A program made the translations under genes and the position numbers. This document shows positions 1-59,566 of a stretch of 59,566 bases of DNA, piece after piece. The stretch comes from a virus, in IMG/VR virus record IMGVR_UViG_3300033999_000053, positions 1 through 59,566 of that record; one strand, written 5' to 3'. Numbering within the stretch: position 1 is the stretch's first letter; each line of letters begins with the position of its first letter. The notes under the pieces were generated by a model that was given only the letters and a program-made list of their open reading frames with translations, searched no databases and was not told the DNA's origin.

Positions 1-118
1 TTTTATTTCCATTTATATCATAATTATATAATAAAAAATTAGCAGATGAACCATCATCAGGGTCATTATAAAATGCCATATCGACAACAACTCTATTATT
101 TGAGTTAATCATCTTAAA
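1..118 (-). other. Out-of-frame continuation of the tail fibre
   Basis: After the A9 run the shifted frame stays open to the edge of the window. It encodes a sequence of the type KMINSNNRVVVDMAFYND, which looks like the usual fibre C terminus following IIISPSEKK. This is either a single-base homopolymer error in the assembly or a real slippage or phase-variation site. Confidence 0.55.
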
Positions 119-3100
119 TTTTTTTTTCACTAGGAGAAATAATTATTCTATCTCCATTTGCCGTACTTTCAAATAACCCCCTAATAGCTACATCTCCACT
201 TGTACCCCATGAAATATTTCCATTTGCTAAACGTCCACTACCATCAGATCTTATTTCATTTGGATAAATACCCCCAACTGGAGTACCTGTAAATAATTGT
301 CCATTTACTGTTAAATTACCAGCAGTATCTCAATGTATTCCATTATTTGCTATATATCCAGAACCATCTGCTTCTCAATGTATTTTATTATTAGCTAAAT
401 AACCTGAACCATCAGCATTAAATCTTACTTTATTAGCACTTGCAGATATTACTCCATTTACACCATCTATTAATAAATTAGGTATATATCCAGACGGTGG
501 AGTGTTATCAGATCCCAAACTAACTGCATTACCATTAGCATCTATCCCATTTTGAGAAATCATTGTTTGATCTACAAAAGCAAAACCAGCTATATTAGCT
601 TTCTCTGCCAATATTAATCCTGTAGCTATTGCTTCAAATGATTCTCCAAACCTAAGTCAATGATCTGTATCTTGTCCAGGTACTGGTTGAATACCAGTAA
701 ATTGTCCTGCTGTATCAGTAGTTCTATAATATACTTCTTGAAACTTAACTATATCTAGTCTAGTAGTACTACCATAATATATTGCACTATCTGAGTAGTT
801 ACCCCTATATACTATCGGTACTCCAGTTCCAGGAGGGCCTTGTGCTCCATCATATACTAATGCAATAGTAAATACATCTGAAATTTCTCCATCAGAAGCT
901 TTTACAGAAATAGTGCTAGCTGTAACATTTAAAGGATTTACAGTAACTGTATTACCAGACCTACTTAATCCTGCTGGTACAGTAGTTGAAAAATTTCCTC
1001 CATTAGTACTATAAGTCCATTCTGTAATAGTAGTATTTACTGGAGTACCTATTATATTAAAATTAGTATTAGGTTCTCTACCAGAAGCAGTTACTTTTAT
1101 TACTTGAGTACTTCCTGTTAGAGAAATAGTTTTTCCATTTGAAGATAAAGAGTAACTAAATTGTTTTATTATTGATTGACCTTCTACTACAATTGTTATA
1201 GGAACCATACCACTACTAGATACCATACTAGTTGTTACAGAAAATGTTATTACACTATTATTTACTGAAGCAGTCATTCCTGTAGGCATAGTTCCAACTG
1301 TTATTGATGTTGGAGTAACTTGTGTAGTTCCTTTATAAGCTAATACACTAGCAGAAGTTGAGCCATTTATAGCAGCGCCATTTATTGCCGGAAATATATG
1401 GGTTTCATTAGACAATATTACATTAATAGCATCATTACCTTTTGTTCCTGGTAATCCATCGAAGGAGAATTTAGCTCATAAAGCAGGTCTAGAAAATGGA
1501 CTTCATGTACCACCTACTCCTCCAATACCTCCACTTTTTGTTCTTGAACTTACTCATTCATAAATTGCGTCAGAATTTACCCCTTGTGGTTCATCAGTCC
1601 ATCCAGGTGGAACATAATCATCTGTTTGAGAAGTTGGAGGTATATTACTATCAGTCCCAAATTCGTCATTATTATTTCTGGTATATATGTACTCAATAGA
1701 TTTACCGTCTTTTCCATTTATGCCATCAGCTGCATACATAGATCAATGCGCTGGGTTAGACCAGGCAGACCAAATACTATTTACTTTCTGTCTTTTACAA
1801 ACTCATTCAAATTTATATTCTGAATCTGGGCCAACTGGATCAGCTGTTCAGCCATTAGGGATATACCCATCTGTATTTTGACTATCAGGCTTTAAAGGAG
1901 CAGCATCAGTAGTAGTTCTTGTAAATATGTATTCACTACTTTCTCCATCTACACCAGAATCTACTTTTACAAATGTTTGGTTCTTAGAAAAACTAAAAGT
2001 AGTACCATCAAGCCTGATTCCTGTTATATTGAACAATATATTGCCAGAATTTACTTCTGCATTTATTCCAGTTATAGGAGTAGTTTTAAGGAAAGTTTTT
2101 CCGTTTAAGGTAGTTTGTACTAGATCTCCAACTGTAACATTTGTTGGAACTACAGAAACTGTATAAGTACCTCTTGTTGTAGCTCCGACTTTATTATAAA
2201 CTAACTCAGTATTTCCTTCATATACATGTAATTCTGCCCAAGTATGTAGAAAATTTGTATCAGTTCTACCTATTGCTAAACTGTCATTAATTAAAACTGC
2301 ATATATACCATCTTGTGGTTGAATAACTGCTGGAACACCACTATCTACCCATTCAGTACCATTTCAAGTTCATCAAGTACCGTACATTATTTTAGGAGCT
2401 TTCATTTGCTGAATAGTTCCTGTAAAATACACATTATTTAAATATACAGAATATCCTGTTAAACCAGTTAGTCCTAAAGCATTGAGATTAGATAGATCTC
2501 CAAATTGGGCTGCTACATTAAATTGTGTAGATTCCCAATCATTCATATTTATTAAGAATCTTTGATAAGTTCTGGTTTCATAAGCAGAACTTTGTCTGCT
2601 AGTATCAATAGTGTTACCAAATGCAGCAAAATGCATAAAAGGTTCTGGTTGAATCTGTCTAGAGTATCTTTCAGATATAGGTCTTAAACTATATCTAAAT
2701 CTACTATTATTTTCAGAAGGATTAAGAAGCTCTTCTACTTTAAAGTAGGAAGTAGCAAATCCTTTTATAGCTCTATTGTTCCTACTATCATCTAAATCAG
2801 AAGTTGCATTATTTGAGTCTATTACAGAGTGAAATATACCCATACATAGGTCTCCTACTGCAACTGCTCCATATTCTCCTGGTTCTAGTTTAAGAGTAAT
2901 AATTTGATTTTGGATATCAACAGATTCTATTATACCACCTCCTGGTGATCTTCACTTATCTCCCATGTAAACTTCAATTCTGTTGAATCTTAGTTCTGGA
3001 ACTTGTAATCAGTCTCTAAGTGTTAGAGATTGCAGTTCTGCATCTGCATTCTCATTTATTATTCCTCCTCTGAAACCACTCTGATAATCGCCTAATTGAA

Positions 3101-3452
3101 TTCCTTTATTAAATCTTATTTTACCTTCAGCTGTGTCAGGCATTCTTTTAGACAGATAATAGTCATCATATCCTAGTAATACATCTCTTATTTCTTGTAG
3201 TACTCTAGCAGCAGAGAATATATTAGAATCAGTTGGCTCAGTTAAAGAGTCTCCAGATGTTATTAATGGTAAAGAAATACCTTCTCCTAAAGCTGACACA
3301 TTTAGATTATAATCATCTATTAATGTTTGTAAAGTACTTAATAACTTATTATATTCAGCCGCTGAAAGATAATATACTGGATCATTAGGAGGAATTACCT
3401 CTGGATGATTTTGTTTATTTGGAGTTAGAGAGGTTAAATTGTCTATTGGCAT
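114..3452 (-). CDS. Large tail fibre / host-specificity protein (frameshifted near C terminus)
   Basis: Reads as about 1112 residues from ATG at 3452 to an in-frame TAA at 114-116 when TGA is Trp; at least ten TGA codons are crossed (for example at 375, 1554, 1848 and 2373). The middle holds repeated modules with the pattern D-G-x-S-x-E-Y-I-(F/Y)-T-R (near 1690 and 1930), a collagen-like GAQGPPG stretch near 830 and Ig-like segments. The C-terminal part has DGSGYLANN-type repeats seen in phage fibres. It starts 22 nt after the 1257-residue gene upstream, so it closes the tail operon here. The frame is lost in a run of nine A (119-127), and the next frame continues sensibly to the window edge, so the real product is probably longer. 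Family known only as a fibre type; receptor not inferable. Confidence 0.75.
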
Positions 3453-3473
3453 TTGTTAAATAATTTATAATTA

Positions 3474-6400
3474 TTAGAATATAGTTGTAAATGGAGAACC
3501 AAAACCTGTAAGTAATTCTTCCTCATCTTCAGAATCCATATTATTAAGTGATATTATATCTTTCTTTTGTTCATTTCATTCAAATCCATCTCCAGTTACT
3601 TCAAAAATAAGTGAATTTGGTTCTACCTTATTTGATATTATTTTTAGGTTATCAAATATTTTTTGAACTCCTTCAGAATCAGCAACTACAAATTCAAATT
3701 CAAATGGATGCTGTTCTTCATATCACTTAGTTGGTTCTATATTTCCTTTTTCATTAAAAGTTCCTGCAAAACCATGTTTATATAAATAATTACCAGCTGC
3801 TGTATGAACATTTGTATTTGCAAATGTATAAAAAATATTGTTAATATTTTCTGAAAACTCTGGAAATCATGAGTACCTAGTTACTCACTTTTCTAGTATC
3901 TCATTTCAACATAAATGTCATTTCTTTGTACCATATTTAAATACAAATAACACATCATGTTTAAAAGCATTATAGTGAGTCTTTATAGAGTGTACATAGA
4001 TTGTATTATCTCTATCAGATTCTCTTAAGTTTATATTATCATTTAAGAATTTTTGAATCTTTAAATCAGAAATTAACTCTATGGTTTCTCCATTAGTTCT
4101 TCATATTTTTTTAGCAACTGTATCTATTCCATAGATAAATCTAGAAGTTTTAACTACTGAATCTGGTCACAAAGATCCAAATGTATTAGAAATTACTACT
4201 GGATTTTTAGGAAGTACGTTATCAGTATTAATATAAACATTCTCTCCAGATTCATTAGTCATCATAGCCCTTTCGTTAACTGGTATCATTAATATACCAT
4301 GTTCCATCACAGCTACTAGAGTGCCATACCATTCTACTAATTTAACTAGAGCTCCGTACTCCATAGAGTAGTCTTGATAATTTTTAGATAAGAATACTCT
4401 ATTACCATTTACAAATATAGCTTGTTGTAATACATTAGAATAATATATCCTAGTTGAAAATGTGTCTTTTATAAAAGGTATATCACCAAGTTCATAATAG
4501 TACCTATCACCAGTAGTTTTACTAATACCACTATTTAGTACTCTGGATTCTGGAAGTTTTATATTTTTATCTATACTTTGTAATGGAAAGAAAGATCTCT
4601 TCATGTGAAACACAGCTTCCTCTTCTGGCCTACTAGAATCAATATCTCTCATAGCCAAATTTACATTACTACATACTTTAAATGTTACCCAGTTTCCTAG
4701 TCCTACGGCATTTATGTCTGGTCTATTTAGTTTATCATACCCAAATATTCCATTTAATTCTGAATACTTTTTAAAGCTTTTATCTTCTGGATCTATTATA
4801 CCTTTAAGAGGCTCGATTGCAGCATCTTTATATATTAAAGACTCAATCGATATATCATCTTTATAAGTAAATATAGGCAATAATTTATAATAGCTTAGTT
4901 TTTGGTCTCTATTACCTTCATAATCTACGGATACTGAAGCTTTTTGTACCACTCTTCAATTTTTATACCATGTATATCTATCTACAATTCTATTATTTGT
5001 AGGTAATTCTGGATCTTTAAAATTCCAATTCATTCTATGAGTATAGGTATTTATATAACAGTCACCTCTATAGAATACATCAGTCTTATTATTCACTACC
5101 TTAGCTCATGATATTTTATCACTTACAGGAAAAAATGGACTAGAATCATGTGCCCTAAGTTTAAAATAATCTTTTCAGTATAAATCAAAGTTGTAACCTT
5201 TTTGATATATATTATAATATGTAGCTTGTTTAATATTACTATAATCTGTACCTATATAAGTATTAAATATACCCCTAATTTTAGAATTAGAATTGTTAAA
5301 AAAGTTTAAATCATCTATAGGAGTTAGTGGATTGGAATAGTCCCCATAAAATACATCTTCTGCTTTATATGCTGCTATAGCATCTCCTGCTTTACTAGAG
5401 AAATTATACTTATTTCCTCTTGTTAAATCTATTTCTGGCTCCACTAATAAAAGTCCAGTATTAATCATGAAATTGTTTATACTTACTCTTTCTAATTCCC
5501 CTAAGTAATAATGAGAATTGTCTGAGCTACTCTTTATAAATGATCTGCCTTTTATGGGATCTTCATGAGGTTGGTATTTACTTTCTATAAGAGTGTATTC
5601 TGCTGAATTAAAATATGTATTATATATTTCAGTTCTTAAGTCAGCTTCTGGACATAATAGTGCATTATTTACTATTTTGTCTTGTGGTACTTTAAATATA
5701 GAACTTCCAAGAAATGGTTTTCCATTTACATCTTTAGTTAAAAATGATTCTATTATATAATCAGAATTAACTTTAATAACTGGTAATCTTCCGTTTACAG
5801 TAGTTGATATACCAACAGCTTGAGCTAGTATAGTAGGAATTCTTTTTTGTCTTACTATAAAGAATCCTAAGGTAAATGCAGGTAATCCTTCTAATTTATT
5901 TGTGATAACATCAGAATGGAATTTAAATCTTATACCTATAGGCCTAATACCATTGTTAGAAAATACAGGATTACCATCATTTACTATTTTAAATATACCT
6001 TTATTATTATCTAAACCATTAGTACCTTCTATTATATTATCTTCTTCAGTTTCTATAATATTACCTCTTATATTTTTTGATAATTTTATATCACTTCATA
6101 CATAAGTAGTACTTAGTTCTTTAGTTCCCCTAATACTAAAGACTGGGGATAATGTATAATCATTTAATATATATACTATACCAAATCTATATATTTCTTG
6201 ATCCCAGTATCCTAATCTATAATATATATTATTTACATTATAATATTCATATCCTTTAGTATAGCTTACTGTTTCTTCATAATTATGGTTTAAATTACCT
6301 ATAGTTTCTTCATTAACTATTTCTGGAGTTATAAATAAACTAAGATTTGCTAAATATTGATATAAATCATATTTTTTAGTAATGTTTCCAGCAAATGAGA

Positions 6401-7247
6401 TATTTTGACAATTCTCAAGAGTTTTTGCTGAATCAAACTCAGCATATCTTATATTAATATCATCAATAGATATACTCTCATGCTGTTCGTAGCCAGTAAT
6501 TGTTATTGGAGTATTTAACCCCATAATTTTATATTTATCTACTATTCTATATGCGCTAGTTATATCTTCAGAACTAGTTCCAGTAGTTTTAGTATAGTAG
6601 ATATTTACATAGGTGTAAGCCATATCTACATTATTTACATTTAGTTTGATTGACTTACCACTGTCTTCATTTAGTTGACCACCTCTTATATATTTAGGCT
6701 GATTAACATTTCCTATATGACATACTACTTTTCCACTTTCTGCTATAAAATCTGATTCATTACCATCTGAATCTGCTAATTTTATATAGAAAGTATAATT
6801 ACCAACAGGCATTCTTCCACCTTCAAAGATGCCTACAAACTCTATATTAACTAAACTATTTACAGATTTTACTAAACTAGCTTCTACCTTAAAGTTGTCC
6901 TCAGTATATATATTAGTATCTAAGTTACCTTTTCTATCTCCTATTTTATAATTAAGAGAATCAATAAGATAGAATCTAGAATTAACTATTTTAAGTGGGT
7001 TAACTCTATCATTTAGTATTAGGTTAGCAGAACCATCATATGACTCTTCTATATCTATATCTATCGGAGCTTTAGTACTTAGTCCAGCCTTAATAGCATT
7101 AATTCTTAAACTAGTTAGATCCCTGTAAGTAGTTGGATTCTTTACTTTTAAATTAAAGAATGGATTATACTTGTATATTAGTTTGCCTTCTTCAGGATTA
7201 CCCTGAATAAGGTTACTAAAGTCTATTACTATATTTGGTAAACTCAT
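3474..7247 (-). CDS. Very large conserved crAss-like tail protein (muzzle/tail-hub candidate)
   Basis: 1257 residues from ATG 7247 to TAA 3474 with TGA read as Trp (in-frame TGA at 6096, 5175 and 4167 among others). It contains many beta-rich, Ig-like segments and no signal peptide or membrane segment. Its place, directly after the 739-residue gene and before the fibre, matches the end of the crAss tail module, where the large muzzle/hub proteins are encoded. The role is inferred from gene order and size only. It could instead be a receptor-binding platform protein. Spacing to the upstream gene is 27 nt and to the downstream fibre 21 nt, so it is cotranscribed. Confidence 0.6.
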
Positions 7248-7274
7248 TATTTTTTCATTATTTTATAAGTACTA

Positions 7275-9494
7275 TTACCTAGTTCCAGAAGACCTTCTAC
7301 CAGAAGCATTATATGTCGTATCAGAGGTTCTAGAATTGATATATGTACCACTAAGTCTTATTGGATTAAATTGTGAAGATTCTCTAAATAATATATATCC
7401 TAAATCATTACTTCCCAATTTAACATAGCTTATGTTTGATTGTGGCCTAATATTTCTATACTCACCTTCCAATACTGGTTGTGCATTTATTATTTTATAT
7501 CCATATCTTATTGAAGTTCTTCCATATACTACTAAATCAGTTCCAGTAATTATCATATCAAAATGTGAAAAACCAGATTCTTTAACAAAATACATTCTAT
7601 TTTCAGATATTTCAAATGTAGCTTGTGGATCAGTTTTTACTATTTGTACTCTATTAGGTAAATTAGAATCAAATAAACTATCTATATAATCTCCAAGTTC
7701 ATCTATAACTGGTTCTAAATCAGGAGTTCTGAACATAAGCTCTGTAATTGTTGTTACATCTTCATCTACATATGTAGGAACAAGTTCCAGAATTAATCCT
7801 ATTTTATACGAATCTGTAAAATTTAAATTTTCTTTAAGTATTGTAAATCTTACATTGTTAAAGCTAGGATGAGAAAAATTTATATCTACACTTTTTGTAG
7901 AATCTATATATACTTTAAAAGTTCTTCCATCAGTAGATTCATATGGAAGCATAGTTGCAGCATTATCCTGATATATAGTTAAAGAACCATTCTTAATTTT
8001 TTTAGATGACTCCATTTCTAGTGGAGCACTGAATTCTAATTCTATAACAGACTGTGAACAGAATGGATCAGATACCAATACTGGAAATGTTTGTAATTTA
8101 TTTGTTATACTATCTCTTATGAAAGCATCTGGAAAAAGATCATTATTAGTAATATTAATATTTTTAGGTAATCCTTTGTCAGATACTTCATAAGTACCTA
8201 AAACATTGTATGTATCTTGAGGAGGTGTATAATCTCATCTACAAAATACATATGGAAGATTATTTAATAATTCTTGTTCTAAGTTAGTATTTATATATCC
8301 ACTTTCTCCTATTAAAGCTACTGCTTTTATAGCTCTTTTTCCTTCAGATGGAATACACTCACTTTCTTGTGCACTAAATCCTACATTGTTATATTTTTCA
8401 TTTAGTAGTACATAATTCGCAATTGTATATTTAGATTTAAATTCGTCTGGAAAAGAACTTCAATCCAATTCTTCATTTGTATTAATATATTTAAATATTG
8501 GTGTAATAGTATAATGCATCATTCTGTTTTTAGAATCTACATTTTCAGATATACTGATTATGCCAGACTGAGGGATTGTAAGTCTATAAGTTTTAACGGT
8601 AGTATCCAAGTCTCCATCAAACTTCTCAACGTCAGTTTTTATGTCTATATTATAACCTATAATTTGTAAAGCCTCTGTATTTTCTACACGTATATCTAAC
8701 TTAAATGTATATATACCATTACCTACTATAAAATCATAGTATTTTATTGGTTCAAAAACTGGTTCACTAATTACTACTTCAACAACTAATCTTCCTTTAT
8801 AACTATATGGGCAGAAATATATAAAATCTTTACTTAATAACCAATGTAAAGAAGTATCAGATGGATTTTCTTGTTTATATTCAATAAATGCATCTCATAT
8901 ATCATCTGTTAAGTCTATTAATCCATTATCAAGTTGTAGATATAATTTTATAATATACAAACCTTTATGGTCTCAATAAGTTCATACATTACTCATGTCT
9001 GGAGCTGGGTTATCCTTACATATAAATGATATGTATCTTCCAGTTTTAAAATAGTCTCTATTTATAACCAGAGATTTATAAAATATATTTGTATTTGTTT
9101 GATTTGGATAAATTAAAGTTGTATCCAATTGCCCATGAAAAGTAGTATAACTAGCTAATTCTGGGCTAGGATAACTACCTATCTCTATTTCATCTAGTTC
9201 TGGTTTTGGTAATCCATCTTGATCTACACCTTTTTTAGCTGATACTATATATAATACTCCACCATATTCTTTCATTCCTAGTGGATAAAAACCCTCACTT
9301 AACTTAACAGATTCTATAGTATCCTTTATTGGTATTCTAGTATTCCCAGCATCATTTTGTAATGAGAGCTCATCTCCATTATATGTTAAGAAAGTGCCAT
9401 TTAGATTATCAGTTAGTATATTATTAGGAACAACTATGGTATTAAGGTCCATATTAAGACCTTGATTGAACAAATTCACTGCTTCCTTCTTCAT
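7275..9494 (-). CDS. Conserved crAss-like tail protein, 739 aa
   Basis: Opens at ATG 9494 and ends at TAA 7275; TGA-Trp codons near 8982 and 8900 join two fragments. The N terminus (MKKEAVNLFNQGLNMDLN) is followed by a segment with NGTFLTYNGDELSLQN and a G-GVLYIVSAKKG stretch, which I associate with conserved tail proteins of crAss-like phages. The rest is mostly beta-rich. Its first 41 nt overlap the end of the 359-residue gene, which suggests translational coupling. Likely part of the tail tube or muzzle assembly together with the 1257-residue product; this is inference from order. Confidence 0.6.
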
Positions 9495-10533
9495 TATATC
9501 CTTTTATTAATTCTTTTCAATGTATAGTTGCTGGTTGTAATTTATAGTTAATTGCTATACCTATAAAAGCAGGATCTCTATACTTCTTATCTTCTATTCT
9601 AAAAACTCATCTTTTAGTATACTTCTTTTTAACTTTTATTCTAAATATATAAGAATAAACAGAATTATATAGAGCAGACTCTAATTGTTTGCTAGCAATA
9701 ACATCTTTAAATTCTAATCATATTCAACCAGCCCTATCATTTTTATTATTTAAAGCTACTCAATCTGCCATTCTGCTTTTTGATATGGCTATATAAAAAC
9801 TATTATCATATTCAGTCTTTTTTCATTTAGCTATCTTGATAAGCTTCTTCCTCATTCTAAATGAGTACTCAGTTATCTGTCTTTCTGGACTTTTATAGAA
9901 TGTTCCAACAAAGAATGATATATTATACATTTTAGACCTAAGAGTAATATAACACCTTTGTTTTATTGCATAATACATTCTAAAATACCCTCTCATTAAT
10001 ATCTTTTTTATTTCCTTTTTTGATAACTTTGGAAATTTTTTATATATTTGTGGTAAAAAGTACTCAAGTTTTACATCCTTAACAGAATACATTTTTTCTC
10101 CTGAATTTACCTTATTCAAGAACTTCTCTCTGTGTTTAGATCCAATATAAAAATTAGTTTTTCTATATCTTGAATCTTTATTTGAATATCTATAAAAGTA
10201 TGTTAACTGATATCCTGTAAAATCTGCTTCTATTAAATCTATATCTTGCATTCTACCTAATTGCCTATGTCTTTTAAATTCTTCATCCTGAAAGATCTCA
10301 AAATCTATATAGAATAGATTTTTTGGCCCAACAAATCTTACTTTATTTTCTATAACATAGGATATTATTATATCTATAGAATACATAAATATACTTCCAA
10401 AATAACTTTCTAGGTTATCTTCCCTGTATGAAAAGTTATTTATAAATCATCTATAATCTTTATCACAGATATCAGACATGTCTCCAGAATATAATTCTGA
10501 TGCAGATATTCCATGATTGAATAGTCACCTCAT
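9454..10533 (-). CDS. Conserved virion protein, 359 aa, unknown role
   Basis: Starts at ATG 10533, one nt after the TAA of the gene upstream, and ends with TAA at 9454 after crossing TGA codons near 10525, 10450, 9825 and others. The sequence is rich in Lys, Tyr and Arg, with hydrophobic segments such as IDIIISYVIENKVRF. There is no recognisable enzyme motif. The position between connector genes and large tail proteins suggests a tail or collar component. The C-terminal 14 codons overlap the start of the 739-residue gene in another frame. Confidence 0.55.
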
Positions 10534-10534
10534 A

Positions 10535-11245
10535 TTAGCGTATAGGCTTGAATGATTTCCCAAATCGTTTTCTATCTCATGAAGTAGATACATTTAGTAT
10601 TTCATCCATTTCATTCTGGTTCAGATAGTCTGGAACTCTTGCTCTAGTACACAATCTTTTCCATTCTTGCTCCATATAACTAGCTAACTGCATAGAGTTT
10701 GCATCTCTACTTATTCTAGCTCCTTTTAGATCATTTATATATGCACAGAATGCAGCTATTGCATCTACTTCTTTTCCTGTTAAGTATGGTAATCCTTCTT
10801 CATCAGCTATAAATCCTTTATATAGGATATATACTTTTTTATAAGGAACATCAAAGTATAAAGTATTTTGTTCTCTCCTATACTTAATAAATCTTCCAGA
10901 TTGATATAGAGCATTGGTATTTACTTTACCTCTTTCGATATATTGCTCTATCCAACCATTACTATTTTGATATGTTAAAGCCTTGTTAGAAGTTTTTTCC
11001 CAATCTTCAAACTCAGCAGTAACAGCTTCTATAATATCAGCATTACATGGCAAATCTACAGCCCAGACTCCTTCATTTACCTTTTCAGGTTCTAAAACAA
11101 TTTTATATAGAGCTGTCTGTTTATTTCCAATTCTATCTCAAGCAACTATACCTATATTTTCAAATTCATCTGGATTTAGTTCTACCCCATATAGTTCTCT
11201 TGCTTGAACATATGCAGTATTAAATGGATATTTAAATTCGTGCAT
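10535..11245 (-). CDS. Connector/collar-region protein, 236 aa
   Basis: ATG 11245 to TAA 10535, joined across TGA codons near 11140 and at 10577. Contains a region (LYFDVPYKKVYILYKGF) with strong beta character, then a helical part with ARISRDANSMQ and a KRLCTRARVPD motif. It lies between the 222-residue gene and the 359-residue gene with almost no spacing, inside the head-to-tail connector block. Probably a ring or collar protein; this is from position only and no family was recognised with certainty. Confidence 0.55.
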
Positions 11246-11256
11246 TATTTATTATA

Positions 11257-11925
11257 TTAATGTGGTTCTTGATTATTTGGTTGTGGTGGTTGAAGAAGAG
11301 CCCTATAATATCTGATTTTCTTCTCAGTTAATCTTTTCTTAACTTCAGTAGATATAAATGTATAGTTCTCTATTTCATCATCTTTACAACAATCATACTC
11401 AGCTACTTGTCTTGGATCTTTAAAAATTCCCACAACTGAAATAACTTCTATTAATGGAGCATTGAATATCCACCCATCATACTTATTATTTTCGTTTGGG
11501 GTGGGTTCTATATAAACATATGGTTTATTAGAATTTCTCCTTAAATACTTATGATATAAGAAAGCTGTAGAAGTATATACTTTAAATTGTACCATTCTGT
11601 CCACTGATCCAATATATTCTATAGCACCATCTGGAATTCCGTTAATTATTTGTGGTATTTCAAAATGTGCTATCGGTTTTGAATAAGTAGCTCTATTACA
11701 AGGACATCTATCCAGAGACTTACAATCTACTTCTATACAATTAATCGCCATGTATAAATCTTCTCTGGGTATCATATTTCTATACATATACTCTTTAATT
11801 ACCTGTAACCTTTCTTCCACAATCTCATCTTCCAATTGTGGAAGAGATATAGTTGGAGTAGAAGTATATCCAGATAATCCAGCTATTACATCATTATATA
11901 TAGCAGATGCTAGTTTTGTTATCAT
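11257..11925 (-). CDS. Conserved crAss-like connector protein, 222 aa
   Basis: ATG 11925 to TAA 11257 with no internal TGA; its Trp codon is TGG. Helical N terminus (MITKLASAIYNDVIAG), a Cys-rich centre (DCKSLDRCPCN) and the pattern P-Y-V-Y-I-E-P-T-P. It follows a strong hairpin terminator, so this gene may be reached by read-through or have its own promoter upstream. The position next to other connector genes suggests a neck or ring subunit. The Cys cluster might bind metal or form contacts, but nothing in the sequence proves it. Confidence 0.55.
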   Translation of the reverse strand: MITKLASAIYNDVIAGLSGYTSTPTISLPQLEDEIVEERLQVIKEYMYRNMIPREDLYMAINCIEVDCKSLDRCPCNRATYSKPIAHFEIPQIINGIPDGAIEYIGSVDRMVQFKVYTSTAFLYHKYLRRNSNKPYVYIEPTPNENNKYDGWIFNAPLIEVISVVGIFKDPRQVAEYDCCKDDEIENYTFISTEVKKRLTEKKIRYYRALLQPPQPNNQEPH

Positions 11926-11936
11926 ATATTTTAAAT

Positions 11937-11968
11937 AAAAAAGGCGGCAGTTTGTTCCGCCGCCTTTT
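11937..11968 (-). terminator. Strong intrinsic terminator after the 306-aa gene
   Basis: A 10-bp GC-rich stem (GGCGGC/GCCGCC flanked by A/T) closes a 10-nt loop and is followed on the minus strand by a run of T. GC-rich sequence is rare here, which makes this hairpin stand out. It is A/T-flanked on both sides and could act in both directions, but only leftward genes are nearby. Confidence 0.85.
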
Positions 11969-11994
11969 AAAGGTTTTTAATTTATAACTATAAT

Positions 11995-12915
11995 TTAAGG
12001 CCCTACAACCAATTCTACATCTGTTACTACACCACCTTCTCCTATTGATTTAATAGGGGAGTGTACAGCAAGAACTGTATTTTCAAAATTAGTTACCTGA
12101 TCAGCTGCTACCCAGAATACATGGTTTGTAACTGACACTTTGTTACCATTCCATATGTCATACTCATCAGACATTACTTCATATTTGAGAGTATATTGAG
12201 AATAGTTACCACCTAGAACAGGTTTTTCATCTTTAAGTATTCCAAATACTCTGGTATTTTCAAGAGTAGGAATAACTACAGATTTTAACATCCATGCATC
12301 ATCTCCAAATCCATTCTTTCCAGGAACTGATACGCTACCTACTGCAAGTTGTTTAATTTCTGGAGTTAAAGTATTCAAAGGAACTGCACCAACTTTTTCT
12401 AATACTATAGACTCAAACCTTTGATCATTAGTTTTAGCTTTAAAAGTTATAGTTTCAGCAGTTGCAGAAGTTGTAAATAATGACCTACCATATTCTGCTT
12501 TAAGTTTGTTGAAAACTTTAACAAATTCAGCAGCATCAGTAGTAGCTGTGCCAGAAGAGGCAATATCTACTGTAATTGGTTGTCTAAAGTCATAAGTAAA
12601 GTTAGCATAGTCAGACTGAGTAGTCCCATCCAATTTAACTTTAACTGTAAGCCTTAAAATATCTCCAGCAGTTACACCACTCAAACTAACTGTTAGTGTA
12701 GCTTCTTCTTTTACACCTGCTTCGTAAGGTCGTTTATAAATACTTTTTATATTATCTTTAAGAAAAGTTCCCGACCCTATTACAGTAATAGATGAATCAT
12801 CAGAAGCTTTTTGTACTTTTTTTACTGGAAGACCAGCACTATCTAATAGGGGATTACCTTGAGCATCTACTGCGTATTGCCCATTTATAATCGTTGTTTT
12901 TGTGTATTGAAACAT
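11995..12915 (-). CDS. Probable abundant virion protein, 306 aa
   Basis: ATG 12915 to TAA 11995; no TGA, with all Trp codons TGG. The sequence is beta-rich with many Val, Thr and Ser and resembles an Ig-like or beta-sandwich structural protein (KEEATLTVSLSGVTAGDILR; EDEYDIWNGNK-like C-terminal part). A strong terminator follows it directly, which suggests a transcript unit made at high level, like the capsid gene. I cannot assign it to a named crAss protein; capsid decoration or major tail/collar subunit are both possible. Confidence 0.6.
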   Translation of the reverse strand: MFQYTKTTIINGQYAVDAQGNPLLDSAGLPVKKVQKASDDSSITVIGSGTFLKDNIKSIYKRPYEAGVKEEATLTVSLSGVTAGDILRLTVKVKLDGTTQSDYANFTYDFRQPITVDIASSGTATTDAAEFVKVFNKLKAEYGRSLFTTSATAETITFKAKTNDQRFESIVLEKVGAVPLNTLTPEIKQLAVGSVSVPGKNGFGDDAWMLKSVVIPTLENTRVFGILKDEKPVLGGNYSQYTLKYEVMSDEYDIWNGNKVSVTNHVFWVAADQVTNFENTVLAVHSPIKSIGEGGVVTDVELVVGP

Positions 12916-12947
12916 AATTTATTTATTTATTTTCAAAAAATAAAAAT

Positions 12948-13790
12948 TTATCTATTATTCTGTTGTTGTTCCTGTACAGGATTAGCTATAGATTTACTAA
13001 TAGGGATGTTAGTTTGTAATCTGGGATCACTGGCATTCTCTAATAATAACATAACTAGTTCATTCACAATTTCCTGACAAACATAATCTGGAAATTCAAG
13101 AACTTGGGAGGTATCCTCCACTTGATCGACTTGTTCTTGAGTAAGCCTAACGAATTGCGGAGCTTTTAAATAATCTACATACACCAATGCAAGTTTAAAA
13201 ATTGCATCATCTTTACCATATCTTATTTCCAATCTTACTTGATTCTTATTACCGTACCTAACTCCAGAAACTTTTTCTACATTTTCTGGAACTCCAGCAT
13301 TTAAATTTTCAGAATAAGTAATAGGAGTTTGGTTATCTGCTGTCTGATAAGTTGTATCCGTAGTTATATTATTAATATAAAAATACGGATTCTTATAAGA
13401 TGGACGCATGTAGTAATTATTTATTATCTGAGAAAACATATCGGCTGTCAGCCGTTTAGCTCCTGTGGCTCATTTACTACCCTTATTGTAGCATTTATAA
13501 TCTTTTAAAACATCATATTCAACTACACAGTTTAAAATGTGTAAGTAATCATCTGGAAGAACTACTTCATATGTTTTGTACAGTAATCTAGATTCTTCAT
13601 TTAGTGTACTATATACTGTTTGCACAGTAGGAACTAGTATTGCTGTTGATTTAAGTACTCTTACATCATCTGATTTTTGTTGGTTGATGTCGTACAAGTT
13701 ATATACTTTATTTACATACTGATTAATAGCTTTGTTAATAAAGTAATTATAATCTTCTAAGAGTAAGCTAGGAGCCTGGACTTTGTTCAA
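12948..13790 (-). CDS. Conserved crAss-like head-tail connector protein, start uncertain
   Basis: About 280 residues ending at TAA 12948, crossing one TGA at 13470. The segment with PSLLLEDYNYFINKAINQYV followed by NLYDINQQKSDDVRVLKSTA is, in my reading, a conserved crAss-like structural motif. The frame is open upstream to 13841 and encodes KDITSKQAFEYALVEL, which fits the family pattern better than beginning at the TTG at 13790, but it contains no ATG, GTG or good TTG. ATC at 13829 or another non-standard start is possible. The C terminus is Gln/Asn-rich. Confidence 0.65.
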
Positions 13791-13845
13791 TTCTACTAAA
13801 GCATACTCAAACGCTTGTTTTGATGTGATATCCTTAAGTTTTTAT

Positions 13846-13868
13846 TTAATTAGGTATTACCTAATTAA
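13846..13868. repeat. Perfect 11-bp inverted repeat upstream of the connector gene
   Basis: TTAATTAGGTA and its complement are separated by one base. The repeat lies between the stop of the 298-residue gene and the uncertain start of the connector gene. It may be a transcript hairpin or a protein-binding palindrome. Confidence 0.6.
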
Positions 13869-13884
13869 TGGTTATACAATTTAG

Positions 13885-14781
13885 TTAACTCTTTTTCTTA
13901 GAAGCGGTTGAAGTTGCTTTACCTTCTTCTCTACTCTCATCAAAATGAGGTATTCCATCTGTTTGGTGTTTTTCTATATTTTCTATTTCAGATTTAGGTA
14001 AGTAATCTATATATGTTTCTCTCTTTATAGAATCTAGAATAGCTTTATACCTTACATCTTTTAATAATGTAATAACTGCTTCTATAGACCCACCTAACAT
14101 TTTATCATCATATCTATATATACCATCTGACCTTCTAATAACACCTTTTTCTATTGCATCCAATATAAATAAGTGCATTTTCCAGCCATCATCTTCATAC
14201 ATATTTATGATTTTTTGTGGATCTTTTTCTGCAACACTAATCATATAATCTAAAACGTCTGCTGGATAAGCATTTCTTAAATCCCTACCAAGTACTTGAC
14301 ATTTTTTGATTCTATCGGATTCTGAATCATTATAGATATACTGCTCTGCTTTGAAGATTAGTTGTTTTTTGGTTACCCTAGCTTTAGTTACTTCTCCAGG
14401 TCTTTCTACATACAGCTCTGCTGTACCATATTTCTGTTGATCTCCATCTATTACTAGAATACCATTTTCGTCTCTTTCGTCTCTATCTTTTGCAATTATA
14501 TCGGAATATTGAATTGCTTCCCAAATACATCTATCTACCACATCTGTAAGATCCAATTTAAAACCATCTTCTATTACAAATATTTCATTAATTGGAATAT
14601 AATGTATTAGTTTGTTCTTTTGGTCTTCTTTTTCACTTTCAGATAATATCATATCTCCATTTGCATCTATGTTCTTTACACATTCTGCAAACCTACCAGT
14701 TCTAGGATTTGGACAAGGTTGGATAAAGTATTTTTGGCCCACCTTCCCGAATACGCTACGTAATATTATAGCATTAATCAT
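13885..14781 (-). CDS. Conserved protein directly after the capsid gene, 298 aa
   Basis: ATG 14781 to TAA 13885; no TGA, and both Trp codons are TGG. Acidic and mostly helical, with a C-terminal low-complexity tail rich in Ser and Lys (SREEGKATSTASKKKS). It lies immediately after the capsid gene and its hairpin. In crAss-like genomes the gene following the capsid gene is usually a conserved virion protein, so this is likely a head or portal-vertex component. No catalytic motif is visible. The role is inferred from location. Confidence 0.55.
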   Translation of the reverse strand: MINAIILRSVFGKVGQKYFIQPCPNPRTGRFAECVKNIDANGDMILSESEKEDQKNKLIHYIPINEIFVIEDGFKLDLTDVVDRCIWEAIQYSDIIAKDRDERDENGILVIDGDQQKYGTAELYVERPGEVTKARVTKKQLIFKAEQYIYNDSESDRIKKCQVLGRDLRNAYPADVLDYMISVAEKDPQKIINMYEDDGWKMHLFILDAIEKGVIRRSDGIYRYDDKMLGGSIEAVITLLKDVRYKAILDSIKRETYIDYLPKSEIENIEKHQTDGIPHFDESREEGKATSTASKKKS

Positions 14782-14834
14782 TGCTCATTGTTTATTATAT
14801 ATAAGTTATTGTTATCTATAGGTTATTAGTATCT

Positions 14835-14869
14835 AAAAGAATGAGGAGATTAAACTCCCCAATTCTTTT
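14835..14869 (-). terminator. Hairpin terminator overlapping the capsid stop codon
   Basis: Two stem blocks, AAAAGAAT/ATTCTTTT and GGGGAG/CTCCTC, are separated by a single bulged base and close a 6-nt loop. The stem includes the last bases of the capsid gene. It may partly terminate transcription or protect the 3' end of the capsid mRNA. Confidence 0.75.
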
Positions 14870-16286
14870 AATTTTGGCTAAGTATAAATGATTTATATGG
14901 TGCAAAAGCTGCTATACCATAATAACCAGATACTATTAATTTACCACCTGCTACAGGAGTAGCTACTTCTCCATTTTGGAAACCAACTCCAGTTAGTTTG
15001 TTAGAGATAAATTCTTTACCTTTAAGAGTGAAGGCACCAACAGCTGGATTACCAGTTGACATATCAGGAGTAAGATCCATACACAATCCAAATCCCTTAG
15101 TAGGATAATATTTAGAAAGTGCATTATCTACTACAAAGGTAACTACATTACCAGCAACTTCATAAGACATGAAAGTAGCCCCTACTTTTATAGGATTATC
15201 AATCTTTATAGGCATTCCTGCTGCTTTAGAGTATATCATTGTAGGTGTAGAGTTCCACAATTTCAGCCAATCTCTCAAAGCTGTATTAATTTGGTTCCAC
15301 AAAACTTTATTAACGGCAAACATAAAGTGATTTCCAACAGGATTTTCACATTTGTCAACCATTTGTTCCATCATTTTATCAATAACAGAGATTTCAAGTC
15401 TAGTGTATTTCATTTTACTAGCAAATCTTTGGTATTGAGGAATAAGTCCATCACCTTGTATCAGTGGACGACCTTCATGGTCATGTACTGTACACTTACC
15501 ATTTGCATCCATTGTAGATTTATCCCACAATAGACCTTGATTTTTAGCATTATACCAAGAATCTAACAAATCTCTTTCTGCTTTATTCAGTTTATAGAGT
15601 TTTTGTTTAAGTTCTCCGCCTGTTTCACCATTAGAGATTTTTATAAACTGCTCTTCAAATGCATCATATCTAGAAGACATGCTGATATCAACACGAGACT
15701 CTTTAATCCAGGTTCTATGTTTTTCAACATTACTCTGTGCCTTTACGTAGCCTTCAGAGTGGTATTCAGGTACTACATTCGATAAGAATCTTGTAGTATC
15801 TCCTACTTGACAAGAGTTTGCATCAAGAATTGCCTCGTAATCCGAGTCAATCAACTGTACAACATATTCCCAGAAATTATCTGCTTTTCTTTGAGGAACA
15901 GTTTTAACAACACACTGTTGTCCTGATTTTTCAATTATAAAGGTATCATATCGTTCATAATACCTTTCAGTAAAGTACATTGTTATATCTGAGCCACCTG
16001 CTCCATCTCCTGTAGGAGGTGCAGCAAAAGCAACTCTTTTTAAGAAACCAACTTCTATCTCCCACTCAACCATCAATGAATTAATAGGTTGAAATTTATT
16101 AACTGTTTTTTGATTGTAATAGACATTCATCAAGCCTTCTGTAAGGAATGTGGCGGTGTTGTTCATATTCATCCTTGCCATTACTCCCATCATTTGAGGA
16201 GTAGTTCCCAGTAACTTATAGAAGTCTTCATACGTTCTACTGTGTGCCAATTCAGGCTTCAGATTTACATAGCTTGCAACTATCAT
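14868..16286 (-). CDS. Major capsid protein (crAss-like, HK97-fold type)
   Basis: 472 residues, ATG 16286 to TAA 14868. The N terminus (ASYVNLKPELAHSRTYEDFY) and the size match crAss-like major capsid proteins, which form the icosahedral shell. The gene follows a scaffold-like acidic coiled-coil gene by 10 nt, as expected. All seven or more Trp codons are TGG although neighbouring late genes use TGA freely, which fits selection for fast decoding in the most abundant protein. A stable hairpin overlaps its stop codon. The family is assigned from sequence impression and context; a structural search would settle it. Confidence 0.9.
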   Translation of the reverse strand: MIVASYVNLKPELAHSRTYEDFYKLLGTTPQMMGVMARMNMNNTATFLTEGLMNVYYNQKTVNKFQPINSLMVEWEIEVGFLKRVAFAAPPTGDGAGGSDITMYFTERYYERYDTFIIEKSGQQCVVKTVPQRKADNFWEYVVQLIDSDYEAILDANSCQVGDTTRFLSNVVPEYHSEGYVKAQSNVEKHRTWIKESRVDISMSSRYDAFEEQFIKISNGETGGELKQKLYKLNKAERDLLDSWYNAKNQGLLWDKSTMDANGKCTVHDHEGRPLIQGDGLIPQYQRFASKMKYTRLEISVIDKMMEQMVDKCENPVGNHFMFAVNKVLWNQINTALRDWLKLWNSTPTMIYSKAAGMPIKIDNPIKVGATFMSYEVAGNVVTFVVDNALSKYYPTKGFGLCMDLTPDMSTGNPAVGAFTLKGKEFISNKLTGVGFQNGEVATPVAGGKLIVSGYYGIAAFAPYKSFILSQN

Positions 16287-16295
16287 AGTTTTTTA

Positions 16296-17264
16296 TTAAA
16301 ATAAATTATTAAATACGTCATTTTCGTTGTTCTGGTGCCTAACAACACGTGGCTTATCTACTTTCGATTTTAGCTTTGCTATCCCGGCTTCGTATGCATC
16401 TTCAACTGCTTTGAAGGCATCTTTACCATATTTTAAATACCAAGCTACTTCGTATATTTTCTCTGGGTTATTTAGATCTTTATAGAATTGACTCATTCCA
16501 TTTTCATCTAAATCAAGCAGATATGAAAGTGTATTATTTTTATCTTCATCTTCTAGTTCCAAGCCATGAAATCCTGTAGTTTTTACAGCAATATCAGTCA
16601 TTTGATCCACAAATTGATTATACTGCTGTTGCTGTTGTTTTTCAAATTCAGCCTTTTGACTAGCATTGTATTGTTCCTCCAATTCTTTATACTCGCTTCT
16701 TAATTTTGCAACTTTCTTATTAAAAAGTTCCTCATTTTGAAGTTCCTTTTCAAGTTCTATTTGGAGTTCTTCATCTGTTAAATCATATTTATTTTTGAGA
16801 TCTAGTAAAAATAGCTCCTTATCATCATATTGATCTACTGTATATGATGGCTCAGGTTGAAGTCCAGCTTCAGATATTACTGACTCTTTATAAAGATCTA
16901 AAAACTGTTGAATAGTTAAATTATTCTTTTTTAGTTCATTTAAAAAAGCTAATTCAGAATCATCTACTTGTGGACTATCTTGTGTAGTTAAAGAATTCAG
17001 TATATCCAGTTGTTCTTCTTCTGACAAATCAGAGAATTTTACTTCAACTTCTTTACTATCTTCATCTATGACCTTAATTTTAGAATCTACAATTCCTTTA
17101 GATTGTAAAAATTTGTCAATGATAGACTGTGAAGAAGGATTATCCTCATAATCGTCATTAAAGATACTTTCTATACCATTATCTTCTTCTACTACATTTT
17201 CTTGTGGTTGTGTAGAGTCTTCTAAAAAATCATCAGACTCTATAACATTTTCAAACTCATCCAT
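16296..17264 (-). CDS. Capsid scaffolding protein candidate
   Basis: 322 residues, ATG 17264 to TAA 16296. Very acidic and almost wholly helical. A long charged coiled coil covers roughly residues 100-220, with repeated E-L-x-x-E-L patterns, a Gln run (QQQQQ) and a short basic C-terminal tail (KLKSKVDKPRVVRHQ). An acidic helical protein with a basic tail directly upstream of the capsid gene is the standard profile of a phage scaffold that binds the capsid protein by its C terminus and is lost on maturation. The single clear Trp is TGG. Confidence 0.75.
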   Translation of the reverse strand: MDEFENVIESDDFLEDSTQPQENVVEEDNGIESIFNDDYEDNPSSQSIIDKFLQSKGIVDSKIKVIDEDSKEVEVKFSDLSEEEQLDILNSLTTQDSPQVDDSELAFLNELKKNNLTIQQFLDLYKESVISEAGLQPEPSYTVDQYDDKELFLLDLKNKYDLTDEELQIELEKELQNEELFNKKVAKLRSEYKELEEQYNASQKAEFEKQQQQQYNQFVDQMTDIAVKTTGFHGLELEDEDKNNTLSYLLDLDENGMSQFYKDLNNPEKIYEVAWYLKYGKDAFKAVEDAYEAGIAKLKSKVDKPRVVRHQNNENDVFNNLF

Positions 17265-17291
17265 TTACATTCTCCTATTTTATTAATTTTA

Positions 17292-18044
17292 TTATTTATC
17301 TGGTATTAGTATAATTTTCTTATCAGTGTTAGGATACCTTAAAATTATAGTATCTTGGCTATTTATACTAAAACCAGATCCTACAATTTTATTGGAACTC
17401 TTTATATCTGTAATTTTATCTCCTAGATATTGTTCGGATTGATACTCTATATTATGAATCATATACGATTGGCTATATATTGCTAGTCCCATACATGATA
17501 ATATAAATAATAATATCAATATCATTGGAGTATTATTCCTTTTTGTTTTTGATGATTTAGTCATTTTTTTGTTTTTAGACTCCTCTTTATCATATTCATC
17601 TATTGCATCAAGTATTACATCTATATCTTTTCTTTCAATTAGTTTTATAGCTGTAGATACAGATTTTGTTACTCCTTTTGTATCAAATCCTAAATCTCTA
17701 TAATCTTTAAGTAATACAAATACTAATTTATAGACTAATATAGTTAAAAATACTACTATTGTGAATCATGGTACTTTATAGCTTCCAGAAAATATTACCA
17801 AAAACATATCAGCTACAAATGCTATAGATTCAGCAAATACATACATAATAAGCCTAAGATAAGTAAGACTTAATTTTTCTGGTTCTAAGTCATTAGCCTT
17901 TCTAGCTCTAGTTGTTATAGGTCTTAATCCAAGTACTAAAAATATTGTTACTACAACACTAAATACAAAAGCTAGAGTAGTAAATACAATTATATTAATA
18001 TCAAATAAAGAAGATAGATCAATTTCAATTGTTAATAATGGCAT
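17292..18044 (-). CDS. Membrane protein of unknown role, 250 aa
   Basis: ATG 18044 to TAA 17292, joined across TGA at 17766. Four hydrophobic stretches are visible: around residues 15-40 (IIVFTTLAFVFSVVVTIFLVLG), 65-90, 93-108 (FTIVVFLTILVYKLVFVLL) and 170-185 (MILILLFILSCMGLAIY). A charged Lys-rich segment (KEESKNKKMTKSSKTKRNN) precedes the last. It is the first gene after an intergenic gap with a candidate promoter and precedes scaffold and capsid, so it could be expressed with the head genes. Possible roles include a virion-assembly or injection membrane protein; none is proved. Confidence 0.65.
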
Positions 18045-18253
18045 TATTGTGTTTATTAGGGTTTTAAGAATCTTAATTTTTTACCATTTACATTAACATT
18101 CATTTTTGCAAAATTAATATTTTTTTTACTAACAATTGTATAAAAGTATAAAAATTTTATATATAAAAACTAGACACTAATATACGTATAGTATGTAAAA
18201 ATAGTTAAATAAAATATGTAATATTTAAGTTATATTATTGTATAAACTAATAA
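18045..18253. other. AT-rich intergenic gap before the membrane protein and head genes
   Basis: 209 bases between the end of the 2598-residue gene and the membrane protein gene, with no open frame of note. It holds a candidate Bacteroidota-type leftward promoter (18109-18135) and a short palindrome TATACGTATA near 18181-18190. No clear hairpin terminator for the giant gene was seen. Confidence 0.7.
18109..18135 (-). promoter_or_regulatory. Candidate Bacteroidota-type promoter for the head genes
   Basis: On the minus strand a TAATTTTG box (18109-18116) fits the Bacteroides -7 consensus TAnnTTTG. A TTG (18133-18135) lies 16 bases upstream, which puts the two TTG elements about 20 bases apart as in the -33/-7 pattern. 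It would drive the membrane protein, scaffold and capsid genes. Confidence 0.55.
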
Positions 18254-21200
18254 TTAATCTCATCCAGAAGGAATAAGTCTAGGTTCTAATTGATCAGCAT
18301 TAGTTATGTTAGATTTATTAACTCCAGTTAAGTATCCATACACTGAATTTAAAGCTGTATATATAGTAGATTGGAACAATGGTACTGCTCCATACATATT
18401 TATATTGTAATAAAACATACCACTAATATTATTTATATTTAATGCTGTTCTTAATAAATCTGGTGTAATCATTAGCAATCCTTTATTATCTCTTACTATG
18501 TCTGTTACTGCAAATAAATTAGAAGCATTAGTTATTTTAATATTATACTTAAATATATTTACAAAATCAATTTGTGGATAATAGACTTGGTCTGGAGAAA
18601 ATGATTCTGCATTATAAGGCCTCTTATCAAATGTACAATTAGACCAAACTGAACTTATATTTTTTAACTTTATATTGTTTTTAAATAAGTCAGAATTAAT
18701 ATCTACTCCTACAGGTATAACTGTATTACTAAATAAATTAGGAACATCTGTTAGCTCTACATTATTTTGTAATAAATCAGGCGGATATGCAATACCTCTA
18801 GTTAAGTTATTAGCATTTGTACCTCTTAAGCCATAGAATGCATCAAATTTAGTATTACTAAATACAGAATTAAATTCTGTATTATCTACTAAAGACTTAA
18901 ACAATCTTACTGGTATTCTACCTCTTAATCCTTGTATATTATTTGTAGTTCGTATAGAACCTTTACCAGTAGCTGGATCAACAACAACTATACGCTCATA
19001 CCAAGATAAGCTACTTAATACTCCTGACAGTGTAGCTTCTTTATGACAATATCTAAACAAATCTGTTGGAATCATGTAGTTTTGATGGCTTTCTGTATAT
19101 CAGTCAGTAATAGCATTATCTTGAATAGACTGTGCTTGATATTGATCATATATAAAGTATCTCTGTAATCTAGCTTTTTGTGCATCCAACTCAGATTGTT
19201 CTGTAGATGTAGCTCCATCCCATCCATATCCATCTAAATACCAAATATCGAATGCTTGTTCTCCTGGATTATATTCTGGATTAGGAATAGTTTCCGGAGT
19301 ACTTGGATCATAGTCTGGAGGTCTATTTGCTGGATCAGCTATATAATTTGGATTAGGAATAGTCTGTCTTTCATCTCTATCAAAATTATAAGATTTAGAC
19401 ATATTAGTTACATCTAATTTATAATCTACTTTAGTTCCAGGAACTGATACTATATTATTAGCTCAATTTGTATAAATAGATACAGTATTACCATCTGGAT
19501 ATGTTATAGTTTCTAATAATGTATCTGTACTAATTTGTCTATCAGCAGTATATCCCAATAATCAACAATTATTAAATATACCTTCCATATGTTTTATAGT
19601 TCTTCTTATAGAAGTTCCATCAGTCATAAAGAATAGTCTATATGGAATAATTCCAAATACTCCACTAGAAGCAAAAGCACCAGAAACATCTTCTAGAATA
19701 CAATTTTTAAATCCTTCGCCAAGTAATTTAATTCTTATTTTATTAGTATTATTAAATAAGTTTTTAATACTTTTTAGAGAAACTGTATCTCTAAATATTA
19801 CTTGGTTAGGAAATTCATATATTTCTCCATCATTATCTATATCACTATTTGCAAATAAAGATTCTATACTATTAAGATTTATACATCCTTGAAAAATGTC
19901 ATCAGGTATTTTTCTAGAGCCAATTGTTTTTAATCCAGAAAATACACCAATTGCTTGAAGTAGTGTGGTGTTTATATTTCTGAATATTTGCCCCATCTGA
20001 CTAATATCTATGGATATATTACTTCCAGAACTCGAAAATGGATACTGAATAGATGTAAATTTAGGTATATAATAAGTAGTATCTCCATCAGAAAAGGTAT
20101 TACTTATTCCACCAAACACATTAGATTTAATTTCTCCAAATAAGTTAATTCCAGCATACAAAGAATCAGTTAATACATTATAAGAAGAGTTTGTTAATAT
20201 ATGGAATAAATAAGTTATATTACCATCATTTATAATATCCATATCAACTCCAGAACATCCTCTAAATACATCTTTTGGATATACAGAAACTAAATTTCTT
20301 AAGTCTGTAAAGAATGTTTTAGAATTTAACCTACCGTATGTTTTAGTTACTTGTCTAGTATCTGAACAAGTTTTTAGTCTTCCACAATACCTAAACATAT
20401 TATCTATATTAACAAAAGGATAATATGTTCCATTTTTTGATTTAAATAGGTTATTATCTATTCACTCTATAAAAGAACTTTCAAAAGATCCTTCTAGATT
20501 TCTTAAATTTGGAAGATAATCAAACAATCCTCAAGTACTTTCATCACTATCTGAATAATTATCAGCTCTGGAAACTATAGTTCCTGATATACCAGAACCA
20601 GAAAACATATCTTTGATATTATCTATATTTCTACAATTAGAGAAAAAGTCTCTTCATATTTCTCCTGTTATTCCAGAACATCCTTTAAACAATGATTCAG
20701 TGGATGTAACATTATTATTTAGTTTAACAACTATCCTTTTAAAATCATTATAACTTAAAGAGCTACAATTTTCAAATACACTTCTTAATATACTAGAATT
20801 TATAGATATATTTGTTACATCGTTTCCTTCTAAGAACTGATCTGGAAGAGTATTAGCATAAACAGACTCATCATTTAATTTTAAGCTACTACAGTTCTTA
20901 AATACTTCCATTCCTATTATATTAAAGTTACCTTTAATTCTGTTTAATGAACTGCAATTTATAAATGATTGTGTCTCTAAATTAATAGGATTGTTTATAT
21001 CATTCTTACATCTAATCTCTCTAATAGAAGTATTATTATAAGCTTTTATAGAATCTAAATTTGGAAAATTGCTTAAATCTAAATAGCTATTTCTTATAAA
21101 GTTACCTAGCTCATCTTTTGGATTGTCATTATAGATAAAGTTAGAAATAGATGTATTACTAATATCTAGTGATTTAAGAGTATTGAAATAAGGCTCTCCA

Positions 21201-24200
21201 TCTATAAACAATGATGGTAATAATATATCTAAAGTTCTTACTCCACTTAGTTTTAAGTCTTCTAGATTTCATGCACCTATTAGATTCACTTTAAGAGTTT
21301 GGTTATTCTGTCCACTTATATCAAACAACCTTAAATTAGGACAGTTATCTACATTTATTAATTCCAGATTAGATATAGAATTATTAATAGAAGTATAAGT
21401 TACTCTTAATTCATCTAGAAATTCACAGTTAGTAATAGTAAGCCTCTTAACATTTAAAGGGAGTACTAAGTTAGTTAAAGAATTGCAATTATTTATAACT
21501 ATTTCCTCTAGGTCATTGCAGCCTGATAATATAAGAGACTCTAAAAATGCTTGATTACTTATATTTAAAGTTCTAATTGCTGTATTAGAAAGATTATAGT
21601 ATCTTAAAGATGCTGAATCACTTAATAAAACTGAAGTTATATTTGAGTTTGATATGTCTAAGTAACTTAAATTTTTACAATCTCTAACATCTAAAGTATA
21701 AGAAGATGCGTCAGTTAAAGTCACATTAGATAATATTAGTTTTTCTATACTCTTAAGCCCAGTATCAGTATTTGGATCATATACTTTAGGAAATAAAAAG
21801 TTATTAGCTGGTATATTCCTTAAATTACTTAAATCTAACTCTTTTAACAAAGGCAAATCAATATTAACTAGTAAAGTTCATGGATAGTCTTTAAAATTAT
21901 CAAATTTAGTTATGTATTTATTTGCATACATATAGATAATAGTCTCACCACCAGGAGTAGGTACAACTGCTGGAATATCTTTATTATCTAACCAAAAACT
22001 TCCAGAAGTTTTGTCATATGCTCACCTATATAAGATTTTAGAATTAGATGACATTGTTATATCAAATAATATCTGTTCTCCAACACCAGCAGCTTTATTA
22101 TTACTCCACATTTGATTTGCAGGACTATTTACAGAAGGATCTATATTAGACTGATTATTTGTAACTCCATAAACTCCATCTAAAAATAAAACTCTTTTCT
22201 TAAATCAGTCTTTAACATGTATAACTCTGTTACCATGTAAAAACTTCAATTGAGAAAAATCTGTAGTGTCAACAAAACCATCTATTTCGTTATAACTTTG
22301 TGCTATTTTTAAATATTTAACTTTATAATCATAATTAAATAATATTGCACCTGTTTGGTCAGTATAACTTTTATAATATTTATTTATGAAAGCTTCTGGA
22401 TCTGAAAATAGATTTAGTCTTAAATTGGCATAAGCTCTTTCTAAAGTCATTCTTTCTTCTGATAATCCACCACTGTCTCTCAATGGTAAGTTTTCTAATA
22501 CTTCCCACATCCTATTTCAGTTACAAGAAAAGTATTGTTTCACACCATCTGGGTTATCATTAGTATAATTTTTTTCTAGAGTAAATGTAGTTATTCCAGT
22601 GTCACCAGCTTGTATATTATACCATCTGTGTAAATGTGCTCAATACTCTACTATATCTTGACCAGCATTATTTAAACCAAATGCTGTATCCATATCATAG
22701 AATGCTGTATATCATGTATTACCACCTCAACTTCTTAAAGTTAAGTTTTTACACATAGAATCCACCATCCCAAAAAGTAGTGTTATTATAAAATAAGAAG
22801 TAGCATTATTTCAATTTAAATGTTGGTCTAGAGCAGCAAAATTATAATAAGCAGCATTATAGTTATAATACTCTCCTGGAATTAATTTAGTTGGAGTTTG
22901 GCCAGCATCATCCATAGTATATTTAGGAGTCTGGCTCAAAGCCATATTAGCTAACTGGGTATATAGAGTCTTTAATGCATCATATGCTATATTAGTATCT
23001 TGACTAGAATATATAGCATCTACCATAAACCTAATTATCTCCATATCATCTTGCTGAAATGCTCCTTGTGCAGAATTATTTTGATTTACTTCCATAGAGA
23101 AAGTACCATTAGCTGGTGTAGTGTTCCAATATGTTTGTAAATCAGAATAATCTTCTATAATAGTTGGAGCTCCTCCAGGAGTTACAGGTGTGTAATCAGT
23201 AAGTATTTTTAGACCTAAATTATAATTGGCATATCTCCCTAAATTGAAGTTATATATACCCATAAACCTGGTCTCCCTCATTCCTGTAATTCTATCTGGT
23301 GCAAAATTTATAAATACTAGGCAAGGGAAGCCATCAGAAGTATGCTTTATTTTGCTTTTAATTTCTTGTGCCTTCTCAGTTGATGCAAAAACAGAATCTG
23401 GCAATAACATTGGTGGAGTAGCACTTAATGGTTTTATAGGTATGCCAGCTTCATTAGTAACTTCACCATTTATTATTTTACCAATAACTACGTTATTGAC
23501 ATGTGCTGAATCCATAACATCAGCTTTCAGAGTAAATTCATTTTCTGGAAGCCACTCTTGTATAGGTTGAAATAGTTGTAATTTACCAGTCTCATCCTTA
23601 TTACCCATATATAGCTCAAAGTTCTTTGCATTATAAGATAATGAAGAAGTACCTTGCAACCCAATTCTTACTCCATTATTTGCTGATACACCATTTGGAG
23701 TGCTTATTAAAACTTCTCCTAACTTATTCTTAAAAGTTATTTCACATGGAAAAGTTTTACTCATAATTTCTTCTTTCTGTTCTGCTGAAAAAATAGCTGT
23801 AGAATATGCTTTAAATTCTGTATAGGAGCTACTAGTTTCTCTTATTAATACAATAGGATATGGAGTATTTACATCCATTTGTGCACTTAATGTATTATAT
23901 AACTGGTCTCCGCTATAGAATGAATTATTAGCTTTATCCCATAATAGACAGTTACCTTCAGAATCAAATAAGTTCTTTGATCTTAATTCTGCATCCAAAG
24001 ATTCATCTACAACACCACGATTTAAAGAAGCCTGCTCTGTAGCTGATATATAATTTTGTACAATAGCATATTCAGTTTGTGAAGATGTATAAAGTTTAAT
24101 ATCGTATATTGTTACATTAGAAAACCTACTTAATACTCCATTATTATTTCTACACCCAAAATACAAATCTTGATTAAAAGTCCAGTCAATTGCAGATTGA

Positions 24201-26050
24201 TCTACTCTAGAAACTGCTGATAAAACTCCATTTACATATATTTTGAAATACCAACCAACATTTCCTAATAAAGATACATCAATATCTATAGTAAGTAATT
24301 CTTGTTGAGGTAACTTTACATTTAATGTATCAGCTGTGCCTATTTTTACAGTTACATCTTCTGATGTAACTTCTATACCAGAATCTAGTAAATCATTTTT
24401 ATATCTACCAATACTCATTATTACACCATTGGTAGAATCAGCTTTATAAGTTAAAGAAATATTAAAACCTTTTGATTGAAAGAATCCAAACTCTCCTATA
24501 GTATAATTAGGAAACATCTGATTAGCTACTGCTATATTAGCATAAGAACCACCACTTAATACTATTCCTGGTATATTATTTATTCTATCAGTATTGTTTA
24601 TAAACCCTGTAGAAGTTCCATTAGTTTTGTGTAGATATAAATTAACTCCATCTGGGAATTGATTGAAAAATATATCATCATATGGAAATCTGCCAGTATG
24701 ACTAAGAGTATAATTTCATTCAGTCTCGCTTGCAGCTGGAAAACCAGTTACTCTAGAATAGTAAGCTAATAAAGTATGTATATCATTATTTGCATACATA
24801 TCTAATTTTACAGCTTCGGAAATAACGGCATATACTCTTTTAGTATATTGTGCAGATACATCTCCAGGATCTGAAGTAGATGATGCAAATAATTCTATCA
24901 TCAAATATTCTGACTCTGCATTTATAGGCAAATTTATAGTACTTATTGAGAATACAGAATTTATTCCTTTATTAACATTCGGTATTAATCCAGAATCTAT
25001 TGGAGTATCTGATAACTTAACACCATTAGACATTAGGTATATACTATAATTTACATTAAAAGTAGTATATTTTATTGGAGCATAGCTTAGATAATAAGTA
25101 AAGCTTAATTGAGATCCCTGACTATACTGTGTTATACTACTATAACTAGAATCTTCTTCAGAAATACCATTAACTACTATTATTAAACTATCTGCTTCTA
25201 CTGCTGTAACATCAAATGTTATAGTATTAGACTGTATCTCTACACCATTTAGTATAGTTGAAGCATAAGCTTCAAAATAAAACTTTTGTCCAGCATATAC
25301 AGATGGAAATAATTCACCATTAAATAGTATATCTCTTATATTATATAATATAGATTTAGGAGATACATTTATATTAGTTTGAGTATCTATTACTAAACTG
25401 TTTACTTTAAAAACAAAAGATGATGTTGCACCTAATATATTATTTCTAATTGTAAAATTAGCAGGAACTTCAGAAGTTGCCCCTCTTATTATTGTCTTTG
25501 CTGGAGTAGTTTGTAAAGATAAGCTTATTGCTCCATATACTATAGAAATATATGCTGGAATTGCATAGTTATAAGCAGAGTCATATGCTGATATTTCTAA
25601 ATCAATATTTCCAGTTAAGTCTGTGAGCTGTATAGGAATTCTTGTAAGAGAATACTTTTTTAAAGTAGTTAATACTCTTCCTGTACTTACATCTTTAATT
25701 ACTATTGTAAATGCCCTAGACACAGTGCCATTATTGATTAGAATACTAAAATTAGCCGTGCTAGTTGATGTGTATATGGTAGTGCCTTCAAATACTTGTA
25801 TAGTTATATTACCCTCACCAGTGCCACCATCACCTCCAGTACCTCCATGTGCACCATTTATATAAATCCAAGCTAAGTTATCTTCTATTTCTTTTAATTT
25901 ATTTGCTACTTTTGTAAATCCCTGATCTACAGAAATTGAGTTACCTTCGTCATCTAAGTAGGCTGGATTAGAAAGTTCTAAATCGCTTGAATTAGATGCT
26001 CCATCAATAACTCATTTCTGTAAATCAAAATCATAGTGCTTTATTTTCAT
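18254..26050 (-). CDS. Giant 2598-aa tail/adhesin protein: Ig-like, LamG-like, CotH-like and leucine-rich repeat regions
   Basis: One frame from ATG 26050 to TAA 18254, made from at least ten fragments joined across TGA. Order: an N-terminal anchor and Gly-rich linker (about 60-85); Ig-like segments (about 85-440); a LamG/ConA-like sandwich (about 515-640); a CotH-kinase-like part with FTLKADVMDSAHVNN (about 825) and YDMDTAFG (about 1117), the latter resembling the CotH metal-binding DxD; leucine-rich repeats with LxxLxLSN patterns (about 1400-1815); and DUF285/BspA-type repeats (F-x-N-C, SLF, NLF) to the end. It overlaps the previous gene as TAATG. Probably a long side fibre or surface-binding protein that may also modify its target. 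CotH assignment is moderate. Confidence 0.7.
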
Positions 26051-29000
26051 TATTGTAATTTTTCAATAATTATATTATCTGATGGATGTATAGAGCCATT
26101 ACCATCAGCTTTAGTTAACTGATTTACATATATAGGTGCATTATATTTATAAGACCAAGCTACACTTGGTGATGCAGCTAGCACTATTTTATAAGGCTTT
26201 CCTTTTATTCTATCCCTTACTATAGTTGTACCAGATTCAGTTTCATTACCAGCACCAACATTTCACATTATATAATGTGCAAAAGTCTGAGCTTTATTAG
26301 CAGTTACTGTAGCTGTATTAGTAGCTGGATTTTCTACTTGAGTTGCTACAGGATAATATTCCATAAGTCAAGGAATATTTTTAGCAGGTAGTTCTTTGTT
26401 TGAAGTTAGTTTGTAACCAGTAGCTTGACACATTACATATCTTACATAATTTTGTGTAGAATCATTACTTAATCTTACACACATTTTTTCTCTTTCTGGC
26501 AAAGCATTATACCAATCTGGATAAGTAGAAGTATTTGGATCATACGTTGGATCATATACTATTGGTTCCATAGTTAATTCAGGATCATCTTTTATATATC
26601 TAGAATTAGCATATGTATGTTTATGGCCACAAAGTGCTAAACTAAATCCATTGTCTTGTAAAAATTGAGAAAACCAATAATTTCCTACTGTATTGGTTCT
26701 AGCACCACCTCTTTGAACTGTAAGATTCTTTTGAAGTACTCCCTGTGCATCTGGTCTTACATAAGACATTATAGTGTCAGCTGTTATAATTGTAAAAGGA
26801 GACTCGTGATTTAGTGCTATTTTTCATTTTATATTTGGATCTCCTCCAAAATGTAGTAAATCATTTTGAGCCCAAGTTTTTATATTGTCTGTATATACAT
26901 TTACTCCTTCTGGGTCTTTAAATACTAATTGTCTAGTTAAAGTAGATATCTCTGAATTCATTGCTAGAAAATAAGTATCTCCATATATAAAGCTATATAC
27001 ACTAGGAATATATTTACCTGTAGCACTTCTTGGAACTTCATAAGGATGTTCAAATGTATAGAAAGACATAATGTTTTCTGGGTTAATTTTACTTAAATCA
27101 GATCCATTACCAAGTTTATATATATCTTCTGGAGATAAATCATTGTTTCCTATTACTCCCATTTCTTCTTTATCTAGTAACAAATCCCTTCCACCATTAT
27201 AGTAGTCTAACCACTCACTTATTCTATTACCATTTTGAGTACAGTCTCCTGTATTAAGAACTCAGTCATAACCAGATTCATTATTTTTTATAAACTCTGC
27301 ACACAATCTCCAAGTTTCATATTCTTCTTTATTGAATCCTTGTTGGTCAGTTACTTGTAAAAAGCTAAATCCAGAATTTATAACTTGTTGTCTATTTCTT
27401 AATGTAAAAGATCTTTCTTCTGACCATGCACCGTCTCTTCCTACTTTATATTTAATTGTCTTAGGACTTCCTAATGCTGGCTCTGGTCAATCTTTAATAA
27501 ACTTATGTACAGTATAAGCTGTTCCATCAGTAGTAATACTTCTTATTCTATTATATATTGGATCATTCCAGTTTTTATTAGAAGTTCTTCCATCACCTTC
27601 TTTAAAAGATTCAAATTTATTTTCTTCTAAGTAATTTCCAGCTTCATCAGCAAACCATATATACTCATCATAATATCCTTTAGATACCCAATTAAAGCAT
27701 CTTGTAGTATGAGCATTTTGTCCAAAAGTACAAGTTACTATATTAGGAGCACCTTCTTTTAATTTTGATTTATTATAAAATATATCCTTCCCTTCAAATG
27801 AAGCTTTTGGAGTATATTGGTATATATCCATTCTAGGATTTAATGTACTCAAGTTTATATATGTCCAATCTTTAGAGTTACTTCTATCAGTTGTTGCTTT
27901 AATAGCTTGAGATACAAAGTCCATAGTATAGTATCTATAATAAAGAACATTCTTTCCAGTAATAGGAATTTGTGCACCTTCTTTTGGCATAGCTGTTCCA
28001 TCATATGAACCTATACCAACTAAATCTACATACCATTTTTTTACTCCAGTAGTGTATCATGGAGCTGTGTCAGATAGTATGTTAGTAGCAAAATAGTTTT
28101 CAGAAGGCTCTCCACTTATATAAAATGAACAGCTGTTAGAAAATCTTATTAAATTGTTTTCATCCCAGATATTATATTCTGGATTTGTAGTTGCTAATAC
28201 ATCTGGATTATAGGTTAAATCTTTTGTTCACTCTATATCAAATGTATTTACTTTTATATAAGTAGTGTTAATATCTATAACAGAACATTGAGCACCTCTA
28301 ATTAAAAAAGTACTTTTAGATTTTATTACTCCTTTTAGTGGCAATGATACCCACTGTCCTGAATTCTTTTCTGTATAGTGTAAGTATAACCCTTTTAAAT
28401 TTAAATCAATATTTGTTAAATTACATAACTCAATAAAGTTATGTGAACAAGGGTTATAATCTTTAGAAGTACTATCCCCACCAGCATATAAAGAATTTAT
28501 ATAAATCATCGGAGAATTAGTATTTCCTGTAAAGTCACTAAGAATTGGAAAATATGGTTTAGTATAGTATTCACCACTAGATACTACTTGGGCATTACCA
28601 GCAAGAGTGTTTTTATCTAGTCTATAATCATATAAATCTAGTTTACCATTCTTTACACTTAATCTATAAGTGTTTTCTAGATTGGCCATATCTCCAAATT
28701 CTATTCCAATAATTTTTGTTTCTGTATTGGTTCCAGTACCTACAACTTGCGTTAGTATTTGCTCCATAGTATCGTCATCAGGTTCTGGGGTTGTTCCACC
28801 AACAGAACCAATTATTACTAAATTATTTGTCCTTTTATCTTTTATTCATAGTTGTTTTCTATCCTCACACCATAGTAGTTCATTTGGTAAAAAGTTATCC
28901 TTATACTTTATCATATCAGCATAAGTTCCTCCTTTTATACTTAAATGCTTACCTGTTGGAGTTATAGATTTATATTGTGTAGGTTCTAATTCTTCTACTA

Positions 29001-29676
29001 CACTTAGTAAATTATCAGAAAGTCTTCAAAAATCCTCTTCTGTGTCTGTACCATAAGAAGGTTCTATAGGATTTTCATAATCTTCGTATTCTTGATAATG
29101 ATTGTTTGAAAAATCTCCAAAGTCTAATTGATTACCTAATGCTCAATCTATTCTTCTAACTCTTTCTTCTAAAATAGATAGTATTTGCAATAGATTTAAA
29201 ATTATTCCATTAGAGCTTGTATATGTTTTTTCATCAGAAGTATCTATTCAAATACCTCCCTTGTCTTCTGGAGGTGTAGGTTGTATATATATTTTACTAA
29301 AAGATACTCATTCTACACCATTATATAGTCTTAAATCTTTTACTTCTTCTACATATACTAATTGTCCAGTTACTTTTAATGCTGTATTATTTAAATCTGA
29401 GAGATTATCTACTTTAATAATGGATAATCCTCCATCTCCACCAGATCCACCAGATCATGGGATTCATATTCCTTGCTGATATTGGTATATTCTATTAGTC
29501 TCTGTAACATAAGCTAACATACCTTGTCTTACTTTTCCAGTATTTAGGTATTCATTTAACTGTGCTACATAGTCTAATTGAATATACCCTCCAATTAAAT
29601 CAGTAGTATCAGCGATAGGAAAATTACCATTATTTTTAGGCTTTAATTGCCCAATCAATTCTATAAATTCTCCCAT
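26050..29676 (-). CDS. Tail protein with lamin-tail domain and calcineurin-like phosphoesterase domain, 1208 aa
   Basis: ATG 29676 to TAA 26050, crossing six or more TGA codons. About residues 390-460 look like a lamin-tail domain (FIELCNLTNIDLNLKGLYL, later W-V-S-L-P-L). About 620-670 resemble the Fn3-like N-terminal domain of purple acid phosphatases (TFGQNAHTTRCFNWVS). About 770-1020 contain metallophosphoesterase blocks in order: LQVTDQQG, NTGDCTQNG, GNNDLS, NHES and GHKHTY. The metal-binding D, GD, GNND, H and GHxH residues are present, so it could be an active phosphoesterase. It lies among fibre and lysis genes, so it is likely a virion enzyme acting on host surface phosphate groups; the substrate is unknown. 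Confidence 0.75.
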
Positions 29677-29688
29677 TATAAAGATTTT

Positions 29689-30138
29689 TTAATCAACGAA
29701 AAGACTATATATAATTTCTAAGAAATCCTCTGCACTCAGTTGAGTTCCATTTATCTCCACACTATTAGAATTTGTGTTAATAAGCTCATTAAATTCTTCT
29801 TGCGTGAGTTTTTTATCAAAAGACACAGGTTTTTTACCTTCTTCTAAAATAAAGGCATTATGTTCATCTGTAAGTTTTTTAGTCATTTCATCTAATAGTT
29901 TTTGCTCTTCTTCAGTTTTATCTGGTTTTAAATACAATTCATCAAAACCCTCTGGTTTTAGTTCCCTAATAGCTTCTTGAGAGTCCTGTTCAAATTGATT
30001 TCTAAGTTTATTCAACTCTATTCTCATTGCCATTACTTTTACTTTCAAATCTTTAGGTAACTCTTCATTACCATTCTTTAGAACTATTTTACTAAAGAAA
30101 TTTTGTCTTACTAAAGCTTCATTTAAAGTCATAATCAT
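29689..30138 (-). CDS. Small acidic helical protein, 149 aa
   Basis: ATG 30138 overlaps the stop of the holin candidate as TAATG; ends at TAA 29689. Helical and charged, with a central coiled-coil-like part (MRIELNKLRNQFEQDSQEAI) and a C terminus with NSVEINGTQLSAEDFLEIIY. No membrane segment or Cys. It lies between the lysis genes and the phosphoesterase tail protein. It could be a chaperone or assembly factor for the long tail proteins, but this is only a guess from position. Confidence 0.6.
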   Translation of the reverse strand: MIMTLNEALVRQNFFSKIVLKNGNEELPKDLKVKVMAMRIELNKLRNQFEQDSQEAIRELKPEGFDELYLKPDKTEEEQKLLDEMTKKLTDEHNAFILEEGKKPVSFDKKLTQEEFNELINTNSNSVEINGTQLSAEDFLEIIYSLFVD

Positions 30139-30401
30139 TAATTTTTATTTTTCTTTTCTAAGAATTGTAGTATAATAGGTAATATAACTGCTATACCTCC
30201 AATATACACTATGTTATTTGTTATTGTATCTGGGACGTTTTCTTTTCATTCTACTGGTAAGGATGTTCAAAACACACTTAAAGCATAAATTATAGCAGCT
30301 ATTAATCCACTAAATCACTGAATATATACTGCTATTTTTGGAGTCTCTGCTTGCCATCTTGCTTTAAGGTATAAAAATGTTCTATTCAAGGTAGTCCTCA
30401 T
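30138..30401 (-). CDS. Holin candidate, 87 aa
   Basis: Found only when TGA is read as Trp: three in-frame TGA codons break it otherwise. It runs from ATG 30401 to TAA 30138. Two hydrophobic segments are visible (about residues 24-46, with FSGLIAAIIYALSVFW, and 63-82, with IVYIGGIAVILPIILQFL), separated by a short polar loop, with a Lys-rich C terminus (EKKNKN). Small size, two membrane spans, a charged tail and closeness to the lysozyme gene fit a class II holin. It overlaps the genes on both sides by 1-20 nt. The sequence alone does not exclude another small membrane protein. Confidence 0.65.
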
Positions 30402-30645
30402 AGTTAGTTCTTACATTTTCTAATGCAGTTACTACTTCTGACATAATTTCTGATGGCAGTATTTCACCATTAACAGAATAATAGTCTAGTTTTGTAGAAT
30501 ATGGCCCAGAAACATAAGTACCATTATTGCTAAAATTAAATGATATAATTCCTGGAACATTATTTACTACTTCAAAATCTAAATTTAGTACTATAGAATT
30601 TACTTCTATTGATCCATTAACTCTTGTAAATTTTCTCAATGACAT
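30382..30645 (-). CDS. Small protein, 87 aa, unknown
   Basis: ATG 30645 to TAG/TAA at 30382, overlapping the holin candidate start by 20 nt. The start MSLRKFTRVNGSIEVNSI is basic, then beta-rich, ending in an acidic helix (LENVRTNYEDYLE). There is no Cys, membrane segment or known motif. It belongs to the block of short genes between lysozyme and holin. Confidence 0.6.
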   Translation of the reverse strand: MSLRKFTRVNGSIEVNSIVLNLDFEVVNNVPGIISFNFSNNGTYVSGPYSTKLDYYSVNGEILPSEIMSEVVTALENVRTNYEDYLE

Positions 30646-30650
30646 AGTTT

Positions 30651-30944
30651 TTAATATTTAAGACTGACTCCATTTAAAGATCCAACAGCTGCTCCGCTGC
30701 CATCACTTTTAAAATTGTTATCTGAACTTGTAACTTTTAAATCTGGTTGTTTTGTATCTACATAGGTATAATAGGGATAAGTTGAAGGATATGGAGAAAC
30801 ATAGAGTTTAGGTTCTTTGTCCTCAATTGTATATTCTTCCCAATCATCTACTGAATGTTTTAGAAACTTAATTATTTCTCCAACAGTTCCATTATATACT
30901 GTAATAGTTTTATCTTCTGTATTTATTCTTATATTCATAATCAT
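30651..30944 (-). CDS. Small protein, 97 aa, unknown
   Basis: ATG 30944 to TAA 30651. Its N-terminal 50 residues look like a compact alpha/beta fold (IRINTEDKTITVYNGTVGEI); the C-terminal half is Pro/Tyr-rich (YVSPYPSTYPYYTYV) and then Gly/Ser-rich. The second ATG (MNIRI, two codons in) is equally possible as start. Its neighbours are short genes, with 1-5 nt spacing. Confidence 0.6.
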   Translation of the reverse strand: MIMNIRINTEDKTITVYNGTVGEIIKFLKHSVDDWEEYTIEDKEPKLYVSPYPSTYPYYTYVDTKQPDLKVTSSDNNFKSDGSGAAVGSLNGVSLKY

Positions 30945-30945
30945 A

Positions 30946-31113
30946 TTATTTATTTTCTTCTACTTCTTTTATCTCTTCCATAGTAGGAGGTTCTTCTCCT
31001 CTAGTTCTGTAATAATCATAAAACTCAGTAAATGCCAGAATTTTAGATTTTGAGGATATTATTTTATTATTTCTAATATCCTTGAATAATTTGTTGCTGA
31101 AATTATGTATCAT
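30946..31113 (-). CDS. Small protein, 55 aa, unknown
   Basis: I place the start at ATG 31113 (MIHNFSNKLFKDIRNN); the frame is open upstream to a TTG at 31155, which would overlap the lysozyme gene. Basic N-terminal half, acidic C terminus (EEPPTMEEIKEVEENK). It ends at TAA 30946, two nt before the next start. No motif recognised. Confidence 0.5.
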   Translation of the reverse strand: MIHNFSNKLFKDIRNNKIISSKSKILAFTEFYDYYRTRGEEPPTMEEIKEVEENK

Positions 31114-31136
31114 TAAATTGTATATATAAATTATAG

Positions 31137-31694
31137 CTAATCCATCTTTAAGCAATTATAAAAGTTTTGTGCATATCTTGCTATAGTATCTGCTTTGTCT
31201 AGTCCATTAATTATCCTTCTAGCATTTCTTCAGTCTGTTTTTTTATCGTTAAAGTAATCAGATAGCTTTTTCCCAGTAAATAAACCTTTTTCCATACCTG
31301 TTACTAATATCTTAGCAGATATCTCAGTGTCTAAAGCTAATTCTGGATTTTCTAATAAAGGTATATCTAATATCTCTTCAAACTTTTCATAATTCTCATA
31401 TCATGTTAGTTGAGGAAATCCTCTACCGTAATAAAGTTTATCAGGATATTCATATGGCTCTCCACTATGTTTTATTTTCTTACCATATGGTCTGCCCTTA
31501 CCTTTACCATATTCTTCTATAGATAGCATAGTTGCGTTAGTCTCATGATATACAGTTCCTAATATATAAGCTATTTTTCTTTCATCCATATTATTACACT
31601 CATTAAGTATAGCTTCTATACTATCAACCTGACTTTGTAATAATTTCCCAAATATTGTACTTCTAATACAATTATAGAATTTTACTTTATCCAT
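31137..31694 (-). CDS. Endolysin: GH19-like lysozyme/chitinase, 185 aa
   Basis: ATG 31694 to TAG 31137, with TGA-Trp inside the key motif. YHETNATM carries the His-Glu pair typical of the GH19 catalytic site (HET). YYGRGFPQLTW is very close to the family signature YYGRGPIQLTW, the last Trp being TGA. GH19-type phage enzymes cut the glycan chain of peptidoglycan. No signal peptide is visible, so it would need the nearby two-span holin candidate for export. Adjacent to small genes and the holin candidate, it marks the lysis module. Confidence 0.85.
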
Positions 31695-31705
31695 TTTTAT
31701 AAATA

Positions 31706-32236
31706 TTATATAGATTTACATGCTAATACAAGAATAGTAAAAGATCCATCGTTCCTACTTGAATCGTCTGATGTAAATATTAAAAATGTATGAGTTTCAA
31801 ATGAGGTATAATTAGTAGGAGTACATGTAGCATAACACGAGTCATTAAAGTTTGACCCACGATGGCCACCATAAGCAAATACTTGATACTCATAGCCAGC
31901 TAAGTCAGATGGATGTGTTATACTAAAATTGTACTTACCAGTATCTGCCCTACTACATGAAACACTTACTCCTGGTCTTATATAATGTCCTACATTATAA
32001 CTTGTATTAAGAACCCCATTTTCATAATGAACATAGGCAACTACTTCTGGATAACCATTTGGAAAGAAACAAACTAAATTATTAGTAATATTATAAAATG
32101 GTACTGAAGCATAAGTCCCAGTAAAAGGCTTAGAGGCACCAGTAGTATTATTGTAATTAGTTTTAGAATTTATTCAGTCAACTATTCATTTCTTTCTAGC
32201 TATTAATCAACTTAATTTTGCACTTATAGATCCCAT
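31706..32236 (-). CDS. Tail fibre-associated protein, 176 aa
   Basis: Only visible with TGA as Trp: ATG 32236 (MGSISAKLSWLIARKKW) to TAA 31706. Its N terminus resembles that of the next gene upstream (MGxIxxKLxWL). Its C terminus (TSDDSSRNDGSFTILVL) resembles that gene's TADDASLNDGAFNAILF, so the two are paralogues with different centres. The centre is rich in Gly, Tyr, Asn and Ser and beta-rich. Likely a fibre tip or lectin-like domain. The start overlaps the preceding stop (TAATG). Confidence 0.65.
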
Positions 32237-33189
32237 TATGATTTTCTCCCAAATAAAATAGCATTAAATGCTCCATCATTAAGTGACGCATCGTCTGCTG
32301 TTAGTACTTTCACAACAGTTGTAGTAGCATTTATAGTTATATCTTTTACTGTGACATACATCGGGCTGCCACTAGTAGTTTGAACCCCAGTAAACAATGG
32401 CCATATATAATTATAATTATTATATCCTACATTTCAAGTCAGTGTATAATTACCTGTACTGTTTCTATTAACATTCACATTAATCCCTATGTGATTAAGT
32501 GTATTAGTAGAACTAGCTGTATAAGATGTATTTACTAATCTATATGATATGCAGACTAAAGCTAAATTACTTATACTACTGCCAAACATCAATGGATCTA
32601 CTAATGCAATGTTTCCTAATATAAAAACACCATCTTCTTTTGTGGCATTATTAGCTAATAATATTTTCATATTACTTGTAGAATAATAATAAGATATCCC
32701 AGCATAATTAACAATATAATTCATCCATGTGTATTCATCAGACATTGATTCAATACCACCACATCCCATACAAAAAGGTAAATTAGCTACAGTGGCTCCA
32801 CCATAAGGAGAAACCACTTTCCCCATGACTACTCCTGTTTCAGATCTAGTAAGCATATTTTCAGCATCAAATCCGCCCAAAGCACAATGTGTTATTGGTA
32901 CTATATCATTAGCTCAGTAATAATTAGCATAGTCAAACCAAAAGTCATTATAATACCCAGTAACCCCATTAGCAGTGCCATAACTATATTGTAAATATTG
33001 TGTCATAACTGGAACTAACCTTCTTCTCCTAAAATCTCAGCTACTAAATTGATTAAGTAAATCTTGAAAATTACTATTTTCTGTATATGTAGTTGTTTTG
33101 TTAATATTATTTAATTTAGTATGAAGAATGTCAGATATTGCTACTTTAACACTTCACAATCATTGTAATTTATCAATTATTGTACCCAT
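32236..33189 (-). CDS. Tail fibre-associated protein, 317 aa
   Basis: ATG 33189 to TAA 32236 with several TGA-Trp codons, including two near the start (DKLQWLW). The centre contains FCMGCGG and a beta-rich region. The final residues (ADDASLNDGAFNAIL) match the end of the next gene. An aromatic and Asn-rich sequence and its position between a 1017-residue fibre and a paralogue suggest a receptor-binding or fibre-capping protein. No enzyme motif found. Confidence 0.65.
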
Positions 33190-33204
33190 AAATTAATTTT
33201 AATC

Positions 33205-36200
33205 TTATATAATAGTTCCATTAATATCATCTAATAAAGCAGCAATATTACCCATATCTAAATTATAAGTTGATACATCAACTTTGTTAGATGGATTAAA
33301 ATTACTAGAATCTCATATAAGTCTTCATGGAGTAGTAGTATCTAAAGCTACATTACTAAATTTTCTATAATATATATTACCATTTGAACTAAATCCTAGC
33401 TGACTATCATAATTTCCAGAATGCCTATTAAGGGATAGTACAGCATTTGAGTTATCAGAAATTGGAAATAAACCTGCTGTTCCACTTTGTACTCCATAAT
33501 CATATCTTATTCTTCCTGTTCCAGGACTACTAACAATAGAACTACCAGAACTAATTAAATATTGTGAAGAAGTAGCATTAGCAGCACTACCTGTAATACT
33601 AATTCCTCAAGTACCAGAAGCTCCAGTACCTGTTTTTGTAGGTGCATCTGTTATTCCATATCCAGAAAGAGTAGTTGGTTTATTTTGTAAATCACTAAAA
33701 TTTCGTGTAGTTAATTGATTAAGATTAGTAAAATTCCCTGAATGCCATAACGTTCTCCATACGCCCCAAGTCGTTGCATTTATAGCTTGTCTAATAGCGA
33801 TCCCATCACCAAAGCTTACTTGAGATGGCCATCCGCCTGACCCTTCAGTAGAATTCCATCCTACTATTGACAATATATGCGAATATGATGAATTCGAACT
33901 GATTGGCGGATTACCTACTGAAGAATTATATTTAAACTCAACTTGAAATGCACGACGTATCAAATTTTGTGGAACTGATACTACACTACGTGTATCTGGA
34001 ACATTTAGATAATTATGTGTGTGATTTATATTTGCCGCATCCGTAATGCCATAGCCCGCTAAAGTCGTCGGTTTACTTGAAAGATTAGCAAATGGGATAG
34101 CTATATCCGCTGTACCATCAAATGAAACCCCTGCTATTGTTCTTGCTGTTTGAAGTTTAGTAGCAGAGGCTACGTTACTATCTGTAAAAGCAAACTCTCT
34201 CCAATTACTCCAACTTGTTCCAATTCTATATCTTAAAAATGCCAAGTTTAAATTATAAGGAAATGCTAATTGTGTTCTTCTGGCAAAGCTATTACCTAAA
34301 TTTAATGTTCTAATATTTGGATTTTGTATAGGTGGATTCCCTGCTGGAATTGAGTCAAATGTTTGAGTTCCTTCAGGATAATATGCATCAATATCTCCAT
34401 TAATTGTGAAACCTGTTTTTAGAAAGTTATCACCATTTAATCCATCCAACAAATCAGCATTAAGATTACTATTTAAAGTACCATTACTTATAGGTATATT
34501 ACCATTAGCATTACCAAAACTATATGAAGAAGCAACAGGTTTTCCACCATTAAAATAAATAGGATTTGTATTAGAGCCAGCATTACTTGTTAAAGCTGTA
34601 GCTGTACTAGCATTACCAAGAAAAGAAGTGGCTGTTACTGAACCAGGAAAAGTAGTATTACCAGAACTATCAAGTAAAGTTGCAGTTCTAACTAAATTTG
34701 TAAATACTCCAGTATATTGTCTTACATATATTGGTTCTGTACCATCATCTGCAGTAGCTATTTCCGCATAACCTGCATTAGTTGCAGTTCCACCTACTAA
34801 TATTCTAAATTGGTCATTATCAGCCATATTTCCTCTTACTAATTCAGTAGAGTTAGTTCCTGTTACTGTAGCAATAATCTTAGAAGCTGTAGTTGCTGAT
34901 GAAGCATTACCACTCAACGCCCCAATAAATGTTGGTGCTGTTACTGTTCCTGATACAATAGCATTACCAATTACGTGGAGTTTTTGAGAGGGTGTAGTTG
35001 TACCTATACCTACATTGCCAATATTTGATATTATTACCTTAAAAGCTCCATTTGTAATAAGTGAAAGTGGGTGATTACTTTTTGTCCCAATTATACCACC
35101 TGCTGGAGCACCATAGAAACCACTATTATGTGACCATACTCCAGTATGAACATTTGTGGTAGTTACTATACTCTTTGCGTGAGCAGTTCCCCTAACGTCT
35201 AACACTTGTTCCCACTTTTCTGAATTTTCGGGTGTAGTCGTTCCAATCCCTATCTTTCCATCACTTTCATATATTACAGAATTACCAATAGATGAAGCTC
35301 CTGTGAATTTAGGCAGATAATTAGCATTTCCTGTTCCTGTGATTCCATCTGTTATGCCATATCCAGCAATTGTATTTGGTTTATTCTGTAATAAAGCAAA
35401 TGTAACATTATGAGGATTAGATACATTGGAAGTATGAGTATTTAGATTGTTTTGAACCTGATTAATAGAAGCATCAGTTGTTATAACAGGCTTGATTATC
35501 GATGTTGCAGGTGATACGGACTGATTACTTGTAGTAAAGGTCTCTGTTTTGAGGACTATCTCCACAGAACTTGACCCTTCAACTATAAAATGATACCTTG
35601 AACCACCACGAACGTAAATATACTCGTAGGACGAATTAGTCATCTGTCCTATTGAACCGACAGGTGATGATGCAGTCCATGAATAACTATGTCTTTCGAT
35701 AAACCTTCGTACCGGAATAGTTCCCCATCCGCTTCCAATGGAAGTCCATTCAGTATCAAGAGAAAACCCGCCTGTATGTGTAGCCCACGAAGGAACACCA
35801 TCCACCGAAGTGAGATTTCTATATACTTTAATTCTGTATGTGATGGCTACACCCATTTTAATGACAACAGGATAATATGTATTTTCATCCAAAGAACGTG
35901 CATCCACTGTTTGTGTTGTACGTGGAAAATAACCTGCTAATTCAGCTATAGAGGCTATCCCAGCTTCTGCTAAAGTATTATTTATCCATTTGCTACCATT
36001 CCATTTGAGTATCTCTCCATTTGTATTACTGGTAATCAAAACATTAGAATGACTGTCAAGTGTATGAGCAGACGGAGCAAAAGTTGCTGGTTTGCCTCCT
36101 ATATAATTTCATAAAGTGTCAAAGAAAGTATTATGAGTTCAGATTCTTTTAGTATCTTGAATAAATACTATAGATTTACTATCAATTAATCCATTGGCTA

Positions 36201-36258
36201 AGTCTGTATCGAATCTAGCTTGTGTAGCATAATTAAGAAATTTTGTCTTATAAGCCAT
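33205..36258 (-). CDS. Long tail fibre, 1017 aa, mosaic with standard-code centre
   Basis: ATG 36258 to TAA 33205. The first 50 residues are an anchor-like module (SIVFIQDTKRIWTH) shared with the next two fibre genes. The centre has three or four GYGITD repeats (for example KPTTLAGYGITDA), a chaperone-like HTHNY element and pyocin-knob-like segments (SNWREFAF; GVWRTLWHSGNF). The end is again beta-rich. Trp codons in the first 70 and last 140 residues are TGA, while about 15 Trp codons in the roughly 800-residue centre are all TGG. The centre is also less AT-rich, so it was probably acquired from a standard-code phage or prophage. Confidence 0.8.
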
Positions 36259-36272
36259 ATATTATAAAGTTA

Positions 36273-38267
36273 TTAAAAAGCATAGGTAACTGTACCATCA
36301 GTTGCTACTTCAGCTCATCCTATTTTAACTTCCTTACCTGTAGCGTCCCAATTAAACTCTTCTCCAAAAGTTAGTACTTCAGCACCTATACTTGAAGCTG
36401 AAGCTGCTCCAGGAGTTCTTAATTTAACATCTCTTCAAGTATCTATAGCTCCTAATGTAAGTACATCCCCAGTAACAGATAAAGTAATATTAGCACCCTG
36501 TTTAATGGTTTTACTAGGAGAAGTAGATGGTTTATAAGTCATTATAGTAGCATCATTTACATCTTTAAACAATAAATCATAGAATGAATAAGTTGTATTT
36601 AATGAACTTATAGTTACTACACCAGCTGCTTTAGTAAGAGTAACATTTGTTCCAGCTTTTATATCAATTGTTTTAGCTGTACTACCATTATAAGTATATA
36701 AATTAGTTCCTTCTGTAGTTCCTGAATCAAATTTTAGAGTTAATGCAGTTGGATTGGGAAGAGAGCTTACAGATTCAAATCCTGTAATATGACCTTGTGC
36801 ATCATATTTTATTTTTCCTAAAGTAAGAGTTGTAAGTGCAGTAATACTATTAGTATGCTCTACAGTAAATACATTAGAAGCTAAAGAAGCTTTTAATCCA
36901 GAAGTAAAGTTAATAGCATTATTTGTAGTTCCAGAAGGTATATAACTACCTACTGATGTTCCTGAACTACTTATACCTAAAGATTGTAAAGATGTGTTTA
37001 CAGTAACTTTATTATTTGTCCCATCTCATGCTAAAGAGATGCCTGTTCCAGCATCCATTCTAAAAGTAGTAGAAGATGAGGCAGAATATCTTTCTGTACC
37101 ATCAATGTTTATTGCTCTATAAACTGGATTAGCTCAAGCAGGAACTCCACTAACTATTTTTAAATACTGACCTTCAGAACCTGCATTAAGTGTTTTAACT
37201 GTCTTAGTACCATCTCCAACTACTAGTTGATTTGCAGTTAAAGTACCAGAAGTTGTAACAGACCCATCAACATTAGTCTGTACTACTGTCCAGTCTGCAT
37301 TAATTACTGTACTACCAGATGCAGGCCCATCATTAATTGCTATTATTAAGTCACCTACTTCACAAGGATTGCCTGCATAAGTACCAGCAGTTATAACTTT
37401 ATAAGTTCAACCAGCTTGATATCCATTAGTAGGAAGTGTTGTAACAGTTCCTCCAGTACCTATAGTACCTTTGAATACCATTGCATCATTTGCAGCTATT
37501 AAACCATTAACTGCATCCATTACTGTTTTTACAGCAAGTGGTGTAGCTGCTATCCCTCCCGCTACTCCAGAAGTAGAATTTGTAGCATCTGATAGTTTTA
37601 AATGTCCTAGTACTGTATCAGTACCTGTTACTGTAGTATGGGATAATGGGGCATATTTAGAAGCTAAATTAGTACCATTTTCTTGAATAGTAATAGCACT
37701 AAATAATCCATTTGAAGGATTAAAAGTAATTTTAGAAGTTTTATATATAGTTTCTGTAGCAGTTGTTGAAGCTGCTGAGCCTAATAGATAATGTGTAGCA
37801 TTAGTAGCATCTGCACTAGTTGCAAGTACATTATTTAATGTTGCAGTTCTATTAGTTACAGAAGAATAGTGTCCATATTTATCAAAAGTTATCTGTGGAA
37901 CTATAATTGAAGTAGAACTATTTGCAGTAGGGCCAATTACTTGATTAGCTGTAAAAGGTGCATTATGAGATAATGCAGTAGCTCCATTTGTAGTTGTTGC
38001 TCCTATAATACTATCTCCAGTTACTGATACAACTCCTACATTAAAAGATGTTATAAGTTTGCTAGTAGCATCAGTTATAGTTATTGTGTTATCAGTAAGT
38101 ACTGAAGTAAATAATGGGTTTGCACTATCATTAAATAATTTAAAGTACTGCCCATGTGTTCAAAGATAACCATCTTCCATGAATACTATAGACTTCTGAA
38201 TGGCTGTCTTGTCGGTAAAAGCAGTTTCAAATCCTGCTTTAGATTTTGCATAAATTAATTTACTCAT
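36273..38267 (-). CDS. Tail fibre protein, 664 aa
   Basis: Broken by many TGA codons but open as a single frame in table 4, ATG 38267 to TAA 36273. It begins MSKLIYAKSKAGFETAF, then SIVFMEDGYLWTHGQYF, the anchor shared with its neighbours. The rest is dominated by Thr, Ser, Gly and Val with repeated short beta patterns (TGTDTVLGHLKLSD and similar), typical of a fibrous beta-helical or beta-prism shaft. Likely a trimeric fibre attached by the conserved N terminus. The receptor part cannot be placed. Confidence 0.75.
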
Positions 38268-38280
38268 TTATTAGAAATTA

Positions 38281-39486
38281 TTAGTCAACATATTTTCATC
38301 TAATAGATAAATCATTATTATCCACTAAGAAGTCATCTGTAAATCTCAAGTTATCTGTTATATCAGTAAGTTGATTATCCTGATTATACCCTTTTATAGA
38401 AACAGAACTGAAAACTAATTCTCCAGTTGTTGCATCTATTCCACCACGTAATCCATTTTCTGTTCTTATTTGTAAGTTATCTGGTATAGCAGGTATTCCT
38501 ATAATATCATTATTTACTTTAATACCATTTACTGTCTTATTATCTATTATCCCAATTAACTCATTTTTAACAGCATAAACCATATAAGGAGATGCTGCAA
38601 CACCATTAACAACACTTGCAGAGTTTATATCTGCATTATTGCTTGATGGCGCTGGTACCCCATTTAATTCGTCCTGAAGTTTAACATGTCCATATAGATT
38701 TAGTGAAGCACCACCATATTCTGGTTCTTCAGATAAGTGTATTTTTGGGGTAGCAGTACCAGTAATATCTCCTTCTATAGTACCAATAATGTTACCATTA
38801 GTTACAACTAAATTACCAGATATAGAAGAATCTCCGCCAGCATTTATACCACCATCTACCTCTAATCCATGAGTATCAGCATTGTAGGTTACTCCAATAG
38901 CTTTTCTAGTAGTATTAGTTTCTGTTAACTCATTATCAGAGTATCCAACTAGTAAATTATAATTCCCAGTTAGAGCAGCATTACTAATCTGTTCTACATA
39001 GTCTCTAATCTTTATATTTCTGTTTGTAACATCAGATATGTGTCCCCAGCTATTAACTATGAATCATGGTATAGTAATTAAGCTAGCATTGTCATGAGAA
39101 GATGTTTCACCATAAGATCCAGGAGTAATATTTGTATTTTCGTGTATTAATTTTTTGGCTACTGAGTCCCATCTTAAAGGATACTCTGTAGTTATAGAAG
39201 TTAATGCTGGACTAGAGAATATAATATCATTTCCAAGTCCTTTTCTTATTACTATATTATCTCCAGAAGCAGACATTGTAAAATTACTTTGCCCTATTTC
39301 TACATTAATAATATTATTTTCTTCTGTAACAAATACTCCTGGAGAACCTATACTAAAATAATGACCTAGTATCCAAACCTCTCTTGTATCCTCAATAAAT
39401 ACTAAAGGATTTAAGTTATCTGGAATATTAGGCAACTCTCTCTGAAAAGCAGCTTTTGTTTTAGCATAAATTATTTTGCTTTCCAT
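38281..39486 (-). CDS. Tail fibre protein, 401 aa
   Basis: I choose ATG 39486 (MESKIIYAKTKAAFQREL), five nt after the preceding stop; an ATG four codons upstream also exists. It ends at TAA 38281 after TGA-Trp codons at 39064 and 38296. The N-terminal block (IIYAKTKAAF, VFIEDTREVWILGHYF) is the same anchor as in the 664- and 1017-residue fibres. The centre contains LNLYGHVKLQDELNGVPAPS, a pattern common in Bacteroides phage fibres. It is probably one of a set of alternative or stacked fibres. Confidence 0.75.
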
Positions 39487-39490
39487 TTTT

Positions 39491-39847
39491 TTATTCAATA
39501 ATTTCTATATCAAGTAATTTATCTAATTTCATTAAAGCACTTGAAACATCATCATTTGTATTTATAAATATTCCAGAATTAGCTGCTTTTAAGTCAATAG
39601 CAGTTAATACTGGATTATCCTTTATTTTGTGTCCATTTATGGTACTATTATCCATGAAATCTTCTAACTCATCTATTCTACCTAATAACTGATTAAGTGT
39701 ATCTATAACAAATGCATTGTCTGTAAAAGTAACTCACTCAGTACCATTATAAAGTTTTATAGATAAATCATTATAAATTCATACATGATAAATTGTAGGA
39801 GGTTCTTCATTTCCTCTCCATATGTTAACTTGTCTATTGTTTATCAT
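39491..39847 (-). CDS. Small fibre-associated protein, 118 aa
   Basis: ATG 39847 to TAA 39491; starts inside the end of the upstream gene. The sequence WRGNEEPPTIYH, then VWIYND and LYNGTEWVTF, is a compact beta element that I associate with linker or tip proteins in Bacteroides phages. Three of its Trp codons are TGG or TGA in mixture. The C-terminal half is helical with a coiled-coil-like part (LLGRIDELEDFM). Likely a spacer or trimerisation protein for the adjacent fibres. Confidence 0.6.
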
Positions 39848-40916
39848 AGGTAATATGTAATTGTCCTAATCCAGAATTTACTGTTCTGTATAGGTAGTAA
39901 TTAATTCCATTAATAACAGTTCCTCCAATATTTCTAAATCCACCTAATATATTATCTACAAAAAGTCTTGCATTCATATCATTAGGGATGTACAAATATA
40001 CAAAATTATTAGCATTTGAATTTACTATTATTGAAGAATCTTTAGTTTTCATCATAGAAGCTACTACATCATTAGTACCATAGTAATAAGCATTTACTTT
40101 TTGAAAAGTAAGATACTTGTTATATCACTTATCATTTACTTTATAAGAAAAGTGTATTGAAAAACTATTAGTTACATTATAGAAATTATACTCTCTAGCA
40201 AGAGGACTTAATAAAGACCCATTAACATAAATTTCTTGTGGATTATTATAGAAGTCTCAAGACAGAGTTACTGTTTGAGGAGAATCATCTACAAACATGT
40301 AATCTTTGTTTAATTTAATCCATTTTAAAGTATTATCTTCATTTATGGCTAATTTAGCATTAACTCATTTTGTAGAAGCAATTCTATCTGAATCATCCTC
40401 TATACTAGGTAATGTAGTTGTTGGTTCGCCTTCTAAGTGTGGGGAATATTTATCAACTTTTTGATCTAACCTATAATTAAGTTCTATAGCCCATTGTACT
40501 AATAAATTATTAATAATTTCAGAATACATATTTACATATTCTATAAATTTATTAGTAATATAAGCATACAAATCTTGTTGATTCTCTATAGAGCCAGTGA
40601 TATTCCCCCACACTAAAGCATACTCTTCTGCTATCCCTAAATTATATCTAGCTTTGGCTCTTTGATAGTCGCTTACTAATTCAGAAAATAGATTTTCTAA
40701 TTTAAAATAACCCTCTTCTGATACATCACCATAGAATTTTTCTATACCACAAGACTCTAATAAAGCAAGTTCTTCATTATCTTTTGGTACTTTAGGTATA
40801 TATTCTAATTGTGGGACTTCTACGTCTTCAATTATAGGTTCTTTGGGATTTAATAAATAAGAATTATCATCTATATTTATAAGAGAATCTTCTTGATTTA
40901 AGTCTATAAATTCCAT
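39834..40916 (-). CDS. Structural protein, 360 aa, helical N-terminal half and beta C-terminal half
   Basis: ATG 40916 to TAG 39834, joined across TGA at 40365 and others. Residues about 45-180 are helical (FYGDVSEEGYFKLENLF; AKARYNLGIAEEYALVWGNI). The motif RYNLGIAEE is shared in style with other tail-attachment proteins. The second half is beta-rich with NGSLLSPLAREYNFYN. It starts four nt after the stop of the beta-helix gene. Probably a fibre-attachment or baseplate-like component. Confidence 0.55.
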
Positions 40917-40917
40917 T

Positions 40918-41868
40918 CTATAATATTATTACTTGATAAGAATAGGTAATTGGATCTAAAAATGATAAAATTGTAGCATCATTCACTTTATGAATTGTCT
41001 TTGATATAGAAGTTGAGAAATCAGTATTTCCTATTGGAGATACTTTATTAGATATACTTCCCTCTGTATAAGCAACAGGTTCATGAAATAAATTATTGTA
41101 AGTATTTCATAGAAAATGAGAGTTATAACACCCTCTTATAAAAGTGTTATGTTTAAATTCAGCTTCAAATATATTATTATAAGTATCACCTATAAACACA
41201 TTATTTCAACAATTTTCTTTTAAAACATTGTACTCACATAAAACTGTTTCTGAAGAATCTTCTACTACATCATTTTCTCTTATTGTTGAAAATGTAAAAA
41301 GATCTAAATAAGGACTAGCTATCTCTATAGTAGTGTTTCTTAGCTCTTCTCTAGTCCTTCTAAATTTTACATTCTTAAAATCATAGTATGCAGAATTACC
41401 ATTGTTGTCTTTTAGTCAAGTAATTTTACCTTTAGTTTTAACACCGTCCTCAAGCGTTTCTTGTGTAACATCGTATTCTACTTGTCAATCTTTACCTATA
41501 ATATAGGCTCTGGAATCAAGTTTGTTGACATCTAAGGCAGACACAAGCAATCTATATACTGGAGACGGGTTTATAGTAGAACCTCAAGTTTCTCTTATTG
41601 TACCTACATTTGAAGAATATATTGTTTGAAAGTCAGTAATTATATATTTTGCTCCTACTATTAAAGAGTTTCTATCTATGGTTTCTAATAGTGCTAAATA
41701 TGTTAATTCAATTGGAGCAGGTTGCCCATCTTCTCCTATATAATCTACAACTCCAATATTCCTTCTTAATTCTTTCTTTTCAAATTCTGTAAGTCCACTT
41801 AAAAGATCTGTCTTTTTAAAGTAATCTTTTAAATCAGATATACAAGCATATCTATTTTTTGGTAACAT
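40918..41868 (-). CDS. Right-handed beta-helix tail protein, 316 aa
   Basis: ATG 41868 to TAG 40918 with TGA-Trp codons. The N terminus (MLPKNRYACISDLKDYF; EFEKKELRRNIGV) looks like an attachment part. The C-terminal half has regular repeats of N-N-x-F with hydrophobic steps (NNVFIGDTYNNIF, HNTFIRGCYNSHFLW, NTYNNLF), a pattern typical of right-handed parallel beta-helices such as in tail spikes. No catalytic triad can be named by eye. Confidence 0.65.
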
Positions 41869-41869
41869 A

Positions 41870-42052
41870 TTAATTATTTACTAAAAATTCATAAATAGGT
41901 TCTACATTATCTATATCATTTCATACTTGTATTAGCGATATCATATGAAGTATCATACTATAATCTCTATAATGACCATAAGATGCCTCATATAACCATT
42001 CATCAAATCTATGTATGGTTTGTATTTTTAAATTAGTTACATCCGCAGCCAT
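41870..42052 (-). CDS. Small protein, 60 aa
   Basis: A table-4 gene: ATG 42052 (MAADVTNLKIQTIHRF) to TAA 41870 with one TGA-Trp (SLIQVW). It overlaps the end of the 244-residue gene by 20 nt and ends one nt before the next ATG, so it fits tightly into the operon. Helical with aromatic residues. Function unknown. Confidence 0.6.
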
Positions 42053-42767
42053 TACTTGAAGGTTTTATATCAGTGCAAATAGTATTGCACTTATTTAACT
42101 TTTCTAAAAATCTCTGTGCTTCATATAATTGTGCTGTATCCAAACAATACTTAATAACATTTATAAACATCCATATTAAATCTCTATCATTAACTTTTTT
42201 GTCTAAAGTTGTACTATTACAAGTAGGTAGATCTTTTAATATGTCTTTTACTAAAGTACTAAAACATTTATTTAGATAATACATTGCAAATGTATTCTTA
42301 TCTGACCTAATTATAGTATTTAATTCAGATGGAGCTTCATTATAAAATTCAGAAAATGGTACTTCTGTTGAACTATTCCCATTTCATAAGTATATTTTAC
42401 CATTGTCATAAAAATATACTTTGTTATACAAATTAAAATTTTCTCCTAATCCTACTGCAAAATCTATTCATGTTTTTGTAGGTATTATTATATGTGCAAT
42501 TCTATACAAACCATCTTTATCAAGTTGAAGCTCTGATCTATCTGCACAACATACTTCATGATTTACAAATTTATATTCTTTAAAAGTTTCTAAACCTTCA
42601 GAATTCAAATAAGATATTGTATTAATAGTAATAGAATGGTCTCATCTATATGCTCTATGACTTATAGTCACATTGTCTTCTGCTAAGTATTGCCCAGCAT
42701 CAGATTCTAACCCTTCTACTAATAAACCAAATTCTCCTAATTTTGATATTTTAAATGTTGCCTCCAT
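42033..42767 (-). CDS. Virion protein next to portal, 244 aa
   Basis: ATG 42767 overlaps the portal stop (TAATG); ends at TAA 42033. Beta-rich first half (MEATFKISKLGEFGLLVEG), a central block with VCCADRSELQLDKDGLYRI, and a C-terminal helical part ending in a Cys-rich tail (CNTICTDIKPSSNGCGCN). The first block and the position after portal recall head-fibre or auxiliary head proteins of crAss-like phages, but I cannot confirm. The terminal Cys cluster may bind metal or form cross-links. Confidence 0.55.
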
Positions 42768-44941
42768 TATATATTTTTTATTTCGTCGTTATTACGGTTA
42801 CTATCATAAAGTTGAAGAACTTCAGCTTTAACTTGATTTTCTTTCACCTTCAATTCTCTTTCTTTAAGATCTCTGTCTGTTCTAGCTTTATACCAAGCAA
42901 CTTCAGTTTCTTTATTTAATCTTTCTTTTTCAATATTTAACTTCTCTTGGTTAAGCTGTTGTACTTGGGATTGTAACTTTCTAATTTCTTCTTGCGCTCT
43001 TTGAACTTCCTTTGAAGCTGCCTCTAATTGTTGTTGCATTTGCATAGCTTCAATTGATTCTTCTCTTTTCTTTCTAATAGCATTAGTTACATCAGATTTC
43101 ATCTTAGTAAGACTCTTAGAAGTTATAATATCTATAACAATTTCAGGATCAATATTATTATTCTTAGAGAATTCAAAACTCAATTGTTTCAACAGTTCAG
43201 AATCTTTTATCATTTCAGAAGTATCTGTAATATGTATATCAAAATCAGTCATTGTATAATATTCTGGTAAAGCTGTAAATACTTTGTTAAGTCTGTCACC
43301 AAGTATAATAGTTCCTATAATCCCATCCTTAAACACGATTTTACACATATCTAATAGATCTAGTAATATTTCTCTGGTCACTAAATCCATCATATAAAAG
43401 AATTGTTTAGTTGTATAACTAGAATATCTTATGCCAACTTGTACATTAGTTACAGCATCCCTTTGTTCTATACCTCCTAATTTTTCTCTAAATACTCCAG
43501 TAATTGCACTACAGGTATTTTCTATTCTTTCAAGAGCTAGATCCAAAGCTTGCATAGCCTGATAAGATATAGTATCATCATATCCTGCAAAAGTTGTATT
43601 CATAGGTTGAGTTCCCTCTTGTGAAGAATCTATTAATGCAGTACCTTGCTTTTTATAAGCTTTCCACTTCATAACCTTTTCTGCAAGATCAGTTCCTAGT
43701 ACATTAGGAAGATATGCTAAGTCTATTCAATCTCCCTTAGTGCCAGATTCAGCTATTAAATTGTCTTTATAAAAGTTAATAACATCTCATTTATCCTGAA
43801 GATTTGCTGTTGCTAATATTAAAGAGAATGGATTACCATTTCTATCAGAGTAAAATACTCCATTTACTGACAAACCACATTTATATGGATTAGAAACACT
43901 TCTAGTAACATTCTTAACTTTACCCATTAAAATGTATATACTATATCCTATTCTTATACCTCTATACCTATTTGTAATAAATTTACCATCTTCCTTATCT
44001 ACTTGTAATCATTCAACATCATAGACTGGAAATCTTCTAAGTTTGAAATTAGAATTAAGATTATATAAAGGAGTTACTTCAAATCCACCTAATATACCTT
44101 CAGATGATGGATCAGCTACTCCAACTATAGAATCTCCAAAACTTCTGACATATGTGGAATCATTATCAACATATAAACTAGTATCTAAAGAATCTATATC
44201 TTCCTGAGTTAAAAGTTCTCCATAATTTTGAAGTATTTCATTCTTAGTCATATAATCCCTAATAACTACTCTTTGAGAATCTTTATGAAACTTAGAAGAG
44301 AAGTTTCTATCTAAGAAAGTATGTAATGGATTTAAAGCTTTTAAATCTACATTAGTTCCTTCTGCATTTTCTAGAGTTCTATAATAACAGGTACCAGTAA
44401 TTAGAAGATCTGTTAATAGTAATCTTCCGTTATTTAAAAAATCTATATCTCTAGACTGCATAGCTCATTCAATAATATTTTGAGCAGCTATTTCATATTC
44501 AGATATATAATTACTTTCTAAAGATTTTTGTAATTCATCAAGTTCGGCAGATAATCTGGGATTATCATTATATTCTCCATTAATTATACTTCTTATATGT
44601 TCTTTTATTCTATCGGCTAATGCTTGATTAACATATTTCAATCTATCCTGACTTATTTTAGATAGGGTTTCTTTATCCTTACAAGATACTTTTGGCAATA
44701 TAGGTATAGTTAAATACTCTCCAACTAACACATCTATATGTTTCCTAACTAAAGGAACAAATTCAACAGATGTTGGAGTACCAATACCATAGTTTTCTTC
44801 TAAGTGCCTAAATTGTTCAGGATCTCTTCTTCCATGATAATAGTTATAGGCTTTTATTAGTTTAATTTTTTCATAAACTAACTCTGTTATAGCTCTATCT
44901 ATCTCGTGTATGTATTCCTGTTCTTTTTCACTATATTTCAT
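42767..44941 (-). CDS. Portal protein, 724 aa
   Basis: ATG 44941 to TAA 42767, read through TGA at 44465, 44009 and others. A helical N terminus is followed by GIGTPTSVEFVPLVRKHIDVLVGEYL, typical of large phage portals, and a long C-terminal coiled coil (about residues 630-720) rich in Gln, Glu and Lys. The gene lies after the terminase gene and a 92-residue gene, the standard order. Portals form the dodecameric ring at the head vertex through which DNA is packaged and ejected. Its first codons overlap the upstream gene by 11 nt. Confidence 0.85.
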
Positions 44942-45209
44942 ATTTTTTTAGATTTCCAGTCCTCCGAACTTGATAAAAATATATCTTCATATAATTTCTA
45001 GTTTTTAATTCTTCATATATATAAGAAAGAAATTCTTGAGGATCAGTTGTTTGTAAACTTATAGTTGTTGGCATCACATCATCTGGAATACCTAAGATTA
45101 GGGAGTAAACTCCATTATCATTAGTTACTTCTAATCTTCTATTATAAGTTGCTTTATATAAAGTCTTTATATAGTCACGAATCGTATTCTCTAATTCTTC
45201 TATTCGCAT
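44931..45209 (-). CDS. Small protein between TerL and portal, 92 aa
   Basis: ATG 45209 to TAA 44931. Starts with a helix (MRIEELENTIRDYIKTLYKA), then beta (RRLEVTNDNGVYSLILGI), then a helix with LSYIYEELKTRNYMK. The start lies eight nt after the TGA near the end of TerL, or inside TerL if that TGA is read as Trp. Ends 11 nt inside portal. Function unknown; the coupling suggests a packaging or head-assembly partner. Confidence 0.65.
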   Translation of the reverse strand: MRIEELENTIRDYIKTLYKATYNRRLEVTNDNGVYSLILGIPDDVMPTTISLQTTDPQEFLSYIYEELKTRNYMKIYFYQVRRTGNLKKYEI

Positions 45210-47274
45210 CTTTTTCTCAGTCTGTTTTAGGTATTACCCCATAATGTCTATATCCATTACTATCTGTCCATCACCCAAAATCTCTAAAGTTTTTAGCTAC
45301 TTCCTGTCTTTCAACTGGGACTTTTGAAGATAACTCTTCATCTGCCAGTTCAGCCATAATCATAGCAGCAACAATGTCAAACTCTCTTTTTCTTTCATCA
45401 GAGTATCCTAATAGTTGTTCTAACATTTCTCTAAATGTTATTGTATTAGCATAGTCTAAACAAAAATCATAGACAAGTTCTCTACCGTGATTTATAGTTT
45501 TTTCATTAGATGGTGCTCCATACATATTAGAATTAGACTTAGAAACATCAGATAGTGTAGCTCTAGGTCTCTTCATAAGCATGTACATATATTTTTTATC
45601 TCTAAAATATGTAAGTAAGGCTGTTCTGGTAGATTCAAGAACTGCTTTTGCCCCATTATAATATGTTAGTAGTTTTGCTGCATTCTCGTAAGCTTCTCTA
45701 GGATCTTTTGGTCTATCCTTATACATAGCTACATATTGTGGAGGATTTAAACCAAATACTCTTTTCTTTATAAGAATACAGAAATCTGATAATTTGCTTT
45801 GTTCCAATGTTGCTGAGTCTTTAGAACCTATATCTATAGAGTCTATACCTCCTACATATAAATTGTTAAATCCAGCCCCACTATCTCCTAATAAAGGATG
45901 TTCTGCTATATATATATTACCATTTGGATCTTCTCTTCATAAAACTTTTCCAGTTCTTTCTCCTCTATTTTCTCCATCCTTATATGTTTCCCAAATTAAA
46001 TAGCCTCTTTTAGGAGGTTCTATAGTTTTATATATATCCAATGCAGTAAGCTGTTCTGTCAACTCTTCTCTTGGAAACATATTATCTTCCTTTTGAAGGA
46101 GTGCTTCTTCTATGGTAAAACAGAATTCAGTTTTATAGTTCATGAATTCTTTGGGATCTAAAGCTTTCTTTTCTCTTTCTATATTGTACCATTCTATAGC
46201 TTTATCCCTATTACAATAACCTCTGTTGTCAATTAAAGAATAGACAATTCTATAAGCTGGAATAAACATTCCAGTAGTTTTATATGAGCCGTCAGCTGTG
46301 AAATTGTGTTTTACTGGGAGAAGATTAAAAGATTCTGGACTAGTAATCATATTTTTTAGTCCCTCCATAGACCCAGCTTTAGATGAACCACCAGTACCAA
46401 AAGCTATTCGCATACCAACTCTTTTTCCACCTAACACAGTTATAAGAGCTTCTCCCTTCGTTCATTTCCTAGAAAGTTCTGGATCTGCACCTGCCTCCTC
46501 GTAGATTAGCATTTGTACACGGTCACCTCTTAACTTGTCTGGTTCATCTACAATTATTCCTTGTATTTCAGACATTCGTCCAATTTCAGCTGAATCTTTT
46601 GTTTTTTTAGAAGCTCTTTTATGAGTACTAGTATTTATTACCATTCTTACTCTTTTTAGAGCTCCTTCAGTATTTTCATTAAGTCAGTCTAATTGGTATC
46701 ATAGTTTTAATAGTGTTGGATCTAAGTGTTTTTTAGAATAAGCAGTAACTAGTATCCTATAATTAGGAATCATAGTGTAATGATTTACTGCTATAGCTGA
46801 AGCCATTTCTGAAAATCCAAGTCCCCTAGACTTTAATACTGCAACATCTTTACCTAACAACTGACACATTTCTATATAATGGAAATATTCATATTGAAAA
46901 ACTAGAAAAGATGGAAAACCATAAGTTTGATTAATAGTATCTATCTCAGAAGTTTTTAGATTATAGAAATTTAAAAAGAAATAATTATCTCCTGTTATTC
47001 TATAACCATTCACTTCATAACCTTCTATACACCTCCTCATTCTTTCATCCCAGAATTCTTTATATTTTCTAGTTCCATATATTGTATTAGAATATCTTCC
47101 AGTGGATTGTTTCCTAATAGCATCTTCTCTAAATCAATCAGGATTAAAATCTAAACCTTCCTTGTCATTTATAGGTCTATACTTTGTCAAGAAATATGAT
47201 TTCTCTATATCAAAACAATCTATAGTATCGTTAGGCCCATAGTCTCAATACTGTCCTTCTATTATTGCTCCCAT
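45154..47274 (-). CDS. terL: Terminase large subunit (TerL), crAss-like
   Basis: ATG 47274 (MGAIIEGQYWDYGPND) joins five fragments across TGA codons (47240, 47130, 46690, 46462, 45937 and 45271). The ATPase part shows a Walker-A-like KSRGLGFSE and an acidic LIYEEAGADPE block; the nuclease part includes GGIDSIDIG and later DFCLDY. This is the motor that cuts and packages DNA. If the TGA at 45217-45219 is Trp like the others, the protein ends at TAA 45154 (706 aa) and overlaps the next gene by 56 nt. If it is a stop, the protein ends 21 residues earlier (685 aa), 7 nt before the next ATG. Confidence 0.9.
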
Positions 47275-47276
47275 AA

Positions 47277-47852
47277 CTAATCATAAAATCCTGGCTCTAC
47301 GTCACCTCGTAAAGTAGTTTCATTAGACAACCCCTCTTTAACCTCCTTCTCTAACTCATTAATAGAAGTTATAAGATCTTTAGCACCCTTGATTTCAGCT
47401 ATAACATCTTTAGTCTTGAATATAGGTCTACCATCTGGCTTACTTCTTTCATTTACATCCACATTTTTTAGATAATAAATAACATTATCAATTGTAGTCA
47501 TACAAGCTTTTAACAGTCTTATAGATTGATTTTTCTCTTGTAATTCATTATATTTATTACATGCTTCTATAAATAAAGGATCTTCTAATTCTTTATCTGT
47601 TAGTCCTGAATCTTCAATGGCTGCTAATCTTCTATCTTCTTCAGAAAACTTGAAGTATGGACTTTCCCAATCAAAGTATAAGAACATAAATATGAATTCT
47701 TTTTGTGCTAGTTCTTGATTTTCTCCTGAAGGATCAGATTTTGTCTTATTCCTTTTAGGATTTAATAAAGCTCTGAATTCTTTTATTACTAATACTCGAT
47801 CATCTAGGATTTCCACATTATTAGTTTCCCTATTAAATTTAAAATATTGCAT
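47277..47852 (-). CDS. Protein encoded directly before TerL, 191 aa (possible small terminase)
   Basis: ATG 47852 to TAG 47277, three nt before TerL. Helical and charged, with EFIFMFLYFDWESPYFKF near residues 50-70 and a C-terminal coiled-coil-like part (AEIKGAKDLITSINELEKEV). The place is where many phages encode the small terminase, but no HTH is clear. Trp is TGG and there is no internal TGA. Treat the terminase role as a position-based guess. Confidence 0.55.
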   Translation of the reverse strand: MQYFKFNRETNNVEILDDRVLVIKEFRALLNPKRNKTKSDPSGENQELAQKEFIFMFLYFDWESPYFKFSEEDRRLAAIEDSGLTDKELEDPLFIEACNKYNELQEKNQSIRLLKACMTTIDNVIYYLKNVDVNERSKPDGRPIFKTKDVIAEIKGAKDLITSINELEKEVKEGLSNETTLRGDVEPGFYD

Positions 47853-47854
47853 AT

Positions 47855-48601
47855 TTATTTATTTTTACATCCACAAGAACAAACTTCAACTATTGTTCCT
47901 CCAGCTTCTTTCTTAAGAACAAGATCACAACCACACTTGCATTTTCTGTTCTTTTTACTTTTTAACTGTTTAAGCTTCATTCCCTTCTTAGCATATTCTA
48001 CTTTCTCAGGAGTCTTAGACTTTATATATTCTTCTACAACAGTAGTAGGTGACTTTTTAAACTCTTCCCAGAATTCTGGAGAATCAACTTCACTTATAGC
48101 ATCAACTAAAAACCCAGCATACTCTTCCTTTATATTACCCTCATCATCTACTATATCTTCTTCATTTAATCCACTTGCTTTTAAGAGCTCTGCTGCAAAG
48201 TTTACTATTAACTGTTCTCTATCTTCTGATTCATTATTCATATCTATAGTTCCACCTTCTTGTTTTTTACTAGCTAGTGAATCTAGCAATTTAAATTTAT
48301 ATTTATACCTAGCTAAATCTTCTGGACTAGTAACTCTATCTCCAGATGGCATAGTATATATAGTATCAGCTTTAGGTGTTAATGGATTAACAATCTTTCT
48401 TTGGGAAGTTAGAGTTCCATTACCATATGGGATTTTTTTAACAATCTCTGAATAGATTGCATCTCCTCATGGTCTTCTATAAGAATAACCATACTCTTCT
48501 GAATTTAATTGTGTTTTATTATCAGGCCTCATACCTAGTATGGCTTGAATGATATTCAATCTTGGAATATTACCTCCCTGTTGTAATTTTTTATACTTCA
48601 T
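47855..48601 (-). CDS. Cys-rich protein upstream of the terminase genes, 248 aa
   Basis: ATG 48601 (MKYKKLQQGGNIPRLN) to TAA 47855, with one TGA-Trp at about 48466. The N-terminal part resembles structural proteins (SEEYGYSYRRPWGDAIYS). The middle is acidic and helical. The C terminus is a compact Cys cluster (KCKCGCDLVLKK, then VEVCSCGCKNK), which could bind zinc. It opens the packaging block. Function unknown; a packaging or head-associated role is an inference from order. Confidence 0.6.
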
Positions 48602-48615
48602 AGTTAAAGTTTAAT

Positions 48616-49407
48616 TTATTTAAAATTATAATTAGTAAAAGTCTCACTAACAATTCTATATTTAATAGTATCTATACACATTCCTAAAATTCTAGAAGCT
48701 TTTAAAGCGGATTCATATTCAATTCCATCAATTATTACGGATCTATTTCTAAAACTTGTACCTTTAGTTATATTTTTACATTTTTTAACTTCTTTAGGTA
48801 TAACATATTGATAATTCTTAAAATTATCATTTGCTAATCTTTTTTGAATTGTATTATATTTAATATTAATAATTTCAGAAGCTTCTTTTATAGAATTATA
48901 AACTATATTATCTATAATTATTTTAGTATTTTTATATTCTAAAGTAGATTTATCTCTATTTTTAGCAGCTTTAGATAATTTGTTTTTATGATCTTCTGTA
49001 AATATTTTTCCTTGTTGACTTTCTCTAATATGTTTAGCATGTTCACTACTTTTTCTTACACATTTCATAGATTTACTAATCTTTAATTTAGTTTCTTCTA
49101 AATGTTTATAGCCTTCTATACTGCCTGCAATTTTTAAAATATTATATTCAGGTTTCAATGTGTCTAAGTAATATTGTTCTCTTGCAAGTAATTCTTCAGT
49201 TGTACATTCTTTAGATAACTGCTCTAAAATCTCAAATATAAAATTATCTTGTCCATATTTATTTCAAGAATTTTGTAAATGTTGATTAGGATGTCTATTA
49301 TTTCTTAATCGAGAAATATGACCACCTTTTCTTAATTTTATATTTTTAGAACTACCTATATAACATTTGTTATTTATATTATTTCTAATACAATAAATCC
49401 CTTTCAT
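48616..49407 (-). CDS. GIY-YIG homing endonuclease with DNA-binding repeats, 263 aa
   Basis: I start at ATG 49407 (MKGIYCIRNN), two nt after the previous stop; it ends at TAA 48616. GIY is followed by KCYIGSSKNIKLRKGGH and NKYGQDNFIFEIL with TGA-Trp before NKYG, the full GIY-YIG catalytic pattern. After it come HIRESQQGKIFTEDHKNKLS (a NUMOD3-like block) and two repeats of the type IIIDNIVYNSIKEASEI and VIIDGIEYESALKASRI (NUMOD1-like DNA-binding helices). Such enzymes nick or cut target sites to spread their own gene. It seems free-standing between intact genes. Confidence 0.85.
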
Positions 49408-49408
49408 A

Positions 49409-49615
49409 TTATAACTTCTGAAGATCCTTTGTATTTCATATTGCCTCTTGCAATTCTCCATCTTTTGTAAATCATCTACATAATATACCCTGAAAATAGG
49501 GGTTTTCTTTAAAATATCTAGTTACTTTCTTAACTACCAACATAGTTGGTTTATTTGGCATATCCTTTTTTAATGTAACCAGATCTCCTGGCAAAAAATA
49601 AACTTTGTCTTCCAT
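49409..49615 (-). CDS. DUF2158-like small protein, 68 aa
   Basis: Hidden under the standard code by two TGA codons. ATG 49615 overlaps the preceding stop (TAATG) and the gene ends at TAA 49409. The patterns PGDLVTLKKDMPNKPTMLVV and CRWFTKDGELQEAIW match the small DUF2158/YodC type (GDxVxLKSGGPxMTV, then CxWF). The function of that family is not known. The endonuclease gene begins two nt after it. Confidence 0.65.
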
Positions 49616-50169
49616 TACTTTATCCCCATCCTTATCTTTAAATCATTATTTATAATAGCTATAATCTGCGGCTCAGAAGTTACTAGATAACCTAGATTCA
49701 TAAAAGGGAGTGGATACACTGTTCTAGAATCATAGTACACATCATCTCCTATTTTTATATATTTAACATCTGGGCCAATTTCCACTACTTTAGCACAAGC
49801 AACTAGTTCTTTAGCTTGATCTATCTCTCCTGTATCAGTATTAAAGTATTTTCCATTTGGTTCTATAAAAATACCAGTATCAGTTACTACTTTTACATAA
49901 GGATTAGATGGATAAGGCATCAGAATTAACCTATTTCCATTAGGAATTAGTTCTAGTCCTTCTAATCTTGCTTCAATTTCTTTTTGTTTTGCTAAGTGTG
50001 CTTCTTTTAATTTTTGTGCTAGCTCTTCAGCTTTCTTTTCTTCTTCTAATTTTCTAGCTTCAGCAGCTATTGGGTTAGTAGGAACTACTATATTTTTTGA
50101 CATATTCCATTTACCCCTAAGTTGGTCTAATTCATTTCCCATAATTTCATTATCATTAATTGTTTTCAT
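49615..50169 (-). CDS. GroES-like co-chaperonin candidate, 184 aa
   Basis: ATG 50169 to TAA 49615. A charged helical N-terminal part (EARKLEEEKKAEELAQKL) is followed by a beta-rich domain of about 100 residues with LILMPYPSN, CAKVVEIGPDVKYIKIGDDV and YLVTSEPQIIAII. The GPDVKYIKIGDDV stretch and the terminal strand resemble the GroES fold (VKVGD, then YLIL-x-EEDILA). If correct it would help the host GroEL fold phage proteins. Moderate confidence; the family call is by pattern only. Confidence 0.55.
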   Translation of the reverse strand: MKTINDNEIMGNELDQLRGKWNMSKNIVVPTNPIAAEARKLEEEKKAEELAQKLKEAHLAKQKEIEARLEGLELIPNGNRLILMPYPSNPYVKVVTDTGIFIEPNGKYFNTDTGEIDQAKELVACAKVVEIGPDVKYIKIGDDVYYDSRTVYPLPFMNLGYLVTSEPQIIAIINNDLKIRMGIK

Positions 50170-50216
50170 TATTAAAATATCTATTTTTTCTTACCTGAGT
50201 ATAATGTTTATAACAT

Positions 50217-50489
50217 TTACCACTTTTTCAATGGGCAATGAGCCTCAGGTACTCTTGTTTTTGCCATAATGCGGCAGTTACAACCATTTATATAACCATC
50301 TATCTGTATAAGAGATAATTCTCCTGTTTTTGGATTTATCCATTTATGTTTATCACATATCTCTCCTAGTATTCTATCTTTGGTTAATAATTTGCATTCT
50401 CTACAAATCTTTATTCTTTCATTAAAGAGTTCTTGCTCTTGATTCAGCAACTCTTTGATGTGTCCAGATATTATTTGATCCAGCTCCAT
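50217..50489 (-). CDS. Cys-rich zinc-binding small protein, 90 aa
   Basis: ATG 50489 to TAA 50217, overlapping the nuclease gene by 19 nt. Cys pattern: CRECK, GEICDKH, GCNCR and HCPLKKW. The CPLxKW end and CxxC pairs are typical of a small zinc-ribbon-like family found in many phages. Function unknown. It may be a partner of the nuclease encoded just upstream. Confidence 0.65.
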   Translation of the reverse strand: MELDQIISGHIKELLNQEQELFNERIKICRECKLLTKDRILGEICDKHKWINPKTGELSLIQIDGYINGCNCRIMAKTRVPEAHCPLKKW

Positions 50490-51397
50490 TGTTTATTCCT
50501 CCTTTTATAATCCTCATATGCTATTTCTTTTTTGTAAAAAGAAAGCATTCTTTCTACATCATCTTTTCTATACTCACATTTATAAACTGTTTTGTTGTCA
50601 TTATGATCATGATGCAATAAATACAATCCTGTAACTTTTAAATTAGGATTATTTTTTTCTATAATCCAAGCATAAGTAGATAACTGAAGTTCATAATGAT
50701 AGTAATTTACATCATCTAAATGATTTAAAGGATAAAGCATCTTTTCACTTTTCTTCTTTTTTCTATCAAAGTAAGATTTAGTCTTTATCTCTTTATTAGT
50801 TTTGTAATCTACTATTGACACTTCATTGCCATGCACTATAACAAGATCAGCTTGTCCTGCTATTTTAAGCAGCCCATCATCTGATATCCTACTAAGTAAT
50901 AACTCTGGCAATACATAATAACCTTCTTTAATTTTATTAGAAGTATCTACTATAAACTTGTCTGAAAGCTCTGGAATATCATACTCTTTTAGTGCGGAAT
51001 AGTCATATGCTAAAGTTTTTAATTCGTAGTCTTTATGAATTTTTGTTCCTCTGTCACAAGCTTTTTCCCTGTTATCTTCCCACTCTAATAGTATTCTATT
51101 GACCTCACTATCAAATATATTTCTATCAATATTTAATTCATCAATTATATTCTCATCAAATATTTTATCCTCTAATAGTTTAGGTTTAATTTGTTTAAAA
51201 GTATCACCATCAAGTATATTTTCTAAAGCTTTGTATCTACTCCAAAAATATTCATCAAAAACAGAAAATTTATGAATCAAAGTTGTTACCGATATACACT
51301 TTTGAAGATCTCCTTTAGTCCAATATGTATGATTTTCATCATTATAACTTACTTCATCATTCTCTTTATCTACTTGAAGTTTTTCAAATTCTAACAT
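50471..51397 (-). CDS. PD-(D/E)XK nuclease (Cas4/RecB-like), 308 aa
   Basis: ATG 51397 to TAA 50471. SVTTLIHKFSVFDEYFW near the start, RGTKIHKDYE in the middle, and then GQADLVIVHGNEVSIVDYKTNKE with the Asp and D-x-K core of the RecB/PD-(D/E)XK fold. This type usually acts as an exonuclease in recombination or DNA processing. All Trp codons are TGG. It has its own promoter-like box and palindrome upstream and a terminator after the preceding PhoH gene. Confidence 0.75.
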   Translation of the reverse strand: MLEFEKLQVDKENDEVSYNDENHTYWTKGDLQKCISVTTLIHKFSVFDEYFWSRYKALENILDGDTFKQIKPKLLEDKIFDENIIDELNIDRNIFDSEVNRILLEWEDNREKACDRGTKIHKDYELKTLAYDYSALKEYDIPELSDKFIVDTSNKIKEGYYVLPELLLSRISDDGLLKIAGQADLVIVHGNEVSIVDYKTNKEIKTKSYFDRKKKKSEKMLYPLNHLDDVNYYHYELQLSTYAWIIEKNNPNLKVTGLYLLHHDHNDNKTVYKCEYRKDDVERMLSFYKKEIAYEDYKRRNKQWSWIK

Positions 51398-51416
51398 AAT
51401 TACACTTATTTATTTC

Positions 51417-51430
51417 TACTACATGTAGTA
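51417..51430. repeat. 14-bp perfect palindrome at the start of the nuclease transcript
   Basis: TACTACATGTAGTA is self-complementary and lies just downstream of the TAATTTTG box, close to where transcription would begin. It is a good operator candidate. Confidence 0.5.
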
Positions 51431-51434
51431 CATG

Positions 51435-51442
51435 CAAAATTA
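51435..51442 (-). promoter_or_regulatory. Candidate -7 box of a Bacteroidota promoter
   Basis: TAATTTTG on the minus strand matches TAnnTTTG, the same octamer as the box at 18109. The -33 region has only a weak T-rich element. It would serve the PD-(D/E)XK nuclease and following genes. Confidence 0.45.
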
Positions 51443-51486
51443 CAACTAATTTATAGAATAAATTATAAAATAGTGTTAAAATAAAA

Positions 51487-51530
51487 ATAAGCATACTACT
51501 AATAATCTCTATTAAAAGTAATATGCTTAT
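51487..51530 (-). terminator. Intrinsic terminator after phoH
   Basis: A 14-bp stem with one wobble (ATAAGCATA paired with TATGCTTAT plus five more pairs) closes a 16-nt loop and is followed on the minus strand by TTTTTATTTT. It lies just after the PhoH stop. Confidence 0.75.
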
Positions 51531-51562
51531 ACAAAAAATTTATATTTAATTATTAGTATGTA

Positions 51563-52246
51563 CTATATCCCATTCTCTCGTAACTTTATAAGTATCTTTG
51601 GGATTATAGGATTTCTAACGCAATCTTCATCTGTAAATTCTATAGTTCCTACTAATGGATCATCCTTAAATATATCGAATATCTTTTCTAATGGAGAGTC
51701 TTCCATTTTCTTTCTATCTATTTGTTCAGTATCTCCCATTAGTATATACTTACTTTTATTACCTATTCTAGTAATTAATGTTTTAAAAGTGTGAAAAGAT
51801 AAATTCTGTACCTCATCAATAATAACAATACTATTGTCTATACTTATACCTCTAGCAAAAGCTATAGGAAGAACACTAATCAACTTTTTATCCATTAAAG
51901 ATTTAGCTGCACCTTCTCCACATAGTTTATCTATATTCCAAGTAAAACTCATAATATATGGATCTAATTTTTTAGATACATCTCCAGGTAATGCTCCCAA
52001 ATCTTCTTCTGGCACAACTGTTAAACTTTTAATAACTATAATTTGTTTATAATATCCACCAAGTAAATCAAGTGCTTTTGCTAAAGCTACATAAGTTTTT
52101 CCACTACCTGATGGCCCTTTACAGATAACTATTTCTTTTTTATCTATTAAATCAATAAAATCTTCTTGCTTTTTAGTTTTAGGTTGAAAATCTTTAACTA
52201 ATGACTCCTGATAATAACTAGGGAGTCTGTTCTTTTGTTTACCCAT
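51563..52246 (-). CDS. phoH: PhoH-family ATPase, 227 aa
   Basis: ATG 52246 to TAA 51563. Walker A GPSGSGKTY at about residue 40, Walker B IVIIDEVQNL at about 125, and a sensor motif YILMGDTEQID. These match PhoH ATPases, often found in phages, with a proposed role in RNA processing or stress. The length equals the core domain alone, with no PIN domain. Trp is TGG. It follows dam by 7 nt and is ended by a clear terminator. Confidence 0.9.
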   Translation of the reverse strand: MGKQKNRLPSYYQESLVKDFQPKTKKQEDFIDLIDKKEIVICKGPSGSGKTYVALAKALDLLGGYYKQIIVIKSLTVVPEEDLGALPGDVSKKLDPYIMSFTWNIDKLCGEGAAKSLMDKKLISVLPIAFARGISIDNSIVIIDEVQNLSFHTFKTLITRIGNKSKYILMGDTEQIDRKKMEDSPLEKIFDIFKDDPLVGTIEFTDEDCVRNPIIPKILIKLRENGI

Positions 52247-52253
52247 GTTCAGA

Positions 52254-53117
52254 TTAATTAATAGGTTTTAGATTTGTTATTAGTAACTCTGTCACACCTT
52301 TTCTTTTATCTGGGTCTGAACTTATATTTCTAGATGCATATACTTTATTTATAATAAATTTACTATAAATATCGTAAAATAGTTTATTGTCTGAATTACT
52401 TAATAAAAATTTATACCCAAGTAAATCAAGATTTATGCAGAAATCTCTAAGTCTTAACTGTTCCTCATCATTAAAAGCTTCTTTTGTGTAAGAAGTAAAT
52501 TTTGCAGTTTTACTTATCGGTTTATAAGGTGGATCTAAATAAAAGAATGTGTTATCTCCTACATATTTTATTGTTTCTTCAAAATCTATATTCAATATCT
52601 CTACTTTTTGTAAGAGTTTGCTGTCTTCAATAATTGTTTTTCTATCGCAAATCTTTGGATTCTTGTAATCACCAAAAGAACTATTGAACAATCCTTTACT
52701 ATTCACTCTATATAAACCATTAAAACATGTTTTATTTAGAAATATAAATAATGCAGAGTTCTCTAATTCTCCTAATTTCTTTGTATTATAAAGTTCTCTT
52801 TTTAATAAAAAATATTTCTTTCTATCTTCTTCAGACAAAGGTAAATATTCATTAGCTATATTCTGCAAATAATTTATTAACTCTATTGGTTTATCCCTTA
52901 CTATTTTGTAAGTATCTATTAAATCCTTATTTATATCACTAATAACAACTCTTTTTATCTCTGGATGTGTATTTAGAATAAAAAATAATGTGGCTCCGCC
53001 ACCAACAAATGGTTCTATGTAAGTAATATCTTTAAAATCTTTGGGTAAAAATCTTTCTATTTCAGAAAGTAGTTGAGTTTTTCCTCCTACCCATTTAATA
53101 AATGGTTTTCCATTCAT
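52254..53117 (-). CDS. dam: DNA adenine methyltransferase (Dam type), 287 aa
   Basis: ATG 53117 to TAA 52254. KPFIKWVGGKTQLL binds S-adenosylmethionine, TYIEPFVGGGATLFF is the second block, and FFYLDPPYKPI is the catalytic DPPY. The order is that of N6-adenine enzymes of the Dam type (alpha class). It probably protects phage DNA from host restriction or marks DNA for replication. Trp is TGG. A strong inverted repeat lies upstream. Confidence 0.93.
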   Translation of the reverse strand: MNGKPFIKWVGGKTQLLSEIERFLPKDFKDITYIEPFVGGGATLFFILNTHPEIKRVVISDINKDLIDTYKIVRDKPIELINYLQNIANEYLPLSEEDRKKYFLLKRELYNTKKLGELENSALFIFLNKTCFNGLYRVNSKGLFNSSFGDYKNPKICDRKTIIEDSKLLQKVEILNIDFEETIKYVGDNTFFYLDPPYKPISKTAKFTSYTKEAFNDEEQLRLRDFCINLDLLGYKFLLSNSDNKLFYDIYSKFIINKVYASRNISSDPDKRKGVTELLITNLKPIN

Positions 53118-53135
53118 AAATATTCTTTATTTAAT

Positions 53136-53167
53136 AATATAACCTGCTGTCTCTAGCAGGTTATATT
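53136..53167 (-). terminator. 13-bp perfect inverted repeat upstream of dam
   Basis: AATATAACCTGCT and its complement enclose a 6-nt loop (GTCTCT on the plus strand). The minus strand after it is A/T-rich but without a clean T run. It may end the small HTH gene or act as a leader hairpin of dam. Confidence 0.55.
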
Positions 53168-53250
53168 GACTAAGTCATTGATTAATATGAATACAATCAC
53201 TTCCTAGAGATATATATATAAATCTCTCTCTTTTTCATATATCATACTGA

Positions 53251-53436
53251 CTATTGTGTAAAACTATTTTTATATAAAATTCTCCATTCTTCAGTATCTC
53301 CAGCAAGTTCTGGACAATTCTCTAAAAGAACCTCTCTAATCTTTTTATTAGAAGGATTTCCTAATTTTAGTCTTATTTCTTTATAAGAATATCCTTCTTT
53401 TCTTAGTTCTATTATTCTTAAATCAAGTTCTAGCAT
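53251..53436 (-). CDS. Small HTH-like DNA-binding protein, 61 aa
   Basis: ATG 53436 to TAG 53251. ELRKEGYSYKEIRLKLGNPSNKKIREVL has the look of a helix-turn-helix as in resolvase or sigma region 4 domains. Short, with no other domain. It lies between the tRNA and dam, so it may be a local regulator. Confidence 0.55.
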   Translation of the reverse strand: MLELDLRIIELRKEGYSYKEIRLKLGNPSNKKIREVLLENCPELAGDTEEWRILYKNSFTQ

Positions 53437-53521
53437 GTTAATTATTTCTAAATACTATAGATATTCTTTTAATCTGTTTCATGCGCCTTCTAAGGGATTC
53501 AAACCCCTATAGGTGGTTTTG

Positions 53522-54141
53522 CTTACTACTATAACTTTCGTTACCATTATTAAATATAATGTTTGTAGTCTGGAGTACATCTTTACCATATCATATAGAC
53601 TTAGGTAGAGGATTATCTACTCTCTACGGGCCAGACTATTCTGTTCCCTCGATGTTGTCATCAGCATTACCTGTTAAGAGTTCATCGATATCATCCTCTC
53701 CATTTATAATGTTTCCATTATAAAGCTCCATTAAACTAAAATTATTTTTAAATTGCTCTATAACCTTTATGGATATAGTATTTTTATATTTAGATAAGAA
53801 TGTTATTGGAATAATATATATATCCTTTGTTTCAATGTCAATACCTATAAAGTAGTCAATTATGTCACTAGTATAAAGTGTTATCTTATATCCTGTACCA
53901 TTATGATTCACTTTTCTTATAGGTATGAACTTTTTTCCCTCTTTGTTGCTTTGGACTGTTTTTATTTGTAATTTTAAATAAATATTGTTCTTTTCAACAA
54001 TCATATCTACTTTTCCATTTTCCATTGAAGGCTTAAAAACATTGAAACCATTTCTAATAAATATTTCCTCTGTTATTAAACTTCCATAATATCCTTTCTC
54101 TATTGCTCCCAATTTCATTTTAATAATTTTAGTTTTTATTA
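53522..54141 (-). other. Group I intron of about 620 nt in the suppressor tRNA
   Basis: Boundaries were set by restoring the tRNA fold: the 5' exon ends in T and the intron ends in G, the group I rule. After the endonuclease stop comes a compact structured core: an 8-bp pair TAGTCTGG/CCAGACTA (53631-53638 with 53566-53573), an R-like element CAGACTAC and an S-like element GTTATAGTAG that can form P7, and a GNRA-type hairpin GTAAC-GAAA-GTTAT. The P1 pairing was not pinned down by eye. Splicing is expected to be self-catalysed. Confidence 0.8.
53636..54118 (-). CDS. PD-(D/E)XK homing endonuclease inside the tRNA intron, 160 aa
   Basis: Start chosen at ATG 54118 (MKLGAIEKGYYGSLITEEIF), inside the intron; an upstream ATG at 54160 lies in the exon and would add 14 residues. 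Ends at TAG 53636, which is part of a core stem. GKVDMIVEKNNIYLKLQIKT gives Asp then Q-x-K, the variant of PD-(D/E)XK seen in I-Ssp6803I, a homing enzyme found in a tRNA-fMet group I intron of a cyanobacterium. The size also fits that family. It would cut intron-less tRNA genes and spread the intron. Confidence 0.75.
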   Translation of the reverse strand: MKLGAIEKGYYGSLITEEIFIRNGFNVFKPSMENGKVDMIVEKNNIYLKLQIKTVQSNKEGKKFIPIRKVNHNGTGYKITLYTSDIIDYFIGIDIETKDIYIIPITFLSKYKNTISIKVIEQFKNNFSLMELYNGNIINGEDDIDELLTGNADDNIEGTE

Positions 54142-54179
54142 AAGACCACTGTGTTGTCATTACACCAAGAAGGCATATT

Positions 54180-54206
54180 ATAAAGGGACTATAAAAGCCC
54201 CTTTAT
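54180..54206 (-). terminator. Hairpin between the 68-aa gene and the tRNA
   Basis: ATAAAGGG/CCCTTTAT, 8 bp with an 11-nt loop, ending six bases before the tRNA. It may terminate the upstream gene or mark the tRNA 5' processing region. Confidence 0.5.
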
Positions 54207-54395
54207 TTCTTCTAAATAATCTTTAAGTTTATTGACGGATCCATAATAATATCTTCTATCAATTTCTGGATCAGAAAATATTTCAAAACTGGAACCATCC
54301 AATTCATCTAACCTCACAAACCAGTTACCATTTTGAAACTCATTTTCAGATATTTCTTTGAAATTGAACTCATTTAATATATCTCTAATTACCAT
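54189..54395 (-). CDS. Small protein, 68 aa, unknown
   Basis: ATG 54395 to TAG 54189. A compact alpha/beta pattern: FKEISENEFQNGNWFVRLDEL, then YYYGSVNKLKDYLEEI. A TAACTTTG box (54400-54407) right upstream could serve as a promoter for a near-leaderless mRNA. The stop is inside the terminator-like hairpin. Function unknown. Confidence 0.55.
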   Translation of the reverse strand: MVIRDILNEFNFKEISENEFQNGNWFVRLDELDGSSFEIFSDPEIDRRYYYGSVNKLKDYLEEIKGLL

Positions 54396-54480
54396 ATTAC
54401 AAAGTTATGAAATTTATTTTTATTAATTTATTAAAATAATATTTTTAATAAAATAATTAATTAACTATACCCTTATTTGA

Positions 54481-54663
54481 CTACTTAAAAAATACTTTAT
54501 TAATCATAACCAATTCTTCAGGTTCAGAGTCATCACAGTATTCAAATATATCAATTCCATCTCTAGTTTCAACAGTTAAGCATCTTTTACCTTCTATTTT
54601 TGGAGGCACTCCTAAAGATACAGGATGATATATATATATTTTTCTAGTCGATACCAAGTTCAT
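54481..54663 (-). CDS. Small protein, 60 aa, unknown
   Basis: ATG 54663 to TAG 54481; overlaps the gene before it by 20 nt. Basic N terminus (MNLVSTRKIYIYHPV), acidic C-terminal part (FEYCDDSEPEELV). Followed by about 85 bases of A/T-only sequence with an imperfect inverted repeat and no gene. Confidence 0.5.
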   Translation of the reverse strand: MNLVSTRKIYIYHPVSLGVPPKIEGKRCLTVETRDGIDIFEYCDDSEPEELVMINKVFFK

Positions 54664-54892
54664 TTTTAATCTCCTTTATCATTTGATCTAAAACTATTCT
54701 TTCTATTTCGTCTATTGCTTTATCAAGGAATCCATAAGAAGCCATTAGTTCTACATCTACAATAGTTTCTACATTCTTTTTTACTTTGTATTCTATGTAT
54801 ATAATATTATCTATTCTTTCATACACTCTTTCTAATTTATACTGACTATCAAATATTAAATTCAGTACGTCTAAAAAATTCTTTAATTTCAT
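54644..54892 (-). CDS. Small protein, 82 aa, unknown
   Basis: ATG 54892 to TAG 54644. Helical, with LDVLNLIFDSQYKLERVYERI and an end helix IDEIERIVLDQMIKEIKNEL. The start overlaps the end of the 52-residue gene. Tight overlap with neighbours on both sides supports that it is real. Confidence 0.55.
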   Translation of the reverse strand: MKLKNFLDVLNLIFDSQYKLERVYERIDNIIYIEYKVKKNVETIVDVELMASYGFLDKAIDEIERIVLDQMIKEIKNELGID

Positions 54893-55041
54893 TGTTTATA
54901 CATTGTTATTGTTAATATTAATTCATTTTCATCACCAAATATAGAATATTCTATTCTATCTTCTGATTCTGACTTTGTGTATCTAAATTCTGCCTCAGCT
55001 AATTCAGATATATACTTAGATAATAGTTCTATATCATTCAT
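54883..55041 (-). CDS. Small protein, 52 aa, unknown
   Basis: ATG 55041 overlaps the stop of the gene before it (TAATG). It reads M-N-D-I-E-L-L-S-K and later DRIEYSIFGDENELILTI. If TGA is Trp it ends at TAA 54883; if TGA stops here it ends two codons earlier, overlapping the next ATG as ATGA. Confidence 0.5.
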
Positions 55042-55313
55042 TACTCTAGTAATTTATTAACTGTGGTAAGATATATCTTTAATAGTTCTAATTTATCTGC
55101 TTTTACAACTGTTTTATACTCTGGAGGTACTATATACTCTGGAGCAGGTGTCCAATCTGTTTCAAAATGAGGTCTAATTTCCTCCTTCTCTTTTTCTTCT
55201 AGTATTTCAGCTTCAAGCTTTTCACTGTAACTTTTCAAAAACAATTCTAGTTTGTTAGATATATTTCTAACTACTGATTCTAAGTTGTCAATTCTCTTAT
55301 TAACATCTTCCAT
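55041..55313 (-). CDS. Coiled-coil protein, 90 aa, first gene of the leftward unit
   Basis: ATG 55313 to TAA 55041. Residues 1-50 form a coiled coil (VNKRIDNLESVVRNISNKLE; LEAEILEEKEKEEI), followed by a Pro-rich linker (TPAPEYIVPPEYK) and a helical end. It is the first gene left of the divergent control region and has a 5' leader with a 12-bp inverted repeat. Confidence 0.6.
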   Translation of the reverse strand: MEDVNKRIDNLESVVRNISNKLELFLKSYSEKLEAEILEEKEKEEIRPHFETDWTPAPEYIVPPEYKTVVKADKLELLKIYLTTVNKLLE

Positions 55314-55357
55314 AAATTCATATTTTAAATTGATTATAATATATCTTAAATAGTATT

Positions 55358-55389
55358 AAATTAAGTTAACAAATTATTTAACTTAATTT
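55358..55389. repeat. 12-bp perfect inverted repeat in the leftward leader
   Basis: AAATTAAGTTAA and TTAACTTAATTT are separated by 8 bases. It lies between the promoter box and the start of the 90-residue gene. Operator or transcript hairpin. Confidence 0.6.
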
Positions 55390-55417
55390 TTAACATCTAT
55401 AATATTCTAATTGTGTA

Positions 55418-55425
55418 CAAAAATA
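55418..55425 (-). promoter_or_regulatory. Candidate -7 box for the leftward unit
   Basis: TATTTTTG on the minus strand fits TAnnTTTG; no good -33 TTTG is present. It would give a leader of about 95 nt containing the 12-bp inverted repeat. Confidence 0.35.
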
Positions 55426-55673
55426 TAAACTTGTTTTTATGTAAAATACTAATTATAAATATTTTTAATATCTAAGTTTCTTATTAATATAGAACACAAT
55501 AATTAGTATATAAAAAATTATTTATGTACTTTTAAGATGATCAAACTACTCTGTAACTCATAGATAAAATTTCTTGAAAAAATGCAATTTATGAATTAGT
55601 ATTGTATATATTATATTATATATACATAATAGTAGTATATAATAGTAATATTGTATATTTATATATGTAAATT

Positions 55674-55850
55674 ATTAGTATATAATATAGAAGATACTTT
55701 ATAGTATATATTTTTAATATTAGTATATAATATATTACTTATATTCTTTTTATAATCATTTCTTTATAATAGAATAAGTATAATGTCTTAATATATTAGT
55801 ATATAATATAGAAAGTATAATATATTCTGAATTTATTAGTATATAATATA
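55674..55850. repeat. Four perfect copies of the 16-mer ATTAGTATATAATATA
   Basis: Copies at 55674-55689, 55719-55734, 55795-55810 and 55835-55850, all in the same direction, with spacing of 45, 76 and 40 bases. Partial copies lie at about 55502 and 55631. The core includes TATAAT. They could be iterons of an origin, or a set of promoters or activator sites. Confidence 0.8.
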
Positions 55851-55892
55851 CCTTATATACATTTCGTATTATATATTATATTGTGAGAATCG

Positions 55893-55949
55893 GAAAAATT
55901 TTTTAAATTTTTTTTTTCATTCTGGATTTTGAAAATTTTTTAAATTTTT
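55893..55949. repeat. Two copies of an AAAATTTTTTAAATTTTT block
   Basis: Copies at 55893-55912 and 55931-55949, upstream of the first rightward gene. Such A/T tracts bend DNA and may be an UP-type promoter element or a DNA unwinding region. Confidence 0.5.
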
Positions 55950-56023
55950 ATCTTATATACGTAGAACCTAAAGATTTTATTTTTGAAAAAAAAAATTATT
56001 TTTTTTATTATACATACATGTAA

Positions 56024-56090
56024 CCTGTTTCCCCCCTTACCCCCAACTGTAAGAGGCAGGAAAAGCAAATTTGTTTTTGTCTTTTGCCTG
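56024..56090 (+). promoter_or_regulatory. Leader with two mutually exclusive hairpins
   Basis: CAGG at 56057-56060 can pair with CCTG upstream (56024-56027, with CTTAC/GTAAG inside) or with CCTG downstream (56087-56090, extended by AAAAG/CTTTT). Only one fold can form at a time, as in an attenuator. The leader is unusually C-rich for this genome. Confidence 0.5.
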
Positions 56091-56123
56091 TCAATTCAAA
56101 CAAACAATTTAAAAGTAAAAACG

Positions 56124-56672
56124 ATGGTACAAAAAGAGAAAGTAACTGCTGCCAATATAGCAGCTCTGAGAATTGAGGCGGGGCAATCAGAGAGCCGCCA
56201 AAAAAGTGCAGCTATGGAATTTAGTAGAATTCCAAAAAGTGGAATCTTTGCTAAACCAGTAGTAAAGGAGTTTATTATCGATGGTAAAACTGTCAAAAGC
56301 ATCGGACTTTTGACAAGTTCAGACGACTTCGTTTCAGAAAGTGCTCTAATAAAGTCGAATATTACAAGCGACGTCGTACAAATTAGAAACGGTACTCGCA
56401 AAGGTAAGTACATGTTAAGAATGGAGCGTTTAACGGATCTATCGAAGTTTGGCAAAAGCCAAAATGAGCAACTTGCCAACTTGGTTGGTAAGAAGTTTGA
56501 AACAACACGAGTGCAAATAAGACAGTACAAACAGCAGTTCTTGACAAGTGCAGACGCTTTTGATGGAGTTGTTAGAAACTCCGAGAATGAATTAAAAGAC
56601 GTTTATGAAAGTTGTACGGAAACAGCTGCCGGATATGTGTTTAATATATCCGAAGGAGAGAAAGAGGGTTAA
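56124..56672 (+). CDS. First rightward gene, 182 aa, host-like codon use
   Basis: I choose ATG 56124 (MVQKEKVTAANIAALRIEAG). An open frame extends upstream to 55983, but that part is Phe/Pro-rich leader and not protein-like. It ends at TAA 56672 inside a terminator. The product is basic in the centre (IRNGTRKGKYMLRMERL; KKFETTRVQIRQYKQQF) with an acidic tail (ISEGEKEG). GC and codon choice are clearly less AT-rich than in its neighbours, which may mean high expression. A role as an abundant nucleic-acid-binding early protein is plausible, but no family was recognised. Confidence 0.65.
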   Translation: MVQKEKVTAANIAALRIEAGQSESRQKSAAMEFSRIPKSGIFAKPVVKEFIIDGKTVKSIGLLTSSDDFVSESALIKSNITSDVVQIRNGTRKGKYMLRMERLTDLSKFGKSQNEQLANLVGKKFETTRVQIRQYKQQFLTSADAFDGVVRNSENELKDVYESCTETAAGYVFNISEGEKEG

Positions 56673-56690
56673 ACCTCTTTCTTTTCTTTA
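56659..56690 (+). terminator. Intrinsic terminator overlapping the stop of the 182-aa gene
   Basis: AGAAAGAGG/CCTCTTTCT, 9 bp, with loop GTTAAA that contains the stop codon, followed by TTTCTTTAT. Confidence 0.85.
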
Positions 56691-56778
56691 TAAAGTATAA
56701 TTTAAAGTATATTTTATATAGTTTTAGTAATTTAAAAAAATTACGTAGATAAATAGTGTAAAATAGTAAATCTATACT

Positions 56779-56982
56779 ATGAATTTGAATAAGGAAAAAA
56801 TATATACTCTTGTAGGAGTATATAACAATAGAAATATTTTCACAACATTAGATGGTGAAGATATACATTGTTTAACCTACAGAGAGTATAACAGATATAT
56901 AGTTGGAAAGTTATCTTGTGTTAACATGAGGTATAGTTTCCAACTAAACTGCTGGATAATATTTCAAGCAGTATTGTTATAA
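56779..56982 (+). CDS. Small early protein, 67 aa
   Basis: ATG 56779 to TAA 56982. A basic N-terminal helix and a beta-rich part (YTLVGVYNNRNIFTTLDGED), Trp as TGG. The first pseudoknot leader starts directly at its stop codon. Function unknown. Confidence 0.55.
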   Translation: MNLNKEKIYTLVGVYNNRNIFTTLDGEDIHCLTYREYNRYIVGKLSCVNMRYSFQLNCWIIFQAVLL

Positions 56983-57016
56983 GGGAGATGCCGAAAACCC
57001 TTGAATATAGTAGGCA
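56981..57016 (+). ncRNA. Pseudoknot leader element, copy 1
   Basis: S1 AAGGG (56981-56985) pairs with CCCTT (56998-57002); S2 TGCC (56989-56992) pairs with GGCA (57013-57016). The loop between is GAAAA, and the A-rich loop ends in AGTA. It precedes the 70-residue gene by 23 nt. See copies 2-4 for covariation. Confidence 0.8.
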
Positions 57017-57039
57017 ATAATTAAATAATAAATAGGATT

Positions 57040-57252
57040 ATGAAAACAAATGAATTATTTGAAATTGTAGAAGACAGGGGATGTAGTATCCAGTATGTTA
57101 GATTTTCTGGTACTTGGGAAGAGTGCCAGAAGTGGCTGGAGGAAAACACAATCCTCTCTGAAATAGGGACACATATCCCAGTTGAAGTTGATGACTTCAA
57201 CAAAAACTGGGATTATTCGATAAAAGATACCGAAGGGTATTTTTATCGTTAA
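57040..57252 (+). CDS. Small early protein, 70 aa
   Basis: ATG 57040 to TAA 57252. FEIVEDRGCSIQYVRFSGTW and EECQKWLEENTIL suggest a small alpha/beta fold; Trp codons are all TGG. It stands between a pseudoknot leader and its own terminator. Function unknown; early single-gene units next to an anti-CRISPR gene often encode host-takeover factors. Confidence 0.6.
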   Translation: MKTNELFEIVEDRGCSIQYVRFSGTWEECQKWLEENTILSEIGTHIPVEVDDFNKNWDYSIKDTEGYFYR

Positions 57253-57261
57253 TTATATTAT

Positions 57262-57293
57262 AGGATAGGAGATATTAATTCTTCTATCCTTTA
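57262..57293 (+). terminator. Intrinsic terminator after the 70-aa gene
   Basis: AGGATAGGAGA/TCTTCTATCCT, 11 bp with one wobble, a 7-nt loop, then TTT. Confidence 0.8.
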
Positions 57294-57300
57294 ACATGTA

Positions 57301-57336
57301 ATAGAGTATGCCGAAAATCTATAAAAAGAGTAGGCA
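57301..57336 (+). ncRNA. Pseudoknot leader element, copy 2
   Basis: S1 ATAGA (57301-57305) with TCTAT (57318-57322); S2 TGCC (57309-57312) with GGCA (57333-57336). Loops GTA, GAAAA and AAAAAGAGTA. Precedes the AcrIII-1-like gene by 23 nt. Confidence 0.85.
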
Positions 57337-57359
57337 ATAATTAAATAAAAATAAATAAA

Positions 57360-57662
57360 ATGAGAAAAATTATTTCAAACGCATTCTCTCTCCAAATGTT
57401 AGAGGGAGATACTGTGGTATCATTTACAGAGATACCGCAAGAGGAATTTGCTACAGTATTAACAGACCCTACTGTCATATCGGCAGTTGGTCACCCAGAC
57501 ACAGCAGCTGTGCTTGGGGTTCCGTGTAACAGAGTAAGTATATCTCTCGATAAGAGGGATATTTTATATGTTGCACAACTTACAGGAGGAAGACTTCCTG
57601 AAGGTGCAACTACATTACCTGAAGGGTTTAGCTTTAAATATATTAAGGTAGAAATCTTTTAG
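57360..57662 (+). CDS. acrIII-1: AcrIII-1-like viral ring nuclease (DUF1874), 100 aa
   Basis: ATG 57360 to TAG 57662. The order of blocks matches the archaeal virus AcrIII-1 family: ISNAFSLQML at the start, SAVGHPDTAAVLG with the catalytic His, NRVSISLDKRDILYVAQL, then GGRLPEGATTLPEG and a final beta strand. Family members bind and cut the cyclic tetra-adenylate signal of type III CRISPR systems, switching off the Csx1/Csm6 type effectors. Length is normal for the family. Its own leader and terminator suggest early, separately controlled expression. Confidence 0.85.
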   Translation: MRKIISNAFSLQMLEGDTVVSFTEIPQEEFATVLTDPTVISAVGHPDTAAVLGVPCNRVSISLDKRDILYVAQLTGGRLPEGATTLPEGFSFKYIKVEIF

Positions 57663-57667
57663 GTATT

Positions 57668-57708
57668 AGGGCTGACTTAGTATTTATTTAACTAGGTCAG
57701 TCCTTTTT
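57668..57708 (+). terminator. Intrinsic terminator after the ring nuclease gene
   Basis: A 13-bp stem AGGGCTGACTTAG/CTAGGTCAGTCCT with two wobbles, loop of 11 nt, then TTTT. Confidence 0.85.
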
Positions 57709-57711
57709 AAT

Positions 57712-57741
57712 AGAGTATGCTGAAAATCTTAAGAGTAAGCA
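57712..57741 (+). ncRNA. Pseudoknot leader element, copy 3
   Basis: S1 AGA (57712-57714) with TCT (57727-57729); S2 TGCT (57718-57721) with AGCA (57738-57741). The C-to-T change in S2 is matched by G-to-A on the other strand. Loops GTA, GAAAA and TAAGAGTA. Confidence 0.8.
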
Positions 57742-57762
57742 ATAACAAGTAATAATAAAAGT

Positions 57763-57945
57763 ATGAATAAAAGTGTGTTCTTTGAAGCCTCTGAAAATGT
57801 AGACAGATTAGAGGCTAAGTTGTCAGTTCTTAATGTAGAGCTGGCAAAGGTTCAGGAAGAGATTACTAAGACTCAGGAAGAGCTTCTTAAGTATCTCAAA
57901 GTTAAGTTAAGCATTCTTGAACAATATGGAAGGACGAAAGTATAA
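57763..57945 (+). CDS. Small coiled-coil early protein, 60 aa
   Basis: ATG 57763 to TAA 57945. Almost all coiled coil (DRLEAKLSVLNVELAKVQEE; ITKTQEELLKYLKVKLSIL). No Trp. It may work as a dimerising inhibitor or adaptor. Flanked by copy 3 of the leader and a terminator. Confidence 0.6.
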   Translation: MNKSVFFEASENVDRLEAKLSVLNVELAKVQEEITKTQEELLKYLKVKLSILEQYGRTKV

Positions 57946-57960
57946 AGACTTTAAAAGAAT

Positions 57961-57995
57961 GGATAGAAGGTCTTAGTATCTTCTATCCTTTACTT
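57961..57995 (+). terminator. Intrinsic terminator after the 60-aa gene
   Basis: GGATAGAAG/CTTCTATCC, 9 bp (10 with a wobble), loop of about 10, then TTTACTTT. The stem sequence is nearly the same as at 57262 and 58681. Confidence 0.8.
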
Positions 57996-58000
57996 TAAAA

Positions 58001-58035
58001 GGAACATACCGAAAATCCATTAAATAGAGTAGGTA
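58001..58035 (+). ncRNA. Pseudoknot leader element, copy 4
   Basis: S1 GGA (58001-58003) with TCC (58016-58018); S2 TACC (58007-58010) with GGTA (58032-58035). The G-to-A change in S2 is matched by C-to-T. Loops ACA, GAAAA and a 13-nt loop ending AGAGTA. Confidence 0.8.
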
Positions 58036-58057
58036 AACAACAAATAAACAAACAATT

Positions 58058-58630
58058 ATGCATAGATATTATCTATCATCAAATGGGAACATTCTTAATA
58101 CAGAGTTAAGATGTTTTCAAACTCCTACAGGAAATTTCCTTAGAAGGGTATTTGATTCAGAGATGGATTATCTAATAGAGGTACTACCTCCAGTAGAATT
58201 TCCAGAAGGAATCTTAGAACCAGAGTTACCGATATGGATATATCTTTGGGAAACTAGAGAAAATGACGATGAGGAAAGTTATGATGCAGTGGCTCTTACC
58301 AGAGAAGTTAATGGTAAGAGAGAGTATGCCATTCTTTATATAACTGATGAAGATATACATTCTATAGATGTAAGAATCATAGATGTAAATGGGATTCTAT
58401 ATATGAAGGATGAGAATAATTCTGACGGAGAAGCAGAACTTCTTAGCTATGCTAGAAAAGCTTCTCTAGAGGAAGTATGGAATCTTGGCAATCCAGACTT
58501 TAAAGGGAGAGTAAAAAAGTACAAGATATTAAAAAGTCTTGGTATCAAACCTCCTTATGAAGAGAAGATTGAGAGAAGGAGGAGAAGAAAAGTTAAAGTA
58601 GCTCATCGTAGGGATGCTATAACAAAATAA
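58058..58630 (+). CDS. Early protein, 190 aa, paralogue of the gene at 59086
   Basis: ATG 58058 to TAA 58630. It shares with the 59086 gene the pattern G-x-F-L-R-R-V-F, FPE-x-I, PIWxxLW and a late S-L-E-E-V. The C terminus is strongly basic (KIERRRRRKVKVAHRRD), absent in the paralogue, and could bind nucleic acid. Trp is TGG only. Function unknown. Confidence 0.6.
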   Translation: MHRYYLSSNGNILNTELRCFQTPTGNFLRRVFDSEMDYLIEVLPPVEFPEGILEPELPIWIYLWETRENDDEESYDAVALTREVNGKREYAILYITDEDIHSIDVRIIDVNGILYMKDENNSDGEAELLSYARKASLEEVWNLGNPDFKGRVKKYKILKSLGIKPPYEEKIERRRRRKVKVAHRRDAITK

Positions 58631-58680
58631 TAAAAATCTCTCTCTTGAGTGATATAAAAAATTTGTTGATTCTATATCAG

Positions 58681-58716
58681 AGGATAGAAGGTATTAACTA
58701 GCCTTCTATCCTTTTT
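58681..58716 (+). terminator. Intrinsic terminator after the 190-aa gene
   Basis: AGGATAGAAGG/CCTTCTATCCT, 11 bp perfect, loop of 10, then TTTTT. Confidence 0.85.
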
Positions 58717-58730
58717 AACTAATTAAAAGT

Positions 58731-59078
58731 ATGGTAAGAGTGTTTAAACTAAGAGATAAGTACTTAATATGTAATAGCGAGTACTTTTCTACAGACTTTG
58801 ATAAGTGTGTAGAATTAGGTAAAGAATTTATTCTTGGAAATAGTCCTTTTTCTTGGGTATTTTTAGAGAACGGAAAAAGAAATGAATACACACTAGAATA
58901 TAATTCAAATGAAAATGAGGTTATAGAAATAGATAAAACTCTGGAACAGAAAATATTAAATGATATTCCATCAGTTATGGATTTTGTTGGTTTCTATGCC
59001 GATACTGCTTTATATAGGTATGAGTTGCATTATACTGATAATGGACTTCCTTACATTTTTGTTGGTAAATTAAAATAA
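58731..59078 (+). CDS. Early protein, 115 aa, unknown
   Basis: ATG 58731 to TAA 59078. It has no pseudoknot leader; it starts 15 nt after the T run of the terminator. FKLRDKYLICNSEYF and an acidic second half, with GFYADTALYRYELHY near the end. Followed by the 154-residue gene after 7 nt, probably the same transcript. Confidence 0.55.
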   Translation: MVRVFKLRDKYLICNSEYFSTDFDKCVELGKEFILGNSPFSWVFLENGKRNEYTLEYNSNENEVIEIDKTLEQKILNDIPSVMDFVGFYADTALYRYELHYTDNGLPYIFVGKLK

Positions 59079-59085
59079 CTAAAAT

Positions 59086-59550
59086 ATGTACAACTATTAC
59101 ATACACGAAACAGGTGACATCTATAATGTTAAAAATGGATGTATGCAAAATATTAGAGGAAAGTTCTTAAGGAGAGTTTTTCCAGAGTATGAGAAATACA
59201 TAATAGAGAATTCTATTCCATGTGTTTTTCCTGAGAATATTAAGGATGCCGAAGTTCCAATTTGGAATCTTCTTTGGATTGTAAACATTGAATCTGATAA
59301 AGTATATTGTTTTACTAGAAAACAAGAAGGGTTTGATAGGGAATATTGTACTTTATTAAATCCTATTACTGTTAAAGAAGAGAATACTGCTGAAATTGTT
59401 GATACTGATATATATCCAATCTATAGTAGGACTGATTATCCTAAAGTTTTGGGTGTAGATAAGATAGAACTAGTAGAATCTTCTTTCTATTCTGAATCTA
59501 CTTTAGAAGAGGTGTTTGATCTTTACTTATCACAAATTGACAAAAAATGA
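59086..59550 (+). CDS. Early protein, 154 aa, paralogue of the gene at 58058
   Basis: ATG 59086. Under the standard code it ends at TGA 59550, overlapping the next ATG (ATGA). If TGA is Trp it gains four residues (W-K-R-N) and ends at TAA 59562. It shares KFLRRVF, VPIWNLLW and TLEEVFDL with its paralogue. The ATGA overlap looks like a normal stop-start junction, suggesting that TGA may still stop here. Confidence 0.6.
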   Translation: MYNYYIHETGDIYNVKNGCMQNIRGKFLRRVFPEYEKYIIENSIPCVFPENIKDAEVPIWNLLWIVNIESDKVYCFTRKQEGFDREYCTLLNPITVKEENTAEIVDTDIYPIYSRTDYPKVLGVDKIELVESSFYSESTLEEVFDLYLSQIDKK

Positions 59551-59566
59551 AAAAGAAATTAAACTT
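59547..59566 (+). CDS. Start of a further rightward gene (cut by the window edge)
   Basis: ATG 59547 followed by AAA AAG AAA TTA AAC. Only six codons are visible. It overlaps the end of the 154-residue gene. Confidence 0.35.

Follow-up and report, generated by a model that had tools for sequence, protein, structure and literature searches.

The analysed window is a 59,566-nt stretch (59.6 kb) covering the IMG/VR virus record IMGVR_UViG_3300033999_000053, and it carries on its minus strand a tRNA gene in two pieces. The 5' exon (54142-54174, minus strand) provides nucleotides 1-34, namely the acceptor strand GCCUUCU, the D arm, the anticodon-stem strand GUGGU, and C32, U33 and U34. The 3' exon (53484-53521, minus strand) starts at C35 and continues with A36, A37 and A38, the stem strand ACCAC, the T arm, the acceptor strand AGAAGGC and G73; the terminal CCA is not encoded. 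Joining 54174-54142 to 53521-53484 yields a 71-nt cloverleaf (MFE -23.8 kcal/mol) with all stems fully paired, a CUUCAAA loop containing the anticodon UCA, and G at position 73, so that the tRNA proposed in an earlier sequence-only reading of this DNA is reproduced to the base. With introns allowed, ARAGORN independently calls the split gene c[53483,54174] with a 620-nt intron and a junction between gtctt and caaaa. The tRNA-SeC(tca) label assigned by the program was rejected, since the 7-bp acceptor stem, the 4-bp D stem and the short variable loop are not Sec-like. G73, C35 and A36 are consistent with Trp identity, and charging with Trp is predicted. Neither ARAGORN without introns nor Rfam reports a single tRNA in the 59.6-kb window, as had been anticipated for the usual searches. 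No second UCA tRNA was found in the window, which is probably a fragment of its genome.

The structural genes of the phage use TGA as a sense codon. Open reading length in the window increases from 59% under code 11 to 89% when TGA is read as sense, vs. 63% when TAG is read as sense. All 126 in-frame TGA codons belong to a gene block at 114-49461 (minus strand), while the genes at 49615-53117 have none; the recoded large terminase gene (45154-47274, minus strand) contains nine of them. Opposite the TGA codons of the window, the sister contig L006 has TGA 33 times, Trp six times, and Gln and Phe once each; Trp occupies 8 of 22 such positions in cr115_1, and other relatives have mainly Trp, Tyr or Phe. 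These comparisons support the assignment of TGA to Trp in the structural genes of the window, and the UCA anticodon together with the recoding agrees with the proposed UGA-decoding function of the tRNA. Most terminase matches are to crAss-like phages (approximately 30% identity), with two unclassified gut records reaching 39-45%; by these matches, the phage is a putative distant crAss-like relative. Close to the terminase gene, a second homing-type gene (48616-49461, minus strand) encodes a GIY-YIG protein with NUMOD and I-TevI DNA-binding domains. The Rfam DUF805b motif occurs three times before plus-strand ORFs (56981-57016, 57301-57336 and 57999-58035, plus strand), and these copies are perhaps repeated regulatory elements or early-gene promoters.

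The two exons are separated by a predicted group I intron of 620 nt (53522-54141, minus strand) inserted between U34 and C35 and ending with a G (G53522), as indicated by the ARAGORN boundaries, covariation and a covariance model match. An alignment of 25 cores has a shared structure from P2 to P9 that includes the P3/P7 pseudoknot, all on the minus strand in the window. P2 is a hairpin with a GAAA tetraloop (53703-53724). The 5' strand of P3, AGAGGAU (53693-53699), pairs with AUCCUCU (53607-53613), with both-sided changes in six of the seven pairs. The region 53646-53687 contains P4 (53687-53683 / 53654-53650), P5 between its strands and the 5' strand of P6 (53648-53646), where 97.6%, 100% and 96% of the aligned cells are paired, with double changes. 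In P7, GAGUA (53618-53622) is pseudoknotted with UACUC (53573-53577) and is paired in 97.6% of the cells, with double changes at two pairs. P8 (53585-53606; ACC at 53606-53604 with GGU at 53587-53585) is paired in 100% of the cells, and P9 (53525-53569; 53569-53565 / 53529-53525), which encloses a GAAA hairpin at 53544-53531, in 99.2% and 97.6%.

The internal guide GAG (53726-53728, minus strand) was identified by reading the sequence, and GAGC is conserved here in most of the aligned UCA introns. It could form P1 with the exon CUU (54144-54142), placing a wobble pair of U34 (54142) with G53728 at the 5' splice site. This helix would be short and extend only weakly into the exon. A candidate P1 extension, also read from the sequence, is an 11-bp helix between CUAAAAUUAUU (54122-54132, minus strand) and AAUAAUUUUAG (53736-53746, minus strand), and the intron-encoded endonuclease gene would lie mostly within its loop.

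Across the alignment, 90.5% of the core cells are paired, compared with 72% after shuffling and 33-42% for slid controls, and none of 500 shuffles reaches the observed value. Both-sided changes occur in 31 of the 44 core pairs, including those of the P3/P7 pseudoknot; helices P3 to P9 are 81.7-100% paired, and the window has a standard pair at every helix position. A family covariance model trained on 24 relatives, with the window left out, matches positions 53728-53522 with 167.8 bits (E = 2.3e-35); elsewhere in the window it finds nothing significant, the one weak match being at 31479-31572 (E 0.06). In contrast, the Rfam model RF00028 has no match in the window at the gathering or at permissive thresholds, nor in the whole split gene, nor in its 3' portion with most of the ORF removed. 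Thus the group I assignment of the sequence-only reading holds by the family model and by covariation, but not by the standard group I model. Since RF00028 also misses relatives of the same family in contigs L181, L193, L111, L213 and L212, we judge its failure to be a limit of the model and not evidence of absence. It does recognise a related intron in the tRNA-Leu(UAA) gene of a 735-kb phage (L001; 56.6 bits), and the 3' end of the window intron is 76% identical to that intron over 94 nt. The insertion is therefore best described as a group I intron with a complete core, for which self-splicing is predicted.

Inside the intron, the gene at 53636-54118 (minus strand) encodes a putative homing endonuclease of the PD-(D/E)XK family of I-Ssp6803I, an assignment that draws on Pfam, PDB, Foldseek and orthologs. 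The protein has 160 amino acids from the ATG at 54118, in an ORF that opens at 54160, inside the exon; the frame is intact, contains the motifs KVD...QIK and has zero TGA codons, and the 3' end of the gene overlaps the ribozyme core. The protein matches PDDEXK_5 (PF11645) in Pfam with E 8e-11, and its closest solved structure by sequence is I-Ssp6803I (PDB 2OST, E 1e-3). In a Foldseek search with the predicted fold (mean pLDDT 69.5), the top four matches are chains of 2OST, the best having E 3e-8, a TM score of 0.68 and 17% identity. Residues D38, Q51 and K53 are invariant across six orthologs and align to 2OST; we take them to be the catalytic D and QxK residues.

Relatives of the endonuclease were found neither by a related-locus search nor by tblastn in named phages, because those later reached through conserved intron-end patterns are only 40-58% identical and reside in uncultured contigs. 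Orthologs at this level of identity are located in the UCA-tRNA introns of L234, L236, L212, L228 and L197, and the UCA-tRNA intron of L222 has an HNH-like ORF at the same place instead. In L228 (5997-6443) and L197 (4598-5050) the endonuclease frame has an in-frame TGA where L212 has TGG, and therefore translation of the endonuclease there would depend on the very tRNA interrupted by the intron that encodes it.

An insertion in a tRNA gene could also be an intron removed by protein enzymes, of the archaeal or eukaryal bulge-helix-bulge type, or could resemble a group I intron by chance. Phage tRNA introns were called enigmatic in earlier work (PMC6784885), which leaves room for such a view. 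It is made barely credible here by the group I core, identified by covariation, the pseudoknot and the covariance model, by an endonuclease of the type that homes with group I introns, and by exact empty sites in relatives.

The empty sites come from sister contigs nearly identical to the window, which were retrieved from IMG/VR by searching for the terminase. In L002 and L005, the orthologous position upstream of the terminase gene is occupied by a tRNA(UCA) without an intron, and the empty site coincides with the junction predicted from the window; the proposed cut between U34 and C35 is thereby confirmed, and intron-less orthologues do exist in relatives. The third sister contig, L006, also has an intact tRNA(UCA) there, but a different one. 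Since the sisters have intact tRNA(UCA) genes, UGA decoding appears to be the older feature and the intron to have come second.

The flanking genes of the sisters are approximately 99% identical to those of the window. When the intron is removed, the window differs from L002 by 19 substitutions, all of them located from -24 to +181 relative to the junction (205 nt). The upstream flank has 0 substitutions in 127 aligned bases, and no further substitutions occur downstream over at least 850 aligned bases, where a single indel of approximately 190 nt lies at +248. The outer limits of the tract are 53341 and 54166. In the anticodon stem, two of the changes affect both partners and retain pairing (GUGGU/ACCAC in the window, AUUGU/ACAAU in the sister). 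The window likely has the derived state, because the outgroup L006 matches the intron-free state at most of the differing anticodon-arm sites. Such a tract is expected as the co-conversion footprint of double-strand-break repair, and points to recent homing. Recombination between divergent tRNA alleles without the endonuclease is a weaker alternative explanation. A search for the donor and for uninterrupted versions of the tRNA of the window with the pattern GTGGTCTTCAAAACCAC returned only unrelated sequences and one Sec-like tRNA, and the donor was not found.

These data also bear on whether the intron still functions. It could be a dead insertion that no longer splices, in a dispensable tRNA copy, with UGA read by another UCA tRNA of the phage or the host; the probable incompleteness of the window and the failure of RF00028 are compatible with this. 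We regard it as very unlikely, as all core helix pairs in the window are standard, the endonuclease is intact, the exon stems are perfect, the anticodon stem differs from that of the sister by compensated changes, and the contigs L002 and L005 show a single UCA tRNA each.

The split arrangement is not restricted to the window. A scan of IMG/VR with patterns combining the intron end, the exon and the T arm revealed further split UCA tRNAs in L111, L181/L192, L193, L197, L212, L213, L222, L228 and L234, as well as in L236/L240, where the 5' exon is unresolved. With L019, found in an intron-end scan, approximately a dozen other IMG/VR contigs have a split UCA tRNA. The family model matches all the split UCA loci, most of which were also in its training set. 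TGA recoding is clear in L111, L212, L236 and L228, and less clear in the others over the stretch read. In the complete L228 (115.7 kb) and L197 (143.8 kb) records, the split gene is the only UCA tRNA found by ARAGORN and by a pattern search for intact UCA tRNAs that recovered the positive controls L002 and L005. In the L197 record ARAGORN also calls a second possibly split tRNA (cta) of uncertain assignment at 88455-89172 (minus strand), whose 644-nt insert contains a TGA-bearing, GIY-YIG-like ORF.

Intact UCA tRNAs that share this exon core are commoner. An exact pattern matched 79 such loci, approximately 22 of which are apparently genuine tRNA-Sec, leaving about 57 vs. 9 split ones by a comparable exact pattern (ten matches minus L229, an apparently intact tRNA); being based on exact patterns, these counts are a rough guide only. 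Sec-like tRNAs with a 6-bp D stem and the anticodon UCA also occur in viral contigs, split in L019 (7950-8290) and intact in L166 and L173.

Another feature of this group is the presence of two anticodon arms, UCA and then CCA, within a single tRNA, seen in phage UCA tRNAs with a Trp-like D arm. The long 'variable arm' of these tRNAs is a second anticodon-like hairpin with the loop (C/G)UCCAAA, i.e. with the Trp anticodon CCA. Such tRNAs are split in L181, L197, L222, L213, L228, L212 and L111, and unsplit in L283, L293, L300, L318, L336 and others, so they are common without the intron too. They may constitute a distinct class of suppressor tRNAs.

The intron family extends beyond UCA tRNAs. 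A scan of IMG/VR for the conserved intron end identified 23 contigs, mostly with phage tRNA-Leu(UAA) but also with tRNA-Gln and tRNA-Met, and the same scan of bacterial genomes identified four MAGs, with tRNA-Leu or tRNA-Tyr. Group I introns of this family reside in the phage tRNA-Leu(UAA) genes of L001, L015-L018, L021-L027, L030-L037 and L341, the carriers including LR756501, a phage of 735 kb, and a cultured one, Agrobacterium phage Atu_ph07, that would offer a convenient laboratory system. Same-family introns are found in the tRNA-Tyr(GUA) genes of Clostridia MAGs (L040, L041). In Kolpuevirus and cr111_1 (L339, L340), a related group I intron with a GIY-YIG gene lies between pieces of the replicative helicase gene. 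None of the named phages with related introns (Kolpuevirus, cr111_1 and Atu_ph07) has one in a UCA tRNA.

Taken together, these observations argue with a probability of about 0.88 for a homing group I intron that occupies the anticodon loop of the phage UGA-decoding tRNA as a tolerated parasite, its splicing being obligatory but most probably constitutive. In co-infecting phages, the endonuclease would cut this tRNA gene where it lacks the intron, and the intron and its flanks would be copied into the break during repair. In the transcript, the intron would remove itself and join U34 to C35, and the mature tRNA, charged with Trp, would read UGA in the structural genes. Splicing would be an obligatory step in the maturation of the code-changing tRNA, because the unspliced transcript cannot yield it, although the step is most probably constitutive. 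The intron would thus persist at an indispensable, conserved site, tolerated because it splices.

An alternative is that the intron acts as a regulatory gate, the rate or timing of splicing holding back UGA decoding and thereby confining the translation of structural and lysis genes to the late phase. In its fullest form this would make the intron a ribozyme switch of the genetic code, with splicing slow or conditional on GTP level, temperature or translation of the intron ORF, and with the endonuclease itself, where its frame has UGA, made only after the tRNA is spliced. The restriction of TGA to the structural block and its absence from 49615-53117 would suit such a gate, as would the recurrence of the split arrangement in about a dozen contigs and the TGA at a Trp site of the endonuclease frame in L228 and L197; a similar role has been proposed for theta ribozymes beside suppressor tRNAs (PMC10879173). 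However, near-identical phages share the recoding without the intron, intact UCA tRNAs of this exon type outnumber the split ones, and the same intron family occupies ordinary tRNA-Leu, -Gln, -Met and -Tyr genes and sites beside helicase gene pieces. Because sisters with approximately 99% identity in the flanking genes manage without the intron, gating is unnecessary for the recoding programme, and we consider both the gate and the switch unlikely. The earlier claim that splicing is a condition for late translation stands in that an unspliced transcript gives no such tRNA, but the intron-free sisters argue against a gating requirement.

With the tolerated homing intron as the preferred reading, a code-changing phage tRNA is a recurrent landing site for a homing, predicted self-splicing intron. 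With the code-changing tRNA interrupted, a single ribozyme reaction would decide whether a large part of the structural genes can be expressed. The intron-free and intron-bearing forms in near-identical phages constitute a natural experiment on the cost or use of the intron. Recoded crAss-like genomes without a detectable suppressor have been noted in two papers (PMC7886860, PMC12386605), and a split tRNA is one explanation for this published discrepancy. The split arrangement escapes tRNA and intron searches run with default settings, and the family model would recover such tRNAs.

The group I intron of cyanobacterial and plastid tRNA-Leu(UAA), like other bacterial tRNA introns, interrupts the anticodon loop immediately after U34. 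The window intron is similar in that a group I ribozyme follows U34 in the anticodon loop and its splicing would restore the anticodon. In contrast, it interrupts a phage UGA-suppressor tRNA, encodes its own endonuclease and is probably a recent mobile arrival. The Synechocystis tRNA-fMet intron, which encodes I-Ssp6803I (PDB 2OST), has in common with it the endonuclease fold, the PD-(D/E)XK-type QxK motif and the insertion in a tRNA anticodon loop, but the target tRNA is different and the endonucleases are 17% identical over the fold match.

The phage group I introns known at the time of a 2014 review were all in protein genes (PMC3984707). The first phage tRNA introns were described in Lak phages (PMC6784885), and many were later counted in recoded jumbo phages (PMC13037316). 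As in the window, the main texts on Lak and other recoded jumbo phages describe intron-interrupted tRNA genes with intron-free alleles in relatives (PMC6784885, PMC8346664, PMC13037316). Unlike in the window, the Lak introns are in tRNA-Tyr and tRNA-Thr, are unclassified in the main text, and accompany the recoding of TAG (PMC6784885). The arrangement had been thought to be a single undescribed case, but split UCA tRNAs are present in approximately a dozen IMG/VR contigs. Interrupted tRNA genes of recoded phages were already on record (PMC6784885), but the main texts of PMC6784885, PMC8346664 and PMC13037316 contain no group I intron in a UGA-decoding tRNA. No earlier report of one in such a tRNA was found, although priority is not certain.

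With opal suppressors, crAss-like phages likewise use a tRNA(UCA) of their own to decode TGA as Trp in late genes, and the protein genes of zeta crAss-like phages are rich in introns; introns in the suppressor tRNAs, as in the window, are not described there (PMC7886860, PMC12386605). Theta ribozymes beside phage suppressor tRNAs also occur in recoded phages, and there too the maturation of the suppressor tRNA requires a ribozyme or is coupled to one. However, theta ribozymes are HDV-like, self-cleaving and adjoin the tRNA, whereas the window intron interrupts the anticodon itself and is predicted to be self-splicing (PMC10879173).
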